A stretch of DNA of 64,000 bases from positions 1 to 64,000 of the forward strand of contig JAFGRT010000145.1 of the NCBI GenBank assembly GCA_016935015.1, in the 5' to 3' direction. Each line of letters opens with the position of its first letter. The stretch's first letter is position 1. This document shows, in pieces, positions 1 through 64,000 of the stretch. Both the position numbers and the translations under genes were made by a program. The notes beneath the pieces are model-generated. The model saw only the letters and a list, made by a program, of their open reading frames with translations. It ran no database searches and had not been told where the DNA came from. The DNA is from Acidobacteriota bacterium. GTDB lineage: Bacteria > Acidobacteriota > JAAYUB01.

Positions 1-3000
1 CGTTCTTGGCCAGCACCAGGATACCCGCCGCCTCTTCGGTGAACAGGGTTCCCGGCTCGATGCCGCCGAAGCCGCCGTTTTGGCCCGGCAACAGCTCGAC
101 GTCGTTGTTGGTGACCAGCGTCTCCACCAGGGCACGCCAACCTTCCAAAGCATCGGACGGTTCACGGAACGCCTGGATGGAGGTGGAACCGGCGCCCCAG
201 CCCTGCAGCTGGAGAGGCTTCCACATGACCACCGACTCTTCGTAGTCTCCGGGCGGAACCAGGACCAGCGAATTGGGCGCGGCCATGTCGATGACATCCT
301 GGATGCTGCCGCCCGGCGCCACCTGGTAGATGCCGCCCGCCGGCACGCCGACGGTCACGGTCACACCGATCTCGGTGACCAGGCCGTTGTCGCCGCGGCG
401 GATCTGCAGCTGGCCGGTGGTCGTCCCGGGGGCGACGGTGCCGGAGATGGAATCATTGGTCCAGACGACGTTGGCCAGAGGCACGCCGCCAATGGTGACG
501 TTCCCCTTGACCGTGCCGAAGCCGTAGTCGCGGGAGGTCCACTTGGGGAACATGCCGCCCAGGCCGTCGTACTGCGGATTGGGCACGGTGGTGGTCCCCA
601 TGGAAACGATGGTGATCTGCTCGCCCGGGGCCGACACAACCGGACCGCCCAAGGCCGACGAGACCGAAAAGATGGACGGTGTGCCGTCGGGCAGCTCGCA
701 GTCCAGCGGGAACTGCGCGGGGCCGGTGAAGGCCGCTACCGGCACCACCGGCGTATCGAGATAGGTGGTGGTTCCGGGCATGTACTGGAACGTGTAGCAG
801 AACTGGCTGTACTGGCGGTTGAAGTAGGGATCAGTGATGAACTGGGGCTCGCCCGGCTGGCCGTAGTTGGGATTCGGGATGGGGCCCGGATCGTTCAGGC
901 AGACGGTGATCATGTTGGGCGAAGCGCCGCTGGGCATGGGCAGGTTCATGGTGTAGGTGCTCGGCAGCAGGCCGTTGTAGCGGCCGAACTCATCCGAGTA
1001 CACGCGGCTGATTTCGCGCCCGGCCCAGTCGCGAACGGAGACCGGCAACCAGGGCGGAGCGTATTTTTCGCCGAACTGGGGCGAATTGGGATCGAACTCG
1101 TTGCGGGTGTCATCGAGGATGAACCCGGTGAAATGACCGGAGATGGGCACCTCGGTAAAGAGGAAGAAATCCGCCGCCGTGTTCAGGCCGGTGGTCACCG
1201 CCACTTGCTTCAAGTTACAAAGAGGGCGCATCTGACCGGCGTACAGGGCCGGAATACCAGGGAACAGCGAAAGTTCGGCCGGCACTTCGTGCATGGAACC
1301 GACACAGAAGGGGGGCTCGAGATCGGGATTCGGCTGGTATTCGTCACCGAAATCCACGTTCTTGTCCTCTTCCTTGACGATCTCGTAGCCCGGCGGAGGT
1401 ACGACCTCCACGATATATATGCCGTTCGGAATGCCGTCCGGCGTCTCGGCGGTAAAACCCGGGAAGGCGTAGCCGCCGTCGAAGACGCCCGGCCGCACCT
1501 GGTTGAAGTTGCGCAGGCCGTCGTAGCAGGCCGCGTTGTTGTAGAACGGATCGGCCGGATCTCCGGGGCAATCCGTGGGTAGGCTGTCATCCCAGCTGTC
1601 GGTCCAGGTCACGGACAGAGCGTCGCCCATATCGAACACGCCCGGCGTGCCGCCGTCCACATCCTCGGGACCCGGAAAGGGGGTCTCGGGGCTGTCGAAG
1701 GGAAAGTTGTCCACGTCGGCCACCTGGATGCCCGGGTTGCCGTCGATGTCATCGATGTAGCCGTCGGCGTCCTCATCCTGGTAGAGAACGACCTGAACCC
1801 GCGGAATGCCCGGCTCCCAGGGCTCGGCCGCGCCGTAGCGCGGATCGTCCTCGGCGCGGGTGGTGGAGTAGTACACCACGCCGGACACGCCGCCGTTCTC
1901 GCCGGGGGCGTAACTGGTCTTGCCCCACAGCAGGGCGCTGGTCTGACCGATAAAACCCTGGAAGGCCTGGGTCAGCACCGGCCCCACCTCGGTCCGGTAA
2001 GGCATGCCGCCGTTATCGGGCTGGGGCTGGGGATTCAGGATGCCGTTGAATTTCTCGAAAAACCACGGATAGGCCGGGTTGGTGAGATCGGGCAGCACGC
2101 CGCCGGCATCCACCACCACGGTCACGCCCGTGGCTTTAAAACGGAGAAAGTCCACTTCGGCCACCTGCCAGTGAAAAAACGGAAAGATGGTGTCGAACGG
2201 GACAAAACCTTCCGAGTCCGTCGGCGCCGCCAGGTAGACGGTGCCGTCGCGCCAGCGCAGGTTGATATTTTGCTCGGGCAGGGGCGGCTCGCCATCATCC
2301 CAAAAACCATCCTTGTCGAGGTCGTTGAAAACGTAGTGGTGCAAGCCCGTGAACCAGCTGAACACCGGGATCTGGCCGACGTCCTGGTTCACACCCTCAT
2401 CCACCAGAATATCGTGGAAAGAAAAGATATTGACCACGTTGTTGTCGAAGAAGACCAGCTGGTAATTGCCGGCCGGCACGTTGGGGATGGAGAAAGTGCC
2501 GTCGGGATTGACGGGCGCCGCATACATGCCGGGCCCGATGCCGCCGACGCCTTCATTGAGGCCGACCCACGGCGTGGTGTAGTCATACGGCGCGCCGGCC
2601 CAGAAATCGTATTCGGGCGGGCGGGAATAGTGCAGACGCACCACCTGCCCCGAAATGGTGCTGCCCGCACCCGCCGGGGTGGGGATATCGTTGAAGGGCT
2701 GCACAAAGCCGATAAACACATGCGGCCCGGCCGGACCGAACTCCCTGAAATAAGGGGGCTCACCGGCCTTGACCCAGGCGTCGATGACCTTGGTTCCCTC
2801 GATGGTGGAGGTCTGCTGCCAGCCGGAACCGGCCGGCGGCACGGCCTGGATGCCGTACTTGCCCGGCGCCAGGTTTTTGATGAGGGCGCGGCCCTCGGCA
2901 TCGGTCATGATGACGCCGTTGCCCATCACGTCCACGATGGGCATGTTGTCGGGTCCGAAAACATAGTTTCCGTTGATGTCACGCTCATAGGTCGTGCCCA

Positions 3001-3634
3001 AGGGATTGTCGAAGGCATCCTTGATGGCGAAGCCGGCCGACGCGCCGTAGCGGCCGCCGGCATCCTCCACCAGCAGCTGGAAGCCTGCCAGCCCCTGCTC
3101 TTCGGGCAGATCGGGCGCATTGTTGATGGGATAGTTGTCATGAAAGACGAACACGGCGATCTGGGCCGTGGGAATGGGCTGGGCGTGGACCACAATGGTC
3201 ATCTGCGACTGCCCGGGCGCCAGCAGACCGCCGCTGATGCTCCAGCCGCGGTCCGGCGGAGCCGGGCGGTCGGGCAGGACCGAAATATAGTAGTACTTGG
3301 CCGGATCCAGCGGCGTCGTGATGATGGCCGTGGAATCACCGGCATGGCCCTTGTCCACCAGCGGCATGTAACTGCGGTGGAAGGAATAGGCCAGCGAGTT
3401 CGGATCCTGGACTCCGGGAAGGGGATGAAATGTCGTATCCTCCTCGATGAGCCAACGGAATCCGGAAATGGATTCGCCGTTGGGACCGGTCACATGAACG
3501 GTCACCACGGCCAGACCGGAAAACACGAAACTCATCATCATGATCAGGGTTGAGAGGAAAATTTTCCGATGGAGCCCAGAGTAGCGTCTCGTTTCTTTCA
3601 CGGGTAACTCCTTGAAGCTAAGATTGCGGTTCAT
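1..3634 (-). CDS. Large secreted multidomain protein with SdrD/carboxypeptidase-regulatory-like repeats (3' end outside window)
   Basis: Minus-strand frame open from ATG at 3634 (MNRNLSFKELPVKETRRYSGLHRKIFLSTLIMMMSFVFSGLAVVTVHVTGPNGE...) to the window edge. Hydrophobic signal-like N-terminus; repeated motifs such as GISGVVYYSTTRAEDD and DEDADGYIDDIDGNPG; C-terminal part reads IYQVAPGGSIQDVIDMAAPNSLVLVPPGDYEESVVMWKPLQLQGWG (beta-helix-like). Absent from the ORF track because it has no stop in the window. Confidence 0.85.
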   Translation of the reverse strand, partial: MNRNLSFKELPVKETRRYSGLHRKIFLSTLIMMMSFVFSGLAVVTVHVTGPNGESISGFRWLIEEDTTFHPLPGVQDPNSLAYSFHRSYMPLVDKGHAGDSTAIITTPLDPAKYYYISVLPDRPAPPDRGWSISGGLLAPGQSQMTIVVHAQPIPTAQIAVFVFHDNYPINNAPDLPEEQGLAGFQLLVEDAGGRYGASAGFAIKDAFDNPLGTTYERDINGNYVFGPDNMPIVDVMGNGVIMTDAEGRALIKNLAPGKYGIQAVPPAGSGWQQTSTIEGTKVIDAWVKAGEPPYFREFGPAGPHVFIGFVQPFNDIPTPAGAGSTISGQVVRLHYSRPPEYDFWAGAPYDYTTPWVGLNEGVGGIGPGMYAAPVNPDGTFSIPNVPAGNYQLVFFDNNVVNIFSFHDILVDEGVNQDVGQIPVFSWFTGLHHYVFNDLDKDGFWDDGEPPLPEQNINLRWRDGTVYLAAPTDSEGFVPFDTIFPFFHWQVAEVDFLRFKATGVTVVVDAGGVLPDLTNPAYPWFFEKFNGILNPQPQPDNGGMPYRTEVGPVLTQAFQGFIGQTSALLWGKTSYAPGENGGVSGVVYYSTTRAEDDPRYGAAEPWEPGIPRVQVVLYQDEDADGYIDDIDGNPGIQVADVDNFPFDSPETPFPGPEDVDGGTPGVFDMGDALSVTWTDSWDDSLPTDCPGDPADPFYNNAACYDGLRNFNQVRPGVFDGGYAFPGFTAETPDGIPNGIYIVEVVPPPGYEIVKEEDKNVDFGDEYQPNPDLEPPFCVGSMHEVPAELSLFPGIPALYAGQMRPLCNLKQVAVTTGLNTAADFFLFTEVPISGHFTGFILDDTRNEFDPNSPQFGEKYAPPWLPVSVRDWAGREISRVYSDEFGRYNGLLPSTYTMNLPMPSGASPNMITVCLNDPGPIPNPNYGQPGEPQFITDPYFNRQYSQFCYTFQYMPGTTTYLDTPVVPVAAFTGPAQFPLDCELPDGTPSIFSVSSALGGPVVSAPGEQITIVSMGTTTVPNPQYDGLGGMFPKWTSRDYGFGTVKGNVTIGGVPLANVVWTNDSISGTVAPGTTTGQLQIRRGDNGLVTEIGVTVTVGVPAGGIYQVAPGGSIQDVIDMAAPNSLVLVPPGDYEESVVMWKPLQLQGWGAGSTSIQAFREPSDALEGWRALVETLVTNNDVELLPGQNGGFGGIEPGTLFTEEAAGILVLAKN

Positions 3635-3647
3635 ATACCGATTCTCC

Positions 3648-4055
3648 TTAATTGGCCAAATGAGAGTGGGAGGGACCATCGCCCTTCTCGTCCGGGGGGG
3701 GCGTCCGGTCACACTGTTCGATGAGCCGGACCAGCCGTTCCATGGCGAAGGGCTTGGCCAGGCAACTGCAGGCGCCGGCGCTCAGGGAGTCGGACAGCTC
3801 TTTGGCGCCGGCACTGCCGGAGATGATGATGACCGGCACATCCTGGTTGATCTTCTTGATGATCCTCATTGTATCGGTCCCGCTGAGGCGGGGCATGCGG
3901 ATATCGAAGAGCAGCAGGTCATACGGATGCTCCATATAACTGAGGACGGCTTCCACGCCGTCACCCACAAGGTCCACATGATGGTGCATCTCTTCCAGCT
4001 CCTCTTTCAGGACAAAACCAAAATTGCGATCGTCTTCAGCCAGCAATATGTTCAT
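3648..4055 (-). CDS. Single-domain response regulator (CheY-like receiver)
   Basis: MNILLAEDDRNFGFVLKEELEEM...DLLLFDIRMPRLSGTDTM...VIIISGSAGAKEL...CLAKPF; acidic pair, phospho-Asp and Lys motifs present. Confidence 0.92.
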   Translation of the reverse strand: MNILLAEDDRNFGFVLKEELEEMHHHVDLVGDGVEAVLSYMEHPYDLLLFDIRMPRLSGTDTMRIIKKINQDVPVIIISGSAGAKELSDSLSAGACSCLAKPFAMERLVRLIEQCDRTPPPDEKGDGPSHSHLAN

Positions 4056-4088
4056 TACACCTCTCCTCGCAGGAACGGCCTATAGTTA

Positions 4089-4104
4089 AGCAATATACTT
4101 GCCA
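4089..4104 (-). promoter_or_regulatory. Candidate sigma-54 (-24/-12) promoter
   Basis: Minus-strand TGGCAAGTATATTGCT against consensus TGGCACGNNNNTTGCW: one mismatch, GG and GC correctly spaced; 34 bp upstream of the receiver ATG at 4055. Confidence 0.7.
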
Positions 4105-4156
4105 ATAAGCGAATTCCTTTTTAAAAAAGGGATTAACAAAATAAGGATTTCTGGAT

Positions 4157-4173
4157 TCGGGCATTTTGCCCGA
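4157..4173. promoter_or_regulatory. Palindromic enhancer-like site (candidate UAS)
   Basis: TCGGGCATTTTGCCCGA: perfect 7-bp arms with 3-nt spacer, upstream of the sigma-54-like promoter. Confidence 0.55.
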
Positions 4174-4179
4174 CAAAGT

Positions 4180-4196
4180 ACGGACAGAATGCCCGA
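4180..4196. promoter_or_regulatory. Second, imperfect copy of the enhancer-like site
   Basis: ACGGACAGAATGCCCGA; one arm identical to the 4157 site, other arm has two differences; centres 23 bp apart. Confidence 0.45.
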
Positions 4197-4200
4197 TATC

Positions 4201-7014
4201 CTAGGCGGTATCGTTCTGAACGGGGAGATGGATCAGGAAGGAAGCCCCCTCACCCGGAACGGATCTCACCTCGATCCGGCCCTGCATATCGGTGATGATA
4301 CGACTGGCGATGGACAGCCCCAGGCCGGTCCCGCCGCGGTCATGCTTGGTGGAATAAAATGGCTCCATGATCCGTCCCTGAACCTCGGCCGGTATGCCCG
4401 GTCCTGAGTCATGGATGGCCACACAAACCGTACCGCTTTTATGCGTGGTCTCTACGGCCAGGGTGCCCCGGTCGGCCATGGCATCGAGGGCGTTGACAAC
4501 GATGGCCAGAAACACCTGCCGCAACTCGCCCTCGTTGCCGGAAACCGCCGGCAAAGGGTCGGCGAAATTGCGCATCACCTTCACCCGCTTCAGTCGGCCC
4601 TGGTACCCCACCATTTCGATGGTGCGGTCCAGGATGTAATTGAGGTTGAGTCCTTCTTCGCTGTCCGGCGAGCGTCGCACGAAGCTCAGCATATTGGTGG
4701 TGATGGCGGTGCACCGGGCCACCTCCTCCTCGATGATGCCCAGGTAGCTGCCGAACAGATCGGCCTGGTACTCGTCGTGGACGATCCGGCGCTGCAGTCC
4801 TTCGGCGCACGCGGAAATGGTGGCCAGGGGATTGTTGATCTCGTGGGCGATGCCCGCCGCCATCTGTCCCAGGGCGGCCAGGCGATCGCTGAGGATGAGT
4901 TTCATCTCGTTATCCTTGCGCTCGGTGATATCCTTGGCGATGCGGATACAGAAGGCGAACTCGCCGTCGGGAGACTTGTAGGGGAAGACGGACAATTGCC
5001 ACACCTTGCCCTTGACGGAGTCCCGAAATTCTCGGGTCACCGGCATATCGCCGTGGCGGACTTCGCGGTTGAAGCAATCCGCGATAGGCTGGTCCTGCTC
5101 ATGGATCAGGTCGTAGCATTTGCGGCAAGGGACCTCGTCCGGCGTCAGCTTGTAGTACTCCATGAAGGCGCGATTGGCCTTGAGGATGTTGTGCTCCTGG
5201 TCATGGATGGAGATCAGGTCGGTGATGGCATCGAAGGTGGCCTGCCATTCCTGGTGGGAGCGGGCCAGGATCCGCAATTTCTCCATCTCCTGCCTTTCAA
5301 TCTGGAATATTCGGTTTTCCGTCACATCGCGGAAAACGATGACTGAACCACCGGGATCGTCAGCAGGACCAGGCAATGGGGTGAAACTGTAGTTAATGTA
5401 GTTTTGTCGCCCGCGGTCGCCCAGCAAGATGGCTTCCCGGGACTGCCGCCGCGCACCGTTTTGGCTGAGGGCCGCCCAGTCGGCCGCATCGAAATGCACT
5501 TCGCCCTTTTCGTCGAGCAGCTGGGCAACCTCCTCCAGGCGATGCCCGGCGATCTCTCCAAACGGCCGGCCGATGAGCCGCTCCGCCGCCGGATTCATCG
5601 ACCGGACCCGGCCGTCCTTGTCCAGGGTGATGACGCCGTCGGAGAGACTGGCCAGCAGGATGCCCAGCCGCTCCTTCTCGGTATTGAGGGCCGCGGCGCT
5701 GCGCTTAAGATCCGTGATATCGGCCATGGTGCCCACATACCCCGCAATTTGCCCATTTTCAGCAATTTCAGGCGTGGTTTCGCCGATGATCCAGGTCACC
5801 TGGCCGTCCGGGTGGACGAAACGGACTTCCGTCCGGAAAGATTCCTGCCGCTGCACGGCGTCCCGCCAGCCGGCCAGGACCCGCTCACGGTCGGCGGGGT
5901 GGATGCCGTCGGCCCAACCCAGGCCCATGCTGTCGGTGGTGGTCAGGCCGGAGAGCTCGGTACAGCGCCGGTTGACATACGTCACGCGGCCCGCGGCATC
6001 CGTTCGGAAAATGCCGGCGGGTGAAATGCGGGCGATGGTATCCAGCTGCCGCTCACGCCGGCGCAATGATTCTGCCGCCGCGCGTCGTTCAGTCACCACC
6101 GCGGCCAGCGTCATGCCGGTGCTGGCCACGATCACCAGAAAGATCTGCAGATAGATGATGTTTACCTGGCTATCGCCGATGATGAACGGGCCCCGTCCTG
6201 CCAGGGTCCCCCAGAAGGCTTCGACGGCCACGATCAGGACGAGGGTGGCAACGCCCGCCTGGCCGAAGCGGAGGGCCGCCCAGATCACGAGGGGAAACAG
6301 CAGGATGGCAAAGACATAGGCGAGTTCATCGTACAGCCACATCCGGTGGATGGATTGCCCCATCACCAGCACCAGCCCCACCAGGATGGCCCCTTCCAGC
6401 CAGCGCCACCGGGTGCCCGGGAACAGCATGGGTGCCTGCAGCGCCAACAGCAGCGGGGCAAGGATCAGCACACCCATGGCCTCCCCAAATCGCCAGCCCA
6501 GGCCAACCGGCAGAAGATCGGCGGCCGGATGGCCCCCGAGCCAGAGGCAGAAACAGATGATGCCGGCGCTCACCAGGGGACCGATGCCGAAACCGATGGC
6601 GATCAGGCTGAGGACATCGCGAATCCGGTCCAGTTCCAGCCGGAAACCGGCGAACCGGTGCAGCAGATAAGCCGCCGTCAGTGCGCCCGCCAGGTCGCCG
6701 GCAGCCACCCCCGCCGCCAGTTCGAAAGGCACCGGCAGCACCAACGCCGCCAGGCCGGCCCCGACGACCACTCCCGGCCACAGGCGACAGCCGAACCGCA
6801 GCAAGAAGGCCAGGGCCACACCGGCGGGGGGCCAGAGGAGTGAGGTGCTTTCGGTAAAGAAGGGGGGCGTCAGACCGATCATGGCGCCGGCCAGGTAGAT
6901 CGCCACCAGGAGCAGGATCCTGAGCAGGCCGCGGGGAGAAGCCGTCGTTACCGGGGCAGACATCCGTTGGTTGTCCATAGCCTCATTCATCGCCGCTGCC
7001 GGCCACGCCCTCAT
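4201..7014 (-). CDS. MASE1-type membrane sensor / multi-PAS histidine kinase
   Basis: N-terminal multi-TM region, PAS segments (WDAVQRQESFRTEVRFVHPDGQVTWIIGETTPEI), HisKA LAALGQMAAGIAHEINNPLATI, ATPase SGPGIPAEVQGRIMEPFYSTKHDRGGTGLGLSI. Confidence 0.93.
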   Translation of the reverse strand: MRAWPAAAMNEAMDNQRMSAPVTTASPRGLLRILLLVAIYLAGAMIGLTPPFFTESTSLLWPPAGVALAFLLRFGCRLWPGVVVGAGLAALVLPVPFELAAGVAAGDLAGALTAAYLLHRFAGFRLELDRIRDVLSLIAIGFGIGPLVSAGIICFCLWLGGHPAADLLPVGLGWRFGEAMGVLILAPLLLALQAPMLFPGTRWRWLEGAILVGLVLVMGQSIHRMWLYDELAYVFAILLFPLVIWAALRFGQAGVATLVLIVAVEAFWGTLAGRGPFIIGDSQVNIIYLQIFLVIVASTGMTLAAVVTERRAAAESLRRRERQLDTIARISPAGIFRTDAAGRVTYVNRRCTELSGLTTTDSMGLGWADGIHPADRERVLAGWRDAVQRQESFRTEVRFVHPDGQVTWIIGETTPEIAENGQIAGYVGTMADITDLKRSAAALNTEKERLGILLASLSDGVITLDKDGRVRSMNPAAERLIGRPFGEIAGHRLEEVAQLLDEKGEVHFDAADWAALSQNGARRQSREAILLGDRGRQNYINYSFTPLPGPADDPGGSVIVFRDVTENRIFQIERQEMEKLRILARSHQEWQATFDAITDLISIHDQEHNILKANRAFMEYYKLTPDEVPCRKCYDLIHEQDQPIADCFNREVRHGDMPVTREFRDSVKGKVWQLSVFPYKSPDGEFAFCIRIAKDITERKDNEMKLILSDRLAALGQMAAGIAHEINNPLATISACAEGLQRRIVHDEYQADLFGSYLGIIEEEVARCTAITTNMLSFVRRSPDSEEGLNLNYILDRTIEMVGYQGRLKRVKVMRNFADPLPAVSGNEGELRQVFLAIVVNALDAMADRGTLAVETTHKSGTVCVAIHDSGPGIPAEVQGRIMEPFYSTKHDRGGTGLGLSIASRIITDMQGRIEVRSVPGEGASFLIHLPVQNDTA

Positions 7015-7114
7015 GCCGCGTTGCCCTTACGGCCGGTTCTTTCCGGGCGGCGGTGAATTCCTTGCGTCATTCGGGCACGGTCCGCCGGCACGATTGGCGA
7101 ACGACCGGTGCCGT

Positions 7115-8434
7115 TTAGTCATCTATTCCGTAGCTGTTCATCTTGCGATATAACGTTTTGGCGTCGATGCCCAGTATTTCCGCCGTCTGGCCGCGATGCC
7201 CGCCGGTCTGGGCCAGGATATGGCGGATGTGCTCCCGCTCAACGTCTTTCAGGCTGCGAAGATCCCGATTGTGTCCCGTTCGTTCCACACCATGAAAATC
7301 CTGGGGCTGCAACTCATCACTCTGGTGCAGGAGGACCGCCCGCTGCAGCACGTTCAACAGCTCCCGCACATTCCCGGGCCAGTCGTATTCCGCCAGCAAA
7401 TCCATAGCCGCCCGGCTGATCTTCTTGCCGCGCGCCACCGGATGGGTGACCATAAAATGGCGCGTCAACGCCACGATATCTTCACGGCGCTCCCGCAAGG
7501 GCGGGATGTGCAGGTTGATGGCGCCGATGCGCCAGTAGAGATCCTCGCGGAACATGCCCCGCTCGCATTCGGCCGTCAGATTCTTGTTGGACGCGGAAAC
7601 GATGCGCACATCGGACCGCAGCTCGCGGGTACCGCCCACCCGAAAATAGGTGCCGGTTTCCAGTACCCGCAATAGCTTGGCCTGGGTAGTCAGCGGCATC
7701 TCACCGATCTCGTCGATAAAGAAAGTGCCTTCGTGCGCCAGTTCGAACAGGCCGGGCTTCTGGGCGGCGGCTCCGGTAAACGCCCCTTTTTCGTGGCCGA
7801 AGAACTCACTTTCGAACATGCTTTCGGTGAAGGCGCTGCAATTCACCGCGATGAACGATTTCGCGGCACGCGGCGATGCCGAATGCACCGCCCGGGCCAC
7901 CAATTCCTTGCCCACCCCGGTTTCACCCGAAATATGCACCGCCACGTCCGAAGGCGCCACGCGGCGGACATTATCCAGCACTTGCCGTATCTTGGGGCTG
8001 TCGGTGACGATCTCGGGGAACTCCATCTGACGCTGAATCTGCGAACGCAGCAGACGATTTTCCCGGACCAGGCCATGCTTTTCGGCGGCCCGCCGGATGA
8101 CGGCCACCAGTTCCTGAATCTTGACAGGTTTGATGAGAAAATCGTAGGCGCCGAGCTTCATGGCTTCCACCGCGGTGGGTACGGTGGCATTGGCCGTCAG
8201 CAGGACGACTTCGGTGGTGATCTCTTCCTTTTTAAGGGTCTGCAGAACTTCCATTCCGCTCAGCCCGGGCATGGTCAGATCCAGCAACAGGACGTCGAAA
8301 TCATCGTGGCGGAGCATCTCCAGGGCCGTCTGCCCTGCCGGAGCTTCACGGGTATCAAAGCCCTCGCTTGCCAGCTCGGTGGCCAATACGCTGCGCAGGT
8401 TTTTGTCATCATCGGTAATCAGAAGCCGGATCAT
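7115..8434 (-). CDS. Sigma-54-dependent NtrC-family response regulator
   Basis: Receiver domain; AAA+ with GETGVGKELVARAVH and GAFTGA; C-terminal Fis-like HTH (GHRGQTAEILGIDAKTLYRKMNSYGI). Confidence 0.95.
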   Translation of the reverse strand: MIRLLITDDDKNLRSVLATELASEGFDTREAPAGQTALEMLRHDDFDVLLLDLTMPGLSGMEVLQTLKKEEITTEVVLLTANATVPTAVEAMKLGAYDFLIKPVKIQELVAVIRRAAEKHGLVRENRLLRSQIQRQMEFPEIVTDSPKIRQVLDNVRRVAPSDVAVHISGETGVGKELVARAVHSASPRAAKSFIAVNCSAFTESMFESEFFGHEKGAFTGAAAQKPGLFELAHEGTFFIDEIGEMPLTTQAKLLRVLETGTYFRVGGTRELRSDVRIVSASNKNLTAECERGMFREDLYWRIGAINLHIPPLRERREDIVALTRHFMVTHPVARGKKISRAAMDLLAEYDWPGNVRELLNVLQRAVLLHQSDELQPQDFHGVERTGHNRDLRSLKDVEREHIRHILAQTGGHRGQTAEILGIDAKTLYRKMNSYGIDD

Positions 8435-8513
8435 CGGTTTTCTCTCTCCCCCGCCGGAGGAATTCCCTTACGCTCTGCCTGCCCATGTCAAAGGATTACC
8501 GTTCCCAAGTTTA

Positions 8514-8594
8514 TTGTCGTTGTCGTAACCGTAATCAATCTTTTCCTCGTTCTCGACGTCATCTTCCCTCCGATTGCGATACCGATTTCGATGG
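8514..8594. repeat. Degenerate hexanucleotide-periodic tract
   Basis: Reads ttgtcg ttgtcg taaccg taatca ... tcgttc tcgacg ... cgattg cgatac cgattt cgatgg; noncoding gap between the NtrC-type gene and the GNAT gene. Confidence 0.5.
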
Positions 8595-8881
8595 CAAGAC
8601 CAAGGTAGCCCAATGGAACGACGACATATTTCCTCCGTTTCCAGGCACAACGGCAAAGATATCTTTCACTTCAATCAGATGCAGGCGGTGGCCGGCCGTT
8701 GCAACTATTCCGCCGGGCCGGGAGATGGTCAGCCCCGGGGCGAGGGGGGACGATCACCGTCGATGAAGAGCCGGCGGCACCGGGCAGAACCGGCCGTCGT
8801 TCTTGCCTGCCACCGGTGGACCTGCTACAATCGGGCCATCTGTTATCCACAGATAAAGCGACTCTTTCTCGGGAGGCTCAC

Positions 8882-9367
8882 GTGGAATCCGCCGCTTTGA
8901 CCATCCGGCCAGCCACAGCCAAAGACGTACCCCTGATCCTGCACTTCATCCGCCGGCTGGCGGAGTACGAACGGCTGGCCCACGAGGTCACGGCCACCGA
9001 AGATGTGCTGCGGGAGACACTGTTCGGCCGCCGGCCGTCGGCGGAGGTCATCCTCGGCTACCTGGGACCGCAACCGGTGGGCTTCGCCTTGTTTTTCCAC
9101 AATTTTTCCACCTTCCTGGGCCGCCCGGGCATCTACCTGGAAGATCTTTTTATCGAAGAGGACTACCGGCGGCGCGGCTTCGGGCGGGCCATGCTGCGCC
9201 ACCTGGCCCGGCTGGCCCTGGAGCGGAACTGCGGCCGGCTGGAATGGTGGGTCCTGGACTGGAACCGGCCGGCCATCGACTTCTACCGGCGCATCGGTGC
9301 CGTCCCCATGTCCGACTGGACCGTGTACCGCCTATCGGGTGCGGCCCTGCAGCGCCTGGCCGAATAA
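8882..9367 (+). CDS. GNAT family N-acetyltransferase (diamine acetyltransferase-like)
   Basis: GTG start in frame with the 8699 ORF: MESAALTIRPATAKDVPLILHFIRRLAEYERL...IYLEDLFIEEDYRRRGFGRAMLRHLARLA...LEWWVLDWNRPAIDFYRRIGA. Confidence 0.9.
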   Translation: MESAALTIRPATAKDVPLILHFIRRLAEYERLAHEVTATEDVLRETLFGRRPSAEVILGYLGPQPVGFALFFHNFSTFLGRPGIYLEDLFIEEDYRRRGFGRAMLRHLARLALERNCGRLEWWVLDWNRPAIDFYRRIGAVPMSDWTVYRLSGAALQRLAE

Positions 9368-9370
9368 GGC

Positions 9371-9615
9371 ATGCGGGCGAAACCGGCCGTGCCGGACATA
9401 AACCTTTTCGTCATGATCGCCGCCGCTGTCTTCTATTATCGCCTCGGCCGGGCGGAATACGGCAGCGGCAGGGTCACCATGTCGGCCAGCGCGTGCTGTC
9501 CGTCATCGCCGGGTATGCCGGCGTGACGCTCATGGCTGTCCTCCTGCGGCAGATCGCCCTCTTCATTATGCTCATCGCCTGGAACTGGTTCTCCGGCCAC
9601 GATCCGCACGTTTAA
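9371..9615 (+). pseudogene. Possible frameshifted small membrane protein
   Basis: Frame from ATG 9371 gives INLFVMIAAAVFYYRLGRAEYGSG; frame shifts near 9460-9490 to VLSVIAGYAGVTLMAVLLRQIALFIMLIAWNWFSGHDPHV ending at 9615. Confidence 0.4.
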
Positions 9616-9696
9616 TTCCGGGAAAACCTCCCCCTGACGGCACCCGCCCTCGGTCTGGTCCTGCACCGACCCTCCGGAAGAGACCGAAAAGTTTCA

Positions 9697-9725
9697 TTGA
9701 CAAAAAAAGCAACATGCTTTTAAAT
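9697..9725 (+). promoter_or_regulatory. Candidate sigma-70-type promoter
   Basis: TTGACA, 17-bp spacer, TTAAAT; 32 bp upstream of the HD-GYP ATG at 9758. Confidence 0.5.
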
Positions 9726-9757
9726 AAAATCGACTTAACCAGAGGCTTGGGGTTTTC

Positions 9758-11293
9758 ATGGCGGAACAATTTCAATCTGTCTGCCTGGATGACAAGAAGA
9801 GTTCATCACGCAGTCATGTGTTTTTCATTCTCTTCTCCCTGACCCCCATCATCGGGGTGGCCGCCTTCGCCCTCATCTTCGTTTTTCCTCAACCGGCCGT
9901 CGCCGAATCGAACCTTTTCCGCTATATCTTTTTCGGTGTTCTCATGATGGTGCTGCTGGCTTCCGTCCTGGGCTACGGGTTGACCATGCGGCGGATCCGG
10001 CGGATGCAGTCAGCGGAACTGGTGCCGACCACCGAGTCCCTGCTGCTGGTCAAACTTTACATCTTTCAGTCCCTGATCCCCCTGGCCTGTCTGTCGCTGC
10101 TCCTGTTCATCTATCTGTTCCCCGAAATTGTCTCCGAGCGGACCAACCCCCTCAAACTGTACGTGCTCCTCGGCGCCATCGTGCTCTGTTTCGCCCTTTC
10201 CCTGCTGGGCTATTCCCTGTCCAAGCGGGACATGTCCGGCACCTTCCAGCAGCTCCGCGACTACACCGAAAAGGTGGACAACCTGAACAAGGTCTCCACG
10301 GCCATTTCCCAGGTCCACAATATGGACGAGGTCTACGCCCGCATCATTCAGGGCACGCAATCCCTGGTGCGGGCCGCTTCCTGTTACCTTTTCACCCTGG
10401 ATGAGACGGGCTGGGTGCTGCGCGAACAGCAGGGTCGGCCCTGGGAAAAGATTCCCGAAAAGGAGATCGGCAATCTGAAGGAGCTCCTGGCGAACATTCA
10501 GGAGGACAACCGGATCCAGTGCTTCGAATATGACCAGACGACCAACCGCAAAGTGCAGGCCATGATCGTTCCCTTCAGGGGGAGCGGCCAGTCTCAGGCC
10601 GCCATGCTGCTCATCGGCAAAAAAGAGACCGACGGCCACTTCAACCGGATGGATCTCAATATTCTCCAGTCGCTGACGCTGCAGGCGACCATCAGTATCG
10701 AGAATGCCGAATTCCGGGAAGTGCAGATCAACTATTTCACCCATACCATCGGATTGCTGGTCATGAGTCTGGAAGGCGAGATCGTCCCGCGTGATCATCT
10801 GCACAACGTGGCGCGTTTCGCCAGCATGATCTCCCGGCGACTCAATATTGAAGAGGACGAGCGGCGCGATATTTACTTCGCCGCCCTGCTGCATGACATC
10901 GGCATGCTGAAAATCCGGCGCGAGCTCATCACCCAGCCGAAGCACTACCGCCAGCACCCCATCCTGGGCGCGCGGCTGGTCGGTCGCATCATGCTTTGGA
11001 AGGACCTGGTCCCCATCATCCGTCATCACCATGAATACTTTGACGGCACCGGCTACCCGTACGGACTCATGGGGCCGGAAATCCCCCTGGCCGCCCGCAT
11101 CATCGGTATCGCCGAGGCTTTCGACGCCATGACCAACACCAATTCCTACCGTCCCTCCATGAGCTTCAGCGATGCCATGGAAGATCTTAAAAAATACAGC
11201 GGCACTCGATACGATCCCCGACTGGTGGAAATTTTTGAAGAGGAATTGCGCGCCAACGACCTGCTGCCCCCCATCGAGGCTACCTCAGAATAA
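9758..11293 (+). CDS. Membrane GAF / HD-GYP domain protein (c-di-GMP phosphodiesterase-like)
   Basis: Two TM segments; GAF-like middle; HD-GYP motifs (FAALLHDIGMLKI, HPILGARLVGRI, HHHEYFDGTGYPYGL). Confidence 0.9.
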   Translation: MAEQFQSVCLDDKKSSSRSHVFFILFSLTPIIGVAAFALIFVFPQPAVAESNLFRYIFFGVLMMVLLASVLGYGLTMRRIRRMQSAELVPTTESLLLVKLYIFQSLIPLACLSLLLFIYLFPEIVSERTNPLKLYVLLGAIVLCFALSLLGYSLSKRDMSGTFQQLRDYTEKVDNLNKVSTAISQVHNMDEVYARIIQGTQSLVRAASCYLFTLDETGWVLREQQGRPWEKIPEKEIGNLKELLANIQEDNRIQCFEYDQTTNRKVQAMIVPFRGSGQSQAAMLLIGKKETDGHFNRMDLNILQSLTLQATISIENAEFREVQINYFTHTIGLLVMSLEGEIVPRDHLHNVARFASMISRRLNIEEDERRDIYFAALLHDIGMLKIRRELITQPKHYRQHPILGARLVGRIMLWKDLVPIIRHHHEYFDGTGYPYGLMGPEIPLAARIIGIAEAFDAMTNTNSYRPSMSFSDAMEDLKKYSGTRYDPRLVEIFEEELRANDLLPPIEATSE

Positions 11294-12086
11294 CCCCTAC
11301 TTCGTTCCCCGGCGCCAGCTGCAGACGCTCGGCGGCCGAGGCGCCGTTGACGGCGATCTCATAATAGCCGAGACTCCCCAGGATCAGGAACGGCTCGTCC
11401 TCGGTCCGTTCGCAGTAAAACGTCCGCACCTGGCGGATTTCACCGCGCAAGGTCAGGATCCGGTTCACGGCCGGGTACCCGTTCTCGTCGCCGGGAATAT
11501 GGTCGGTCGTCAGATTGGTAATGGCATTGCCGAACGGATCGATGAAGAGGATCTCCCCCTTCCAGGCCTTCTCCTTGACCTGCACGGGCTCGGCAAACCG
11601 TTCGATCACGTATTCGCTGATGGGTTCACCGAACCGCCCCACATCCTGCACCTTGGCCAGCCATCCGGCCACCGGGGCGAAGATATCACGTCCGTGAAAG
11701 GTCCGGCTGGTGGGCTTGTTGAAGAAATGGTCTTCGGTGATTTCCACCACGTTATAGATTTCTTCGTGCTGAAAGATATAGCTCAGGACACCGTTGTCGG
11801 GGGCCAAAAAATAATGATTCTCGGTGGAAACGAGGATGGGAAGGCGATCGCTGCCCACGGTGGGATCCACCACCACGATGTGGATAGTGCCGTCCGGAAA
11901 GGAGGCAAAGCTGCAGCCGATGACCAGGGCGCCTTCCCGGATGTTACCGCGGCCGATCTCGTGCGTGTTGTCCACAACCACGACCTCCGGATTGGCCCGT
12001 AAAACGGCGCCCCGCATGGAGCCGGCGTACGGTCCGGACGTTCCGAAATCCGTAGTTAGTGTGACACAGCGGCGCGACTCGCCCAT
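11280..12086 (-). CDS. SAM hydrolase / SAM-dependent halogenase-fold protein (DUF62-like)
   Basis: CVTLTTDFGTSGPYAGSMRGAVLRANPEVVVVDNTHEI... and HIVVVDPTVGSDR, FLAPDNGVLSYIF, FHGRDIFAPVAGWLA. Convergent 14-nt overlap with the HD-GYP gene. Confidence 0.88.
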   Translation of the reverse strand: MGESRRCVTLTTDFGTSGPYAGSMRGAVLRANPEVVVVDNTHEIGRGNIREGALVIGCSFASFPDGTIHIVVVDPTVGSDRLPILVSTENHYFLAPDNGVLSYIFQHEEIYNVVEITEDHFFNKPTSRTFHGRDIFAPVAGWLAKVQDVGRFGEPISEYVIERFAEPVQVKEKAWKGEILFIDPFGNAITNLTTDHIPGDENGYPAVNRILTLRGEIRQVRTFYCERTEDEPFLILGSLGYYEIAVNGASAAERLQLAPGNEVGVILR

Positions 12087-12155
12087 GCCTTACCCTCCCG
12101 GGGAGTATTGGGGAAAGACCATCACTGGGTGTGGAAATTTGCTCAGAACAGGGCC

Positions 12156-12674
12156 TCAGTTCCAATCATCATAATCGTAGTCATCGGACTCGTAATCCAG
12201 ATATTCATCATCATCGGCATCGAAGTCATCGTCATCTTCGAGCCAGTCTTCGTCTTCGAATTCGTCGTCTTCCTCGCTCTCTTCGTCCTCAACCTCATCA
12301 TCTTCTTCCTCTTCCTCTTCCCCTTCCACTTCCCCTTCTTCTTCCCCTTCTTCTTCCCCTTCCTCGTCCTCGATTTCCTCGTCGTCCTCAAATTCCAGTT
12401 CGTCCTCGAAATCCTCATCCTCGAACTCGTCCTCGTCTTCCCACTCCTCCAGATCCTCCTCGTCCAGATCCTCTTCGTCCAGGAGGTCGTCCTCCAGGTC
12501 ATCGTCCCAATCGGTGTCCTCTTCCTCCCAGTCGTCCTCTATTTCTTCCCAGTCCTCCAGATCATCCATGGCATCGTCCAACTCATCCATTTCATCCGGA
12601 ACCTCCGGCAAATTTTCAAATTCGTCATCATCCGACAGTATGATCACAGGAGGTTGTTCAGGTCGTTCGTTCAT
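12156..12674 (-). CDS. Extremely acidic low-complexity Asp/Glu-rich protein
   Basis: MNERPEQPPVIILSDDDEFENLPEVPDEMDELDDAMDDLEDWEE...; start at 12674 chosen because AGAAGGA precedes ATG by about 4 nt. About 70% D/E and no K/R/H after residue 4. Confidence 0.75.
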   Translation of the reverse strand: MNERPEQPPVIILSDDDEFENLPEVPDEMDELDDAMDDLEDWEEIEDDWEEEDTDWDDDLEDDLLDEEDLDEEDLEEWEDEDEFEDEDFEDELEFEDDEEIEDEEGEEEGEEEGEVEGEEEEEEDDEVEDEESEEDDEFEDEDWLEDDDDFDADDDEYLDYESDDYDYDDWN

Positions 12675-12755
12675 GGTTCCTTCTGATTTCACCTGCATAA
12701 GACACCCTTTAGTCACAAATTTTTAATCCAATTGTTGGGCAAAGAAAAGCAAATG

Positions 12756-14426
12756 TCAACAGCTTTTTTTCTCGTCCCTTTTGAGGGCAATCATCGTCAG
12801 ATCATCATGTTGAGGCTGCTGTTCACGGTACTTGTCGGCGTCGTCCAGGAGGGCCCGACAGAGGTCAGCCGGAGACAGATAACGCTGCCGTTTCAGGAAA
12901 TCCACGATGGCCTCCTTGCCCATCATTTCCCCCGCCGCATTGCTGATTTCGCTTAGGCCGTCGGTGAACAAAAACACCAGATCACCGGGTTCCAGCTGGG
13001 ATTCGCCCACGTCATACGTGGCCGCGGGCGAGACGCCGAGCAGCAAGCCGCCCTCCGTCAACCGGGTGACGTCGCCCGCCGCGTTCACCAGGAGGCCTTC
13101 CTCATGACCGGCGTTGACGAAGTGCATTCGCCCGGTAGCCGTCTCATAGCACAGGGCGAACATGGTGATGAAGAACTGACCCTCGCACAAGTTGTGGATG
13201 TAGAGATTCACCCGCCCGGCCACCTCATCGAGCGGCATGGCCGCGCTGCATAACGTGCTCAGATAGGCATGCAACGAGGCCGTGAGCAGGGCGGCGGCCG
13301 TCCCCTTGCCCATGACATCGGCGATGACGAACAGGTAGCGCTCGCCGTCGGCCAGGGGGAAGACGTGATAGTAATCACCGCCCAGCTTCAGGCAGGTGAT
13401 GTACTGCATTTCCACATCCAGGCCGGGAATGGACTGGAACCGGGACGGCAACAGGAATTTCTGCACATCCGAGGCGAATTCCAGCTCCTTCTCCATGGCC
13501 TTTTTCTTGAGCAGCTCCTGCACGTACAGGTAATTCTCGTATTTCATGGTCACCAAATTGGCGATGGACGTCAGGAGCCGCAGGTTGTGCTCGTTGAACG
13601 ATCGCTCCTGGACATGGCTGTCCAGATAAATGAGGCCGAACGTGCGGTCGCCGTTCCAAAGGGGCACGCACATAACGGCCTTGATCCCCTGAACGATGAT
13701 ACTTTCGGCCCCCTCCAGCATGGGATCCAGGGCCACATTGCACGTCAGGACCGCCGTCTTCTCCTCGATGATCTTGCGGCGAATGGTGTTGCCGAACTGA
13801 ATGATGTCGGCGGAATCCTGGTCGTCGCGCAGGTCGGCGGTGCGGACGGCTTTCATGACCAGTTCATCTTCTTCTAGAATCATGAGGCAGCCGCGACGGG
13901 CGGGAATAACGGTAAAGATCAGATCCAGGCAATCCTGGAACAACCGGTCCAGGTCCGACTGGTTCAGGAGCGAGGCGGCGATGTCCTGCAGCACGGCCAG
14001 CCGCTTGGTTTCCTCGGCGCTGAGATCTTTGCGCCCGTCGGCCGCCCAGTACTCTTCCATATCGCGGACGGATATGGCGCAGGTCATGGAGGAGATATCC
14101 GAACTGCCGGGCCGGCTCGCAGCCGGCCGGGCCAGCTGCACTGCCAAGCGGGTATTGCCGATGGTGATCACATCACCGCTTGCGAGCAACACCGGGGCTT
14201 CAACCAGCTCTTCGTTAATCTTGCTGCCGTTACGACTACCCAGATCCTGTAAAATCAGGTCGCCGTCGCGGGCGTGTATCCGGGCATGAACTTTGGATAC
14301 ACTGGCGTCGTTGAGCAGTTGCAGATCATTGGAACGGTGACGGCCGATCAGAATCTCATCCCGTTGTTCATCGAACCGGTAATGATGCGCCTCATCACCG
14401 ATCATCAGGCTGAATTCAATGGTCAT
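12756..14426 (-). CDS. FHA-GAF-PP2C (SpoIIE/RsbU-type) serine phosphatase
   Basis: FHA: EILIGRHRSNDLQLLNDASVSKVHARIH...DLGSRNGSKIN; GAF region; PP2C: VIADVMGKGTAAALLTASLHAYL, NAGHEEGLLV, FLFTDGLSE, QPQHDDLTMI. Confidence 0.94.
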   Translation of the reverse strand: MTIEFSLMIGDEAHHYRFDEQRDEILIGRHRSNDLQLLNDASVSKVHARIHARDGDLILQDLGSRNGSKINEELVEAPVLLASGDVITIGNTRLAVQLARPAASRPGSSDISSMTCAISVRDMEEYWAADGRKDLSAEETKRLAVLQDIAASLLNQSDLDRLFQDCLDLIFTVIPARRGCLMILEEDELVMKAVRTADLRDDQDSADIIQFGNTIRRKIIEEKTAVLTCNVALDPMLEGAESIIVQGIKAVMCVPLWNGDRTFGLIYLDSHVQERSFNEHNLRLLTSIANLVTMKYENYLYVQELLKKKAMEKELEFASDVQKFLLPSRFQSIPGLDVEMQYITCLKLGGDYYHVFPLADGERYLFVIADVMGKGTAAALLTASLHAYLSTLCSAAMPLDEVAGRVNLYIHNLCEGQFFITMFALCYETATGRMHFVNAGHEEGLLVNAAGDVTRLTEGGLLLGVSPAATYDVGESQLEPGDLVFLFTDGLSEISNAAGEMMGKEAIVDFLKRQRYLSPADLCRALLDDADKYREQQPQHDDLTMIALKRDEKKSC

Positions 14427-14591
14427 GGTATTCTTCCGCCTTCATTATGATGGCTGGCTTTCAGCGTGTCAATGGGAATTCGAAACGGCGTGCCGGGTGC
14501 CGGAATCCCCTTTATTGACGGGCGATTCGTAAAATCGACGACCCGGGAGTGGGGAGCGCCGGCCCCAGCGCAAACAGGGCCGGCGTACAGG

Positions 14592-17234
<2,643 letters not shown>

Positions 17235-17291
17235 TCCGTTCCTCCATTTTCCTTGCACCGGTGGTGACCGCTCCGGCGACGGGCCGGGGGT

Positions 17292-17804
17292 TTATTCATC
17301 CTTCACCACTTGCACCAGCGCCGGCCGGATCAGCCGGTCATTCAGTGTGTAGCCGTACTTGTACACCCGGGTCACGCTCAGCGGCGGGGTATCTGCGTCT
17401 TCCACGACATCGAGCACCTCGTGGGCCGCCGGATCGAACGTCTCGCCGGCGGGATCGATGCGCTCCACGCCATGGGCCCGCAACACATCCTGCAGCTGCC
17501 GGTAGATGGCCTGCACCCCGGCGCTGATAAATGAATCCGTATCGGGCGGCAGGTGCTCCAGCGACAGACGGAAGCTGTCCAGCACGTCCAACAAATCGAG
17601 CACCAGTTTTTTCTTCTCTTCCAGCCGTTCCTCGGCCATATGGGCCGATGTCCGGCGGCGATAGTTCTCAAAATCGGCCAGCAGACGGAGTTCGCGATCC
17701 GCCGCCTTCTGCAAGGCTTCCTCCAACTGGCCGAGCTTTTCCTCGCCGGCAAGCCCCGGGTGGTCTTCGGGAATCATGGCTTCGGCGTTCCGCTGATCTG
17801 TCAT
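17292..17804 (-). CDS. grpE: Co-chaperone GrpE
   Basis: DRELRLLADFENYRRRTSAHMAEERLEEKKKLVLDLLDVLDSFRLSLEH...FDPAAHEVLDVVEDADTPPLSVTRVYKYGYTLNDRLIRPALVQVVKDE; AAAGGAGCGAGAGG precedes ATG at 17804. Confidence 0.92.
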   Translation of the reverse strand: MTDQRNAEAMIPEDHPGLAGEEKLGQLEEALQKAADRELRLLADFENYRRRTSAHMAEERLEEKKKLVLDLLDVLDSFRLSLEHLPPDTDSFISAGVQAIYRQLQDVLRAHGVERIDPAGETFDPAAHEVLDVVEDADTPPLSVTRVYKYGYTLNDRLIRPALVQVVKDE

Positions 17805-17869
17805 CCTCTCGCTCCTTTCTTCCGGCATGGGGTGCGGCCGGTTACCGGCGTATGCTCCACTAGCAAAGC

Positions 17870-17885
17870 TGCAAGATCCGTGCCA
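17870..17885 (-). promoter_or_regulatory. Sigma-54 (-24/-12) promoter with full consensus match, upstream of grpE
   Basis: Minus-strand TGGCACGGATCTTGCA matches TGGCACGNNNNTTGCW at every defined position; 65 bp upstream of grpE ATG. Confidence 0.78.
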
Positions 17886-17947
17886 GAAATACATTTTTCT
17901 TTCCTGCTGATATAAAAGAGGTTTGACTTTGCAGCCGGCGGACAAAG

Positions 17948-17964
17948 TGGAGAAATTTTCTCCA
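17948..17964. promoter_or_regulatory. Palindrome upstream of the grpE sigma-54-like promoter (candidate UAS)
   Basis: TGGAGAAATTTTCTCCA: perfect 8-bp arms with 1-nt centre, about 80 bp upstream of the promoter. Confidence 0.5.
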
Positions 17965-18072
17965 GTGATACATAAACTTTGCCGTCACCGCCGGAATACG
18001 ATTCCATAAAGAGCGCATCAAAAAGCGGGAACAGGCAAACGGCCAGCCGGCGGAAAGGATGCGGAACAGGCG

Positions 18073-19413
18073 ATGAACCAGGCGCGTGTCATCCAGGTAA
18101 TCGGGGCCGGACTGGCCGGTTGCGAGGCCGCCCTGCAGCTGGCGGACCGGGGTTACCCGGTGGAGCTGTGGGAGATGCGGCCCGAGGCCATGACCCCGGC
18201 CCATCAGACCGGCGATCCGGCGGAACTGGTCTGTTCCAACTCCCTGAAATCCGAGGCGCCCGGCTCGGCGCCCTACCTGCTGAAGGAGGAATTGCGCCGG
18301 CTGGGGAGTCGGCTTCTGCAGGCGGCCGACCGGTGCCGTGTACCCGCCGGCCAGGCCCTGGCCGTGGACCGCCGTCTTTTCTCCCGTCACGTCGCTGACG
18401 CACTGGCGGCACGGCCCCATATCCGGCTGGTCCGGCAGGAAGCCCGGCGGATTCCCGATACACGGCCGGTTATTTTGGCCACGGGCCCCCTCACTTCCGA
18501 CACCCTGGCCGCCCATCTCCAGACGGAAGGAAGTGGCGCACATCTCTATTTTTACGACGCCATCAGTCCCGTCATCGCCTGGGACTCCCTCGATTTCAGC
18601 GTGGCCTGGGCCGCCTCGCGCTATGGCAAGGGGGGCGATGACTACATCAACTGCCCTTTGGACCGGCCGGCCTACCTGGCGTTTTACGAAGCCCTGGTCG
18701 GGGCCGAGGAGTACCCCCTGCGCGATTTCGAGCAAGCCATCTATTTCGAGGGCTGCTTGCCCATCGAGGAGCTGGCCCGGCGCGGCGTGGACACCCTCCG
18801 TTTCGGCCCCATGAAACCGGTAGGGCTGGTCGACCCGCGTACCGGCCGTGAACCATACGCCGCCGTGCAGTTGCGCCGGGAATCCCTCCTCACCGACGCC
18901 TGCAATATGGTGGGCTTTCAGAACCATCTCCGTTTCGGCGAACAGCGACGCGTCTTCCGGCTGATTCCTGGCCTTCAGCGCGCCGAATTCGTGCGCTACG
19001 GCCAGATGCATCGCAACACCTACCTCAACGCACCACGGCTGCTGACGCCCGCTCTCGAATTCCGCGCCCGGCCCGGTCTTTTCATCGCCGGCCAGCTGTG
19101 CGGCCTGGAAGGCTACGTGGAAGCCATCGCCACCGGCCTGCTGGCGTCACTGCAGGTTCACCGCCGGCTGCAGGATCTACCGCCCTTGCTGTTTCCGCGC
19201 CAGACAGCCCTGGGCAGCCTGCAACATTTCCTGGAACATGCCGATCCGGAGGATTACCAGCCCGTCAACATGACCTTCTCCCTGCTGCCCCCTCCCCCGC
19301 CCGAATTGAAGCGCCGGTTTCGGAAAAAATCCGACCGCAACGCCCGACGGGTCGAACAGATCCTGCAGGATTTCGAAAAATTCATCCACGCCGCGGATCT
19401 CACCGTATCTTAG
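18073..19413 (+). CDS. trmFO: Methylenetetrahydrofolate-tRNA-(uracil-5-)-methyltransferase TrmFO
   Basis: VIQVIGAGLAGCEAALQLADRGYPVELWEMRPEAMTPAHQTGDPAELVCSNSLKS...FYDAISPVI...FEGCLPIEELARRGVDTLRFGPMKPVGL...GQLCGLEGYVEAIATGLLAS. Confidence 0.96.
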   Translation: MNQARVIQVIGAGLAGCEAALQLADRGYPVELWEMRPEAMTPAHQTGDPAELVCSNSLKSEAPGSAPYLLKEELRRLGSRLLQAADRCRVPAGQALAVDRRLFSRHVADALAARPHIRLVRQEARRIPDTRPVILATGPLTSDTLAAHLQTEGSGAHLYFYDAISPVIAWDSLDFSVAWAASRYGKGGDDYINCPLDRPAYLAFYEALVGAEEYPLRDFEQAIYFEGCLPIEELARRGVDTLRFGPMKPVGLVDPRTGREPYAAVQLRRESLLTDACNMVGFQNHLRFGEQRRVFRLIPGLQRAEFVRYGQMHRNTYLNAPRLLTPALEFRARPGLFIAGQLCGLEGYVEAIATGLLASLQVHRRLQDLPPLLFPRQTALGSLQHFLEHADPEDYQPVNMTFSLLPPPPPELKRRFRKKSDRNARRVEQILQDFEKFIHAADLTVS

Positions 19414-19473
19414 CTTGCATTCCCGGCCCAAAAAGGTATCATAGTCGACTTTAACCTGCCGGGGAGCGGCCTG

Positions 19474-21177
19474 ATGAACCACCCGACCACACCACGCCTG
19501 CAGATTCGCCGGATTTTGCCGCTGACCCGTCAGATCAACATCCTCCTGTACGCCGTCGCGCTGGGCCTCGCCGTGGGTTTCATCTCCCTAGCCTACCGCT
19601 GGAGTTTCAAATCTTGCGGCACCGTTTTCCGCGGTGCCTTCGACAGCCTGCCGGTCAATCTGATATTTCTGATGCCGGTAGCCGGCAGCGTCCTGCTGAT
19701 CCTGGTGGTCAAGGTCCTGCGGGCCGAAGTGCGCGAGTATGTGCCTGAAGTCATCGAATCCTCCATCCGCAACACAGCCCTCCGTCTCAAGGACGGCCTG
19801 GTGTGCTTCGTCACGTCGGCGCTGACCCTGGGTTCGGGCGGTTCGGCCGGTCCCGAAGGCCCCATGGCTTTCACCGGAGCCAGTGTCGGCTCCGCACTGG
19901 GCCGACGACTGCGCCTGGACAACCGCCACGCCAAAATTCTGCTGGGCGCGGGGGCCGCGGCGGGAATCGCCGCCATGTTCAACGCGCCCCTGGCCGGCGT
20001 ATTGTTCGCCCTGGAACTGATTCTGTTCAACGACCTGACCATGTCGGCCGTCACCCCGGTCATTCTGTCGTCGGTGGCCGCCTCGGCCGTGTCGTTCCAT
20101 TTCCTGGGCGACCATCCCACCTTTCGCGTGCCCCTCTTCGCCATGAACAGTTACCTGGAATTGTTCGCCTATGCCGTTCTGGGAGTGGCTGGCGGCTTCG
20201 TCTCCGCCCTGTTCTGCCGGACCATGCACCTGGCCGGCCGCTTCTTTCATCACCTGCGGCTGGGTACCGCAACCCCCGTTCTGGGCGCCCTGGTCGTGGG
20301 CGGGTTGCTGGTCTTCATCCCCCGGGTGGGCGGCTATGGCCACGACGCTATCGACGCCATCCTGCACGGCGAGGGGACGCTCCCCTTCTTCACGGCGCTG
20401 GTCTTTTTCAAGATCCTGGCCACGGCCCTGACCTTGCAGTCCGGCAATTCGGGCGGCATTTTCGCGCCGGCCCTGCTCATCGGCGCCGCCCTGGGCGCCG
20501 GCGTGGGCGGCGGCCTGCAGCTGACCTTCCCCGGAGCGGGCTCGGTGGAGGCCTACGCTCTCATCGGCATGGCGGCGGTCATGGCCGGCACCATCCATAC
20601 TCCCCTCACCGCCATGATGTTGATCTTCGAGCTGACCCGTGACTACCACACCATCCTGCCGCTGATGACGGTGACGGTCATCAGCACACTGGTCGCCTAC
20701 GGCATGGGGAGCGAATCCCTCTATATCGCTCCCCTGTCCCGGAAAAAGCTGGATTTCCGGATGATCCGAGACCTGGGTTCCCTGGGCGACGTCCACGCCG
20801 TCAACCTGATGCGGCACCATTTTGCCGCCGTACGGCCCGGTGATTCACCAGCGGAAATCCGCCGCAAGCTGCAGCGCTATCCCTACAAACGGGCCCTCTA
20901 CCTCACGACGGACGACCGGCTGCTGGGCTATCTCTCCCTGGATACCCTGCACCTGCTGGATACCTTCTCCCTGGACGAATTGTCCCAGTCCTTTCGCCAG
21001 GTCATCCATCCCCAGGACACCCTGTACGAAACCCTGCACAAACTACGCACCGCCGAAGGTATCCTGCCCGTCGTGGATGAGGGGGGCCGCGTCCGGGGCA
21101 TCATTTCCAACAAGATCTTCATCGAAAAATACCTGCCGTTGCTCAAGGTCTCCTCGGCCAAACGCAGTGGAATCTGA
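19474..21177 (+). CDS. ClC-family chloride channel/antiporter with C-terminal CBS domains
   Basis: TLGSGGSAGPEGPMAFTGASVGS, GAAAGIAAMFNAPLAGVLFALE, QSGNSGGIFAPALLIGAALGAGVG; CBS-like C-terminus. Confidence 0.94.
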   Translation: MNHPTTPRLQIRRILPLTRQINILLYAVALGLAVGFISLAYRWSFKSCGTVFRGAFDSLPVNLIFLMPVAGSVLLILVVKVLRAEVREYVPEVIESSIRNTALRLKDGLVCFVTSALTLGSGGSAGPEGPMAFTGASVGSALGRRLRLDNRHAKILLGAGAAAGIAAMFNAPLAGVLFALELILFNDLTMSAVTPVILSSVAASAVSFHFLGDHPTFRVPLFAMNSYLELFAYAVLGVAGGFVSALFCRTMHLAGRFFHHLRLGTATPVLGALVVGGLLVFIPRVGGYGHDAIDAILHGEGTLPFFTALVFFKILATALTLQSGNSGGIFAPALLIGAALGAGVGGGLQLTFPGAGSVEAYALIGMAAVMAGTIHTPLTAMMLIFELTRDYHTILPLMTVTVISTLVAYGMGSESLYIAPLSRKKLDFRMIRDLGSLGDVHAVNLMRHHFAAVRPGDSPAEIRRKLQRYPYKRALYLTTDDRLLGYLSLDTLHLLDTFSLDELSQSFRQVIHPQDTLYETLHKLRTAEGILPVVDEGGRVRGIISNKIFIEKYLPLLKVSSAKRSGI

Positions 21178-21347
21178 GGCAAACCTGATCCCATCAGCGT
21201 CAAAAACCATCTAACCGAGAGGGGATTTTTAGTCGCGCTATATACGGCCGCGGCGGCGATATCAGCGGCAGACGAATATTCATCTGTGAAACAAGGTCGG
21301 GGATACAACGCGTATACATTCTGCCGAATCGAAACGGGAGTTCACCT

Positions 21348-23288
21348 ATGATGTACTGGATATGGCGGGGCATAGTGGCGACAGGGTTCGGTATCCTCCT
21401 GGCCGGAGCGGCCATGGCCGGCCCGGCGGGCGACGGGCACCAACCAGTCGGCAGCCGGCTCATCGAACCGAATCGGGACTACGGCGAGGAGCCCGGCTCC
21501 ATTATCAAGCGTTTCGTCCAGCCGCTGACCGAAGAGGAGAAGCGCAGCCACCGCTCCATTCTCATCACCGACGATGACCACGCCAATTCCATCGCCCCGG
21601 TGCTGACCCCCAAAACACCGGTTTACCTGCATTTTTCGCGGCAATCCGGCCCCAATCCGGAGGAGCTGAATTTCATCCTCGAAAGCGGCCGCATTTTTCT
21701 CAATTACGCTTCCCCTTACAAGCAGGAGGACGCACCGACCCTGCGCATCCGGCCCATTGACGGCGATTGCGAGATCCCCTTCCTGATTCAGGTGGAACTC
21801 GAGCCCCTGCGGGTGCCACACGAGAGCGGCACCTTGGAAATCCTGCTCCACCTGCCGCTGATCTTCAATCCGGAGGTCACCGTCAACTCCGTCACCCTGG
21901 CGCAGAAAAATCAGGATTACCGGCTGTCGGTGGGGGCGAGCCTGCACCGGCACAAAATCGTGATTCCCATCAACAAGCGGATACTTGAACCCTTTGTGCA
22001 CGAAAACAACGGCCGCCTCCAGATTCTGGTAGACGGGATCATTTCCCTCTCAAAGTACCGCCCCATCGAACCGCATCGCTTCAGCAGCGTCGCCAAGGAA
22101 GATCTGGATCCCCGCCTGGCCGGGATTTCCATGATCATCGCCGGCCGCGATTACTGGGGGGAACACGAAAAGCGGCAGATCATGGATCTGGCGCGACAGA
22201 TCGAGGAACGGACCAATAAAGATTACGAGCGGATCCTCCTGGCCAACCGCTATACCAGCCGGAGCATCCGCTACTTCCGTAACAGCATGCGCCGCACGGC
22301 CATCCAGGTGCTGGCCGAAGGGATCGGCGACTGCGATGATTACACCCGGGTGATGATGGCTCTCCTGCGGGCCATGGGCATCCCCTGCAGCCTGTCGGTG
22401 GGGCATTTGTACGATTTCAACAGCATCGGCGCCCACGCGTGGGTGGATGTGGGCCTGCCCACCCGGGACGGAGAACTGCGTTGGTTCATCTGCGATCCCA
22501 CCCTGGCCAGCGTCACCGATCAGAAGGACTACTTTGTCCAATTCAACAACCGGATCTATCTGTACCCCGTGAAAATCGAGGTGGCCGCCCGGAATCTGCC
22601 GGTGGACGAACGGGCGGATATCCTGCTGAACTGGCGCGGCAAGTCGCCGGACAACCTCACGTCCCCCCAGGCCTATCACTCTACCATCAACTCGTTCCGT
22701 GAAAACCTGGAAAGATCTCTGCAGGAAAAAATGGACATTCTCACACGCCGCAACCTGCTGCCGGAACGTGAATTTCTCTTCGACCTGGGGAGCAGCTATT
22801 TTATCGTCGACCGCGACGTGGCACCGGAAAAGAGCCGCCTGCAGATCAAACTGGACAACTCCGAGCAGTTCATGGTGGAATTGACGGTGACGGATGAAGA
22901 ATACAGCCTGGAAGGGGCGGCGGAGCAGGAGATGGCCGACCGGATCCGGCGGTCCTACCGGCGCATGAAACAGCTGTTCTTTCCGGATTTCGAGGCCCGC
23001 TATTGCTTGGAACTTTCCTTCGAACGCGACAAGTACACCGATCAGTTGCAGCGGGTCAACCTGCAGGTGTTCCGCTATCTGGTGGAGCATCATTTCGATA
23101 AGATCATGGACGCCCTGGAGAAAGAGGGGCTGATTCGGCCGGAGGAATCGGCCCGCTTTCGGGAAATATACCGGATCTGCTCGGGCAAGAACATGTACTA
23201 CATCCTGGAAATGGCTCATCGCCAGGACATTCTGCAGCGGCCCATCTATCCCACGGAAGAGCAGCTGGTTGCCAACCAGGGCGACTGA
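21348..23288 (+). CDS. Transglutaminase-like domain protein with signal peptide
   Basis: Signal-like N-terminus; catalytic-triad-like EGIGDCDDYTRVMMALLRAMGIPC...IGAHAWVDVGL...WFICDPT. Confidence 0.8.
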   Translation: MMYWIWRGIVATGFGILLAGAAMAGPAGDGHQPVGSRLIEPNRDYGEEPGSIIKRFVQPLTEEEKRSHRSILITDDDHANSIAPVLTPKTPVYLHFSRQSGPNPEELNFILESGRIFLNYASPYKQEDAPTLRIRPIDGDCEIPFLIQVELEPLRVPHESGTLEILLHLPLIFNPEVTVNSVTLAQKNQDYRLSVGASLHRHKIVIPINKRILEPFVHENNGRLQILVDGIISLSKYRPIEPHRFSSVAKEDLDPRLAGISMIIAGRDYWGEHEKRQIMDLARQIEERTNKDYERILLANRYTSRSIRYFRNSMRRTAIQVLAEGIGDCDDYTRVMMALLRAMGIPCSLSVGHLYDFNSIGAHAWVDVGLPTRDGELRWFICDPTLASVTDQKDYFVQFNNRIYLYPVKIEVAARNLPVDERADILLNWRGKSPDNLTSPQAYHSTINSFRENLERSLQEKMDILTRRNLLPEREFLFDLGSSYFIVDRDVAPEKSRLQIKLDNSEQFMVELTVTDEEYSLEGAAEQEMADRIRRSYRRMKQLFFPDFEARYCLELSFERDKYTDQLQRVNLQVFRYLVEHHFDKIMDALEKEGLIRPEESARFREIYRICSGKNMYYILEMAHRQDILQRPIYPTEEQLVANQGD

Positions 23289-23319
23289 GTCACCAGACCT
23301 TCCGGTCGGGAGCGTACCC

Positions 23320-24228
23320 ATGCCCATCCGGACCTATGAAGCGACGATACCGGCCGCGGCGGACCGGCAACCCCTCGACGACGTCCTCGCCCGGCTTTGG
23401 CCGCACCTGGCGTCGACGCAGCTCCGGCGGGTGGTCCGCGCCGGCGGCTGCTACGTCGACGGCCGGTGCTGCTGGGATGAAGAGCAACGCGTCGCGGCCG
23501 GCCAGCGCCTCACCCTGGTGGTGGATGAGGAGCGGCCCATAAGACAAGATTCCCTTTCGCCCGGGGACATAATCTTTGAAGACCCGGATCTATTGGTGTT
23601 GCTGAAACCTTCGGGCCTACCGGTCAACCTGTCGGCTACCGGCGCTGAAGGGAGCCTGCAGACGGTGGTGGCCGGATACCTGGCCGGCCAAACGCCGGCC
23701 CATTCGCCGGAAGTGATCCACCGGCTGGATCGCCTGACCTCGGGTCTGGTGTTGTTCGGCAAGAACAAGCCGACGGAGCGACGGCTCTATGCTCTCTTCC
23801 GCGAGAACCGCATCGCCAAAACCTATCTCGCCCTGGTGAGCCCCCCGCCGGCCGAGGCGGTCGGCCTCGTCGACCGGCCCCTGGCCGGCCGGCGCAACCG
23901 CTACCAGGTGGCGACCGTCGGCGGCCGGCCGGCCCTGACCCGCTACCGGACTGTGGGCGTCAATCCTGCCTCCGTGACTGCACTCCTCGATGTTCACCCC
24001 CTGACCGGCCGGACCCACCAGATCCGCGTCCACCTGGCCTGGACGGGCAGCCCTGTCCTCGGCGACACGGTCTACGGCGGCCGTCCCTGGCCCGCCGGTT
24101 TCGGCCTCCACGCCTGGCGCCTGCAGCTGCCCCATCCGCGCAGCGGGGCCATGCTGAAGCTATCCGCACCGCCCCCGTCCGTCTGGACCGAAGATTTCTC
24201 CTGTTTGCTGGATACATTACGGTCATAG
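23320..24228 (+). CDS. RluA-family pseudouridine synthase with S4-like N-terminus
   Basis: IFEDPDLLVLLKPSGLPVN...PEVIHRLDRLTSGLVLFGKN...VHPLTGRTHQIRVHLAWTGSPVLGDTVYGG. Confidence 0.93.
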   Translation: MPIRTYEATIPAAADRQPLDDVLARLWPHLASTQLRRVVRAGGCYVDGRCCWDEEQRVAAGQRLTLVVDEERPIRQDSLSPGDIIFEDPDLLVLLKPSGLPVNLSATGAEGSLQTVVAGYLAGQTPAHSPEVIHRLDRLTSGLVLFGKNKPTERRLYALFRENRIAKTYLALVSPPPAEAVGLVDRPLAGRRNRYQVATVGGRPALTRYRTVGVNPASVTALLDVHPLTGRTHQIRVHLAWTGSPVLGDTVYGGRPWPAGFGLHAWRLQLPHPRSGAMLKLSAPPPSVWTEDFSCLLDTLRS

Positions 24229-24425
24229 CAGCCTTGCCCAGCCGCAGCCCCCTTTTGCACGTCAGGCTGCACGAACGTGGCCCGAACCGACGCATAATGC
24301 CAGCATCTTTTCCTGGACTGTTTTGGATTCTACCGGGGCCACCGCCGGCCAGGCCGCACCCCTCAGCCCCCACTGGCGCGCTGAACCGTCGCCGGGTGGC
24401 GCCTGGCGGGCAGGACCGGCCGACG

Positions 24426-25046
24426 TTATTTCACGGCCTTGATGACCACGAACGCCCCCTCCCCATAACCGTCCCGGATGGTCGCGGGCCGTTCCCGGGG
24501 ATTCAGGGTTTGCAAAATATCCGTTACGGAAAAACCAGCGTCCTCTAGATAGCGAAGCACTTCCGGCGTCGAGAAAAAAGTGGCGTGCTGATAAAACCGG
24601 CTGCTCGTCCTGTTCGCGGCATACTGCCGGCCCAGGTCGCTCTCCTTGTCGACGAAGCCGACAAGGCTGCACCCACCGGTCTTCAGCACCCGGAACGCCT
24701 CCCGGAACGTGCAACCGACGTCATCCACAAAGCAGATGGTCGTCACCAGCAGCACGAAATCAACCTGCCCGCTCATGATGGGCAACTCTTCGGCGATGCC
24801 GCGACAGACGGCGACGCCCCGCCGGCTGGCTCGGCGGGCCATCTCGGTTGAGGGTTCAATCCCAATTCCGATCCCGAGCGGCGCCGCGAATTTCCCGGAG
24901 CCGACCCCAACTTCCAGCCCCTTCGCGTGCGGGGAGGGCAGCAGCCGGCGGATCACCGCCAATTCGGCGTGATACTCAGCCGCATGGCGGTCGAACCATT
25001 CGTCGTAGGCATCACTATAAGTATCGAAGGCCTCCGTACGGGGCAT
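24426..25046 (-). CDS. Class I SAM-dependent methyltransferase
   Basis: KGLEVGVGSGKFAAPLGIGIGIEPSTEMARRA...ELPIMSGQVDFVLLVTTICFVDDV...EAFRVLKTGG. Confidence 0.9.
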   Translation of the reverse strand: MPRTEAFDTYSDAYDEWFDRHAAEYHAELAVIRRLLPSPHAKGLEVGVGSGKFAAPLGIGIGIEPSTEMARRASRRGVAVCRGIAEELPIMSGQVDFVLLVTTICFVDDVGCTFREAFRVLKTGGCSLVGFVDKESDLGRQYAANRTSSRFYQHATFFSTPEVLRYLEDAGFSVTDILQTLNPRERPATIRDGYGEGAFVVIKAVK

Positions 25047-25650
25047 TCGTCCCTCCCATCAGGCTCGTGTGTGGAGCAGCGAACGAGCGTGCCTCACGCA
25101 CTCCCCTCACTAGAACATCCGTCACCATCGACCGGCTGGCAGACGCAGATACAGGCGGCGTTTCATTCGTGACTTCGTCTGCCGGGCCGGAATCCGGACA
25201 TCCGTCTCCGCAGAACAAAAAGTTCCATACGGTGCGGATACTTCATGGGCGCACAGCTCAAGCGGTACAATTGTGGCTCTCCGCCGTTCAGATCCTCCTG
25301 CTCACCAAGGGAAGAGTGGACAATAGGGGTATCCTTCCTTGGGTTGAGTCATGCCATCAAAGATGGCCACTCTCATCTCCGCTGGTCTTTGGTTTCCTGG
25401 TTTCATCATTCGGGGCTGCCTCTGTGTCCGTTCCCGCCTTGAAGAAGGACGGATGAATTTCGAATCCGCGAGAGCAGCGGGAGAGTTACTACTCAGGAGC
25501 GGGGCGCCGGCTGGCCTTCAACGTGGGTTAGCGGGAATGCGCGGAAAGGTCCGGCGGGAGGATGTTCGGCTAGAATAATCCACCGTTCAGTCATGGCTGG
25601 GCAGGCCAAGCTGAGAAATTCACTGCACCGTGGCGACCAATCATCCGCGC

Positions 25651-26061
25651 CTAACCGAGGGCCTGGCGGACCTTCTCGTTGACAATTCCTTTTTCCACCG
25701 CAAGAAAGGCGAAAAACTTCTTCAGCGCCCGCCGCAGATCCTCGGGCTTGCCCGGTCCCAATACCTTCCGCCGCCACCACGACTGGAAGTGACTGTTGAC
25801 CATGCCACGGGTGATTTCGGAAATATCCTGCACATCCGTGTACCGGCAGATGAAATCCACAAACAGGACGATGATGGATGCGTGCTTATTCGCCGTATGC
25901 TCTGTAAACCGATCCAGGAGGTCGTCATGGAATTCCGTCGCCAGGTTCATCAGATAGTCACGGAAGGGGGCCCTTTCCCTTTCGGCGGCTTGCAGCATTT
26001 TGATGTATTCTTCCATACCGTCGCCCGGGATCAGCACCTTGCCCGAAAAAACTTTGGCCAT
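25651..26061 (-). CDS. Small protein resembling a stand-alone tyrosine-recombinase core-binding (SAM-like) domain
   Basis: YTDVQDISEITRGMVNSHFQSWWRRKVLGPGKPEDLRRALKKFFAFLAVEKGIVNEKVRQALG; no catalytic domain follows. Start at 26061 preceded by AGGAA. Confidence 0.6.
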   Translation of the reverse strand: MAKVFSGKVLIPGDGMEEYIKMLQAAERERAPFRDYLMNLATEFHDDLLDRFTEHTANKHASIIVLFVDFICRYTDVQDISEITRGMVNSHFQSWWRRKVLGPGKPEDLRRALKKFFAFLAVEKGIVNEKVRQALG

Positions 26062-26169
26062 TCGACACTTCCTCAGATACATTTTCCATTTGTTGGATCG
26101 TTCTTCGCCCGTTTCTGGCACCGGTCCGGTCCGGACGGCGCCAGCAGCCGCGCGGGGGAAAGCACGTCT

Positions 26170-26838
26170 TTATTCATCAGCCCGCTCTTGTTTGATGGCC
26201 TCCCGGCAGAGACGAAGATTCGTGCGGGCCAGCTTATACTCCGGATCCATGTCCACGGCCCGCGTCAACGTCTCGCGCGCTTCTTCAAGGCGACCGGCCT
26301 GAAAATAACTCCATCCCAGGTCGTTGACATGTTTCTGATTCTCCGGCTCCAACTCAACGGCCCTCCGGGAGGCGGCGATGGCTTCCTCATGTCGTTCCAG
26401 ATGTCCCGCGCAACAACTCAACCCCTGGTGCAGTATCGAATCATCGGGAAACCGCACGACCGCCGCCTGGTATAACTCCAGGCCGTCCGCATATTGATCG
26501 CTTTCTATCAGAAAATCCCCCGCTTCGTCGATGATTTCCGCCAGCTCCTCCGCGCCGCCCGCCATCGTATCCGCCGGCAGGGAAACCAACGAGAGAAAAA
26601 GCTCCCTGCCCAAGTGTTCCTCTTGTTGCTGATATTTTACGGATCCCAGCGTGAGAATCGCCGGGGCATACTCCGGATCGATTTCCACCGCATTCTCCAG
26701 GGCGTGGATACATGCCTTCATGTTCCCCAACCCCGACATGAATATGCTTTGAGCGTATTCGGACTCGGCCCAAAATCTCTTTTCAGAATAGGCACGATGG
26801 CTGTGTTTGGATGTCGATTTTTTCGATTTTTCTTTCAA
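26170..26838 (-). CDS. Tetratricopeptide repeat protein
   Basis: Repeats: MKACIHALENAVEIDPEYAPAILTLGSVKY, EEAIAASRRAVELEPENQKHVNDLGWSYFQAGRLEEARETLTRAVDMDPEYKLARTNL. Confidence 0.88.
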   Translation of the reverse strand: MKEKSKKSTSKHSHRAYSEKRFWAESEYAQSIFMSGLGNMKACIHALENAVEIDPEYAPAILTLGSVKYQQQEEHLGRELFLSLVSLPADTMAGGAEELAEIIDEAGDFLIESDQYADGLELYQAAVVRFPDDSILHQGLSCCAGHLERHEEAIAASRRAVELEPENQKHVNDLGWSYFQAGRLEEARETLTRAVDMDPEYKLARTNLRLCREAIKQERADE

Positions 26839-27122
26839 AACACGATACTCCCATCGACTTTCAGGATTGGGAACGCATGACGGGTCGGGCGACGGCCGAC
26901 GTTCCCTGCCGGATCGCGCTTTTGTTTTACACCTTGTCGCCGTTGATGACGGAACGGAAACTCAAAACAAAAACGATCCGTACAGCATTCATACGCCATC
27001 CCGATGACCGCTGTCAACGGGAAAGCCTTTTTCGCCGGCAATCCGATCGGCCGCTCCGTCACCCTTCCGTCAGGCAGGGAAGGTCTTCGGCCCATGACGG
27101 CAGGTGCGGCAAGGAATAGGGG

Positions 27123-27659
27123 CTACGGTCCGCCGGCGGAATCGTCGCCCGGGGCGGCTGCGGGATGGCGCGGAGCCAGATAGAGCGGGATGCTGAACAG
27201 CAGAAAGAACAGGTTTTCCAGGATCTTGGGCAGGCCCACCCGCTGGGCGGTGAGGGGACCGAAACAGCCGCAGTTGGCGTCGATGCCGCGGACCATGGTC
27301 ACGGCCAGCAGCCCGATGAAAAATACCAGCAGCCCGCTCAAGATGAACAGGGCGCCGCGCTGGAAATGCCGGTAAAAGAACCAGCCGAGGCGGCCGAGCC
27401 GGCTCGTCCGCTGCGGGGCACGGTCACCGACATGCCACAGGCCGAGGATAAGCAGGAGACCGGCCAGCAGCTCGATCCAGGGCAGCGTTACGGCCACGGC
27501 GTTGATGAACGGCACGGGGAGGGGCATTTTGTAGTTGGCGATCTCCCGGGCGAACGTGGCCGCGTCGGGGATCTTGAACACGGCGGCGGCCACGAAGAGC
27601 CCGCCCAGCACCAACCGGCAGGTAAATATTATTGCTTGTATGACGGTCCGATGTGACAT
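27123..27659 (-). CDS. MauE/DoxX-like membrane protein
   Basis: CRLVLGGLFVAAAVFKIPDAATFAREIANYKMPLPVPFINAVAVTLPWIELLAGLLLILGL; multi-TM. Confidence 0.8.
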   Translation of the reverse strand: MSHRTVIQAIIFTCRLVLGGLFVAAAVFKIPDAATFAREIANYKMPLPVPFINAVAVTLPWIELLAGLLLILGLWHVGDRAPQRTSRLGRLGWFFYRHFQRGALFILSGLLVFFIGLLAVTMVRGIDANCGCFGPLTAQRVGLPKILENLFFLLFSIPLYLAPRHPAAAPGDDSAGGP

Positions 27660-27663
27660 GACA

Positions 27664-28152
27664 TCAATCCCATTCGATGGGGTAGCCGGCGCCCATCCAT
27701 TCGTTCCAGCCACCATAAAACACCCGGACGTCCCGATAGCCGGCCTCGGCCAGTTCCCGCGCCACGGTGAGAGATGAAACACAGTCCTGGCCGTCACAGT
27801 AAACGACCACCGGCACGGCGGTGGGGATTATGTGGCGGAATTCCGGCAGCTGCGCCGCCACGGTATGTTCGGGCATGTTGAACGCCCCTTCGATGCGCCC
27901 CTCGCTGAAGAGGTCCGGCGGGCGGGCGTCCACGAAGACCACCGCACCCGAGGCAAACTCGCTGTAGGCCTGATCCAGCGAAATGGTGGGCAAGTTCGCC
28001 TGGGCCGCCTCCTCTTTCACGTTCGTTACCGGATTGTGGCCGGTGATAGAGATGCCCGAGGGACTGAACTGGTTGAACAGGAAACCGAACATCCATCCCA
28101 GCAGAACAATCAGTGCCGTCTGGCGCAGGTACATCATGGTCGCACACCTCAA
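27664..28152 (-). CDS. Membrane-anchored rhodanese-like domain protein
   Basis: TISLDQAYSEFASGAVVFVDARPPDLFSEGRIEGAFNMPEH...PVVVYCDGQDCVSSLTVARELAEAGYRDVRVFYGGWNEW. Confidence 0.88.
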   Translation of the reverse strand: MRCATMMYLRQTALIVLLGWMFGFLFNQFSPSGISITGHNPVTNVKEEAAQANLPTISLDQAYSEFASGAVVFVDARPPDLFSEGRIEGAFNMPEHTVAAQLPEFRHIIPTAVPVVVYCDGQDCVSSLTVARELAEAGYRDVRVFYGGWNEWMGAGYPIEWD

Positions 28153-28205
28153 AAGGCAAAATTATACACTATGATGATGCAAAAGAAAGGGTGGATGAAA
28201 AAAAA

Positions 28206-29645
28206 TCAGAAGCGGGAACGGGCCAGGGTGTCAAGGATCTTGTAGTGGCGTTCCAGCACCATTTCGCGGAGTTCCTTGAATTTTTCGTAAGGGATGATGT
28301 TGTCGAAGGAGATGGCCGAACCGCCCTTGCCGTTGTAGACCACCTTGCCCCGCGTTTCGGTCTCGAAGCCGCTTTCCCGATCGAAAAGAGCGATGCGGGA
28401 GTTAGTGAAGATGGGCACGATGCGGTGGGTTTTGACGTAAGTCCCGCCGACGCTGATGGGTTTGGCCCGGGTGTGTTCCACATCGTCGTCGAATTCGGCG
28501 CGGCATTCGAGTCCCATGGGCAGACGGATGAAGCGGCGCCGGTTCTCGCGTACCTTGGACAGGATGAATTCCATGTTCAACACATTCTCGGGCGTCAGCT
28601 CGTTGATGTACTCGCAACCGGGGAAGAGCAGCGACGAGTCCTTCATCACCTGGAAGAACTTGCCGTCGGCGAAAATGATGAACGGCGCCCCGCTGGTGGG
28701 CTGGTGCAGCTTGTGTTCGACAATGGTATGCAGCAGCTGATGATCGGCGAAATCCACGTGCAGCACGAAGGAGGCGAAATTGGATTTTTCCCGCGCCAGG
28801 TATTTCTGCAGCAGATTGATGTCCTTGATCTGGATCACCCGGTAATGCCGCATGGCCTTGCCCAGCCGCTGCGACACCACGCTGTCGCGCGAAAAGATGA
28901 TCCATAGCAATTCCCCGTCGTCCCGCGGACCGTTCATGTGACGGGGCATCTCCAGGCGTTCCAGCTTCTCCTGCAGGGAGGCGATAAAGCGGTCGAATAT
29001 GGACTTTACGCCGCGGTACCACTCTGTCTCCAGCGGCCGGCCGTCCTGGATGAGGGACCAGCTGATCTTGCCGGTCAGGTCCTCGTTGTAACGGGTATGA
29101 TGGTTTTCCCAGTGAAAGCTCAATCCCTGGCGGATGGCCTCCTGAAAGGCCAGTTGCAGGAAAAGATCGCGGAAGGAATCGTTGGGGAAACGGATAATGA
29201 TGTCTTCCTCGAAGGTCATCCGGTTCTCGGCCTTGTGCAGGATGCATTCCCGGTAATCGCCGATGTGCACGAAAAAGGACTGGAGCGTATAGAGCAGGCG
29301 CTGAAACACGGGCCGGGCCTTGGCATAGTAGCTGTTCATGTCGAGCCCCAGCATGGAGAGCTTCTTGTAGCGGATGTAGTTGATCTTGCGCGGTTCGATG
29401 TCGCAGTTCAGCTCCTTGAGGGCGGCCAGGCAGCGGATGGCCATGGTGGCATTGCCAAGGGCCGTCTCATCGTAGAGATACTCCAGCAGACGCGGCAGTT
29501 TGAGGATGTCCTCCACCAGGGTGATATCCACATCGTAGCCGGACCGCTTCAGCTTCAGCAGCTGGCCGATGCCGGTAAACACCTTGCCGTTGAGCACGGA
29601 CAGGCGGGTCTTCTCGATTTCGGTCATGAGGAAGGCGATATCCAT
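28206..29645 (-). CDS. Uncharacterised protein with receiver-like middle and PilZ-like C-terminus
   Basis: C-terminal RRRFIRLPMGLECRAEFDDDVEHTRAKPISVGGTYVKTHRIVPIFTNSRIALF; middle LLWIIFSRDSVVSQRLGKAMRHYRVIQI resembles a REC fold; N-terminal ~230 aa not recognised. Confidence 0.7.
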   Translation of the reverse strand: MDIAFLMTEIEKTRLSVLNGKVFTGIGQLLKLKRSGYDVDITLVEDILKLPRLLEYLYDETALGNATMAIRCLAALKELNCDIEPRKINYIRYKKLSMLGLDMNSYYAKARPVFQRLLYTLQSFFVHIGDYRECILHKAENRMTFEEDIIIRFPNDSFRDLFLQLAFQEAIRQGLSFHWENHHTRYNEDLTGKISWSLIQDGRPLETEWYRGVKSIFDRFIASLQEKLERLEMPRHMNGPRDDGELLWIIFSRDSVVSQRLGKAMRHYRVIQIKDINLLQKYLAREKSNFASFVLHVDFADHQLLHTIVEHKLHQPTSGAPFIIFADGKFFQVMKDSSLLFPGCEYINELTPENVLNMEFILSKVRENRRRFIRLPMGLECRAEFDDDVEHTRAKPISVGGTYVKTHRIVPIFTNSRIALFDRESGFETETRGKVVYNGKGGSAISFDNIIPYEKFKELREMVLERHYKILDTLARSRF

Positions 29646-29848
29646 GACGCACTACCCCTCCGAGCAGTAGTTCCATTCTACCAGCACCCCACATCCACGA
29701 GTATGATCTATATCACATTTCCCAATTAAAATCAGCGTGAAAGAAAGAATACCCCTCGGCACCACCGGAGGGTGTGGCCGGCTGGCAACCGGTGCCGGCG
29801 CGGATGGACGGAAAGCCCCACGAACGGCGGCGGCACACCAAAAAGGGC

Positions 29849-29877
29849 TTGACAAATTAGGGCGAAACGTCTATATA
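29849..29877 (+). promoter_or_regulatory. Sigma-70-type promoter of tRNA-Gln
   Basis: TTGACA, 17-bp spacer, TATATA; 14 bp upstream of the tRNA 5' end. Confidence 0.75.
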
Positions 29878-29890
29878 GGATACTTCGCGC

Positions 29891-29964
29891 TGGGAGGTCG
29901 TCTAATGGTAGGACTGCGGACTCTGGATCCGCCTATCGGGGTTCGAATCCCTGCCTCCCAGCCA
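29891..29964 (+). tRNA. tRNA-Gln (anticodon CTG)
   Basis: TGGGAGGTCGTCTAATGGTAGGACTGCGGACTCTGGATCCGCCTATCGGGGTTCGAATCCCTGCCTCCCAGCCA; 7-bp acceptor stem, anticodon stem GCGGA/TCCGC with loop CTCTGGA, GGTTCGAATCC T arm, encoded CCA. Confidence 0.97.
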
Positions 29965-29977
29965 TAATTCGAACCCT

Positions 29978-30010
29978 AAGCCGCCGGCGACGGCGGCTTT
30001 TCTTTTTCCC
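29978..30010 (+). terminator. Intrinsic terminator after tRNA-Gln
   Basis: AAGCCGCCG-GCGA-CGGCGGCTT hairpin (9-bp stem, tetraloop) followed by TTCTTTTT. Confidence 0.8.
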
Positions 30011-30129
30011 CTCTCATGCATCTCGGTGGGCATCATCCGGCAGCCCTTCTTCTTCCCTCCAGGAAACGGAGGAGCAGGACTCTTCGGGGGCATATCAGTC
30101 GGCCGCTCCTCAGGTTCCCGCCACCCGGA

Positions 30130-30675
30130 TCAGCCACGAAAACTCCGGCGCCAGTCGGCCAGGCGGCAGATGACTGCCCGCCAGAGCACGGACCTCAGCC
30201 AGCCCCGCAGGACCACCGCCTGATGCACCACCCGCCGCCAGGGTGACAGGCAATCCATGGTGCGAGTGTAGCCGCCCGCCTTGCCCCGCTCGATCAGGCC
30301 AACCCGCCCCAGCACGGATGCCGCCGCCACGGGCAGATCCGGCGTCAGCAATGCGTCGCCCCGGGTAAGATAGGCCCGGTCGTCGCGCCGGCGGATGCGG
30401 ACCAGACGGTGCAGTTTCAGATGGCCGGTCTCATCCCGGATCAGAAGGATGTCGCCCCGCCGCACCGCCGCGGCCGCCACCGGCTCGATGGTCACCCGGT
30501 CGCCCGAGCGGACGGCCGGGCGCATGCTGTTGCCCGTCACCCGGACCCGCACCCGGACGCCCCGGTCCAGGATGTCAGGCAGAAGGTCCGCGCCCGCCGC
30601 ACCGGCGCCGTTCAGTCGCAGCGCGTCGTCTCCGACCACATCATGACCGGTTCTTGAGATAGGCATCGAGGACAT
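30130..30675 (-). CDS. S24/S26 (LexA/SipW-like) signal-peptidase family protein
   Basis: VRVRVTGNSMRPAVRSGDRVTIEPVAAAAVRRGDILLIRDETGHLKLHRLVRI. Confidence 0.85.
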   Translation of the reverse strand: MSSMPISRTGHDVVGDDALRLNGAGAAGADLLPDILDRGVRVRVRVTGNSMRPAVRSGDRVTIEPVAAAAVRRGDILLIRDETGHLKLHRLVRIRRRDDRAYLTRGDALLTPDLPVAAASVLGRVGLIERGKAGGYTRTMDCLSPWRRVVHQAVVLRGWLRSVLWRAVICRLADWRRSFRG

Positions 30676-31540
30676 GGGCGATTTCCCGTGTGGGTCGGAA
30701 CGAAATCCGGGCCACCGGCACGCCGGTTACCAGGTGGTCACAAAACGACAACACTGGTCCCAGCAACTCTTCATCATACCAGGGAACGGTCGCTGTCGGC
30801 AACAGCAGCGGCAACGCCGCCGGCGGATTCATGGCCCGGATCTCATCCATCGGTGCCTGCTGCAAGAACAGCACGCCGCCGAGGGGCACGCCGCGGTTGA
30901 CAGCCACCCCCGCCTCACCCGGCCAGGGGGTGCCGTACGCCCGGAGTTCGCCGTTCAATTTTCTGACGATCACCCGGTCGTCGCTCAGCTGGAGCCAGTC
31001 GGCGCGGGCGGCCAGCTGGCGCGCCAGGGTGCTCTTGCCGGCCCCGGAGCGACCGGGGAAAATGTACCCGCGGCCGGCGATGACAACCCCCGCCGCATGG
31101 ACGATGAGCCCCTCCCGGCCGGCGAGATAGTGCATCAACAGCAGCTGGTCCAGGGGATAGCGCACCGGATAGTAGGGCTGGACCGACACCGGCACCGCCA
31201 GGGGGCGGCAGCCGATCTCCACCCGGGTGAACCCGGCGTTCAGCCGGGCTGTCCACAACGGCTCGGCGAAGGCAGGGGGCTGCAGGACCAGCAGGCGGTC
31301 GCTCCCGTCCCGCCACATGGACCAGGACTGTTGGCTGTCGAAAATCCTTTGATAACGGGCGATTTCCTTTCCCGGAACCGGTTGGGAAGTGACATCGACC
31401 TCGATATGAGCACTCGCGGCAGGCACCGTCGGAACACGAAAGCGATCATAGACGGGATCGGAATCTGACACGGGCATCCCACCACGGACAATGATGGTGA
31501 GGATCACATCGGCGATAGAGATAGTGATGGAATCAGCCAT
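30641..31540 (-). CDS. HPr-kinase-like protein of RiPP clusters
   Basis: YLAGREGLIVHAAGVVIAGRGYIFPGRSGAGKSTLARQLAARADWLQLSDDRVIVRKLNGELRAYGTPWPGE; P-loop and HprK-like context. Confidence 0.85.
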   Translation of the reverse strand: MADSITISIADVILTIIVRGGMPVSDSDPVYDRFRVPTVPAASAHIEVDVTSQPVPGKEIARYQRIFDSQQSWSMWRDGSDRLLVLQPPAFAEPLWTARLNAGFTRVEIGCRPLAVPVSVQPYYPVRYPLDQLLLMHYLAGREGLIVHAAGVVIAGRGYIFPGRSGAGKSTLARQLAARADWLQLSDDRVIVRKLNGELRAYGTPWPGEAGVAVNRGVPLGGVLFLQQAPMDEIRAMNPPAALPLLLPTATVPWYDEELLGPVLSFCDHLVTGVPVARISFRPTREIAHVLDAYLKNRS

Positions 31541-31563
31541 TCGTGCAGGACACACTCCGGCCT

Positions 31564-31734
31564 TCAGGAACCCAGCGACGAACAACCGGTGGCGTTGCAG
31601 GGCGAGCTTAACGGCGCCGAATCGCCCGCGTTTTTGCAGCCCGTGCCGAGAATTTCGTCAGCGACCAGTTCGATCTTGATCAGCTGTGGTTTTTCATACG
31701 GTAATTTGGTTTCCGCTGGACTTTCATTCTTCAT
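31564..31734 (-). CDS. Candidate RiPP precursor peptide
   Basis: MKNESPAETKLPYEKPQLIKIELVADEILGTGCKNAGDSAPLSSPCNATGCSSLGS (56 aa; alternative start 31743). Acidic leader with YxxPxL, Gly/Cys/Ser-rich tail; overlaps the 3' end of the rSAM gene. Confidence 0.75.
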   Translation of the reverse strand: MKNESPAETKLPYEKPQLIKIELVADEILGTGCKNAGDSAPLSSPCNATGCSSLGS

Positions 31735-32833
31735 CACAACCATATCCTTCACAATAGGTTTCGAGGCTTTCCCGGCGATGATGTCCCACCGCGCACAGAA
31801 ACTCGGATGGCTGGTGTTCATCGCCGGTCTCCAAGGTAAAAAAGGCCGGGCAATAGCCGCACAGGAACCAGGCCTCACAATCGGTGCAAGGGGAATCCGG
31901 CCGCAGGGTCCGGGTTCGGATGTCGGCCAGGGTGCCGGTCCAACCGTCGAAAAACGAAACGGTCCGCAAGTCGGCCGTCAGGGCGTCCATCAGCAGGCAC
32001 GGCTGCAGCCGGCCGGTAGCGGTGACATGAAACGTGGTCATGCCGGCGCCGCAGGGGTAAAGACGCGACGTCCGCGGTACCGCCTGCATCCGCTTGCGAA
32101 AATCCAGCCACCTCTCCCGCCGCTCGGGGGAGGCCAGCTCGCGAGCCACGGCTTCGGCCGGCGGCACGCGCAGCTGCACCGGTGACCGGTCGCCGTTGAA
32201 GCGTGGAAACAGGGCGGCGTCGAAGCGAAAGGGCACGTGCAGGTCGGCGGCCAGCTGCTCCAGGGCGGTGAGTTCATGGGCGTTTTCCGTCATCAGGATG
32301 GTTTTGAGTTTCACCCGCAGCTGACGATCCATGAGCCGCCGCACATTGCGCAGTGTGCGGTCATGCGAGCCGGCCACTCCGGTGATCCGCTCATGAGTGG
32401 CGGCGGTGGCGCCGTAAAGGGTGATCTCCACGGCCAGGGGTGGAAACTCCGTCAGCAGGTCCAAATGATCCACCGGCAGATGACAACCGCTGCTGAACAC
32501 GGTGACGATGAGACCCGCACTCCGCGCCTGTCGGTAAATGGCATCGAAATCGGGGTGCACCAGCGGCTCGCCGCCCGTCAGCAACAAATACAGACAACCG
32601 GCCTGCCGGATCTCGTCGATGAGTTCCAGCCAGCGCCGGGTGGGCAGTTCCCCCGCCGATGGCGTCGCGGAACGGCCAGGCTCGGCCGCGTAGCAGTGCA
32701 GACAGCGCAGGGGGCAGCGGCGCGTCAGTTCCAGGCTGCCGGAAACAGGCACGCGCTGGCGGAACACCTTTTCGCTGAGGTTTTTCCAAAAATACAGCGC
32801 GGTGGGTGGATTTGTCCGGAGGCAGTCCGTCAC
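31724..32833 (-). CDS. Radical SAM/SPASM peptide-maturation protein
   Basis: LTRRCPLRCLHCYAAEPG (CxxxCxxC); SPASM-type Cys set YPCGAGMTTFHVTATGRLQPCLLM...CTDCEAWFLCGYCPAF...CAVG. Confidence 0.92.
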   Translation of the reverse strand: MTDCLRTNPPTALYFWKNLSEKVFRQRVPVSGSLELTRRCPLRCLHCYAAEPGRSATPSAGELPTRRWLELIDEIRQAGCLYLLLTGGEPLVHPDFDAIYRQARSAGLIVTVFSSGCHLPVDHLDLLTEFPPLAVEITLYGATAATHERITGVAGSHDRTLRNVRRLMDRQLRVKLKTILMTENAHELTALEQLAADLHVPFRFDAALFPRFNGDRSPVQLRVPPAEAVARELASPERRERWLDFRKRMQAVPRTSRLYPCGAGMTTFHVTATGRLQPCLLMDALTADLRTVSFFDGWTGTLADIRTRTLRPDSPCTDCEAWFLCGYCPAFFTLETGDEHQPSEFLCAVGHHRRESLETYCEGYGCDEE

Positions 32834-33150
32834 GGGGATACCTCCTCCAGCAATTCCGCCGCCCGCAATTGGTGGATGAACTCGCCGAGGTCGGCCTGGG
32901 CCTGGGCCGGCGACACGTCGAAACGGTGCAGCAGCGCGGCGTGCAGCTGGGCCAGATCACGGCGGCCGTCCAGCTGCTCCCAGATGAACCGCCCCACCTC
33001 GTTCACGGCAAAAATCTGCTGCAGGTCGGCCAGGCGTCCCTTGACGGGCACCAGCAGAAACTCCCCGGCGACTTCCCGGGTGACCACATGGTCGATCTGG
33101 CGAAACACCATGTGGGAATGCTCCAGGTAGTGGTTTGGCTGTTCGGTCAT
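32830..33150 (-). CDS. PqqD-like RiPP recognition element protein
   Basis: VFRQIDHVVTREVAGEFLLVPVKGRLADLQQIFAVNEVGRFIWEQLDGRRDLAQLHAALLHRFDVSPAQAQADLGEFIHQLRAAELL; ATGA overlap with the rSAM gene. Confidence 0.85.
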   Translation of the reverse strand: MTEQPNHYLEHSHMVFRQIDHVVTREVAGEFLLVPVKGRLADLQQIFAVNEVGRFIWEQLDGRRDLAQLHAALLHRFDVSPAQAQADLGEFIHQLRAAELLEEVSP

Positions 33151-33157
33151 ACTTGGG

Positions 33158-36100
33158 CTACTGAATCATCAGCGCCGGATCTCCCAAAAGGTTGTAAATG
33201 AGCATCATCTCCCGCGTACCGTCGGCGGCGGCGAATGCCGCCAGCATCCGCTGCAGGGCATCGCCCAGCACCGGCACATGTTCCTGATAGATGGCCCGAA
33301 TCAGCTCCCGATTCATGGCCAGGGCGTCGGGATGCCGGGACAAACCGCTGGGCGACCAGACGGCCACCGCCCCGCCCTGGGGCTGAAGCACCAGAACTTC
33401 GCCCAGGGTCCGGTAACCGGGGATGGCGAACTGGCCGAGGACACAGGTGAAAGCGGCCAGCACCGGCGGGCGGTCGTCATTGCCGAGCTGCGCCACGTCC
33501 ACCGAGCGCAGCAGGCCTTCCTGAGCCAGTCGGTCCACGGCGGCGTGGCCCAGGTAGTTCACGAAACCGACGCCGGCGCGCAGGTTGTGGGCGGTCAGCT
33601 GCCGGGCCGTGACGGCATCCACGTCCTCCAGGGACACATGGGCGATCCGGTGGCCGGCGGGAATGTCATCGGCCAGTGCGTCCGTATCCGCCGGGAAATT
33701 GCCGCCGGCATCCGGATTGTCGGAGAGGAGCAGCACACTGTTCCGCCAGGCATTCTGACCCGCTTCGAAACCGGTCACCTTGGCCAGGTAGTCGGACAGC
33801 TCGGCTTCCGTGACGGCCGGGATCCGGCCGACGATCATTTCCGGCCGGCCGTCATTGCCGGCCACATCGGCCAGCAGATGATCGGCCGGAAAGAGCCCGT
33901 CGGCCGTGCTAACCAGGAGGGGCGGCACCAGGTTGTCACCCCGTCCCTGACAATCCTGGTAATCGAAGGTACCCTTCCCCAACAGCAGCACGTAACGCGG
34001 CGGCGTCGCCCACTCCTGCCAGGCAAAGCCCAGGAACTCCCGCACCGCGTGGGGCGTGGCCAGGCCATGGCCGAATTCGTCCTGAATCTGTTCCAGCTCC
34101 ACCACGGCCGTCGTCAGGCCCGTGAAGCGCCGGTATTCGGCGAACGCGGCGGCACCGTCGGCCAGGGCGGCCGGGGTGATCACCAGGTATTCGGCGGGCG
34201 CCATTTGGCGAAGCGCGCCGGCAGCCGGGCGGCCCGCCAGAGCCGGCGGCCGCCGGAAACCGGCCGCCGAGACGGCCAGATACTGGTTCTCGAGAGAGGC
34301 GGGTGTAAAACTGACGCGATGCCCGTCGGCCGCGGCGGTGATAGTGACGCCCCGCAGCCGTCGCGGCGCCGCCGGGCGCGTGACGTCCAGAACGAGAATG
34401 GCCGGGTCGGTGAAACCGCCGACGGTGCAGTGGCCGGCGCCGTGACGCCGCACCAGCATCTCGTCCATCGTGGTCTGTCCGACACGCGTGCAGGTCACAT
34501 CAAAGGAATCGACGTAGAAGACGCTATGGGGCGCGCAGGTATCCAGCAGTCCGCGAACTTCGATTTCATTGGTGCCGTGTTGCAGACAGCTCGAGGCGAA
34601 CCTCAGCGACAGCCGGTACGATTCCGTGCCTTGCCAGAAGCCCTCACCCACGACTTCGCCGTTTACCGCCACGCGGACATGGTGTTCACCGGCGCCGCAG
34701 TTCGTATCGGATACGCCCTTCAGCTGGACATCCAGAGTCGCCCAGCCGAAGGGGACGATCTCCGGCAGCTCCACGGCGAATGACTTCTTCCCATAGCGCG
34801 GGTCGCCGGCCACGATGTAGTCCCAGTGCCAGAAGTCGGCCCGGGGATCCCGATAGAAGGCCGGCACCGGAAAGCGGTCTTCCTCAAAATGGAATGTCGC
34901 CGTCAGCACGCTGGCCGCGTTCCCGGCGGCGGGCGCGGCCTCCTCCACGTCCTCCATGGCCAGACCCGTGCCGGGACTGAGCCAGTAGACGTTGTGGGGG
35001 GCATAGGGATCGGCGGCTTCCTGGCTGTAGAAGAGCAGGCCCGCCGGTTCGGCGCTGGGCAGGTACGGTACCGGTTGCCCCTGGCACGTCAGTGCGAATT
35101 CCAGATTCTCTATCCGGTCCATGACATCGGTCGCCGAAAGGCCCAACCGCTCGGCCATCTCGCCGGTGGTGATGAAACAAAGCCCGGCCGCACCGGTGCT
35201 GATCTTCAGCCGTTCGGCGGGAAGGGCCTTGTCCGTTGACGGACCCGGGCGAGCATTCGGCGCCATCCGACTCGTCGCCGCCACCGCCGGCACGGCGGCC
35301 GGTCGGCGCTGGTAGCCGTAGGCCAGCAGTTCGTCCGCGGCGGCGCCGGGAGCGAATCCCGCCCGCTCCGCCGCGGGGATCCGGATCCGGAACGGGCCAT
35401 GGATGCGGCGCCGGCCGTGCGGCTCCATTTCCACCAGCCGGTAGACGTAATCCTGATCCGGTTCGGCCGATTCGTCCACCCAGGCGTAGTCCCCGCCATG
35501 GCCGGTCACCAGCAGGCCGGGAATCAGAGTGTCATTCACCTGTTCCCAGGCACCGTTGACCGGGTCCAGGCGTTGGACCTCGAAGCCGATGGTGCCCACC
35601 TCCGAGGCGGTAGTCCAGCGCACCACGGCCTGGCCGTGCCGAAGGGAGGCGTCAAAGGCCGACACCAGCGCCAGGGTGGGCAGGTCGTCGCCGGCGTTGA
35701 GCTGCAGGGGGCAGAGGGGCCCGAAGGTGAACGTGGCCCGGGCCTGGCTGGTGTTGCCGGTCTCGTCGAGAAAGGTGGCCCGGGTGCCGTTGCTGCCGGA
35801 GCCGGTGACGTCGACGGTCGCCGCGTCGCCGCTGGTGATGGAAACATCATCAATGTACCAGCCGGCCCACTGCCAGCTTTCATCGGTGGTGATGATCCAG
35901 CGCCATTGCACGCTGGCCTGATTGTCGGCATAAGCCGACGCGTCATGCGTGTACTGACTCCAGGCGTTATCAGCCCGCGTCGAATCCGGATTGCGATAAA
36001 TTGTCGTCCACGTACCGCTCCCGACGCGCCGCTGGAAGCGGGCGAGGTCATATGTTCGGCGTTCAATTTCCAGCCATTCCCAGTAGGAAATCTGCACCCC

Positions 36101-37738
36101 GGTCACTCCGGTAAAGTCGTAAACAGGAGAATACAGGATCACGCCCGTGTCGATATCGTTCCCGTACAAATCATCGAGATCCGTGCCCCAGCAATCGGTG
36201 CCGGTGGCGGTGTGGTCGTCGTCGGGGCCGCCGTTGCCGAAGCAGTTGGAGGAACAGTTGCCGCCGCTGAGGGGCGAGCGGGTGGCGGGATCGCCCAGTT
36301 CCCAGTTGATGGCCGGCGAGCCGTCGGCGGAGCCGGTGGTCCAGCCGGATGCGCCCGATTCGAAATCGTAGAAATAGCTGATCCCGGGAGGGGTGACATC
36401 CACATTGTAGGCCAGGGTGGGCGTGGTGCCCGCCGCCGCCGTGCCGGGGTTCCAGGTGATGTCGCCCGTCCCGCCCACGCTGGGCTGGCTGACGATGCTC
36501 CCCTGGGTCACCGACGCACTGCCGGCGTAGACGGCGCCCGAACCGGGGACGTTGGCCGTCACCAGGTTGGATGCGGAAAAGGTGATGGCCTGGGCCGAGG
36601 GATTGAACACCGACACCAGCACCCGCACCCGGGTGGTGCTGCCGCCCACGGGCGGATTGGGGCCGGACACGTGGCTCACCGTCTGGGTGATAAACGGCTT
36701 GACGGGCACCCCGGCGGCATCGGTTTGCAAGTAGATGCGGAACGTATCGGGTTGCGGCTGGCTGCTGGGCGGCGGCGCGGCGCCGCTGGCGTCGGCGGCC
36801 AGGTAACTGCCGATGTAGATCGTGCCCGAGTTGGGGTTGTTGAGGGTATACGTCAGGTTCCAGAGGCCGTAATCGGCGGCCCATTCGGTGGTGGTCCAGC
36901 CGGTGTAGGTGACGTTCTGCCAGACGGTGGCGCCGCTGACGGCGTTGGTCTGGGAGAAGCTGCCGGTGCGGCTGGTCATGGTGAAGGAACCGGCGCTGTC
37001 GCCGTCGAACTCGTTGAGATCCACCTCGCAACCCGAGACCACATAGGGATAGAGGAGGTAGGTGATGGTCGTGGTGCCGCCGGTCACGCCCGTCGCGATG
37101 TACGATTCGGCATAGATGTTCAGCTCAGTGCCGCCGCCGGTGGGATCGCCGTCGTTGGCGCGGATGCCGTAGGCGTTGACGTCGTCGCCGGTGGTCACCG
37201 CCGACGACATATCCACCTGCAGGCGCCAGTGCCCGGCGGTGGGAGTAGACACGGTGGCCAGATTCAGCCAGGCGTTGTCCGAACCGGCCGGGCCGGTGCT
37301 GTTGCCGGTGATGACGGCCACCTGGGTGCCGGCGGGGTTGAAGAGGGTATAGGTCGCCGCCGAATCGTAGGTACCGACAGCGACATCATGGTTGGCGCCG
37401 AATCCGACGTCGGCGTCGAAGATGTCCACCTGGAGCTGGGTTAAACCGCCCACCACCTCGATGTAGTAATTGACCGGCGCGTTCAGGCCCGGCGCCGTGG
37501 CGCAGCTGACGAAGTCGCCGTTGGCCAGGGCATAGGCCGAACCATGCTGCATGAACTGGCGGTTGGTGGGCGTGGCCGCGCCGAACACCCACGGCCCGAT
37601 GCCGATCACGAGCAGAGCCGCCACCGCGACCGGCCAAAGCCGAACGGCACGGCGCCCGGGCGCCGCCACGGACGAATGAGAGCCGGTATGATGGAAATCC
37701 ACGGCGAAAGGCACAGCCCCGGAGCGAATGGGTCGCAT
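33158..37738 (-). CDS. Secreted gingipain-like (C25 family) cysteine peptidase, 1526 aa
   Basis: TM/signal N-terminus; C-terminal YLVITPAALADGAAAFAEYRRFTGLTTAVVELEQI...RYVLLLGKGTFDY...GRIPAVTEAELSDYLAKV...GFVNYLGHAAVDRLA...PPVLAAFTCVLGQF...YNLLGDPALMIQ. AGGAGG 5 nt before ATG. Confidence 0.85.
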   Translation of the reverse strand: MRPIRSGAVPFAVDFHHTGSHSSVAAPGRRAVRLWPVAVAALLVIGIGPWVFGAATPTNRQFMQHGSAYALANGDFVSCATAPGLNAPVNYYIEVVGGLTQLQVDIFDADVGFGANHDVAVGTYDSAATYTLFNPAGTQVAVITGNSTGPAGSDNAWLNLATVSTPTAGHWRLQVDMSSAVTTGDDVNAYGIRANDGDPTGGGTELNIYAESYIATGVTGGTTTITYLLYPYVVSGCEVDLNEFDGDSAGSFTMTSRTGSFSQTNAVSGATVWQNVTYTGWTTTEWAADYGLWNLTYTLNNPNSGTIYIGSYLAADASGAAPPPSSQPQPDTFRIYLQTDAAGVPVKPFITQTVSHVSGPNPPVGGSTTRVRVLVSVFNPSAQAITFSASNLVTANVPGSGAVYAGSASVTQGSIVSQPSVGGTGDITWNPGTAAAGTTPTLAYNVDVTPPGISYFYDFESGASGWTTGSADGSPAINWELGDPATRSPLSGGNCSSNCFGNGGPDDDHTATGTDCWGTDLDDLYGNDIDTGVILYSPVYDFTGVTGVQISYWEWLEIERRTYDLARFQRRVGSGTWTTIYRNPDSTRADNAWSQYTHDASAYADNQASVQWRWIITTDESWQWAGWYIDDVSITSGDAATVDVTGSGSNGTRATFLDETGNTSQARATFTFGPLCPLQLNAGDDLPTLALVSAFDASLRHGQAVVRWTTASEVGTIGFEVQRLDPVNGAWEQVNDTLIPGLLVTGHGGDYAWVDESAEPDQDYVYRLVEMEPHGRRRIHGPFRIRIPAAERAGFAPGAAADELLAYGYQRRPAAVPAVAATSRMAPNARPGPSTDKALPAERLKISTGAAGLCFITTGEMAERLGLSATDVMDRIENLEFALTCQGQPVPYLPSAEPAGLLFYSQEAADPYAPHNVYWLSPGTGLAMEDVEEAAPAAGNAASVLTATFHFEEDRFPVPAFYRDPRADFWHWDYIVAGDPRYGKKSFAVELPEIVPFGWATLDVQLKGVSDTNCGAGEHHVRVAVNGEVVGEGFWQGTESYRLSLRFASSCLQHGTNEIEVRGLLDTCAPHSVFYVDSFDVTCTRVGQTTMDEMLVRRHGAGHCTVGGFTDPAILVLDVTRPAAPRRLRGVTITAAADGHRVSFTPASLENQYLAVSAAGFRRPPALAGRPAAGALRQMAPAEYLVITPAALADGAAAFAEYRRFTGLTTAVVELEQIQDEFGHGLATPHAVREFLGFAWQEWATPPRYVLLLGKGTFDYQDCQGRGDNLVPPLLVSTADGLFPADHLLADVAGNDGRPEMIVGRIPAVTEAELSDYLAKVTGFEAGQNAWRNSVLLLSDNPDAGGNFPADTDALADDIPAGHRIAHVSLEDVDAVTARQLTAHNLRAGVGFVNYLGHAAVDRLAQEGLLRSVDVAQLGNDDRPPVLAAFTCVLGQFAIPGYRTLGEVLVLQPQGGAVAVWSPSGLSRHPDALAMNRELIRAIYQEHVPVLGDALQRMLAAFAAADGTREMMLIYNLLGDPALMIQ

Positions 37739-37810
37739 CCTATCCTCCTGCGCTACATGTTTTACAGACTATATCGACAGACGGCCTGTTCGACTCACAA
37801 ATTCATCATT

Positions 37811-37840
37811 ATTGTAACATACTAATTCTTATAGCGTAAA
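37811..37840 (-). promoter_or_regulatory. Candidate sigma-70-type promoter for the C25/RiPP-like operon
   Basis: Minus strand TTTACG, 18-bp spacer, TACAAT, in the AT-rich gap upstream of 37738. Confidence 0.4.
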
Positions 37841-37870
37841 TAAAGATTTGCGTCCTCCGGACCAGAATAC

Positions 37871-37884
37871 GTGACCCGGGTCAC
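37871..37884. promoter_or_regulatory. CRP/FNR-like palindrome
   Basis: GTGACCCGGGTCAC, perfect 14-bp palindrome; with flanks matches GTGA-N6-TCACA; about 30 bp upstream of the candidate -35. Confidence 0.45.
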
Positions 37885-37948
37885 AACTTCAAGTATTTTT
37901 CTAACGGACCATTTCAGGTTCCCGGCTTCCAGTGCCCGCCGGAAAGAT

Positions 37949-40900
37949 CTATTTCAGCGCCGACAGCACTTCCTTCACCGCCGCCTCCAGCTGCTGGTCG
38001 CGGCCGGCCACGATGACGCCCGGCGCGTTGGCCACCCGGATATCCGGCTCCAGCTGCTGGTTTTCCAGGTAGCGGCCATGTTCGTCCAGCACCCCCACCT
38101 GGGGAATGCCGAACACCAGCGACGGATCGATCTGCCGCTCCCACCACACGGCCGTGCCCGTTCCCGGCACCGGCATGCCGACGGTCTGGCCCAGGTTCAT
38201 CTCCTTGAAGCCGAAAGGAAAAATATGGGCGTCGGAGTAGTTCCCCTCGCCCATGACCACTACCACCGGGCGGGTCCACTTTTCCTGGGGCTCCACGCCG
38301 ATCTTCTTGCCCCGTGGCACGAAGGTCAGGTAGACGTCGCCGCCCAGCAGGGTGCACAGGTCATCGTGCAGCCAGCCGCCGCCGTTGAAGCGGGTGTCCA
38401 CCACCAGGGCCCGGCGGTCGGCGTTGCGGCCGAAGATCTCGGAGAACGTGTCCTTGAACGACTGCGGATTCATGCCGCGCACGTGGACATAGCCGATCCG
38501 GCCGGCGGAAAGCTGATCCACCATGCGCCAGCAGTTTTCCGTCCAGCGCTTGTAGAGCAACTGGCCCGCTTCACGGCCCGCCAGCGGCTTGAAGACCACC
38601 TCCCGGGTTTGGGCCGGATCGTTGGCCGCCCCGAAAACCGCCACCATTTTCTGGCCGGCCATGTGGTTCAGGAGCGGGTGATGATTGCCCCCGCCGCCCA
38701 CGGGCTCGCCGTTGAGACTCAGCAGGATCTCACCCGGCCGGACCGCCGTTTCACTGGTGCTGAAAGGCCCCTCGGCCAGCACTTCCTTCACTTTCAGTCC
38801 GTCCCCCTCGTAGGCGGGATCGAAGAAGAGGCCCAGCTCGGCCGTGTCGTCGGCCGCCTCGTCCGGCTCCGGCCGGTAGCGGCAGCCGGTGTGGGAGCCG
38901 TTGAGCTCGCCCAGCATCTCGCTGAGCATTTCGGCGAAATCGGCGTTGGTGGTGATGTGGGGCAGGAAGCGGGCGTATTCGGCCTTCATGGTTGGCCAAT
39001 CCACGCCGTGCAGATCCTCGACGTAAAACTTTTTGAGGACCTGCCGCCAGGCATGTTCGAAGATATAGGCCCTTTCCTGGGCCGGCCGCAGCGCCATGTC
39101 GGCCTGGACGGCCACCGGTTTGGCCTTGCCCGACTTGGGGTCTACGTTGCGGATCTGGTTGTTGACGCAGACGAAGACGCTCTTGCCGTCCCGGCTGAAG
39201 GTCAGGGTGCCGGGCCGGCGGGCGTTGAGCTCCACCAGGATCTTGGTGGACTTCTTGCGGGTTTCGGTCACCCAGAGGTCATAGCTGCCCCGCGACCGGG
39301 CGAAATAGACCAACGTTTCGCCGTCGGGCGAAAGGTCGGAGACCATGCCCTGGGACGAGTTGATGGTCAGGCGGCGGATGCGGTCCCGGATACCGTCAAA
39401 ATCGATCCGGACGGGTTCGACGTCCGGTTTCTTTTCCTTGTCCGCCTTTTCCGGCCGGTCACCCGTCGCTTCCTTCGCCGCGTCCCGGTCCTTTTTCTTC
39501 TCGGGCTTTTCGTCGGCGAACTCCGCTTCGGGCTTGGTGTAGAGGTCATGATCGGCCTGGCTCAGATACACAGCGTAGACATCCTCCTGGGCGCCGTGGC
39601 CGCCGTGGGAACGCAGGCCCTCCATATCCGAGCTGAAGAGCAGTTGCTTGCCGTCGCGGCTCCAGTAGGGCCGCCGGGAACTGTAGCCGTTGTTGGTGAT
39701 GTTGTGGATTTCACCCGACTCCACGTTCACGACACCGATGTCGGTGGTCCAGCGCTGGTGGGACATGTAGGCCACGGCCAGCCAGCGGCTGTCGGGCGAC
39801 CAGGCATAGCTGACATCACCGTCGCTGTAGGAGAAGAGTTTTTCGTCGGGCACCAGGATCCGCGATTCGCCCGATTCCAGGTCCAGCACCTTCAGGATGG
39901 TGCGCTCTTCGAGGTACGCCATTTTCTTGCCGTCGGGCGACACCAGGGGCTGGAAGGTTTCGGCCGGAATGGCCAGCACGGCCTCCTCCCGCAGCAGGGT
40001 CGAATTGTAGAAATGCTTCTCCTCCTCCCGCTGCAAGATGCACTTATAGATATTCCACGAGCTGTCGCGCTCACCGGCGTAATAGAGGGTCCGGCCGTCG
40101 GGCGACCAGCCGACGCTACGCTCCTGGACCGGGGTATCGGTAATCCGCCGCGTGTTGGGGAACTCCACCGCCGTGACGAACACCTCGCCGCGGTGGACGA
40201 AGGCGATCTCCTTGCCGTCGGGCGAGACGGCCATGTCGTCTGAGGCCGCCTTCACCACGTCGCGAATCACGGCGTTCATATCGAAATCGTTGCGGATCTC
40301 CACAGCGATCTTTCGCGGCGAACCTTCGTCGACGGCGGTCAGCCAGAGTTCGCCGCGGAAACTGTAGGCGATGGTCCGGCCGTCGGCCGATGCGGTGGCG
40401 AACCGGACCGGGTGCGTCTCGTGACGGGTCACCTGCCGCGGGACACCCTCGGCCATCCGCCACACGTTGAACGAACCGCTCTCCTCCGACAGGTAGAACA
40501 GCGTGCCGCCGCCCCAGAAGGGATCGCGATCCTCGCCGTTGAAGGTGGTGAGCTGGCTGAACGTGCCCGACGGCACATCATAGGCCCAGACATCCCGGGT
40601 GACGGAGGACGTATGGTGCTTGCGCCAATAATCCTCATAGCCCTTGACGTCCATGTAGGCGATGGTCCGGCCGTCGGCCGACCAGGCCGCCCGGGCCACG
40701 GCGTGTTCGAGCACCATCTCCGGCATGTGGGCGGCCCGGTCCACTTTATAGAGCTGGGTCATCAGGCCGGAAGGGAAGCCCCGGTAATCGGCCCGTGGGA
40801 ACCGGTAACTGGTAAAGAGCACACACTGGCCGTCGGGGGTCCAGCCGGTGACGATGTCATCGGCCGAATGGAACGTCAGGCGCGTGGGGGTACCCCCTTC

Positions 40901-41191
40901 CACCGGCACGACAAAGACATCGCTATTGCCCAACCGGTCGGTCGAGAAGGCGATGGACCGCCCGTCGGGTGACCAGGCGGGCCAGAAATCCCGGGCGGGA
41001 TGGCTGGTCAGCTGGCGGGCGGTGCCGCCCGTCGTCGCGACGATAAACAGGTTCCCCTGGTACTCGAACACCACCTGGGTCCCGTCCGGCGACAACGCCG
41101 GATAACGGAGCCAGAGCGGCTCGTCGGCGGCACCGGCCAGCGCGCAGAGGCACCCGCCGATAATCAGGGTCAGCATCACGTATTTTTTCAT
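37949..41191 (-). CDS. Tricorn protease-like S41 peptidase with N-terminal PD40 beta-propeller repeats
   Basis: Repeated SPDGxxVxF blades (YPALSPDGTQVVFEYQGNLF, DFWPAWSPDGRSIAFSTDR); C-terminal PDZ and S41 region (IGYVHVRGMNPQSFKDTFSEIFG, DRRALVVDTRFNGGGWLHDDL). Confidence 0.92.
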   Translation of the reverse strand: MKKYVMLTLIIGGCLCALAGAADEPLWLRYPALSPDGTQVVFEYQGNLFIVATTGGTARQLTSHPARDFWPAWSPDGRSIAFSTDRLGNSDVFVVPVEGGTPTRLTFHSADDIVTGWTPDGQCVLFTSYRFPRADYRGFPSGLMTQLYKVDRAAHMPEMVLEHAVARAAWSADGRTIAYMDVKGYEDYWRKHHTSSVTRDVWAYDVPSGTFSQLTTFNGEDRDPFWGGGTLFYLSEESGSFNVWRMAEGVPRQVTRHETHPVRFATASADGRTIAYSFRGELWLTAVDEGSPRKIAVEIRNDFDMNAVIRDVVKAASDDMAVSPDGKEIAFVHRGEVFVTAVEFPNTRRITDTPVQERSVGWSPDGRTLYYAGERDSSWNIYKCILQREEEKHFYNSTLLREEAVLAIPAETFQPLVSPDGKKMAYLEERTILKVLDLESGESRILVPDEKLFSYSDGDVSYAWSPDSRWLAVAYMSHQRWTTDIGVVNVESGEIHNITNNGYSSRRPYWSRDGKQLLFSSDMEGLRSHGGHGAQEDVYAVYLSQADHDLYTKPEAEFADEKPEKKKDRDAAKEATGDRPEKADKEKKPDVEPVRIDFDGIRDRIRRLTINSSQGMVSDLSPDGETLVYFARSRGSYDLWVTETRKKSTKILVELNARRPGTLTFSRDGKSVFVCVNNQIRNVDPKSGKAKPVAVQADMALRPAQERAYIFEHAWRQVLKKFYVEDLHGVDWPTMKAEYARFLPHITTNADFAEMLSEMLGELNGSHTGCRYRPEPDEAADDTAELGLFFDPAYEGDGLKVKEVLAEGPFSTSETAVRPGEILLSLNGEPVGGGGNHHPLLNHMAGQKMVAVFGAANDPAQTREVVFKPLAGREAGQLLYKRWTENCWRMVDQLSAGRIGYVHVRGMNPQSFKDTFSEIFGRNADRRALVVDTRFNGGGWLHDDLCTLLGGDVYLTFVPRGKKIGVEPQEKWTRPVVVVMGEGNYSDAHIFPFGFKEMNLGQTVGMPVPGTGTAVWWERQIDPSLVFGIPQVGVLDEHGRYLENQQLEPDIRVANAPGVIVAGRDQQLEAAVKEVLSALK

Positions 41192-41259
41192 GGCTTACCT
41201 CGGGCTGAAGAATGCGTAATTTTGGTTAACGGCTTACTATACACGGAGCAAGGCGCGAG

Positions 41260-41275
41260 TGCAAATGGTTTGCCA
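41260..41275 (-). promoter_or_regulatory. Candidate sigma-54 promoter upstream of the Tricorn gene
   Basis: Minus-strand TGGCAAACCATTTGCA: TGGCA and TTGCA boxes at canonical spacing, two mismatches to TGGCACGNNNNTTGCW; 69 bp upstream of ATG 41191. Confidence 0.55.
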
Positions 41276-41381
41276 TCGCCCGGGTGAACATCCATCAAGA
41301 GCACGAACTGCCGGCTGATCGCCCCGCCCCATTGAACCCACGGCCGGCCGTGTGCCGGGCAATCACCGCACCATACCCAGG

Positions 41382-43547
41382 CTACAGGAAAAAGCGGTAA
41401 TTGAGCTTGATGACCCAGTCACGGCCCTCCACCGTCCAGCGGTCGAGGTCCTTGATGCGCCGTTCGTCGAAGACGATGAACAGGTCCGAATCGTTGCGGT
41501 GGATGAGCCGGACACGGAAGTTGAAGGTGGCGGCGCCGCTGGCGCTGTTGTACTGGAAGAAGGCCGAGGCCGACAGGCGGGCGTTGTGGGTGTACTCGGC
41601 GCGAGCGCTCCAGAGGTCCCAGTCGATGCGGCCGTGGTCGGCGGTGATGTGGTAGTTGGAGTAGCCTGCTTCAGCCCGGAAACGGGGACTGAAAATGTAG
41701 CCGAGCTCCAGCCCCAGCCGGCGCTGGGTGCCGTCGTAAAACTGGCCGAGGGTGGCGCCAACCTCCACGCCCCAGCGCCGGGCGCTGCTGCTTTCGAACT
41801 CGGCGTCCACCGCCCAGAAGGCATAGTCGCCTGCCGGAAAGACCAGGTTCTCGTCCAGATCGAACGGTGCGAACAGACGTTCGAAATCCCGGTTGATCCG
41901 GACTTCCACCCGATCGCCGCTGTCGAAATCCACCTCGGTCTGCAGACCGGCCGACTGGCTCTCCAGCCGGTCCTCCACCTTGGAATAGTACCAGTCGCCC
42001 ATGCCGCGGAACGACACCCGCCGGACCCCCCAGGCGTGGGGCCGAAAGGAACGGCGGATGGAAACATTTTCCTGGCGGAACCCGCGCCGGCGGACGAAGC
42101 CCAGGTCCGGATCGAAATTTTCGCCCACCTCGTTGTGGGTCAGACGATAGCCGAACGGATCACTGGTGTAGTCCAGGTCGAAGCGGAAATGGCTGTTCCC
42201 TTCGTCCTGGCCGTCCTCCAGCACGGTAAGGAACTGGCCGCTCAGGAACAGGTCGGGTGTCCACCACCACTTGCCGTCCACGCCGAGGGTGGTGGAGTGG
42301 AAATCGCCACGCCGGGAATCGGTAATGAGGCCGCCGATATACGACCGGCCGCGGATGTTACGCCGCACGCGGATGACGTTGTAGAAAGCGGCGGACAGGT
42401 CCAGGTCATCCACGGCGCCGGTGCGGACGCTCAGCACGCCGATGTCCTGCCGCCCCAGCTTGCCGGTGAGGCGCGCACCGACGTGAATAGGCACCGTCTC
42501 CCCTTCATGGAGGCCGATGCGGCGGCTGAAAAAGGGCTGCAGCGCCGTCATGCCCCAGCCGCCGCCTTCGCCGAAATCGAAGATCTGGGCATTTTCCAGA
42601 AAGAACTCCCGCTTTTCGGGAAAAAACAGGGAGAAACGGGACAGGTTTACCTGCTCGTCATCGGCCTCCACCTGGGCAAAATCGGTGTTGGTGGTCACAT
42701 CGAGGGTCAGGTCCGAGGTGACGGAGTATTTGATGTCCACCCCGGCGTCGGCTTCCCACTCGGTTTTGTCGGTGTCGATGGCGTATTTCTGGCCGATGAG
42801 GCCATACGGCTTCAGCTGCAGGTTGCGCAGGGGACGCAGGCCGGTCATCCCTTCCAGCAGGGCGGCGTAGTTGAGGCTGCTGATGTCGTAGGGCGGCTCG
42901 GGTGGAACCAGGAAGACGTCCTCGTTCTTGTGGCGGATATCGCGCTGGACGTTGACGCCCCAGACCTGCTGCTCGGCCCGGTTGAAACGAAGCACCCGCA
43001 AGGGAATGCGGAACTCGGCCTGCCAACCGCGGTCGGTGATGACGGCGGCCACGTCCCAGACGTCATTCCAGTCATAGTTATAGTTGTGGTAGCCGTTGAC
43101 CTGCCCCTCCTCCTTGGCGCCCAGGGGATTGACGATAAAGATGGTGCCCCGCAGCTGATCCCGGTACGTGTCGAAAATCACCTTGACGTGATCGTCCCGC
43201 TCCGGGTCGTCGCGGTGGCGCAGCTTGGTGGCCACAATCCGTTCGGGATGCCGGTCGTCGCAACGCACCGCCACGTAGATGTTCTCCTGGTCGAAGGCGA
43301 ACATGACGGCCGTCGTTTCCGTGGCCGGTTCATTGTAATGGGGTACACTCTGGCGAAAATCGGAGATCCACGCCCCGTTCCGCCATACGGGGTCATCCAG
43401 GTGGCCGTCGATCTGCGGCGGCAGCTGCACGGGCACGCAGGGGACGACGGGCGGTTGCGCCGGCTGGGCCGATACGGATGCCGTGGCGAGCATCATGCCG
43501 CTGATCAGGAGAGTCAGGCAACGATGGCGGTGGTGCAGTTCGGACAA
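41382..43547 (-). CDS. DUF5916/CBM9-like outer-membrane protein
   Basis: PPQIDGHLDDPVWRNGAWISDFRQSVPHYNEPATETTAVMFAFDQENIYVAVRCDDRHPERI...; C-terminal barrel-like end KLNYRFFL. Confidence 0.85.
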   Translation of the reverse strand: MSELHHRHRCLTLLISGMMLATASVSAQPAQPPVVPCVPVQLPPQIDGHLDDPVWRNGAWISDFRQSVPHYNEPATETTAVMFAFDQENIYVAVRCDDRHPERIVATKLRHRDDPERDDHVKVIFDTYRDQLRGTIFIVNPLGAKEEGQVNGYHNYNYDWNDVWDVAAVITDRGWQAEFRIPLRVLRFNRAEQQVWGVNVQRDIRHKNEDVFLVPPEPPYDISSLNYAALLEGMTGLRPLRNLQLKPYGLIGQKYAIDTDKTEWEADAGVDIKYSVTSDLTLDVTTNTDFAQVEADDEQVNLSRFSLFFPEKREFFLENAQIFDFGEGGGWGMTALQPFFSRRIGLHEGETVPIHVGARLTGKLGRQDIGVLSVRTGAVDDLDLSAAFYNVIRVRRNIRGRSYIGGLITDSRRGDFHSTTLGVDGKWWWTPDLFLSGQFLTVLEDGQDEGNSHFRFDLDYTSDPFGYRLTHNEVGENFDPDLGFVRRRGFRQENVSIRRSFRPHAWGVRRVSFRGMGDWYYSKVEDRLESQSAGLQTEVDFDSGDRVEVRINRDFERLFAPFDLDENLVFPAGDYAFWAVDAEFESSSARRWGVEVGATLGQFYDGTQRRLGLELGYIFSPRFRAEAGYSNYHITADHGRIDWDLWSARAEYTHNARLSASAFFQYNSASGAATFNFRVRLIHRNDSDLFIVFDERRIKDLDRWTVEGRDWVIKLNYRFFL

Positions 43548-43728
43548 GCAAATCCCTCAGGAACTATACTGCGGATCGCTGTAAAGAACGGAACGGGCCC
43601 CGGTAACGGGCGAAGAGTCTTGGGCCGCGCCCCTTCAAACAAAATAAAATAGCACACTCAACCAGGCGCCTCTACAGAAAGATTGTAACAAAGTGTTGCT
43701 GCGGCAAGGGCTCGGCGCCGGGCGGTCG

Positions 43729-44568
43729 TCAGTCTCCGGCGGGCCGGTCAGGAAGGCCATCGGCCGGTGACGGAGCGGTCGCTGTCGCGAACCGGATCCA
43801 TACCCCGTGGGCCTCTTCGGACGGAATCAGTCCCCCCGCCTCTACGCGCGGTCGGGTCCGCAAGGTGACACCGCGGATACGCGGCCGCACCGGGTGACCG
43901 GCCGGCGGCACCAGCACCAGCGTCGCCTCGCCGACACGGATGGCCGGCCCCGTCAACCCGTCCGGTCCAGCCGGGGGATCGACGGACCGCCCGCCCAGGG
44001 CCAGCAGCAGCCGCGCTAGGGTCTGGCCCCCGTCCAGCCAGACCTCGGCCAGGGCGGCGGCGCCGTTGCGATGAACGCGATGGGCCGGCGGCCCGGAGGC
44101 GCGATCATGGTATTGAATGAAAAAGACATGCTGCAAATCCGGTTCATCGGGGAAGGTCAGGATGTCGAAGGCGTGCCCCAGCTGGACCTTGGATCTCAGG
44201 CCGTAGCGGAAGGCGATCCGTGCCACTTCGGCCACCGGCCCCGCCGCCAGGGCCAGGTAGGCGCCCCCTTCGCCCTGTTGCACGAAGGCCAGATATTCCG
44301 CCGCCTGTCTGTCCAGCGGCTGTTCAGCCGTCAGCAGTTCCAGCTCGGTCCCGTCCATCAGTTTGACGAAGGCGTTGCTGACGGAGTTGGGATGACGGCG
44401 GCCCGGACGAACGGAGAAACCCAGCCGCTGATAGGTCTGCCGCGCCGACGCCAGGTCGCGCACCGCCACCACCACGTGATCGGGCCGCAGTGCCGGACCG
44501 GGTTCCGTGGCCCCGGCCGTCAGGGCCAGCCACATCACCAGAAGTATCAGGGCTGAAACTCGTCGCAT
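43729..44568 (-). CDS. VOC (glyoxalase-like) family protein with signal peptide
   Basis: LRPDHVVVAVRDLASARQTYQRLGFSVRPGRRHPNSVSNAFVKLMDGTELELLTAEQ. Confidence 0.85.
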   Translation of the reverse strand: MRRVSALILLVMWLALTAGATEPGPALRPDHVVVAVRDLASARQTYQRLGFSVRPGRRHPNSVSNAFVKLMDGTELELLTAEQPLDRQAAEYLAFVQQGEGGAYLALAAGPVAEVARIAFRYGLRSKVQLGHAFDILTFPDEPDLQHVFFIQYHDRASGPPAHRVHRNGAAALAEVWLDGGQTLARLLLALGGRSVDPPAGPDGLTGPAIRVGEATLVLVPPAGHPVRPRIRGVTLRTRPRVEAGGLIPSEEAHGVWIRFATATAPSPADGLPDRPAGD

Positions 44569-44730
44569 GCTGGCTGATCCGCCTTGTCTGCCGGAATCCC
44601 TCCGCAGACGCGACCCCCATTGTATGGCTGAACCGGCCGCGGCACAAGCCCCCAGTCACCGGTACCGCCTTCTCTTTCGGCGGTGAATCCGCGGCGCGCC
44701 AAGACGGAGTGCGGCCGGCGGCAGCGACGG

Positions 44731-45141
44731 TTACTCCGGCCGATGTTCCCGCCGGCGGCGGATGATGGTCAGATACCGCAGATTGGCCAGGATGGACAGC
44801 ACGAAAATGGCGATCACCAGCGCCGTACACCAGATTTCCGCCGGCAGGTGCCGCGCCAGCCAGATGCCCGCCATCAGGCCGGTCATTCCCACCGCCAGCC
44901 AGAGCTGCCCCGGGCGGGTTGCAGCCGCGTCCCCGCCGCCGGACCTTCGCCGCCAGACCAGGATCACCGCCGCCGTCAGCCAGACGGCCAGGCCGACCAG
45001 AATGATCCCATCCACCAATCCCTCCAGAAAGGGACGCGGCGCCACCGGTTCCCGGCCCGGCATGACAACGAACAGACCTGTTAGAATCAGACCGGCCACC
45101 AAAAGAACGATCGCTTTGAACCAAAAAAAGTTAGTGTTCAT
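44731..45141 (-). CDS. Hypothetical membrane protein
   Basis: Four hydrophobic segments; overlaps the end of the upstream membrane-protein gene; codon pattern consistent with neighbours. Confidence 0.65.
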   Translation of the reverse strand: MNTNFFWFKAIVLLVAGLILTGLFVVMPGREPVAPRPFLEGLVDGIILVGLAVWLTAAVILVWRRRSGGGDAAATRPGQLWLAVGMTGLMAGIWLARHLPAEIWCTALVIAIFVLSILANLRYLTIIRRRREHRPE

Positions 45142-45748
45142 TTTTCAAATCCTTCAGTACAGTTTCTAGTTCGGCGATGAGCGGTGCGTATTCCCGGTTG
45201 TATTTTCGACCACGGATGCGCCGGCCGGCCCAGAAGGCACCGCCCAGCAACAGGGTCATGCCGCCGTGGAACAGCCAGCGCTGTCCCGGGGTGTATTCTA
45301 CCAGCCAGTCCACGTAAAGGAGATTGAGCCCCGCCATGAGCGTGACGCCCAGCAGCGGGAAGCAGACGGCGAACAACCGCCGCTGCAGGTTCAGACGGGC
45401 GATGGCCTGCGGGATGAGCCGCGGCGGCGGTGCCGCCAGATCCAGATCGGCCAGCCGGAACTGGTGTCGCCAATAAATCCAGAGGAAAACCAGGCTACCG
45501 CCCAGAATGAGCGCCAGGCCGATTCCACCGCTCACGGTAATGGTTGCATGGCGAAGGAAGAGGGAGAGAATGCTCCCCAGCAGCAGAAGCAGGGCGGCGG
45601 TCTTTAGGCGGTTGATGCGCCGTTGACCCTCTTCAAAGGCCCGCAATCGCACCAGCAACCCGGCACCGTCGGCGGCCGTAGCCGCGGCCCCCGGGCTGGC
45701 CGCCTGCTGTTGCCACACCGTTTGCCATTCAGTCCGTGTGTTGGCCAT
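45131..45748 (-). CDS. Hypothetical membrane protein downstream of an ECF sigma factor
   Basis: MANTRTEWQTVWQQQAASPGAAATAADGAGLLVRLRAFEEGQRRINRLKTAALLLLLGSILSLFLRHA...; overlaps the sigma-factor stop. Confidence 0.75.
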   Translation of the reverse strand: MANTRTEWQTVWQQQAASPGAAATAADGAGLLVRLRAFEEGQRRINRLKTAALLLLLGSILSLFLRHATITVSGGIGLALILGGSLVFLWIYWRHQFRLADLDLAAPPPRLIPQAIARLNLQRRLFAVCFPLLGVTLMAGLNLLYVDWLVEYTPGQRWLFHGGMTLLLGGAFWAGRRIRGRKYNREYAPLIAELETVLKDLKNEH

Positions 45749-46247
45749 GATTCCCTCGCATGCATGTTTCGAGTTTCCGCTTGACCCGGTTGATGCGAAC
45801 ACCGACATGATTGACGGAAATCCCAAGGATGTCGGCCATCTCGCGGTAGGTCATCTCTTCCAGCAGGAAACTGACCAGAAGCCGGTCCGCCCCGGACAGG
45901 CGGCTGATGCAACGGCGGAGACGGTCCAGCAGCTGGGTTCTCGACGCCGCATCCTCCGGTGAAGGAGTGACCGGCACCGGCATGTCGGGCTCCCACGACG
46001 GCCGGCGACGGATCAGCTGCCGGTTATACAGCAAGGCCGTATTCACCGCCACCCGGTAGGCCCACGTCCCTAGACCGGCCTCTCCCCGGAACCGGGGCAG
46101 GCTGTGCCAGATGTTGGCCATGACCTCCTGAAACAGATCCTCCGCCTCGGCCGGTTCATACAGGTACCCGCGGCACAAGCGGTATAGGCGGTCGCGCATG
46201 GTAAGGTAGATCTCGCCGAATCGTTGTTCCCGTTCGTGGCCGTTCAT
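45729..46247 (-). CDS. ECF-type RNA polymerase sigma factor
   Basis: EQRFGEIYLTMRDRLYRLCRGYLYEPAEAEDLFQEVMANIWHSLPRFRGEAGLGTWAYRVAVNTAL...MTYREMADILGISVNHVGVRINRVKRKL. Confidence 0.93.
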   Translation of the reverse strand: MNGHEREQRFGEIYLTMRDRLYRLCRGYLYEPAEAEDLFQEVMANIWHSLPRFRGEAGLGTWAYRVAVNTALLYNRQLIRRRPSWEPDMPVPVTPSPEDAASRTQLLDRLRRCISRLSGADRLLVSFLLEEMTYREMADILGISVNHVGVRINRVKRKLETCMRGNHGQHTD

Positions 46248-46690
46248 GGCGCGATGAAATCCTTCCGTTACCGAATTAGCCAACCGGACGCATCATACCG
46301 GATAACGCGCCGCGCGGCGGGAAAAATCACCTTCCGGCGGCTCGCCCGCCCGCCGTCGGCCCCCGGCCGGATGGATTCGTCGGCGTCGTCCATCACCCCC
46401 ACCCGCCACAGCCTCTTGCCATCGCCCGGAATGCGCTTCATGATCCACCCGCCTCCAGTCTGTTTCGTCCCTTTAGTAACCACAGGGGACATTTTCTTAC
46501 ATATTTTTTTTGGGGGGGAGGACTGGACGGGCGGCGGAGACGAACGCACCGCCGGTGAAGATGCGGCGCAGCGGACTCCGCCCGGGCCGCTTGGCCGGGG
46601 ATGGCCGACCGTGCGAACGGCAACGGCCATCCGCCGAACATGTCATCGGAACGGTGAAGGAAGGAACGGCGGCCGCCTGTCCTTCGGGAG

Positions 46691-49372
46691 CTACTCGCAC
46701 CGCAGGGTGTCGACGGGCCTGACCCGGGCGGCGCGGAGGATCTGCAGGCTCACCGTGACCAGCGCCACCAGCACCACCAGCAGCAATGCCGCGCCGAACA
46801 CCCCGACGCCCAGGCGGGTGCGGTAGGCGAAATCCTCCAGCCAGCGATCCATGATCCACCAGGCCAAGGGAATTCCGATGAGCGCCGCCAGACCGAGCCA
46901 CCGTCCGAACAGGCGGAGAAACAGCCACCAGATCTCCCGGGTGGTGGCGCCCAGCACCCGGCGGATGCCGATCTCCCGGGTCCGCTGCCGGGTCATGAAG
47001 GCGGCCAGGCCCAGCAGGCCCAGGCTGGCGATCCCCACCGCCAGGATGGAGAAGATCAGGAAGACCCGGCCGGTCCGCTCCTCGGACAGAAAAACCCGGG
47101 CGAAATGGTCGTCGAAGAACTCGTACTCGAACGCCTGTCCGCCGGCATGCTTCCGCCACAGATTTTCGAGGCGCGGCAGGATCTCCCGCATCCCGACGGA
47201 ATCCAGACGGACAGAGACAAACTTGCCACCTCCGTCGGGACTCAGCACCCGGAACAGCACCGGCCGGATGGGCTGATGCAGCGATTCGAAATGAAAATCC
47301 CGGATGACGCCAACCACCGTGTAGGTCTTGCCCTCCATGCTGATCAACTGCTCGCCCACGGCGGCATCCAGTTCGAGGTTCCGGGCCGCCGTTTCCGTGA
47401 TGACCACGGCTTGGCGGGCGTCCTGGTCCGGCCGGATGAAGAAGCGCCCGTCCGCCATCTGCATGCCGTAGGCCTCGGCAAAGGATGGGTCCACCCAGAG
47501 ATGCCGGATGAGTTTCAGATGGTCGGCCGGCCGGTCCAGCGGGCGATACAGCGTGTCACCCAGATTTTCCCCCATGATATCGCTGCTGTTGCTGACGGCG
47601 GCCACGCCCGGCAGGGCCGCCACCTCGTTCATGAACGGCACCAGACTGCCACCCAGATCGTCCGCCTTCCGGACCACCACGATCTGCTCGCGTTCGAAGC
47701 CGAGATTCCGGTCCTGGATGAAGGCCAGCTGGGAATACACCACCAGGGTGCCGACGATGAGGACCAGGGAGACGGCGAACTGGAAGACCACCAGGACACC
47801 CCGCAGCCGGCTGGTGGCGCCCTCACCCGTGGTCCCGCCCCGCAGGACACTCACCGGCCGGAAGGCCGACAGGCGAAAGGCGGGATAGAGCCCGGCCAGC
47901 AAGCCAACAAACAGGGCCAGCCCAACAAGAAACGGGATGAAGACCGGATTGTCCAGATACGGCACATGCAAGATCTTGCCCGCCAGTTGGTTGAACCCGG
48001 GCAACACCAGGTGCACCAGCGGCAGGGCCAGCAGGACCGCCAGGCTGCTCAGCAGCAAGGCTTCACACAGAAACTGGCCCACCAACTGGTCGCGGCGGGA
48101 ACCGATGGTCTTGCGCACGCCCACTTCCCGGGCGCGGTCCGTGGCGCGGGCCGTGGCCAGGTTCACGAAATTCACACCGGCGATGAGGAGAATGGCCAGG
48201 GCGATCACCGAAAACAGATACACGTACACCTCATGCCCGTTGGGTTCGAGTTCCTTCTCCAAATGCGAACCAAGATGGATGTCCGTCAGCGGCTGGAAAA
48301 AATAGTCGAATTCGCCACCGGCGGCGAAAAATTCCTCGGTCGTCAGGCCAAGGGCACCCTTGAGCCCCGGTCCGACATACTTCCTGATCACGTCCGCCTG
48401 CATCCGCCCGCAAAAATCGGTCACGTCAACCCCGGGACGAAAGAGAACATAGGTGTAAAAATTGTGACTGATCCAGTTGTCGCTTTCGGCGTAGGCGATG
48501 GATTTCATGGGCACGAGGAAATCATAGTGGACATGGCTGTTGGCCGGCACGTCGGCCACCACGCCCGTCACCTCGTAATCACGGCGGTTGTCGGCCCGCA
48601 GCGTCTTGCCCAGCGGGTTCTCGTCGCCGAAGTACTTGCGGGCCATGGATTCGGTAAGCACCAGGGTGCCCGGCCGGATGAGGGCCTCCTCCGGCTCCCC
48701 CCGGCGGAAAGGGATGGTGAAAATGTCCAGAATTTCGGGATCGGCGTAGAACCAGCGCTCCTCGCTGAAGACCCGGTCCTTGTAGCGTAGCACCGGCGCT
48801 CCGGCCCGAAAGATCCGGGCGGCTGATTCCACCTCGGGGTAGTCGCGGCGGAGGGCCGCCGCCATGGGCGCGGCCGCCTGACCGGCGTGAAACAGAACGC
48901 CCTGGTTCATAACCCGGACGCCCACCCGCTGGATGCGGTCGGCCTGCGTATGGTAGCGGTCGTAGCTCAGTTCGTCCTGCACATACAGGCCGATGAGCAC
49001 GAAGCAGGCCACCCCCAGGGCCAGCCCGATGATGTTGATGAAGGTATATCCCTTGCGCCGGCACATGGTGCGCCAGGTGATTTTCAGGTAGTTTTTCCAC
49101 ATCATGATACTCCAGTAGATCAGATTCTTTAGAATGAGCGGCAGCAGGAGCAGCAGCTGGATCCGGTACCAGGCCCTGGCACGGCGCGCCCCCGAGGTCA
49201 CAGCCAAATGGGCGTACACCTCGTGCAGATCCCCCAGCGGATCCTCCGGATCGACGAAGCGGGACAACCGCCCCGCCAGCCACGCGGCGCCCCGGGGCGG
49301 CCAGGGCGGCGCCGGTTGAGACAACCCCGTGGATTCGCCCGGTACATTTATGCAGCCAGGATCTTCTGCCAT
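46691..49372 (-). CDS. MacB/FtsX-type ABC transporter permease with N-terminal prefix domain
   Basis: LKITWRTMCRRKGYTFINIIGLALGVACFVLIGLYVQDELSYDRYH...ARATDRAREVGVRKTIGSRRDQLVGQFL...RQRTREIGIRRVLGATTREI...; two permease halves. Confidence 0.92.
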   Translation of the reverse strand: MAEDPGCINVPGESTGLSQPAPPWPPRGAAWLAGRLSRFVDPEDPLGDLHEVYAHLAVTSGARRARAWYRIQLLLLLPLILKNLIYWSIMMWKNYLKITWRTMCRRKGYTFINIIGLALGVACFVLIGLYVQDELSYDRYHTQADRIQRVGVRVMNQGVLFHAGQAAAPMAAALRRDYPEVESAARIFRAGAPVLRYKDRVFSEERWFYADPEILDIFTIPFRRGEPEEALIRPGTLVLTESMARKYFGDENPLGKTLRADNRRDYEVTGVVADVPANSHVHYDFLVPMKSIAYAESDNWISHNFYTYVLFRPGVDVTDFCGRMQADVIRKYVGPGLKGALGLTTEEFFAAGGEFDYFFQPLTDIHLGSHLEKELEPNGHEVYVYLFSVIALAILLIAGVNFVNLATARATDRAREVGVRKTIGSRRDQLVGQFLCEALLLSSLAVLLALPLVHLVLPGFNQLAGKILHVPYLDNPVFIPFLVGLALFVGLLAGLYPAFRLSAFRPVSVLRGGTTGEGATSRLRGVLVVFQFAVSLVLIVGTLVVYSQLAFIQDRNLGFEREQIVVVRKADDLGGSLVPFMNEVAALPGVAAVSNSSDIMGENLGDTLYRPLDRPADHLKLIRHLWVDPSFAEAYGMQMADGRFFIRPDQDARQAVVITETAARNLELDAAVGEQLISMEGKTYTVVGVIRDFHFESLHQPIRPVLFRVLSPDGGGKFVSVRLDSVGMREILPRLENLWRKHAGGQAFEYEFFDDHFARVFLSEERTGRVFLIFSILAVGIASLGLLGLAAFMTRQRTREIGIRRVLGATTREIWWLFLRLFGRWLGLAALIGIPLAWWIMDRWLEDFAYRTRLGVGVFGAALLLVVLVALVTVSLQILRAARVRPVDTLRCE

Positions 49373-49451
49373 GTCAGTCACCTCGATGGGGCCGTGCCGC
49401 AGCCGGCGACAACCAGCGAACACATCGATCCAGGCGTGGAGACGGGCCTCA

Positions 49452-49814
49452 TCAGGTTTCCCCCGTTTCCCGGCCCGTCAGCCGCTCGGCGCCCACATCG
49501 GCCCACATTTCCCGCTGGATCATCTGCAGCTCGGCCAGGGCCGCCCGCCCGGCCGGCGTGATGCGGTAGAGCACCTTGTGGCGGCCCCCGCGTTCCGGCG
49601 TGGCATCCCCCCGGTACTTTTCCACCAGTCCGTTCCGGGCCAGCTTGGCCAGGGGCTCATAGATGGACGCGAACGACCACTCCTCGCCTGTAACCTGCTG
49701 GATCATTTCGCGGATGGATACGCCGTAGGCCTGGCCGTCCTGCCGGAGAACCGCCAGCAGGATCATCTCTTCGTTCCGGGTCACCAGTTTCATGCGTTCC
49801 TCACGGTTGATCAT
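49452..49814 (-). CDS. PadR-family transcriptional regulator
   Basis: LVTRNEEMILLAVLRQDGQAYGVSIREMIQQVTGEEWSFASIYEPLAKLARNGLVEKYRGDATPERGGRHKVLYRITPAGRAALAEL; alternative start 49793. Confidence 0.9.
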   Translation of the reverse strand: MINREERMKLVTRNEEMILLAVLRQDGQAYGVSIREMIQQVTGEEWSFASIYEPLAKLARNGLVEKYRGDATPERGGRHKVLYRITPAGRAALAELQMIQREMWADVGAERLTGRETGET

Positions 49815-49828
49815 ATAATCGGTTTTAC

Positions 49829-49843
49829 TATCGGAATCCGATA
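49829..49843. promoter_or_regulatory. Palindrome upstream of the PadR gene (candidate operator)
   Basis: TATCGGAATCCGATA: perfect 7-bp arms with 1-nt centre. Confidence 0.5.
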
Positions 49844-49981
49844 CAAACAACAATACGCTGTCGACAGCCAAAAGGTTTCTATGGATTTCACTATTCTGCA
49901 ATGTTTTTTCGCTGCAGTCAAACTCCCGGGCGTGGATAAAATCGAACAGCCCACAGTGGTGTAAAAAAGGTGAAAATTAGA

Positions 49982-50011
49982 TTGACAATCCCCCGCCCAC
50001 CCAGCTAGAAT
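49982..50011 (+). promoter_or_regulatory. Sigma-70-type promoter
   Basis: TTGACA, 18-bp spacer, TAGAAT. Confidence 0.55.
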
Positions 50012-50042
50012 AGAATCAACAGGGGCGGAAAGGAGAGGCGCA

Positions 50043-50483
50043 ATGAGCCTCGGCAAGTCCAACACCCTCTTTGACATGGCCCCTGTGAGTACCGTCGGGA
50101 CGGCCGCGCACCCCGGGCCGCCGCTTTCCGAACCACGGCCGCGTACGGCCGACGAACCGTCCGGGGAGCGCCCGCCGTCATCGGTCCGCGCGGATTTCCC
50201 CCGACGGAAGCGCCGCCCGTCATCCCGCCGGTCCCGCTTCACGGCGGCGGGGCAGGCTGAGCGCCACATGCCCCTGTTGCGCCACCTGCCCCGCTCCGCC
50301 GATCTGATGGCTTCACCGGCGGAGCCGACCGCCGGCGCAAGCTCTTTTGTGCGCCCCGGTCAGCTGATAAGCGGCATTTTCCGATCGGTCTCCGATCACA
50401 TGATGTTCTGTCCGGAGTGCTCCCGGACGGGAGCGCCCACCTGTGCCGAGAGCCGGCGGCTGTGGCGGCGGGCTTTCCGCTGA
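50043..50483 (+). CDS. Orphan ORF, unknown function
   Basis: Preceded by a sigma-70-like promoter and AAGGAG 7 nt before ATG; product MSLGKSNTLFDMAPVSTVGTAAHPG... matches nothing recognised. Confidence 0.35.
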   Translation: MSLGKSNTLFDMAPVSTVGTAAHPGPPLSEPRPRTADEPSGERPPSSVRADFPRRKRRPSSRRSRFTAAGQAERHMPLLRHLPRSADLMASPAEPTAGASSFVRPGQLISGIFRSVSDHMMFCPECSRTGAPTCAESRRLWRRAFR

Positions 50484-50736
50484 GCACACGGACGGAAAAA
50501 ATCTCCGCCGACAGGGGAACAAGGGGAGTCCGCAGCGGAGGCAGGCGGCAGGGTTCAGGCCGACGGCCGGCGGCGAGCCCCCCCCTCTGTCCCGGCGGTG
50601 GGTTCGGACGGAGCCGGCCCGATCCGGCCGGTGTCCGCCGACGCGCATCCGGCCCGACCGGGCTCATCCAGCTGAACCGTTTCCGGGGAATCTTTCTGCC
50701 GGCGACGGGCCGCCGGATCATGGCGCCATGCCCCGG

Positions 50737-51513
50737 TCAGCCGACGCAAAATTCGTAGCGGCGGGTTTGTTCGATTGGCGGCGGCGAAGCAACCGATCGG
50801 AAGGTCCGTTCTATCAACGTCACATGGCCGGCGGTCGACAGCCACAGCAACGACGAGGAACGGGTGCCGTACTGTGCGCCGGAGATAAACAGGGGCGCCA
50901 GCTCGCGCTCCCGGTCCAGGCCCACACCCGTATCGGGCAACTCCGGATCCGGCGGCCGGCGGCGGTCCGCCAGCAAGGCCCACAACGCCGCCTCGTCGGG
51001 TGGTCCGGGCCGGGACAGGATGTCTCGCATGCGTGCCCGGCCGCGCGTCACCTTGGGCCAGGGAGTATTCAGCCGATGGTTGCTCAGACCGTGCACGCCG
51101 TCGGTCAGGCGCTGCGGCGGGCCGCCACGGTTGGAGGCATACCAGACTTCGGTGCCGATTCCCGCCAGCAGGTTGAAACCGTTGTATCCGCCGGCCCGGT
51201 CCATGACGTGATCCAGATAGGCTGCCGGCGGATCGTCTCCGCGCAGGAAATCCGACACCAGGCCGCCGCGGGAGGCCGCATCAGGCCGTGGCGGCATGAC
51301 TTCCCGGTAGTTGGTGACGGCCGCCCAACGCCCGCGGCGGGTGATGCCCAGCCACGTGCCGCCGCCGTGCTCGTCGCGGCCGGCCAGGAGCCCCGGCGAT
51401 TCCGGCCACCACGCCAGGGGCCGGCTGGGCCGCTCGTAAAATTCATCCCGATTGGCGGCAATCACCAGCGGATAGTCGGACCGCCCATTCACCGCCAGCA
51501 GAATCAGGCACAT
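50737..51513 (-). CDS. NRDE/TANGO2-family protein
   Basis: MCLILLAVNGRSDYPLVIAANRDEFYERPSRPLAWWPESPGLLAGRDEHGGGTWLGITRRGRWAAVTNYR. Confidence 0.93.
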   Translation of the reverse strand: MCLILLAVNGRSDYPLVIAANRDEFYERPSRPLAWWPESPGLLAGRDEHGGGTWLGITRRGRWAAVTNYREVMPPRPDAASRGGLVSDFLRGDDPPAAYLDHVMDRAGGYNGFNLLAGIGTEVWYASNRGGPPQRLTDGVHGLSNHRLNTPWPKVTRGRARMRDILSRPGPPDEAALWALLADRRRPPDPELPDTGVGLDRERELAPLFISGAQYGTRSSSLLWLSTAGHVTLIERTFRSVASPPPIEQTRRYEFCVG

Positions 51514-51728
51514 GCTTCATCCTCCGGTCCGGGACCGTTTGTATCATGGATGCAGTCGGGATCGCCCGGGGGTCAGCAGAATGACACGGCCGGGGCACGG
51601 CCGCCCGGATCAGGGATGGTGCTGCTTTATCGCCGGCCTCTTCGGACCGGCTGTCCAACGCCACGGCGCTACCGGGCGCCGCTCCCCTCCGACTCCGGGT
51701 CCCCTCTGGCACATCCACACCGGCGGCA

Positions 51729-52709
51729 TCAGGGCGAATCTGCTCCGGCGCCGGGTCCGTTGCCTGCCGCGACATCCGGTCGTCGCCAGTGCCACAGGGG
51801 ATCGCTGTACTCTTCAGGGAAGGGATTGTCGCGGGTGAAGTCGGGCAGCCACGCCGCTGCCGCGTCCGGCTCCTGGACAAAGCCCTCCTCGATCTCCAGC
51901 TCGGCCAGCCAGTCGACGACGGTGGCGTACTCCGACTCCGTCAGCCGTCGGACCGGCCCGCTCTCCGGACAGGGCGGGGCGTACTGCATCATCAGCGAGA
52001 GGAGGGCCGTCGCCTTCAGTTCCCGGGCAAAGAACTCCAGCACCCGCCGGGTGGCGGCCAGTTCGCCCGGCAGTACCAGATGGCGAACGATGAGGCCCCG
52101 CCGCAGAACCGTTCCACTCCAGACCGGCGGACCGACAGAGGCCATATTTGCCAGGGCCTTCATAACGACGGCCGGATAATCCGCCGCCTGGAAATGACGC
52201 CGGGCGAGATCACTGTCCAGGGTTTTGAGGTCCGGCAGAAAGATATCCACGAAGGAATGCAGCATGGTCACAGCCTCCTCCGTCTCGTAACCGGACGAGT
52301 TCCAGACCACCGGCACCTGCAAGCCCCGCCGGCGGGCCACTCCGACGGCCCAGGCCAGCGCCGACAGAAAGGGCGTGCCCGTCACCAGGTTCACAGTGGC
52401 CGCCCCGGCCTGCTGCAGGCGGAGAAACAGGTCCACCAGTTCGTCCGGGGGGATCTCGCGGCCCATCCCCGCCCGGCTGATCTGCCAGTTCTGGCAGAAA
52501 CCGCAGCGCAGGGTGCAGCCGGTGAAAAAGGCGGTGCCGGAACCCCGCTCACCGCACAAGGGCGGCTCCTCGCCCCGATGCAGCCCGGCCCAGGCCAGCC
52601 GGAGCGCGGCCGTCTCGCCGCAGAAACCGGTCTGGCCGGCGTTCCGGTTCACGCCGCACTGGCGGGGACACAGCCGGCAGCACTCGTATTCAGGGTACCA
52701 TTGTTCCAT
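51729..52709 (-). CDS. Radical SAM protein (PflA-like)
   Basis: CCRLCPRQCGVNRNAGQTGFCGE...TAFFTGCTLRCGFCQNWQISRAGMGREIPPDELVDLFLRLQQAGAATVNLVTGTPF. Confidence 0.88.
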   Translation of the reverse strand: MEQWYPEYECCRLCPRQCGVNRNAGQTGFCGETAALRLAWAGLHRGEEPPLCGERGSGTAFFTGCTLRCGFCQNWQISRAGMGREIPPDELVDLFLRLQQAGAATVNLVTGTPFLSALAWAVGVARRRGLQVPVVWNSSGYETEEAVTMLHSFVDIFLPDLKTLDSDLARRHFQAADYPAVVMKALANMASVGPPVWSGTVLRRGLIVRHLVLPGELAATRRVLEFFARELKATALLSLMMQYAPPCPESGPVRRLTESEYATVVDWLAELEIEEGFVQEPDAAAAWLPDFTRDNPFPEEYSDPLWHWRRPDVAAGNGPGAGADSP

Positions 52710-52866
52710 CGGGTCCACTCCCGGGGGCCGCTTCCCCATCCGGTCACTATAGCACGCCCCGCTTCGGACGGAAAGAGGATGCGATGGGATCGGCCACGGT
52801 GTCGCCGGGTGGAACCCGGCCGCCGGGAGAAGGTCGACGGGCAGGAGCAAACAAACGAAGGCGGGT

Positions 52867-53535
52867 TTAAAAAATCCAGTCGACGTAGGCGGTAACGGCA
52901 TTGCCGACCACGAAGTTCTGAATCAGCACCAGGTCTCGGCTGTGGAGGTATCCGTCGCTGTCCATGTCGGCCAGCCACAGGGCGGGTGTGGTCTCGTTGC
53001 CGGCCAGGACATGGGCGTACAGCAACACATCCTGGCCATCCAGCCAGTCATCGGCCACGAGATCGCCGTAAACTGTATCCGTTTCCAGCACCCTGGCCGT
53101 GCCGGTGGCGGTGACGCGCATGGGCGTGGTGGCCGTGAAATTTTCGATATCCACATGTAGGAAATAGTCGCCGTCCACCCAGGTGGTCATGTCGAGGGCG
53201 ATGAAGATGCCGTCCACATCCGCCTCGATGTGCTCCTGGGTGATGACCCGGCCAGCGGGCGGTATGGGGCCCCACGTTTCGGAAAAACCGGTGTCATCCC
53301 CTTCGTTCACCACGATCCAGATGATGGCCCACATCTCCACCACCGTATGCAGGTCGGTACGCAGATAGTAGCGGAGATAGCCGGGATCCAGCGGTTCCGG
53401 CGAGACCCAGTAGCCGTTCTGGCCGGACTGCACCTGAAACGACACGTCCCACTGCCGGGTGCTTTCCGCCGAAACAAACCCGGAGACCATCGTGGCGATG
53501 AAAAAAATGAGCAGCCCCGCACAGACAGCACGCAT
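52867..53535 (-). CDS. Secreted protein with C-terminal dockerin-like calcium-binding repeats
   Basis: Signal peptide MRAVCAGLLIFFIATMVSGFVSA; DTVYGDLVADDWLDGQDVLLYAHVLAG...LADMDSDGYLHSRDLVLIQNFVVG. Confidence 0.75.
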   Translation of the reverse strand: MRAVCAGLLIFFIATMVSGFVSAESTRQWDVSFQVQSGQNGYWVSPEPLDPGYLRYYLRTDLHTVVEMWAIIWIVVNEGDDTGFSETWGPIPPAGRVITQEHIEADVDGIFIALDMTTWVDGDYFLHVDIENFTATTPMRVTATGTARVLETDTVYGDLVADDWLDGQDVLLYAHVLAGNETTPALWLADMDSDGYLHSRDLVLIQNFVVGNAVTAYVDWIF

Positions 53536-53702
53536 GGAACACTCCCCGCTGGTATATAGAGTAGTATAGCCTCTGGCGGTCCGCCACACAACCGTCGATG
53601 GCCATGAGTGCCGAAAATCCCCTCCCGGCGACAAGGCGGATTTTTGCGGAACCGATCCCCACGGCCCTTGCTTTCGGAACCGGGACCCGCTACCATCGGC
53701 CC

Positions 53703-56675
53703 ATGAAACTCAACACCGCTCGCTATCTGGTCTGCTTCGCCCTGGGACTGTTCTTTACTGCCTTGCCGACGCTGACTTCCGCCGCCGATAGTCCGCCCAC
53801 CGATTGGGTGGACCCCTTCATCGGCACCGGCGGCCACGGTCACACCCATCCGGCCGCCAGCCGCCCCTTCGGCATGGTCCAGGTGGGCCCCGACACCCGC
53901 CTCACCGGCTGGGACGGCTGCTCCGGCTATCACTATTCCGACGAGACCATCTACGGCTTCACCCACACCCACCTCAGTGGCACCGGGATCTCCGATTACG
54001 GGGATATCCTGCTGATGCCCCTGGCCGGTGCGCTCCGGCTCGAATGCGGCGAACCCGGCGCCCCGGACAGCGGCTACAGCTCCCGCTTCCGTCATGCCGC
54101 CGAAGCGGCCCGCCCCGGCTATTACCGCGTCCATCTCGATGACGAGAACATCCTGGTGGAGCTTACCGCCACCCGCCGCTGCGGGCTGCACCGTTACACC
54201 GGTGCCGCCGCGGCAGCGCCGGCCCATGTGGTGCTGGACCTGATCCATCGGGACCCCGTCACCGAGGCCTGGCTGCGGGTGGTGAACGACCACGAAGTGG
54301 CGGGCTACCGGCGCTCCAGCTCCTGGGCCCGGGATCAGCGCGTCTATTTCGTGGCCCGCTTTTCCCGGCCGTTTGTGTCGCATGGCCTGGTCCGGGACGG
54401 TGTCCGGCAAACCGGCGCCACGCAGGCGGAGGGGAGCGCTCTCCAGGCGTGGTTTTCATTCGACGGGACCGCCGACGGACCGTTGCTGGTCAAGGTGGGG
54501 CTCTCGGCGGTGGACATGGCCGGCGCGCGAGCGAACCTGGACGCCGAAATCCCCGGCTGGGATTTCGACGCCGTCCGCCAGGCGGCCGAGAAGGATTGGA
54601 CCGCCCAGCTGGGCAAGATCATTATCCGTGGCGGCTCGCCCGCCCAACGGACCATCTTCACCACCGCCCTCTACCATGCCTGCCTGAATCCCAACCTGTT
54701 CACCGACGTCGACGGCCGGTACCGCGGCCGCGACATGGCCATCCACCACGCGGCGGATTTCGAGTATTACACCCTTTTCTCATTGTGGGATACGTTCCGG
54801 GCGGCCCATCCCCTGCTGACCATCCTCGATCCGCAACGGACAAACTACTTCATCCGCACGTTTCTGGCCCAGGTCCGCCAGGGGGGCGCCCTGCCCGTCT
54901 GGGAGCTCTGGGCCAACGAGACCCACACCATGATCGGCTATCACGCCGTGCCCGTCATCGTCGACGCGTGGGTCAAGGGCGTCCGCGATTTCGACACCGA
55001 CGAGGCCTTCCGGGCCATGACCCACAGCGCCGGGCTGGATCACTTCGGGCTCCGTGCCTACCGCGAGCTGGGGTATATCCCGGTCAGCGAGGATGCCGAG
55101 TCGGTGTCCAAAACCCTGGAGTACGCCTACGACGACTGGTGCATCGCCGAGATGGCCCGGCGGACGGGCCGTACGGCCGAATACCGCCATTACCTGCAGC
55201 GGGCCCAGTCGTACAAGAACGTGTTCGATCCCGGCACCGGCTTCATGCGCGGCCGTGTCAACGGCGGCTGGTTCAGTCCCTTCGACCCCCGCGAGGTGAA
55301 TTTCAACTACACCGAGGCCAACGCCTGGCAGTATTCCTTTTTCGTGCCCCAGGACATCACCGGCCTCATCGCCCTGCTGGGCGGTGACGAAGCCTTCACC
55401 GCCAGGCTGGACGAGCTGTTTTCGGCACCGTCCGACACCACCGGCCGGGAGCAGGCGGACATCACCGGCCTCATCGGCCAGTACGCCCACGGCAACGAGC
55501 CAAGCCATCACATGGCCTACCTGTACACCTACGCCGGCCGCCCCTGGCGGACCCAGGCCCTGGTCCGGCGCATCATGGACGAACTTTACACCGCCGCGCC
55601 CGACGGCCTCTGCGGCAACGAGGACGCCGGCCAGATGTCGGCCTGGTATGTCTTCAGCGCCCTGGGCTTCTACCCCGTCACCCCGGGCAGCGACCTGTAC
55701 GCCCTCGGCACGCCCCTCTTTCCCGAAGCCGTGATCCGCCTGCCGGACGGTAACACCTTCATCATCCGCGCCCCGGACGTGTCGGCCGAGAACATCTTCA
55801 TTCAATCGGCGACCCTCAACGGCCGGCCCTGGTCCAAATCCTATCTGCATCACAAGGATATCGTCGCTGGCGGCGAGATGACCTTCACGCTGGGGCCGGA
55901 ACCGAACCGGACCTGGGCGACCGCCCCGGCCGATCGGCCGCCATCGACCATCGACGAACACCGGATCCAGCCGGCGCCCTTTGTCGCCACGGGGGACCGC
56001 ACCTTCACCGCGTCCACCACCGTGGTGCTGGATGTACTGGGTGACGCGGAAATCCGCTACACCCTCGACGGGACGAATCCCGGTGACGAATCGACCCGTT
56101 ACGAAGAGCCCATCGTTCTCCATGAGACCGCGGAGCTCCGGGCCCGGGCCATGCCGCCGGGCCGCCCACCCAGCAGCGTCACCGTCGCCCGCTTCAGCCG
56201 GGTCTCCGGCCGCCGCCGCATTGAACTGCAGACCGAATTCGCGCCCCAGTATTCGGCCGGCGGCCCCACCGCCCTCATCGACACCATCCGCGGCGGGCCC
56301 AACTTCCGAACAGGGGGCTGGCAGGGCTTCGAAGGTGTGGACCTGGTGGCGGTGGTGGATCTCGGGGAAGCGCGGCCGGTCCGGCGGGTGGCCGTGGGCT
56401 TTCTGCAGGACAGCGGCTCGTGGATCTTCATGCCCGAGTATCTGGCGGTGGAAACATCCATCGACGGTGAGTATTTCCGTCCCGCAGGCCGGTTCGTCAA
56501 CAACGTTCCGCGGCGGGAGGAACGTGTGGTGGTGAAGGATTTCGAGGTGACGGTCGACGCCGCGGCAGTGCGCTTCGTGCGGATCCGTGCCAAAACTCTG
56601 GGCACCTGTCCGGACTGGCATCGGGGCGCCGGCGGCAAGGCCTGGATCTTCGCCGACGAGATTGTCATCGAGTGA
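53703..56675 (+). CDS. GH92 family alpha-mannosidase-like glycoside hydrolase
   Basis: WVDPFIGTGGHGHTHPAASRPFGMVQVGPDT...YHYSDETIYGFTHTHLSGTG...GNEDAGQMSAWYVFSALGFYPVTPG; C-terminal chitobiase-like (EIRYTLDGTNPGDESTRYEEPI) and F5/8-like modules. Confidence 0.94.
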   Translation: MKLNTARYLVCFALGLFFTALPTLTSAADSPPTDWVDPFIGTGGHGHTHPAASRPFGMVQVGPDTRLTGWDGCSGYHYSDETIYGFTHTHLSGTGISDYGDILLMPLAGALRLECGEPGAPDSGYSSRFRHAAEAARPGYYRVHLDDENILVELTATRRCGLHRYTGAAAAAPAHVVLDLIHRDPVTEAWLRVVNDHEVAGYRRSSSWARDQRVYFVARFSRPFVSHGLVRDGVRQTGATQAEGSALQAWFSFDGTADGPLLVKVGLSAVDMAGARANLDAEIPGWDFDAVRQAAEKDWTAQLGKIIIRGGSPAQRTIFTTALYHACLNPNLFTDVDGRYRGRDMAIHHAADFEYYTLFSLWDTFRAAHPLLTILDPQRTNYFIRTFLAQVRQGGALPVWELWANETHTMIGYHAVPVIVDAWVKGVRDFDTDEAFRAMTHSAGLDHFGLRAYRELGYIPVSEDAESVSKTLEYAYDDWCIAEMARRTGRTAEYRHYLQRAQSYKNVFDPGTGFMRGRVNGGWFSPFDPREVNFNYTEANAWQYSFFVPQDITGLIALLGGDEAFTARLDELFSAPSDTTGREQADITGLIGQYAHGNEPSHHMAYLYTYAGRPWRTQALVRRIMDELYTAAPDGLCGNEDAGQMSAWYVFSALGFYPVTPGSDLYALGTPLFPEAVIRLPDGNTFIIRAPDVSAENIFIQSATLNGRPWSKSYLHHKDIVAGGEMTFTLGPEPNRTWATAPADRPPSTIDEHRIQPAPFVATGDRTFTASTTVVLDVLGDAEIRYTLDGTNPGDESTRYEEPIVLHETAELRARAMPPGRPPSSVTVARFSRVSGRRRIELQTEFAPQYSAGGPTALIDTIRGGPNFRTGGWQGFEGVDLVAVVDLGEARPVRRVAVGFLQDSGSWIFMPEYLAVETSIDGEYFRPAGRFVNNVPRREERVVVKDFEVTVDAAAVRFVRIRAKTLGTCPDWHRGAGGKAWIFADEIVIE

Positions 56676-56695
56676 CGGGATTATCCCTCGGCAAG

Positions 56696-57049
56696 TTACA
56701 TCCATCGGGCCAGGAGAGCCAGCCCCAGCCAAACCCCGGAAACGACGACCGCCCACCAGGCGAAGCGTCGCCAGCGGGGCGACAACCGGAATCGCTGCAA
56801 GAAAAGGCCGACGGCCATCACATGAAACGGCACGGGTAACCGGACGCCCAGTTCCCGCATGACAATCGACCCGGACAGATCCGATAGATGGGCCGCATGG
56901 CCCGGACCGTGGAGCGCCGACCCGGCGAGGATCCCCCACAGCGCCCGCACCAGCAGCCCGGCGCCCACCAGCACGATGAACAGACACAGCCAGGTGTAGA
57001 CAGCGGTCCGGCGAAAAGCGGCCAGAAGATGGGTGACTCTTTTCAGCAT
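56696..57049 (-). CDS. Small membrane protein
   Basis: 117 aa with three hydrophobic segments. Confidence 0.6.
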   Translation of the reverse strand: MLKRVTHLLAAFRRTAVYTWLCLFIVLVGAGLLVRALWGILAGSALHGPGHAAHLSDLSGSIVMRELGVRLPVPFHVMAVGLFLQRFRLSPRWRRFAWWAVVVSGVWLGLALLARWM

Positions 57050-57160
57050 CCCGCCGTTAGATCCGTCCTTTGCCGGAAAATAATCAAATTGCCTTTCCGG
57101 ATACCTCCGTCATCGCCGGGTGTCCGGCGGAACCGGTCGGACGCCGGCCGGCGGGCCGGT

Positions 57161-59491
57161 TTACAGCCGAAAGAGGTAGGAAAGCTTGATGAAAAACTGG
57201 CGCGAGTCATTGAGGAACCGGTCGGGCGTCCGGATTACCATCGGAAAGCCGTCTTCACCGGGCACCACATCCAGGTTGCGGGCATTGCTGTTGAAACCCA
57301 CGTAGAGGGCCGTACCGGGGTGCGGCATATAGGTGAAAAGAAAATCGGCGTTGAAACTTTTGGACGTGTCCAGGGACGTAAAATCTGGATTGCTCAGGGT
57401 GGTGGAATACTGCAGAATGACCCGCAGGGAGATGTCGTGGGTGAATTGCCAGTTCCAGCGGGAGCGGAAGATGTGGTTGTTGAAGATGTTCGCATCCCAA
57501 GCCCGCTCCTTCAGGCGGGAAAAGATGTAGGTGTTGTCGATCCGCAGCGGGGTGACGGGCAGCAGCGTTACGTTGAGCTGCCCCTGGGACTGGTCGGCCG
57601 TGTAGGGGGCCGCCCCCTCCACCGGCACGAAATTGGTGGCTTCCCCCCAGCGGTAGTAACCGTTGAAGGTGAACTTCTGGAAAAATTCCGACCGGAAGGA
57701 AACCCGGGTGGAGGTGCCCGGATAATCCCGCGTCGTGACCAGCGTCTCGAAATCCTGCGGCCGCAGCCGCTCCCGCCCGAACCGCTGCTGCACGCTGATC
57801 CATGTCTGGCCGATGAAATTGAATCGCAGGGAGGGCGCCACGGTGTAATCCAGCCGGATGCCCTGATGATCCCAGGTGTAGTCGGTCCAGATTTCCGGCC
57901 CCCAGGAGATGAGGAATTCCCCCTCGGGCCGAAACTCGTAATCCACATTCTGCTCGAGGCGGCGGATATCGTTACGGTAGATGAAACCCGGTTGGCTGTA
58001 AAAGCCGGGGCTGATATCGGTGTATTCGAAATGATAGTCGAACTGCCGTCCCTCCCGGTTCAACCGCCAGTAGTACGCCGGACCCCGGCTGTGCGTGCCG
58101 TCGGTGTCCCGCGTGGCACCGTAAGCCATCTGGAAAGAGGTGATCCAGTTCTGGGAAAGTTTGACCCGGCCGTCCACACCGCCGACACGGTTGTAACTGC
58201 CGGCGAATTCACGATGGGTGTAAATGGCGCCGATCGTGGACTGTTCGCTGATGTCGCGGCTGAAACGGAAGATGCCGTACCAGGCTGTCTTGCCGTAACC
58301 GGTTTCCTCCGCCCCCAGCGTCTGACCGAGGGACTGGTCGTCGGCGACCATCATCCCGATGGAATAGGGTCCATGTTTGCCCGTCAGGCGAACGCCCACC
58401 CGCGGATCGGCGATACGGCGGGTGAACACCAGGTTGAGTGGCGTCTCAAAATAGCCCTTGTTTTCCAGAAAAAAGGGCCGTTTCTCAGGAAAAAACACTT
58501 CGAAGCGACGGTTCACCGTCACCTGTGGCGCGTCTGATTCTATCTGGGAAAAATCGGGGTTGGCCGCCACGTCCAGCACCAAGCTGTCGTTGAAGACCAA
58601 CTTGGCGTCCAGCCCGACGTCGGCGTCGGCCCAGTCGCTCTGCCATTCGGCCCGGCCGTCGTCGTCCTCGGTCAGCAACCGGTAGGAGCGAAACACCCCG
58701 TAGGGGATGAATTGGATGTTACGGCCGGGGGAGATGTTTTCCAGCCCGATGAGCGACGCCGCCTGATTGAGGCGCCCCTCGATCCGGCTGGAGACGTATG
58801 GCCAGAAGAGGTTTTCATTGGAGCGGGGAATGGCCCGATTGAAGATGATGCCCCACTGCTGCTGATCGCGGAACGGGAATCGTAGACTTTTGAAAGGGAT
58901 CGAGACCCAGACGACATATCCCTGGTCCGTCACACGGCCGCGGGAGAACCAGACCGTGTCGAATGAGGAATCGAAGCGGCGGCCTTCGGTCCACAGGGCG
59001 TCCATCTGAACACCCAGCGGATTGATCATGAACACATAAGCCCGGCGCTGATCGTTGAACGTATCAAGCATAATCTCGACCAGGTCGTCCTGGAAGAGCT
59101 GCTCGCGTCGCGCCAGGCGCGCCCGGACCCTCTCCGGCTCGGAATCGAAGGCCAGGAAGACGAAGTAGAGGTTCAGGTCGTCATAGCCCAGATAGACTTC
59201 AGTCCGCTGGCTGGCGGGCTCGCCATCGCTGGGCGACTGCTGGACAAACCGGGTCACGCAGGCCATCCGGCGGGCCACGGCGGAGGCCGGCTTCATGTCC
59301 AGGAAATCCTCCAGCGCCGGCGGTTCCGGCAGACGGGGGATGACCACCACCGGTTCCGGTTCTCCCGGCCGTGTCAGGGAAAATCCAATGGCGGAAAGCA
59401 AATGAATGAGTGCGACTGCGATCAGGATGCCCGACGAAAGTCCCCGACAGCCCCTCCATGCCGCGGGGCAGACTTTCGGCTTCATTGTCAT
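57161..59491 (-). CDS. DUF5916/CBM9-like outer-membrane protein, related in layout to the 41382-43547 product
   Basis: TEVYLGYDDLNLYFVFLAFDSEPERVRARLARREQLFQDDLVEIMLDTFNDQRRAYVFMINPLGVQMDALWTEG...FEVFFPEKRPFFLENKGYFETPLNLVFTRRI; ends LSYLFRL. Confidence 0.85.
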   Translation of the reverse strand: MTMKPKVCPAAWRGCRGLSSGILIAVALIHLLSAIGFSLTRPGEPEPVVVIPRLPEPPALEDFLDMKPASAVARRMACVTRFVQQSPSDGEPASQRTEVYLGYDDLNLYFVFLAFDSEPERVRARLARREQLFQDDLVEIMLDTFNDQRRAYVFMINPLGVQMDALWTEGRRFDSSFDTVWFSRGRVTDQGYVVWVSIPFKSLRFPFRDQQQWGIIFNRAIPRSNENLFWPYVSSRIEGRLNQAASLIGLENISPGRNIQFIPYGVFRSYRLLTEDDDGRAEWQSDWADADVGLDAKLVFNDSLVLDVAANPDFSQIESDAPQVTVNRRFEVFFPEKRPFFLENKGYFETPLNLVFTRRIADPRVGVRLTGKHGPYSIGMMVADDQSLGQTLGAEETGYGKTAWYGIFRFSRDISEQSTIGAIYTHREFAGSYNRVGGVDGRVKLSQNWITSFQMAYGATRDTDGTHSRGPAYYWRLNREGRQFDYHFEYTDISPGFYSQPGFIYRNDIRRLEQNVDYEFRPEGEFLISWGPEIWTDYTWDHQGIRLDYTVAPSLRFNFIGQTWISVQQRFGRERLRPQDFETLVTTRDYPGTSTRVSFRSEFFQKFTFNGYYRWGEATNFVPVEGAAPYTADQSQGQLNVTLLPVTPLRIDNTYIFSRLKERAWDANIFNNHIFRSRWNWQFTHDISLRVILQYSTTLSNPDFTSLDTSKSFNADFLFTYMPHPGTALYVGFNSNARNLDVVPGEDGFPMVIRTPDRFLNDSRQFFIKLSYLFRL

Positions 59492-59542
59492 AACATTCCT
59501 CGCTCCATCGTGCCTGTAAGAAGTGGTATACGATCTCACCTG

Positions 59543-59570
59543 CAAATTGTTTTTCCGTCTCAACAATTTG
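59543..59570. repeat. Inverted repeat upstream of the second DUF5916-like gene
   Basis: CAAATTGTT-N10-AACAATTTG, perfect 9-bp arms, 52 bp from the start codon. Confidence 0.5.
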
Positions 59571-59663
59571 ATAAAAATTCTTTACAAGTAATTCATAGCG
59601 GGAGAGAAACAAAGAAATTCAAAAATGTGTCTTACAACACAATAGGATGCATTTGAATGGTCT

Positions 59664-60062
59664 TCAGTTGCGAAGAATCCTGAGAAAAAGGGCCCTGGCC
59701 TCGGCGAGCCGCCGGCCGTCCGCATCGGCGATGACGGCCGTGGTGGTGATCCGGCGGCCGGACACGTCCTCTACCCGGCCGCAGATGCGCAGTTCCACGC
59801 CCGTCCGGGCCGGGTGCCGGAACACAACTTCCATGCGTGCTGTGGCCGCACTGCCCATGCCGCGGCGCAGCAGGGCATGGGCCATGATCTCGTCCATCAG
59901 GGTGGCCAGGATCCCGCCGTGGACTACGCCCTGGTAGCCCTGGAACTCGGCCGGCGGGGTATACAGAGTGTATACTTCCCCGTCTTCGCCGGAACGGATA
60001 TCCAGTTTCATGCCCCGGGGATTGTCCCGGCCGCAACAGAAACAGTAATTGTCCACTTCCAT
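59664..60062 (-). CDS. PaaI-like hotdog-fold thioesterase
   Basis: CFCCGRDNPRGMKLDIRSGEDGEVYTLYTPPAEFQGYQGVVHGGILATLMDEIMAHALL. Confidence 0.88.
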   Translation of the reverse strand: MEVDNYCFCCGRDNPRGMKLDIRSGEDGEVYTLYTPPAEFQGYQGVVHGGILATLMDEIMAHALLRRGMGSAATARMEVVFRHPARTGVELRICGRVEDVSGRRITTTAVIADADGRRLAEARALFLRILRN

Positions 60063-60117
60063 GACAGGCCTCCCGATGGTGCTAAAGATTCATGCTAGCC
60101 AAAAAGGGCCCGCCGAA

Positions 60118-60345
60118 TCAAGCCATTCCTGTATGGTCGGGCGATCCGGTGTCGTCATCGACCGTCCCCGTGTGCCGGGTGACGTCACTGACGCCTTGAC
60201 CCGAGCCGGTCACCGTCAGCCAGACCGCCACCACCCGCTGCGCCCAGCCGTGCCGGGCCGCTTCACGGACCAGGGCGGCCACGGTAATGCCGCTGCCGGT
60301 GAAACCGGGCCGCTGGGACAACACGTGGATAACCCGTCGGTTCAT
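60118..60345 (-). pseudogene. Possible truncated N-terminus of a glycosyltransferase
   Basis: MNRRVIHVLSQRPGFTGSGITVAALVREAARHGWAQRVVAVW resembles a family 4 glycosyltransferase N-terminus; similarity stops after about 42 residues. Confidence 0.4.
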
Positions 60346-60370
60346 GCTTCGGTCGTATCGGCGTCAGACG

Positions 60371-62836
60371 CTATTCCACCGCCGGCCGGACATACTTCTC
60401 CAGCCACTGCCAGGTCTCCCACAGCATGTGCATGATGGACTCCCGCGCCAGATACCCATGGCTTTCATGGGGCAGCATCACCAGCCGGGCGGTCCCGCCC
60501 AGTCCCTTGACGGCATCGTACAGCCGCTCGCTCTGCATGGGAAACGTGCCGGAGTTGTTGTCGGCCTCGCCGTGGATCAGCAGCAGCGGCTCGTTGATCT
60601 GGTGGGCATGCATAAAGGGGGACATGGCGAAATAGACATCCGGCGCCTCCCAGAAGTTCCGCTCCTCGGCCTGGAAACCGAAGGGCGTCAACGTCCGGTT
60701 GTAGGCGCCGCTGCGGGCGATGCCCGCCGCGAACAAGTCCGTGTGGGCCAGCAGGTTGGCCGTCATGAAGGCGCCATAGGAATGCCCACCCACGGCCATA
60801 TGTCCCTTGCGGGCCACACCGCGGCGTACCACCTCCTCCACGGCGGCGGCGGCGCCTTGTTGTAACTGCCGGATGAACGTGTCGTTGGGCTCCTCCTTCG
60901 CTTCACCGACAATGGGGATGGCCGGATCATCCAGGACGGCATAACCGGCCGCCACCCAGATGATGGGCGACCACCAGCCCACCCGGATGAAACGGTGGGG
61001 GGAGTCCGTCACCTGGCCGGCGGCGTCGGCGCTTTTGAATTCCTGGGGATAGGCCCACATCAGCAGGGGCAGCGGGCCCTCCACTGCCGGATCATAGCCG
61101 GGCGGCAGGTAGAGGGTGGCCGTGAGATTGACCCCGTCGGCCCGCTCATAATGGATCATCTCCTTTTGCACGTCCTTGAGCTGCGGCGTGGGATGGGGGA
61201 ACGCCGTAACCTGGGTCAAGCTCTCGCCTTTGAGATGGCGAAGAAAGAAGTTGGGCGGCTCCGTCACGGATTCTCGCTGGGTCAGCGCCACCAGTTTCTC
61301 CGGGTCAAGCAGGCGGACGACCTGCTCGTAGTAAGGGGCCTCGGAGCGCCAGAGGCGCCGGGTCTTCATGTCGGCCAGCGACAGGATGTCGAGGAACGGT
61401 CGGTCGCCTTCCGGGGAGGCGCCGGCGCCGCGCAGGAAAAGTGTCTGCCCTTCGTCGGTGGTGAGGAGTACCGCCTGCCCCGCCTCGTTGCGTCGCAGCA
61501 GGGGCGAACCGGGGTCGTTGTAGCGATCTTCCAGGGAGCGGTCGAACATGAGGGTCCGGTTCACATCATCGGCACCGGGTGCGAAGCGCCAGGAGCGGAT
61601 GCGGCGTGTTTTCCACCACCATTCGTTGACCAGGGCCAGGTCATCCCGGCCCCACAAAACCCCACCAAAACGCATTTCCAGGGCGAGGAGCTCACGGGAC
61701 TCTTCCGTGAACGGGGCGGTCAGCGCAAACATTTTGTCCCGAACCTTCGCCTCCGTCTTGGGGTCGCCCTGGTCCTGGGCCTCCACCCAATAGACCGTGG
61801 CCGGTGCATCCGCACGCCAGCTCACCGAGCGGGGTCCCGTCGGCACGGCGTCGAAGGCGATGGGCACGTACTCCGCCAGGGGCAGATCGGCGATGAGATG
61901 AACCACGCGGCCACTCCGGTCCCAGATCTCCGCGCGACGCGGAAAGCGGCTGAGCGGCACGGTGTACGAAAACGGCCGGTGGATGGTCTGAACCAGGATA
62001 TAGAGGCCGTCGGGCGAAGGGTCAAATCCGGCATAAATGGCCGGCTTGCCCAGCGCGGTGACCTCGCCCGTCAGGTTGACGGCGGCCAGCTGGGTGGTGG
62101 TGTAGATCTCGAACAGCGCCTCGTCATGGGGATTCTGCAGCAGATCCTGGTAGGTGCGCGCCGGCGCCTTGCGGCCGGTGGTTTCCTGAATGACCGGTCC
62201 TGCCGGGACCAGCGGCTCGGCCGGTATCTCCACCGGCTGGGCCGGCCGCAGCTTGCATATCAGGGTTTGGTTGTCGGAAACCCATTGAAACGGCGTACCG
62301 TAGGTACTGTTGAGGATGAACTCGCCCAACCGCCGGGCCCGGGCGGTGTCCATGGCGGCCAACCACAGGGTCAGTTCATCGTTTTGGAGTACGCTGAAGG
62401 CCAGGTGACGGGCGTCGGGCGACCAGTCCACGTGCTGGATGCGTGCGTCGTCGGGCAGGCCGGTGACCGGTTTTTCGTCACCGGTCCGGATGCTTTTCAG
62501 GGTGAGCCCCGAATAGAAGCCCCGCCGGCTGGCCGTGAAGGTCCGCGGATTGATCCGCAGGCCCGCCAGGCGCAACTCCGGCTGGGCCAGCTCATCGATG
62601 GGCATCAGATTGGGACGATCCATGATCAGCAGCCAGGTATGAGTGGGATCCACGTACACCGCCGGGGTGGGCGGGGCGTCGATGATGTCCACAATGGCCG
62701 GCGGCGGCGTCTGGTACGGAAGGGAGCCGGCCGACTGGGCGGGAACGTTTTGCGTCATACTTCCTCCCAGCACCGTCAACAGGATGACTGCACCGGTAAC
62801 GGCAATGGATGGACGATTATTCCATCTTGAAATCAT
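60371..62836 (-). CDS. Prolyl oligopeptidase (S9) family peptidase with beta-propeller N-terminus
   Basis: KGHMAVGGHSYGAFMTANLLAHTDLFAAGIARSGAYNR (GxSxG), LLLIHGEADNNSGTFPMQSERLYDAVKGLGGTARLVMLPHESHGY. Confidence 0.93.
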   Translation of the reverse strand: MISRWNNRPSIAVTGAVILLTVLGGSMTQNVPAQSAGSLPYQTPPPAIVDIIDAPPTPAVYVDPTHTWLLIMDRPNLMPIDELAQPELRLAGLRINPRTFTASRRGFYSGLTLKSIRTGDEKPVTGLPDDARIQHVDWSPDARHLAFSVLQNDELTLWLAAMDTARARRLGEFILNSTYGTPFQWVSDNQTLICKLRPAQPVEIPAEPLVPAGPVIQETTGRKAPARTYQDLLQNPHDEALFEIYTTTQLAAVNLTGEVTALGKPAIYAGFDPSPDGLYILVQTIHRPFSYTVPLSRFPRRAEIWDRSGRVVHLIADLPLAEYVPIAFDAVPTGPRSVSWRADAPATVYWVEAQDQGDPKTEAKVRDKMFALTAPFTEESRELLALEMRFGGVLWGRDDLALVNEWWWKTRRIRSWRFAPGADDVNRTLMFDRSLEDRYNDPGSPLLRRNEAGQAVLLTTDEGQTLFLRGAGASPEGDRPFLDILSLADMKTRRLWRSEAPYYEQVVRLLDPEKLVALTQRESVTEPPNFFLRHLKGESLTQVTAFPHPTPQLKDVQKEMIHYERADGVNLTATLYLPPGYDPAVEGPLPLLMWAYPQEFKSADAAGQVTDSPHRFIRVGWWSPIIWVAAGYAVLDDPAIPIVGEAKEEPNDTFIRQLQQGAAAAVEEVVRRGVARKGHMAVGGHSYGAFMTANLLAHTDLFAAGIARSGAYNRTLTPFGFQAEERNFWEAPDVYFAMSPFMHAHQINEPLLLIHGEADNNSGTFPMQSERLYDAVKGLGGTARLVMLPHESHGYLARESIMHMLWETWQWLEKYVRPAVE

Positions 62837-62982
62837 AGAATTTACCTCCAGATGTTTGACGGTGATGCGAATATATCACAGCGGTTCGTTTCACTGCCAT
62901 GACGGTTGTCCCGTCTCGGGCGGGCGGCTCCGTCCGGAAATGGTGGCGGGATGAGCACCGGGTGTAGGCCGGAGCGGGGAAA

Positions 62983-63207
62983 TCAGTCTTCGGTGGCCGG
63001 CGGGGTGGACGACGCTTGCCCCCCGGCGGAAGGAGTGGCGGATTTCTGACCGGAGGTGACGGCCCAGCCGATGACGGCACCGAACAATACACCCATGACC
63101 GGGTGCGCCGCCAGCCCTCAGGTGCTGCCGGTACAACTGGATGCCAGGTAGAGCCCGTAGCCACCGCCGGCCCCCAGCAGCAAACCCAGAATTCTCTTGA
63201 AGTACAT
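62983..63207 (-). CDS. Candidate selenoprotein: small membrane protein with in-frame TGA at codon 30
   Basis: MYFKRILGLLLGAGGGYGLYLASSCTGST[TGA]GLAAHPVMGVLFGAVIGWAVTSGQKSATPSAGGQASSTPPATED. TGA is complement of 63118-63120; reading continues into a second TM segment; hairpin downstream of TGA (see finding). Confidence 0.6.
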
Positions 63208-63496
63208 TTTCACCGGTTCTCTTCCTTTCCGTCACATCCATCATACCAGCCGACGGCCGGCAGAACAATTTTTTCTGATGATGAAAATCCGCGAAGTGAT
63301 TCCGATTCCGGCACGTCGCGGAAAAAAACTGAAACCTTCGGCGGGGTGATGGATTAGACACTCGGACAGGCCGTCGGAGAGGCAAAGTGTATTCAGCACA
63401 GAACGTTTTCTTGAAAATTATCATCAGATTGCATAGACTGCGAAAGGCGCGCTCCGGCCGCCCGTCTCGTATTCCAGATCCGTAACGGAGGGACTC

Positions 63497-64000
63497 ATGA
63501 ATTTGTCCAGTTGGCATATACCGCCAGTTCGGCGGACCGGCAGCCGGCGATCGATCCGGCCGGCCGTGATCGGGTTGCTGGTTATGCTGGGATTATCCAC
63601 CGCGGTGATGGCCCAGATCAGCCAGGGCGGCACCCCGTACAGCTTTCAGAAAAACCTGACCTCGCCCGTGGATACCATCACCCTGCCCCGGGTGGACACC
63701 CAGGCCTTGCTGGCCGAGGACGAGGTGGAGGCGACCCTGGGCCTTCCCTTCCGCTTCGGCTATCCCCACGAGGTGGACCTGGGCCTGGACAACGCCGGCA
63801 CCTGGGAGGAGCTGCCCGACGGCGGCCTGCTGTGGCGCCTGCGCCTGGTCTGCCCTGACGCCTACTCCATCAACCTGATTTTTTCGGAATACGATCTGCC
63901 GGCCGGCGCCGCGCTCTTCCTCTACGACGACGAAAATCGAACCCTGCTGGGATCGTTTACCCGCCGCAACAACAAGGCCCACGGCCAGTTCGCTACCGCC
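63497..64000 (+). CDS. Secreted protein with lysyl endopeptidase/trypsin-like propeptide (3' end outside window)
   Basis: MNLSSWHIPPVRRTGSRRSIRPAVIGLLVMLGLSTAVMAQISQGGTPYSFQKNLTSPVDTITLPRVDTQALLAEDE...LWRLRLVCPDAYSINLIFSEYDLPAGAALFLYDDENRTLLGSFTRRNNKAHGQFATA; open to window end. Confidence 0.75.
   Translation, partial: MNLSSWHIPPVRRTGSRRSIRPAVIGLLVMLGLSTAVMAQISQGGTPYSFQKNLTSPVDTITLPRVDTQALLAEDEVEATLGLPFRFGYPHEVDLGLDNAGTWEELPDGGLLWRLRLVCPDAYSINLIFSEYDLPAGAALFLYDDENRTLLGSFTRRNNKAHGQFATA

Follow-up and report, generated by a model that had tools for sequence, protein, structure and literature searches.

The window analysed here is a stretch of 64,000 nucleotides from an Acidobacteriota draft genome (contig JAFGRT010000145.1), whose minus strand carries a small gene that reads, from 63207 to 62983, MYFKRILGLLLGAGGGYGLYLASSCTGST-TGA-GLAAHPVMGVLFGAVIGWAVTSGQKSATPSAGGQASSTPPATED-TGA. 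The internal TGA (63120-63118) is preceded by 29 sense codons and followed by 44, and the second TGA serves as the stop. The sequence-only reading of this DNA had described the frame as open except for the TGA at codon 30, and the sequence confirms it. A GTG located two codons upstream of the ATG, and itself preceded at 5-6 nt by AGGAAGAG, may plausibly be used as the start instead. The gene stands by itself, flanked on one side by a divergent gene that begins at 63497 and on the other by a gene for a peptidase S9 (62836..60371). Other long frames overlap it, and the TGA-containing frame is the one for which homologues were found; it stands above chance because four genomes belonging to two genera keep both the frame and the TGA. 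The features of the locus are collected in Table 1.

Table 1. Coordinates of the features of the putative selenoprotein locus in the window.
Feature	Position	Strand	Remarks
Putative selenoprotein gene (Sec form of DUF6132, two predicted TM helices)	62983..63213	-	74 aa from ATG 63207; possible GTG start 63213
In-frame TGA, codon 30, very probably read as selenocysteine	63118..63120	-	TGA in same column in G001, G002, G003 and G064; Cys invariant in Cys-type homologues
Cys25 (TGT), likely resolving partner in C-x4-U motif	63133..63135	-	Invariant in alignment A2; Lys in G064
SECIS-like hairpin CACCC-GGTCAT-GGGTG	63090..63105	-	Loop begins 17 nt after TGA
Ordinary TGA stop of the gene	62983..62985	-	Sequence
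Shine-Dalgarno-like AGGAAGAG	63219..63226	-	Sequence

A protein search of genomes from the same family found the gene, as a single copy, in all three others (G001-G003), with E values of 7e-8 to 4e-6. These three genomes represent a genus different from that of the window genome, and their proteins share 33-41% identity with the window protein. Each copy contains one internal TGA, found in the same column of the alignment. The motif of these sister proteins is CAGST-U-GITGNP, and the core shared by the window protein and the sisters reads S-x-C-x-G-S-T-U-G-x-x-x-x-P. In addition, G064, a member of another order, encodes the form SQKIGST-U-ALMCNP, with the TGA in the same column and a Lys replacing the first Cys; it is the sole genome of its order in the set, and the search of that order returned G064 alone. 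Two Streptomyces loci that emerged from a wider contig search matched 28 residues of the first helix only and were judged to be chance matches, and additional TGA, TAG and TAA marks, seen in matches of the f23 family and elsewhere, turned out to be the normal stop codons of Cys-type genes.

Of 396 genomes of the phylum searched with a profile, 52 gave matches, and most of the real matches are short membrane proteins carrying the motif GC-x-[TS]-G-x-C-[PI]-[LI]-T-x-x-P. The DUF6132 motif given in the sequence-only reading was thus essentially right, and the alignment agrees with its placement of the TGA on the second Cys. This residue is invariant in the eight Cys-type homologues of alignment A2, and the column contains either Cys or TGA. 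The one Cys-type member tested scored 39.4 bits against the Pfam model of DUF6132 (PF19628). The sister proteins scored 28.3 and 23.6 bits when Cys was placed at the TGA, over the Pfam cut-off of 23.2, and 23.1 and 18.3 bits, under this cut-off, when X was placed there. The window protein scored 14.3 bits, again below the cut-off, and with X at the TGA it gave no DUF6132 match in Pfam. Because the sisters pass with Cys and miss with X, and the window protein scores lower still, the Sec-type genes are best described as a divergent branch of DUF6132, in which the placement of the window member relies on its orthologues. NCBIfam 20.0 offered no model for these proteins, its one match (LptG) being weak and irrelevant. 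The Sec-type proteins resemble the Pfam family in length, in their two helices (taken from a low-confidence model), in a loop that presents two Cys-class residues five apart in the alignment, and in the conserved glycines on both sides of this loop. They differ from it by the Sec (UGA) that would occupy the place of the invariant second Cys, by a Gly instead of the following Pro, by the lack of an adjoining rhodanese or thioredoxin gene and, for the window member, by the score under the cut-off.

Selenocysteine insertion in bacteria calls for a signal in the mRNA, and the sequence-only reading had pointed to the hairpin just behind the TGA. The place of this hairpin, its loop beginning with GG and its spacing of 17 nt hold, but the overall fold is not unusually stable: compared with shuffled sequences, the 60-nt fold of the window gene has no extra stability (z = -0.02). 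Among codon positions, 0.5% are followed at 15-20 nt by a loop of 4-8 nt that starts with GG and is closed by a 5-bp Watson-Crick stem, and 0.1% if the loop starts with GGT; this background comprises 16,006 codon positions in the 25 long ORFs of the window, and its criteria were set after the hairpin had been seen. A looser bSECIS-like definition was dropped, as 80% of codon positions satisfy it. The RNAs of the sisters fold differently from that of the window gene, into a long hairpin with imperfect pairing that lies within some 70 nt (z of -3.2 to -3.4). The best sign of a SECIS comes from the synonymous sites of the sister genus, which appear to be frozen after the TGA: the three sisters show 0 synonymous changes over 20.7 synonymous sites in the 24 codons that follow it, compared with a dS of 0.27-0.48 before the TGA and 0.06-0.33 in the tail. 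In E. coli, fdhF and fdnG carry a GGUCU loop that resembles the loop of the window gene and lies at roughly the same distance from the UGA. Some bacterial SECIS elements are known to depart from the consensus (PMC9312934).

The proteins required for Sec synthesis and insertion are encoded in the window genome, with matches of 372-428 bits (SelA 428, SelB 373, and two SelD of 386 and 384), and the search for this machinery fell short in one component, tRNA-Sec, which is missing from the draft assembly. One of the two SelD genes, on contig C122 (11663-12583), itself has a TGA at the catalytic Cys/Sec position (GAG-U-ACK), with a strong GG-loop hairpin behind it; this gene is located directly behind a gene for a cysteine-desulfurase-like aminotransferase class V. 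The second SelD has a Cys at the catalytic position (GLGCACK) and shares one open frame of 751 amino acids (C60:3178-5274) with an aminotransferase class V domain, probably a desulfurase-SelD fusion that coexists with the Sec-type SelD. Among the genomes compared, the SelB of the window genome is nearest to that of two genomes from its own order (37-38%; four others were compared), which speaks mildly against contamination. Regarding tRNA-Sec, no match in the window assembly exceeded the Rfam cut-off, the best (42.9 bits) being a tRNA-Leu, and neither an exact-pattern search of the assembly nor the flank of guaA revealed one. In the sister genomes G001 and G003, unlike the window genome, a tRNA-Sec of 79 bits with anticodon TCA lies just downstream of guaA (on C85 and C68, respectively). 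In G002, the three tRNA matches over the cut-off are two tRNA-Ser and a tRNA-Trp. Since this 90%-complete assembly apparently also lacks tRNA-Sec while its congeners carry it, the absence from the window genome is likely to be a loss in assembly.

The distribution of SelB, called by scores over NCBI's cut-off, offers support, not proof, for Sec decoding. A true SelB is present in all five TGA-type genomes (the window genome, G001-G003 and G064) and in 3 of the 41 Cys-type genomes (G145, G263 and G303), giving a Fisher's exact p of 4e-5, although the genomes share ancestry and do not count as independent samples. Two genomes of the same order (G044 and G068, family f2) have a true SelB and no detectable DUF6132 homologue.

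These data allow the possible readings of the TGA to be weighed. A Cys-type gene could have acquired the TGA by nonsense mutation or sequencing error and be a fresh pseudogene: the TGA is a single substitution away from the Cys codons TGC and TGT, and the window assembly is a draft of 237 contigs. However, the identical TGA is present in three other assemblies from another genus and also in one genome of another order, and, over the 24 codons that follow, the window gene and its sisters differ with a dN of 0.50 and a dS of about 1.5, which implies that purifying selection on the protein continues past the TGA. Mutation or error would not produce a conserved TGA column followed by selected sequence, and the conservation across independent assemblies in practice refutes this most improbable explanation. 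A genome-wide reassignment of TGA to Trp, Gly or Cys would give a single gene with a conserved in-frame TGA the same appearance, but its likelihood is close to negligible: the selenoprotein gene itself terminates at a TGA (62985-62983), SelA, SelB and SelD are encoded in the genome, and the homologues show Cys in the TGA column, not Trp or Gly.

A further possibility is that the UGA ends a 29-residue peptide with one helix, or is read through by a near-cognate tRNA, in a strain that lacks tRNA-Sec and hence inserts no Sec. The missing tRNA-Sec would fit this idea, and recoding is always partial. Nevertheless, the likely loss of this tRNA in assembly, the conservation as protein of the sequence past the TGA, and the presence of two proteins that would be useless without tRNA-Sec, the Sec-type SelD and the true SelB, make it quite improbable. 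Selenocysteine is thus very probably the product of the UGA at codon 30; the Sec machinery and the homologues with TGA or Cys support the preference of the sequence-only reading for Sec insertion over a nonsense mutation. As a whole, the locus is best explained as encoding a Sec form of DUF6132, an inner-membrane selenoprotein of 74-76 residues, to which we assign a probability of about 0.9 on the basis of the sequence comparisons.

According to the proposed mechanism, SelB would be guided by the hairpin just 3' of the UGA and insert Sec at codon 30. Hydropathy and a low-confidence structure model (pLDDT 60) predict helices at about residues 2-25 and 36-52. The short loop C-T-G-S-T-U would join them, with Sec30 inside the loop and Cys25 at its margin, and bring the two residues together at one membrane face, for which the positive-inside rule weakly favours the outer side. 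This pair may cycle between selenol/thiol and selenenylsulfide or persulfide states, and the protein could work as a membrane carrier of thiol or sulfane-sulfur redox equivalents, in which Sec would be the reactive residue. The form of G064, devoid of Cys25, suggests that Sec is the essential partner. Rhodaneses transfer sulfane sulfur, and thioredoxins reduce disulfides. A membrane thiol/persulfide role was deduced because Cys-type genes cluster with those of a thioredoxin, a YgaP-like membrane domain and a rhodanese, as in locus L053 of one family. Locus L046 combines a thioredoxin gene with those of an ArsR-type regulator (Pfam) and of a protein that by eye resembles low-molecular-weight arsenate reductase, and other Cys-type genes adjoin OsmC. 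The L053 and L046 clusters possibly form a sulfane-sulfur island. No conserved redox neighbours were found beside the Sec-type genes, so the functional argument is drawn from the Cys-type relatives, by analogy with which the redox/persulfide role can be put forward tentatively, at somewhat less than even odds.

Alternatively, Sec could be inserted and the C-x4-U loop could bind a metal or metalloid, as small membrane proteins related to copper, mercury or arsenic do. The regulator and reductase-like protein of L046 would suit such a function, and the published selenoprotein inventory includes putative mercuric transport proteins. However, the genes next to the Cys-type forms (thioredoxin, rhodanese, YgaP-like and OsmC) indicate sulfur chemistry, and no metal transporter was noticed next to the Sec forms; we consider metal binding a rather unlikely competitor of the redox carrier. 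Equally speculative is the extension of the redox carrier to the entire family, by which DUF6132 would be a general membrane relay of sulfane sulfur (or selenium), formed by two helices, acting within the membrane plane without a thioredoxin-type fold, and whose reactive residue became Sec in Sec-decoding lineages.

The thiol-redox selenoproteins of bacteria (CxxU and UxxC proteins, e.g. SelW-like, Trx and AhpD-like) are comparable in that Sec replaces a redox Cys with another Cys nearby, and in their SelB-type machinery and a hairpin right behind the UGA. They differ from the protein described here in its C-x4-U motif and two-helix membrane hairpin without a thioredoxin fold. Most of the listed membrane selenoproteins are multi-spanning transporters. 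YeeE/YedE (PF04143), MerT-like proteins (PF02411), the SO_0444 Cu/Zn efflux transporter and TsoB, all listed in PMC13188914, likewise combine a membrane location with Sec, and several are tied to sulfur or metal handling; judged by their identifiers, they are separate families. DUF6132 is not among the 119 prokaryotic selenoprotein families of this 2026 inventory (PMC13188914), and a search of the open-access literature found no paper linking DUF6132 with a selenoprotein, although a report elsewhere is possible. The Sec-type DUF6132 proteins therefore apparently constitute a selenoprotein family new to the lists, whose members are very small and embedded in the membrane. Because gene callers stop at the UGA, a stub of 29 codons such as the present one will probably escape notice. 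The exchange of Cys for Sec marks the second Cys of DUF6132 as the probable reactive residue, and in this way the function of the DUF6132 family becomes testable.
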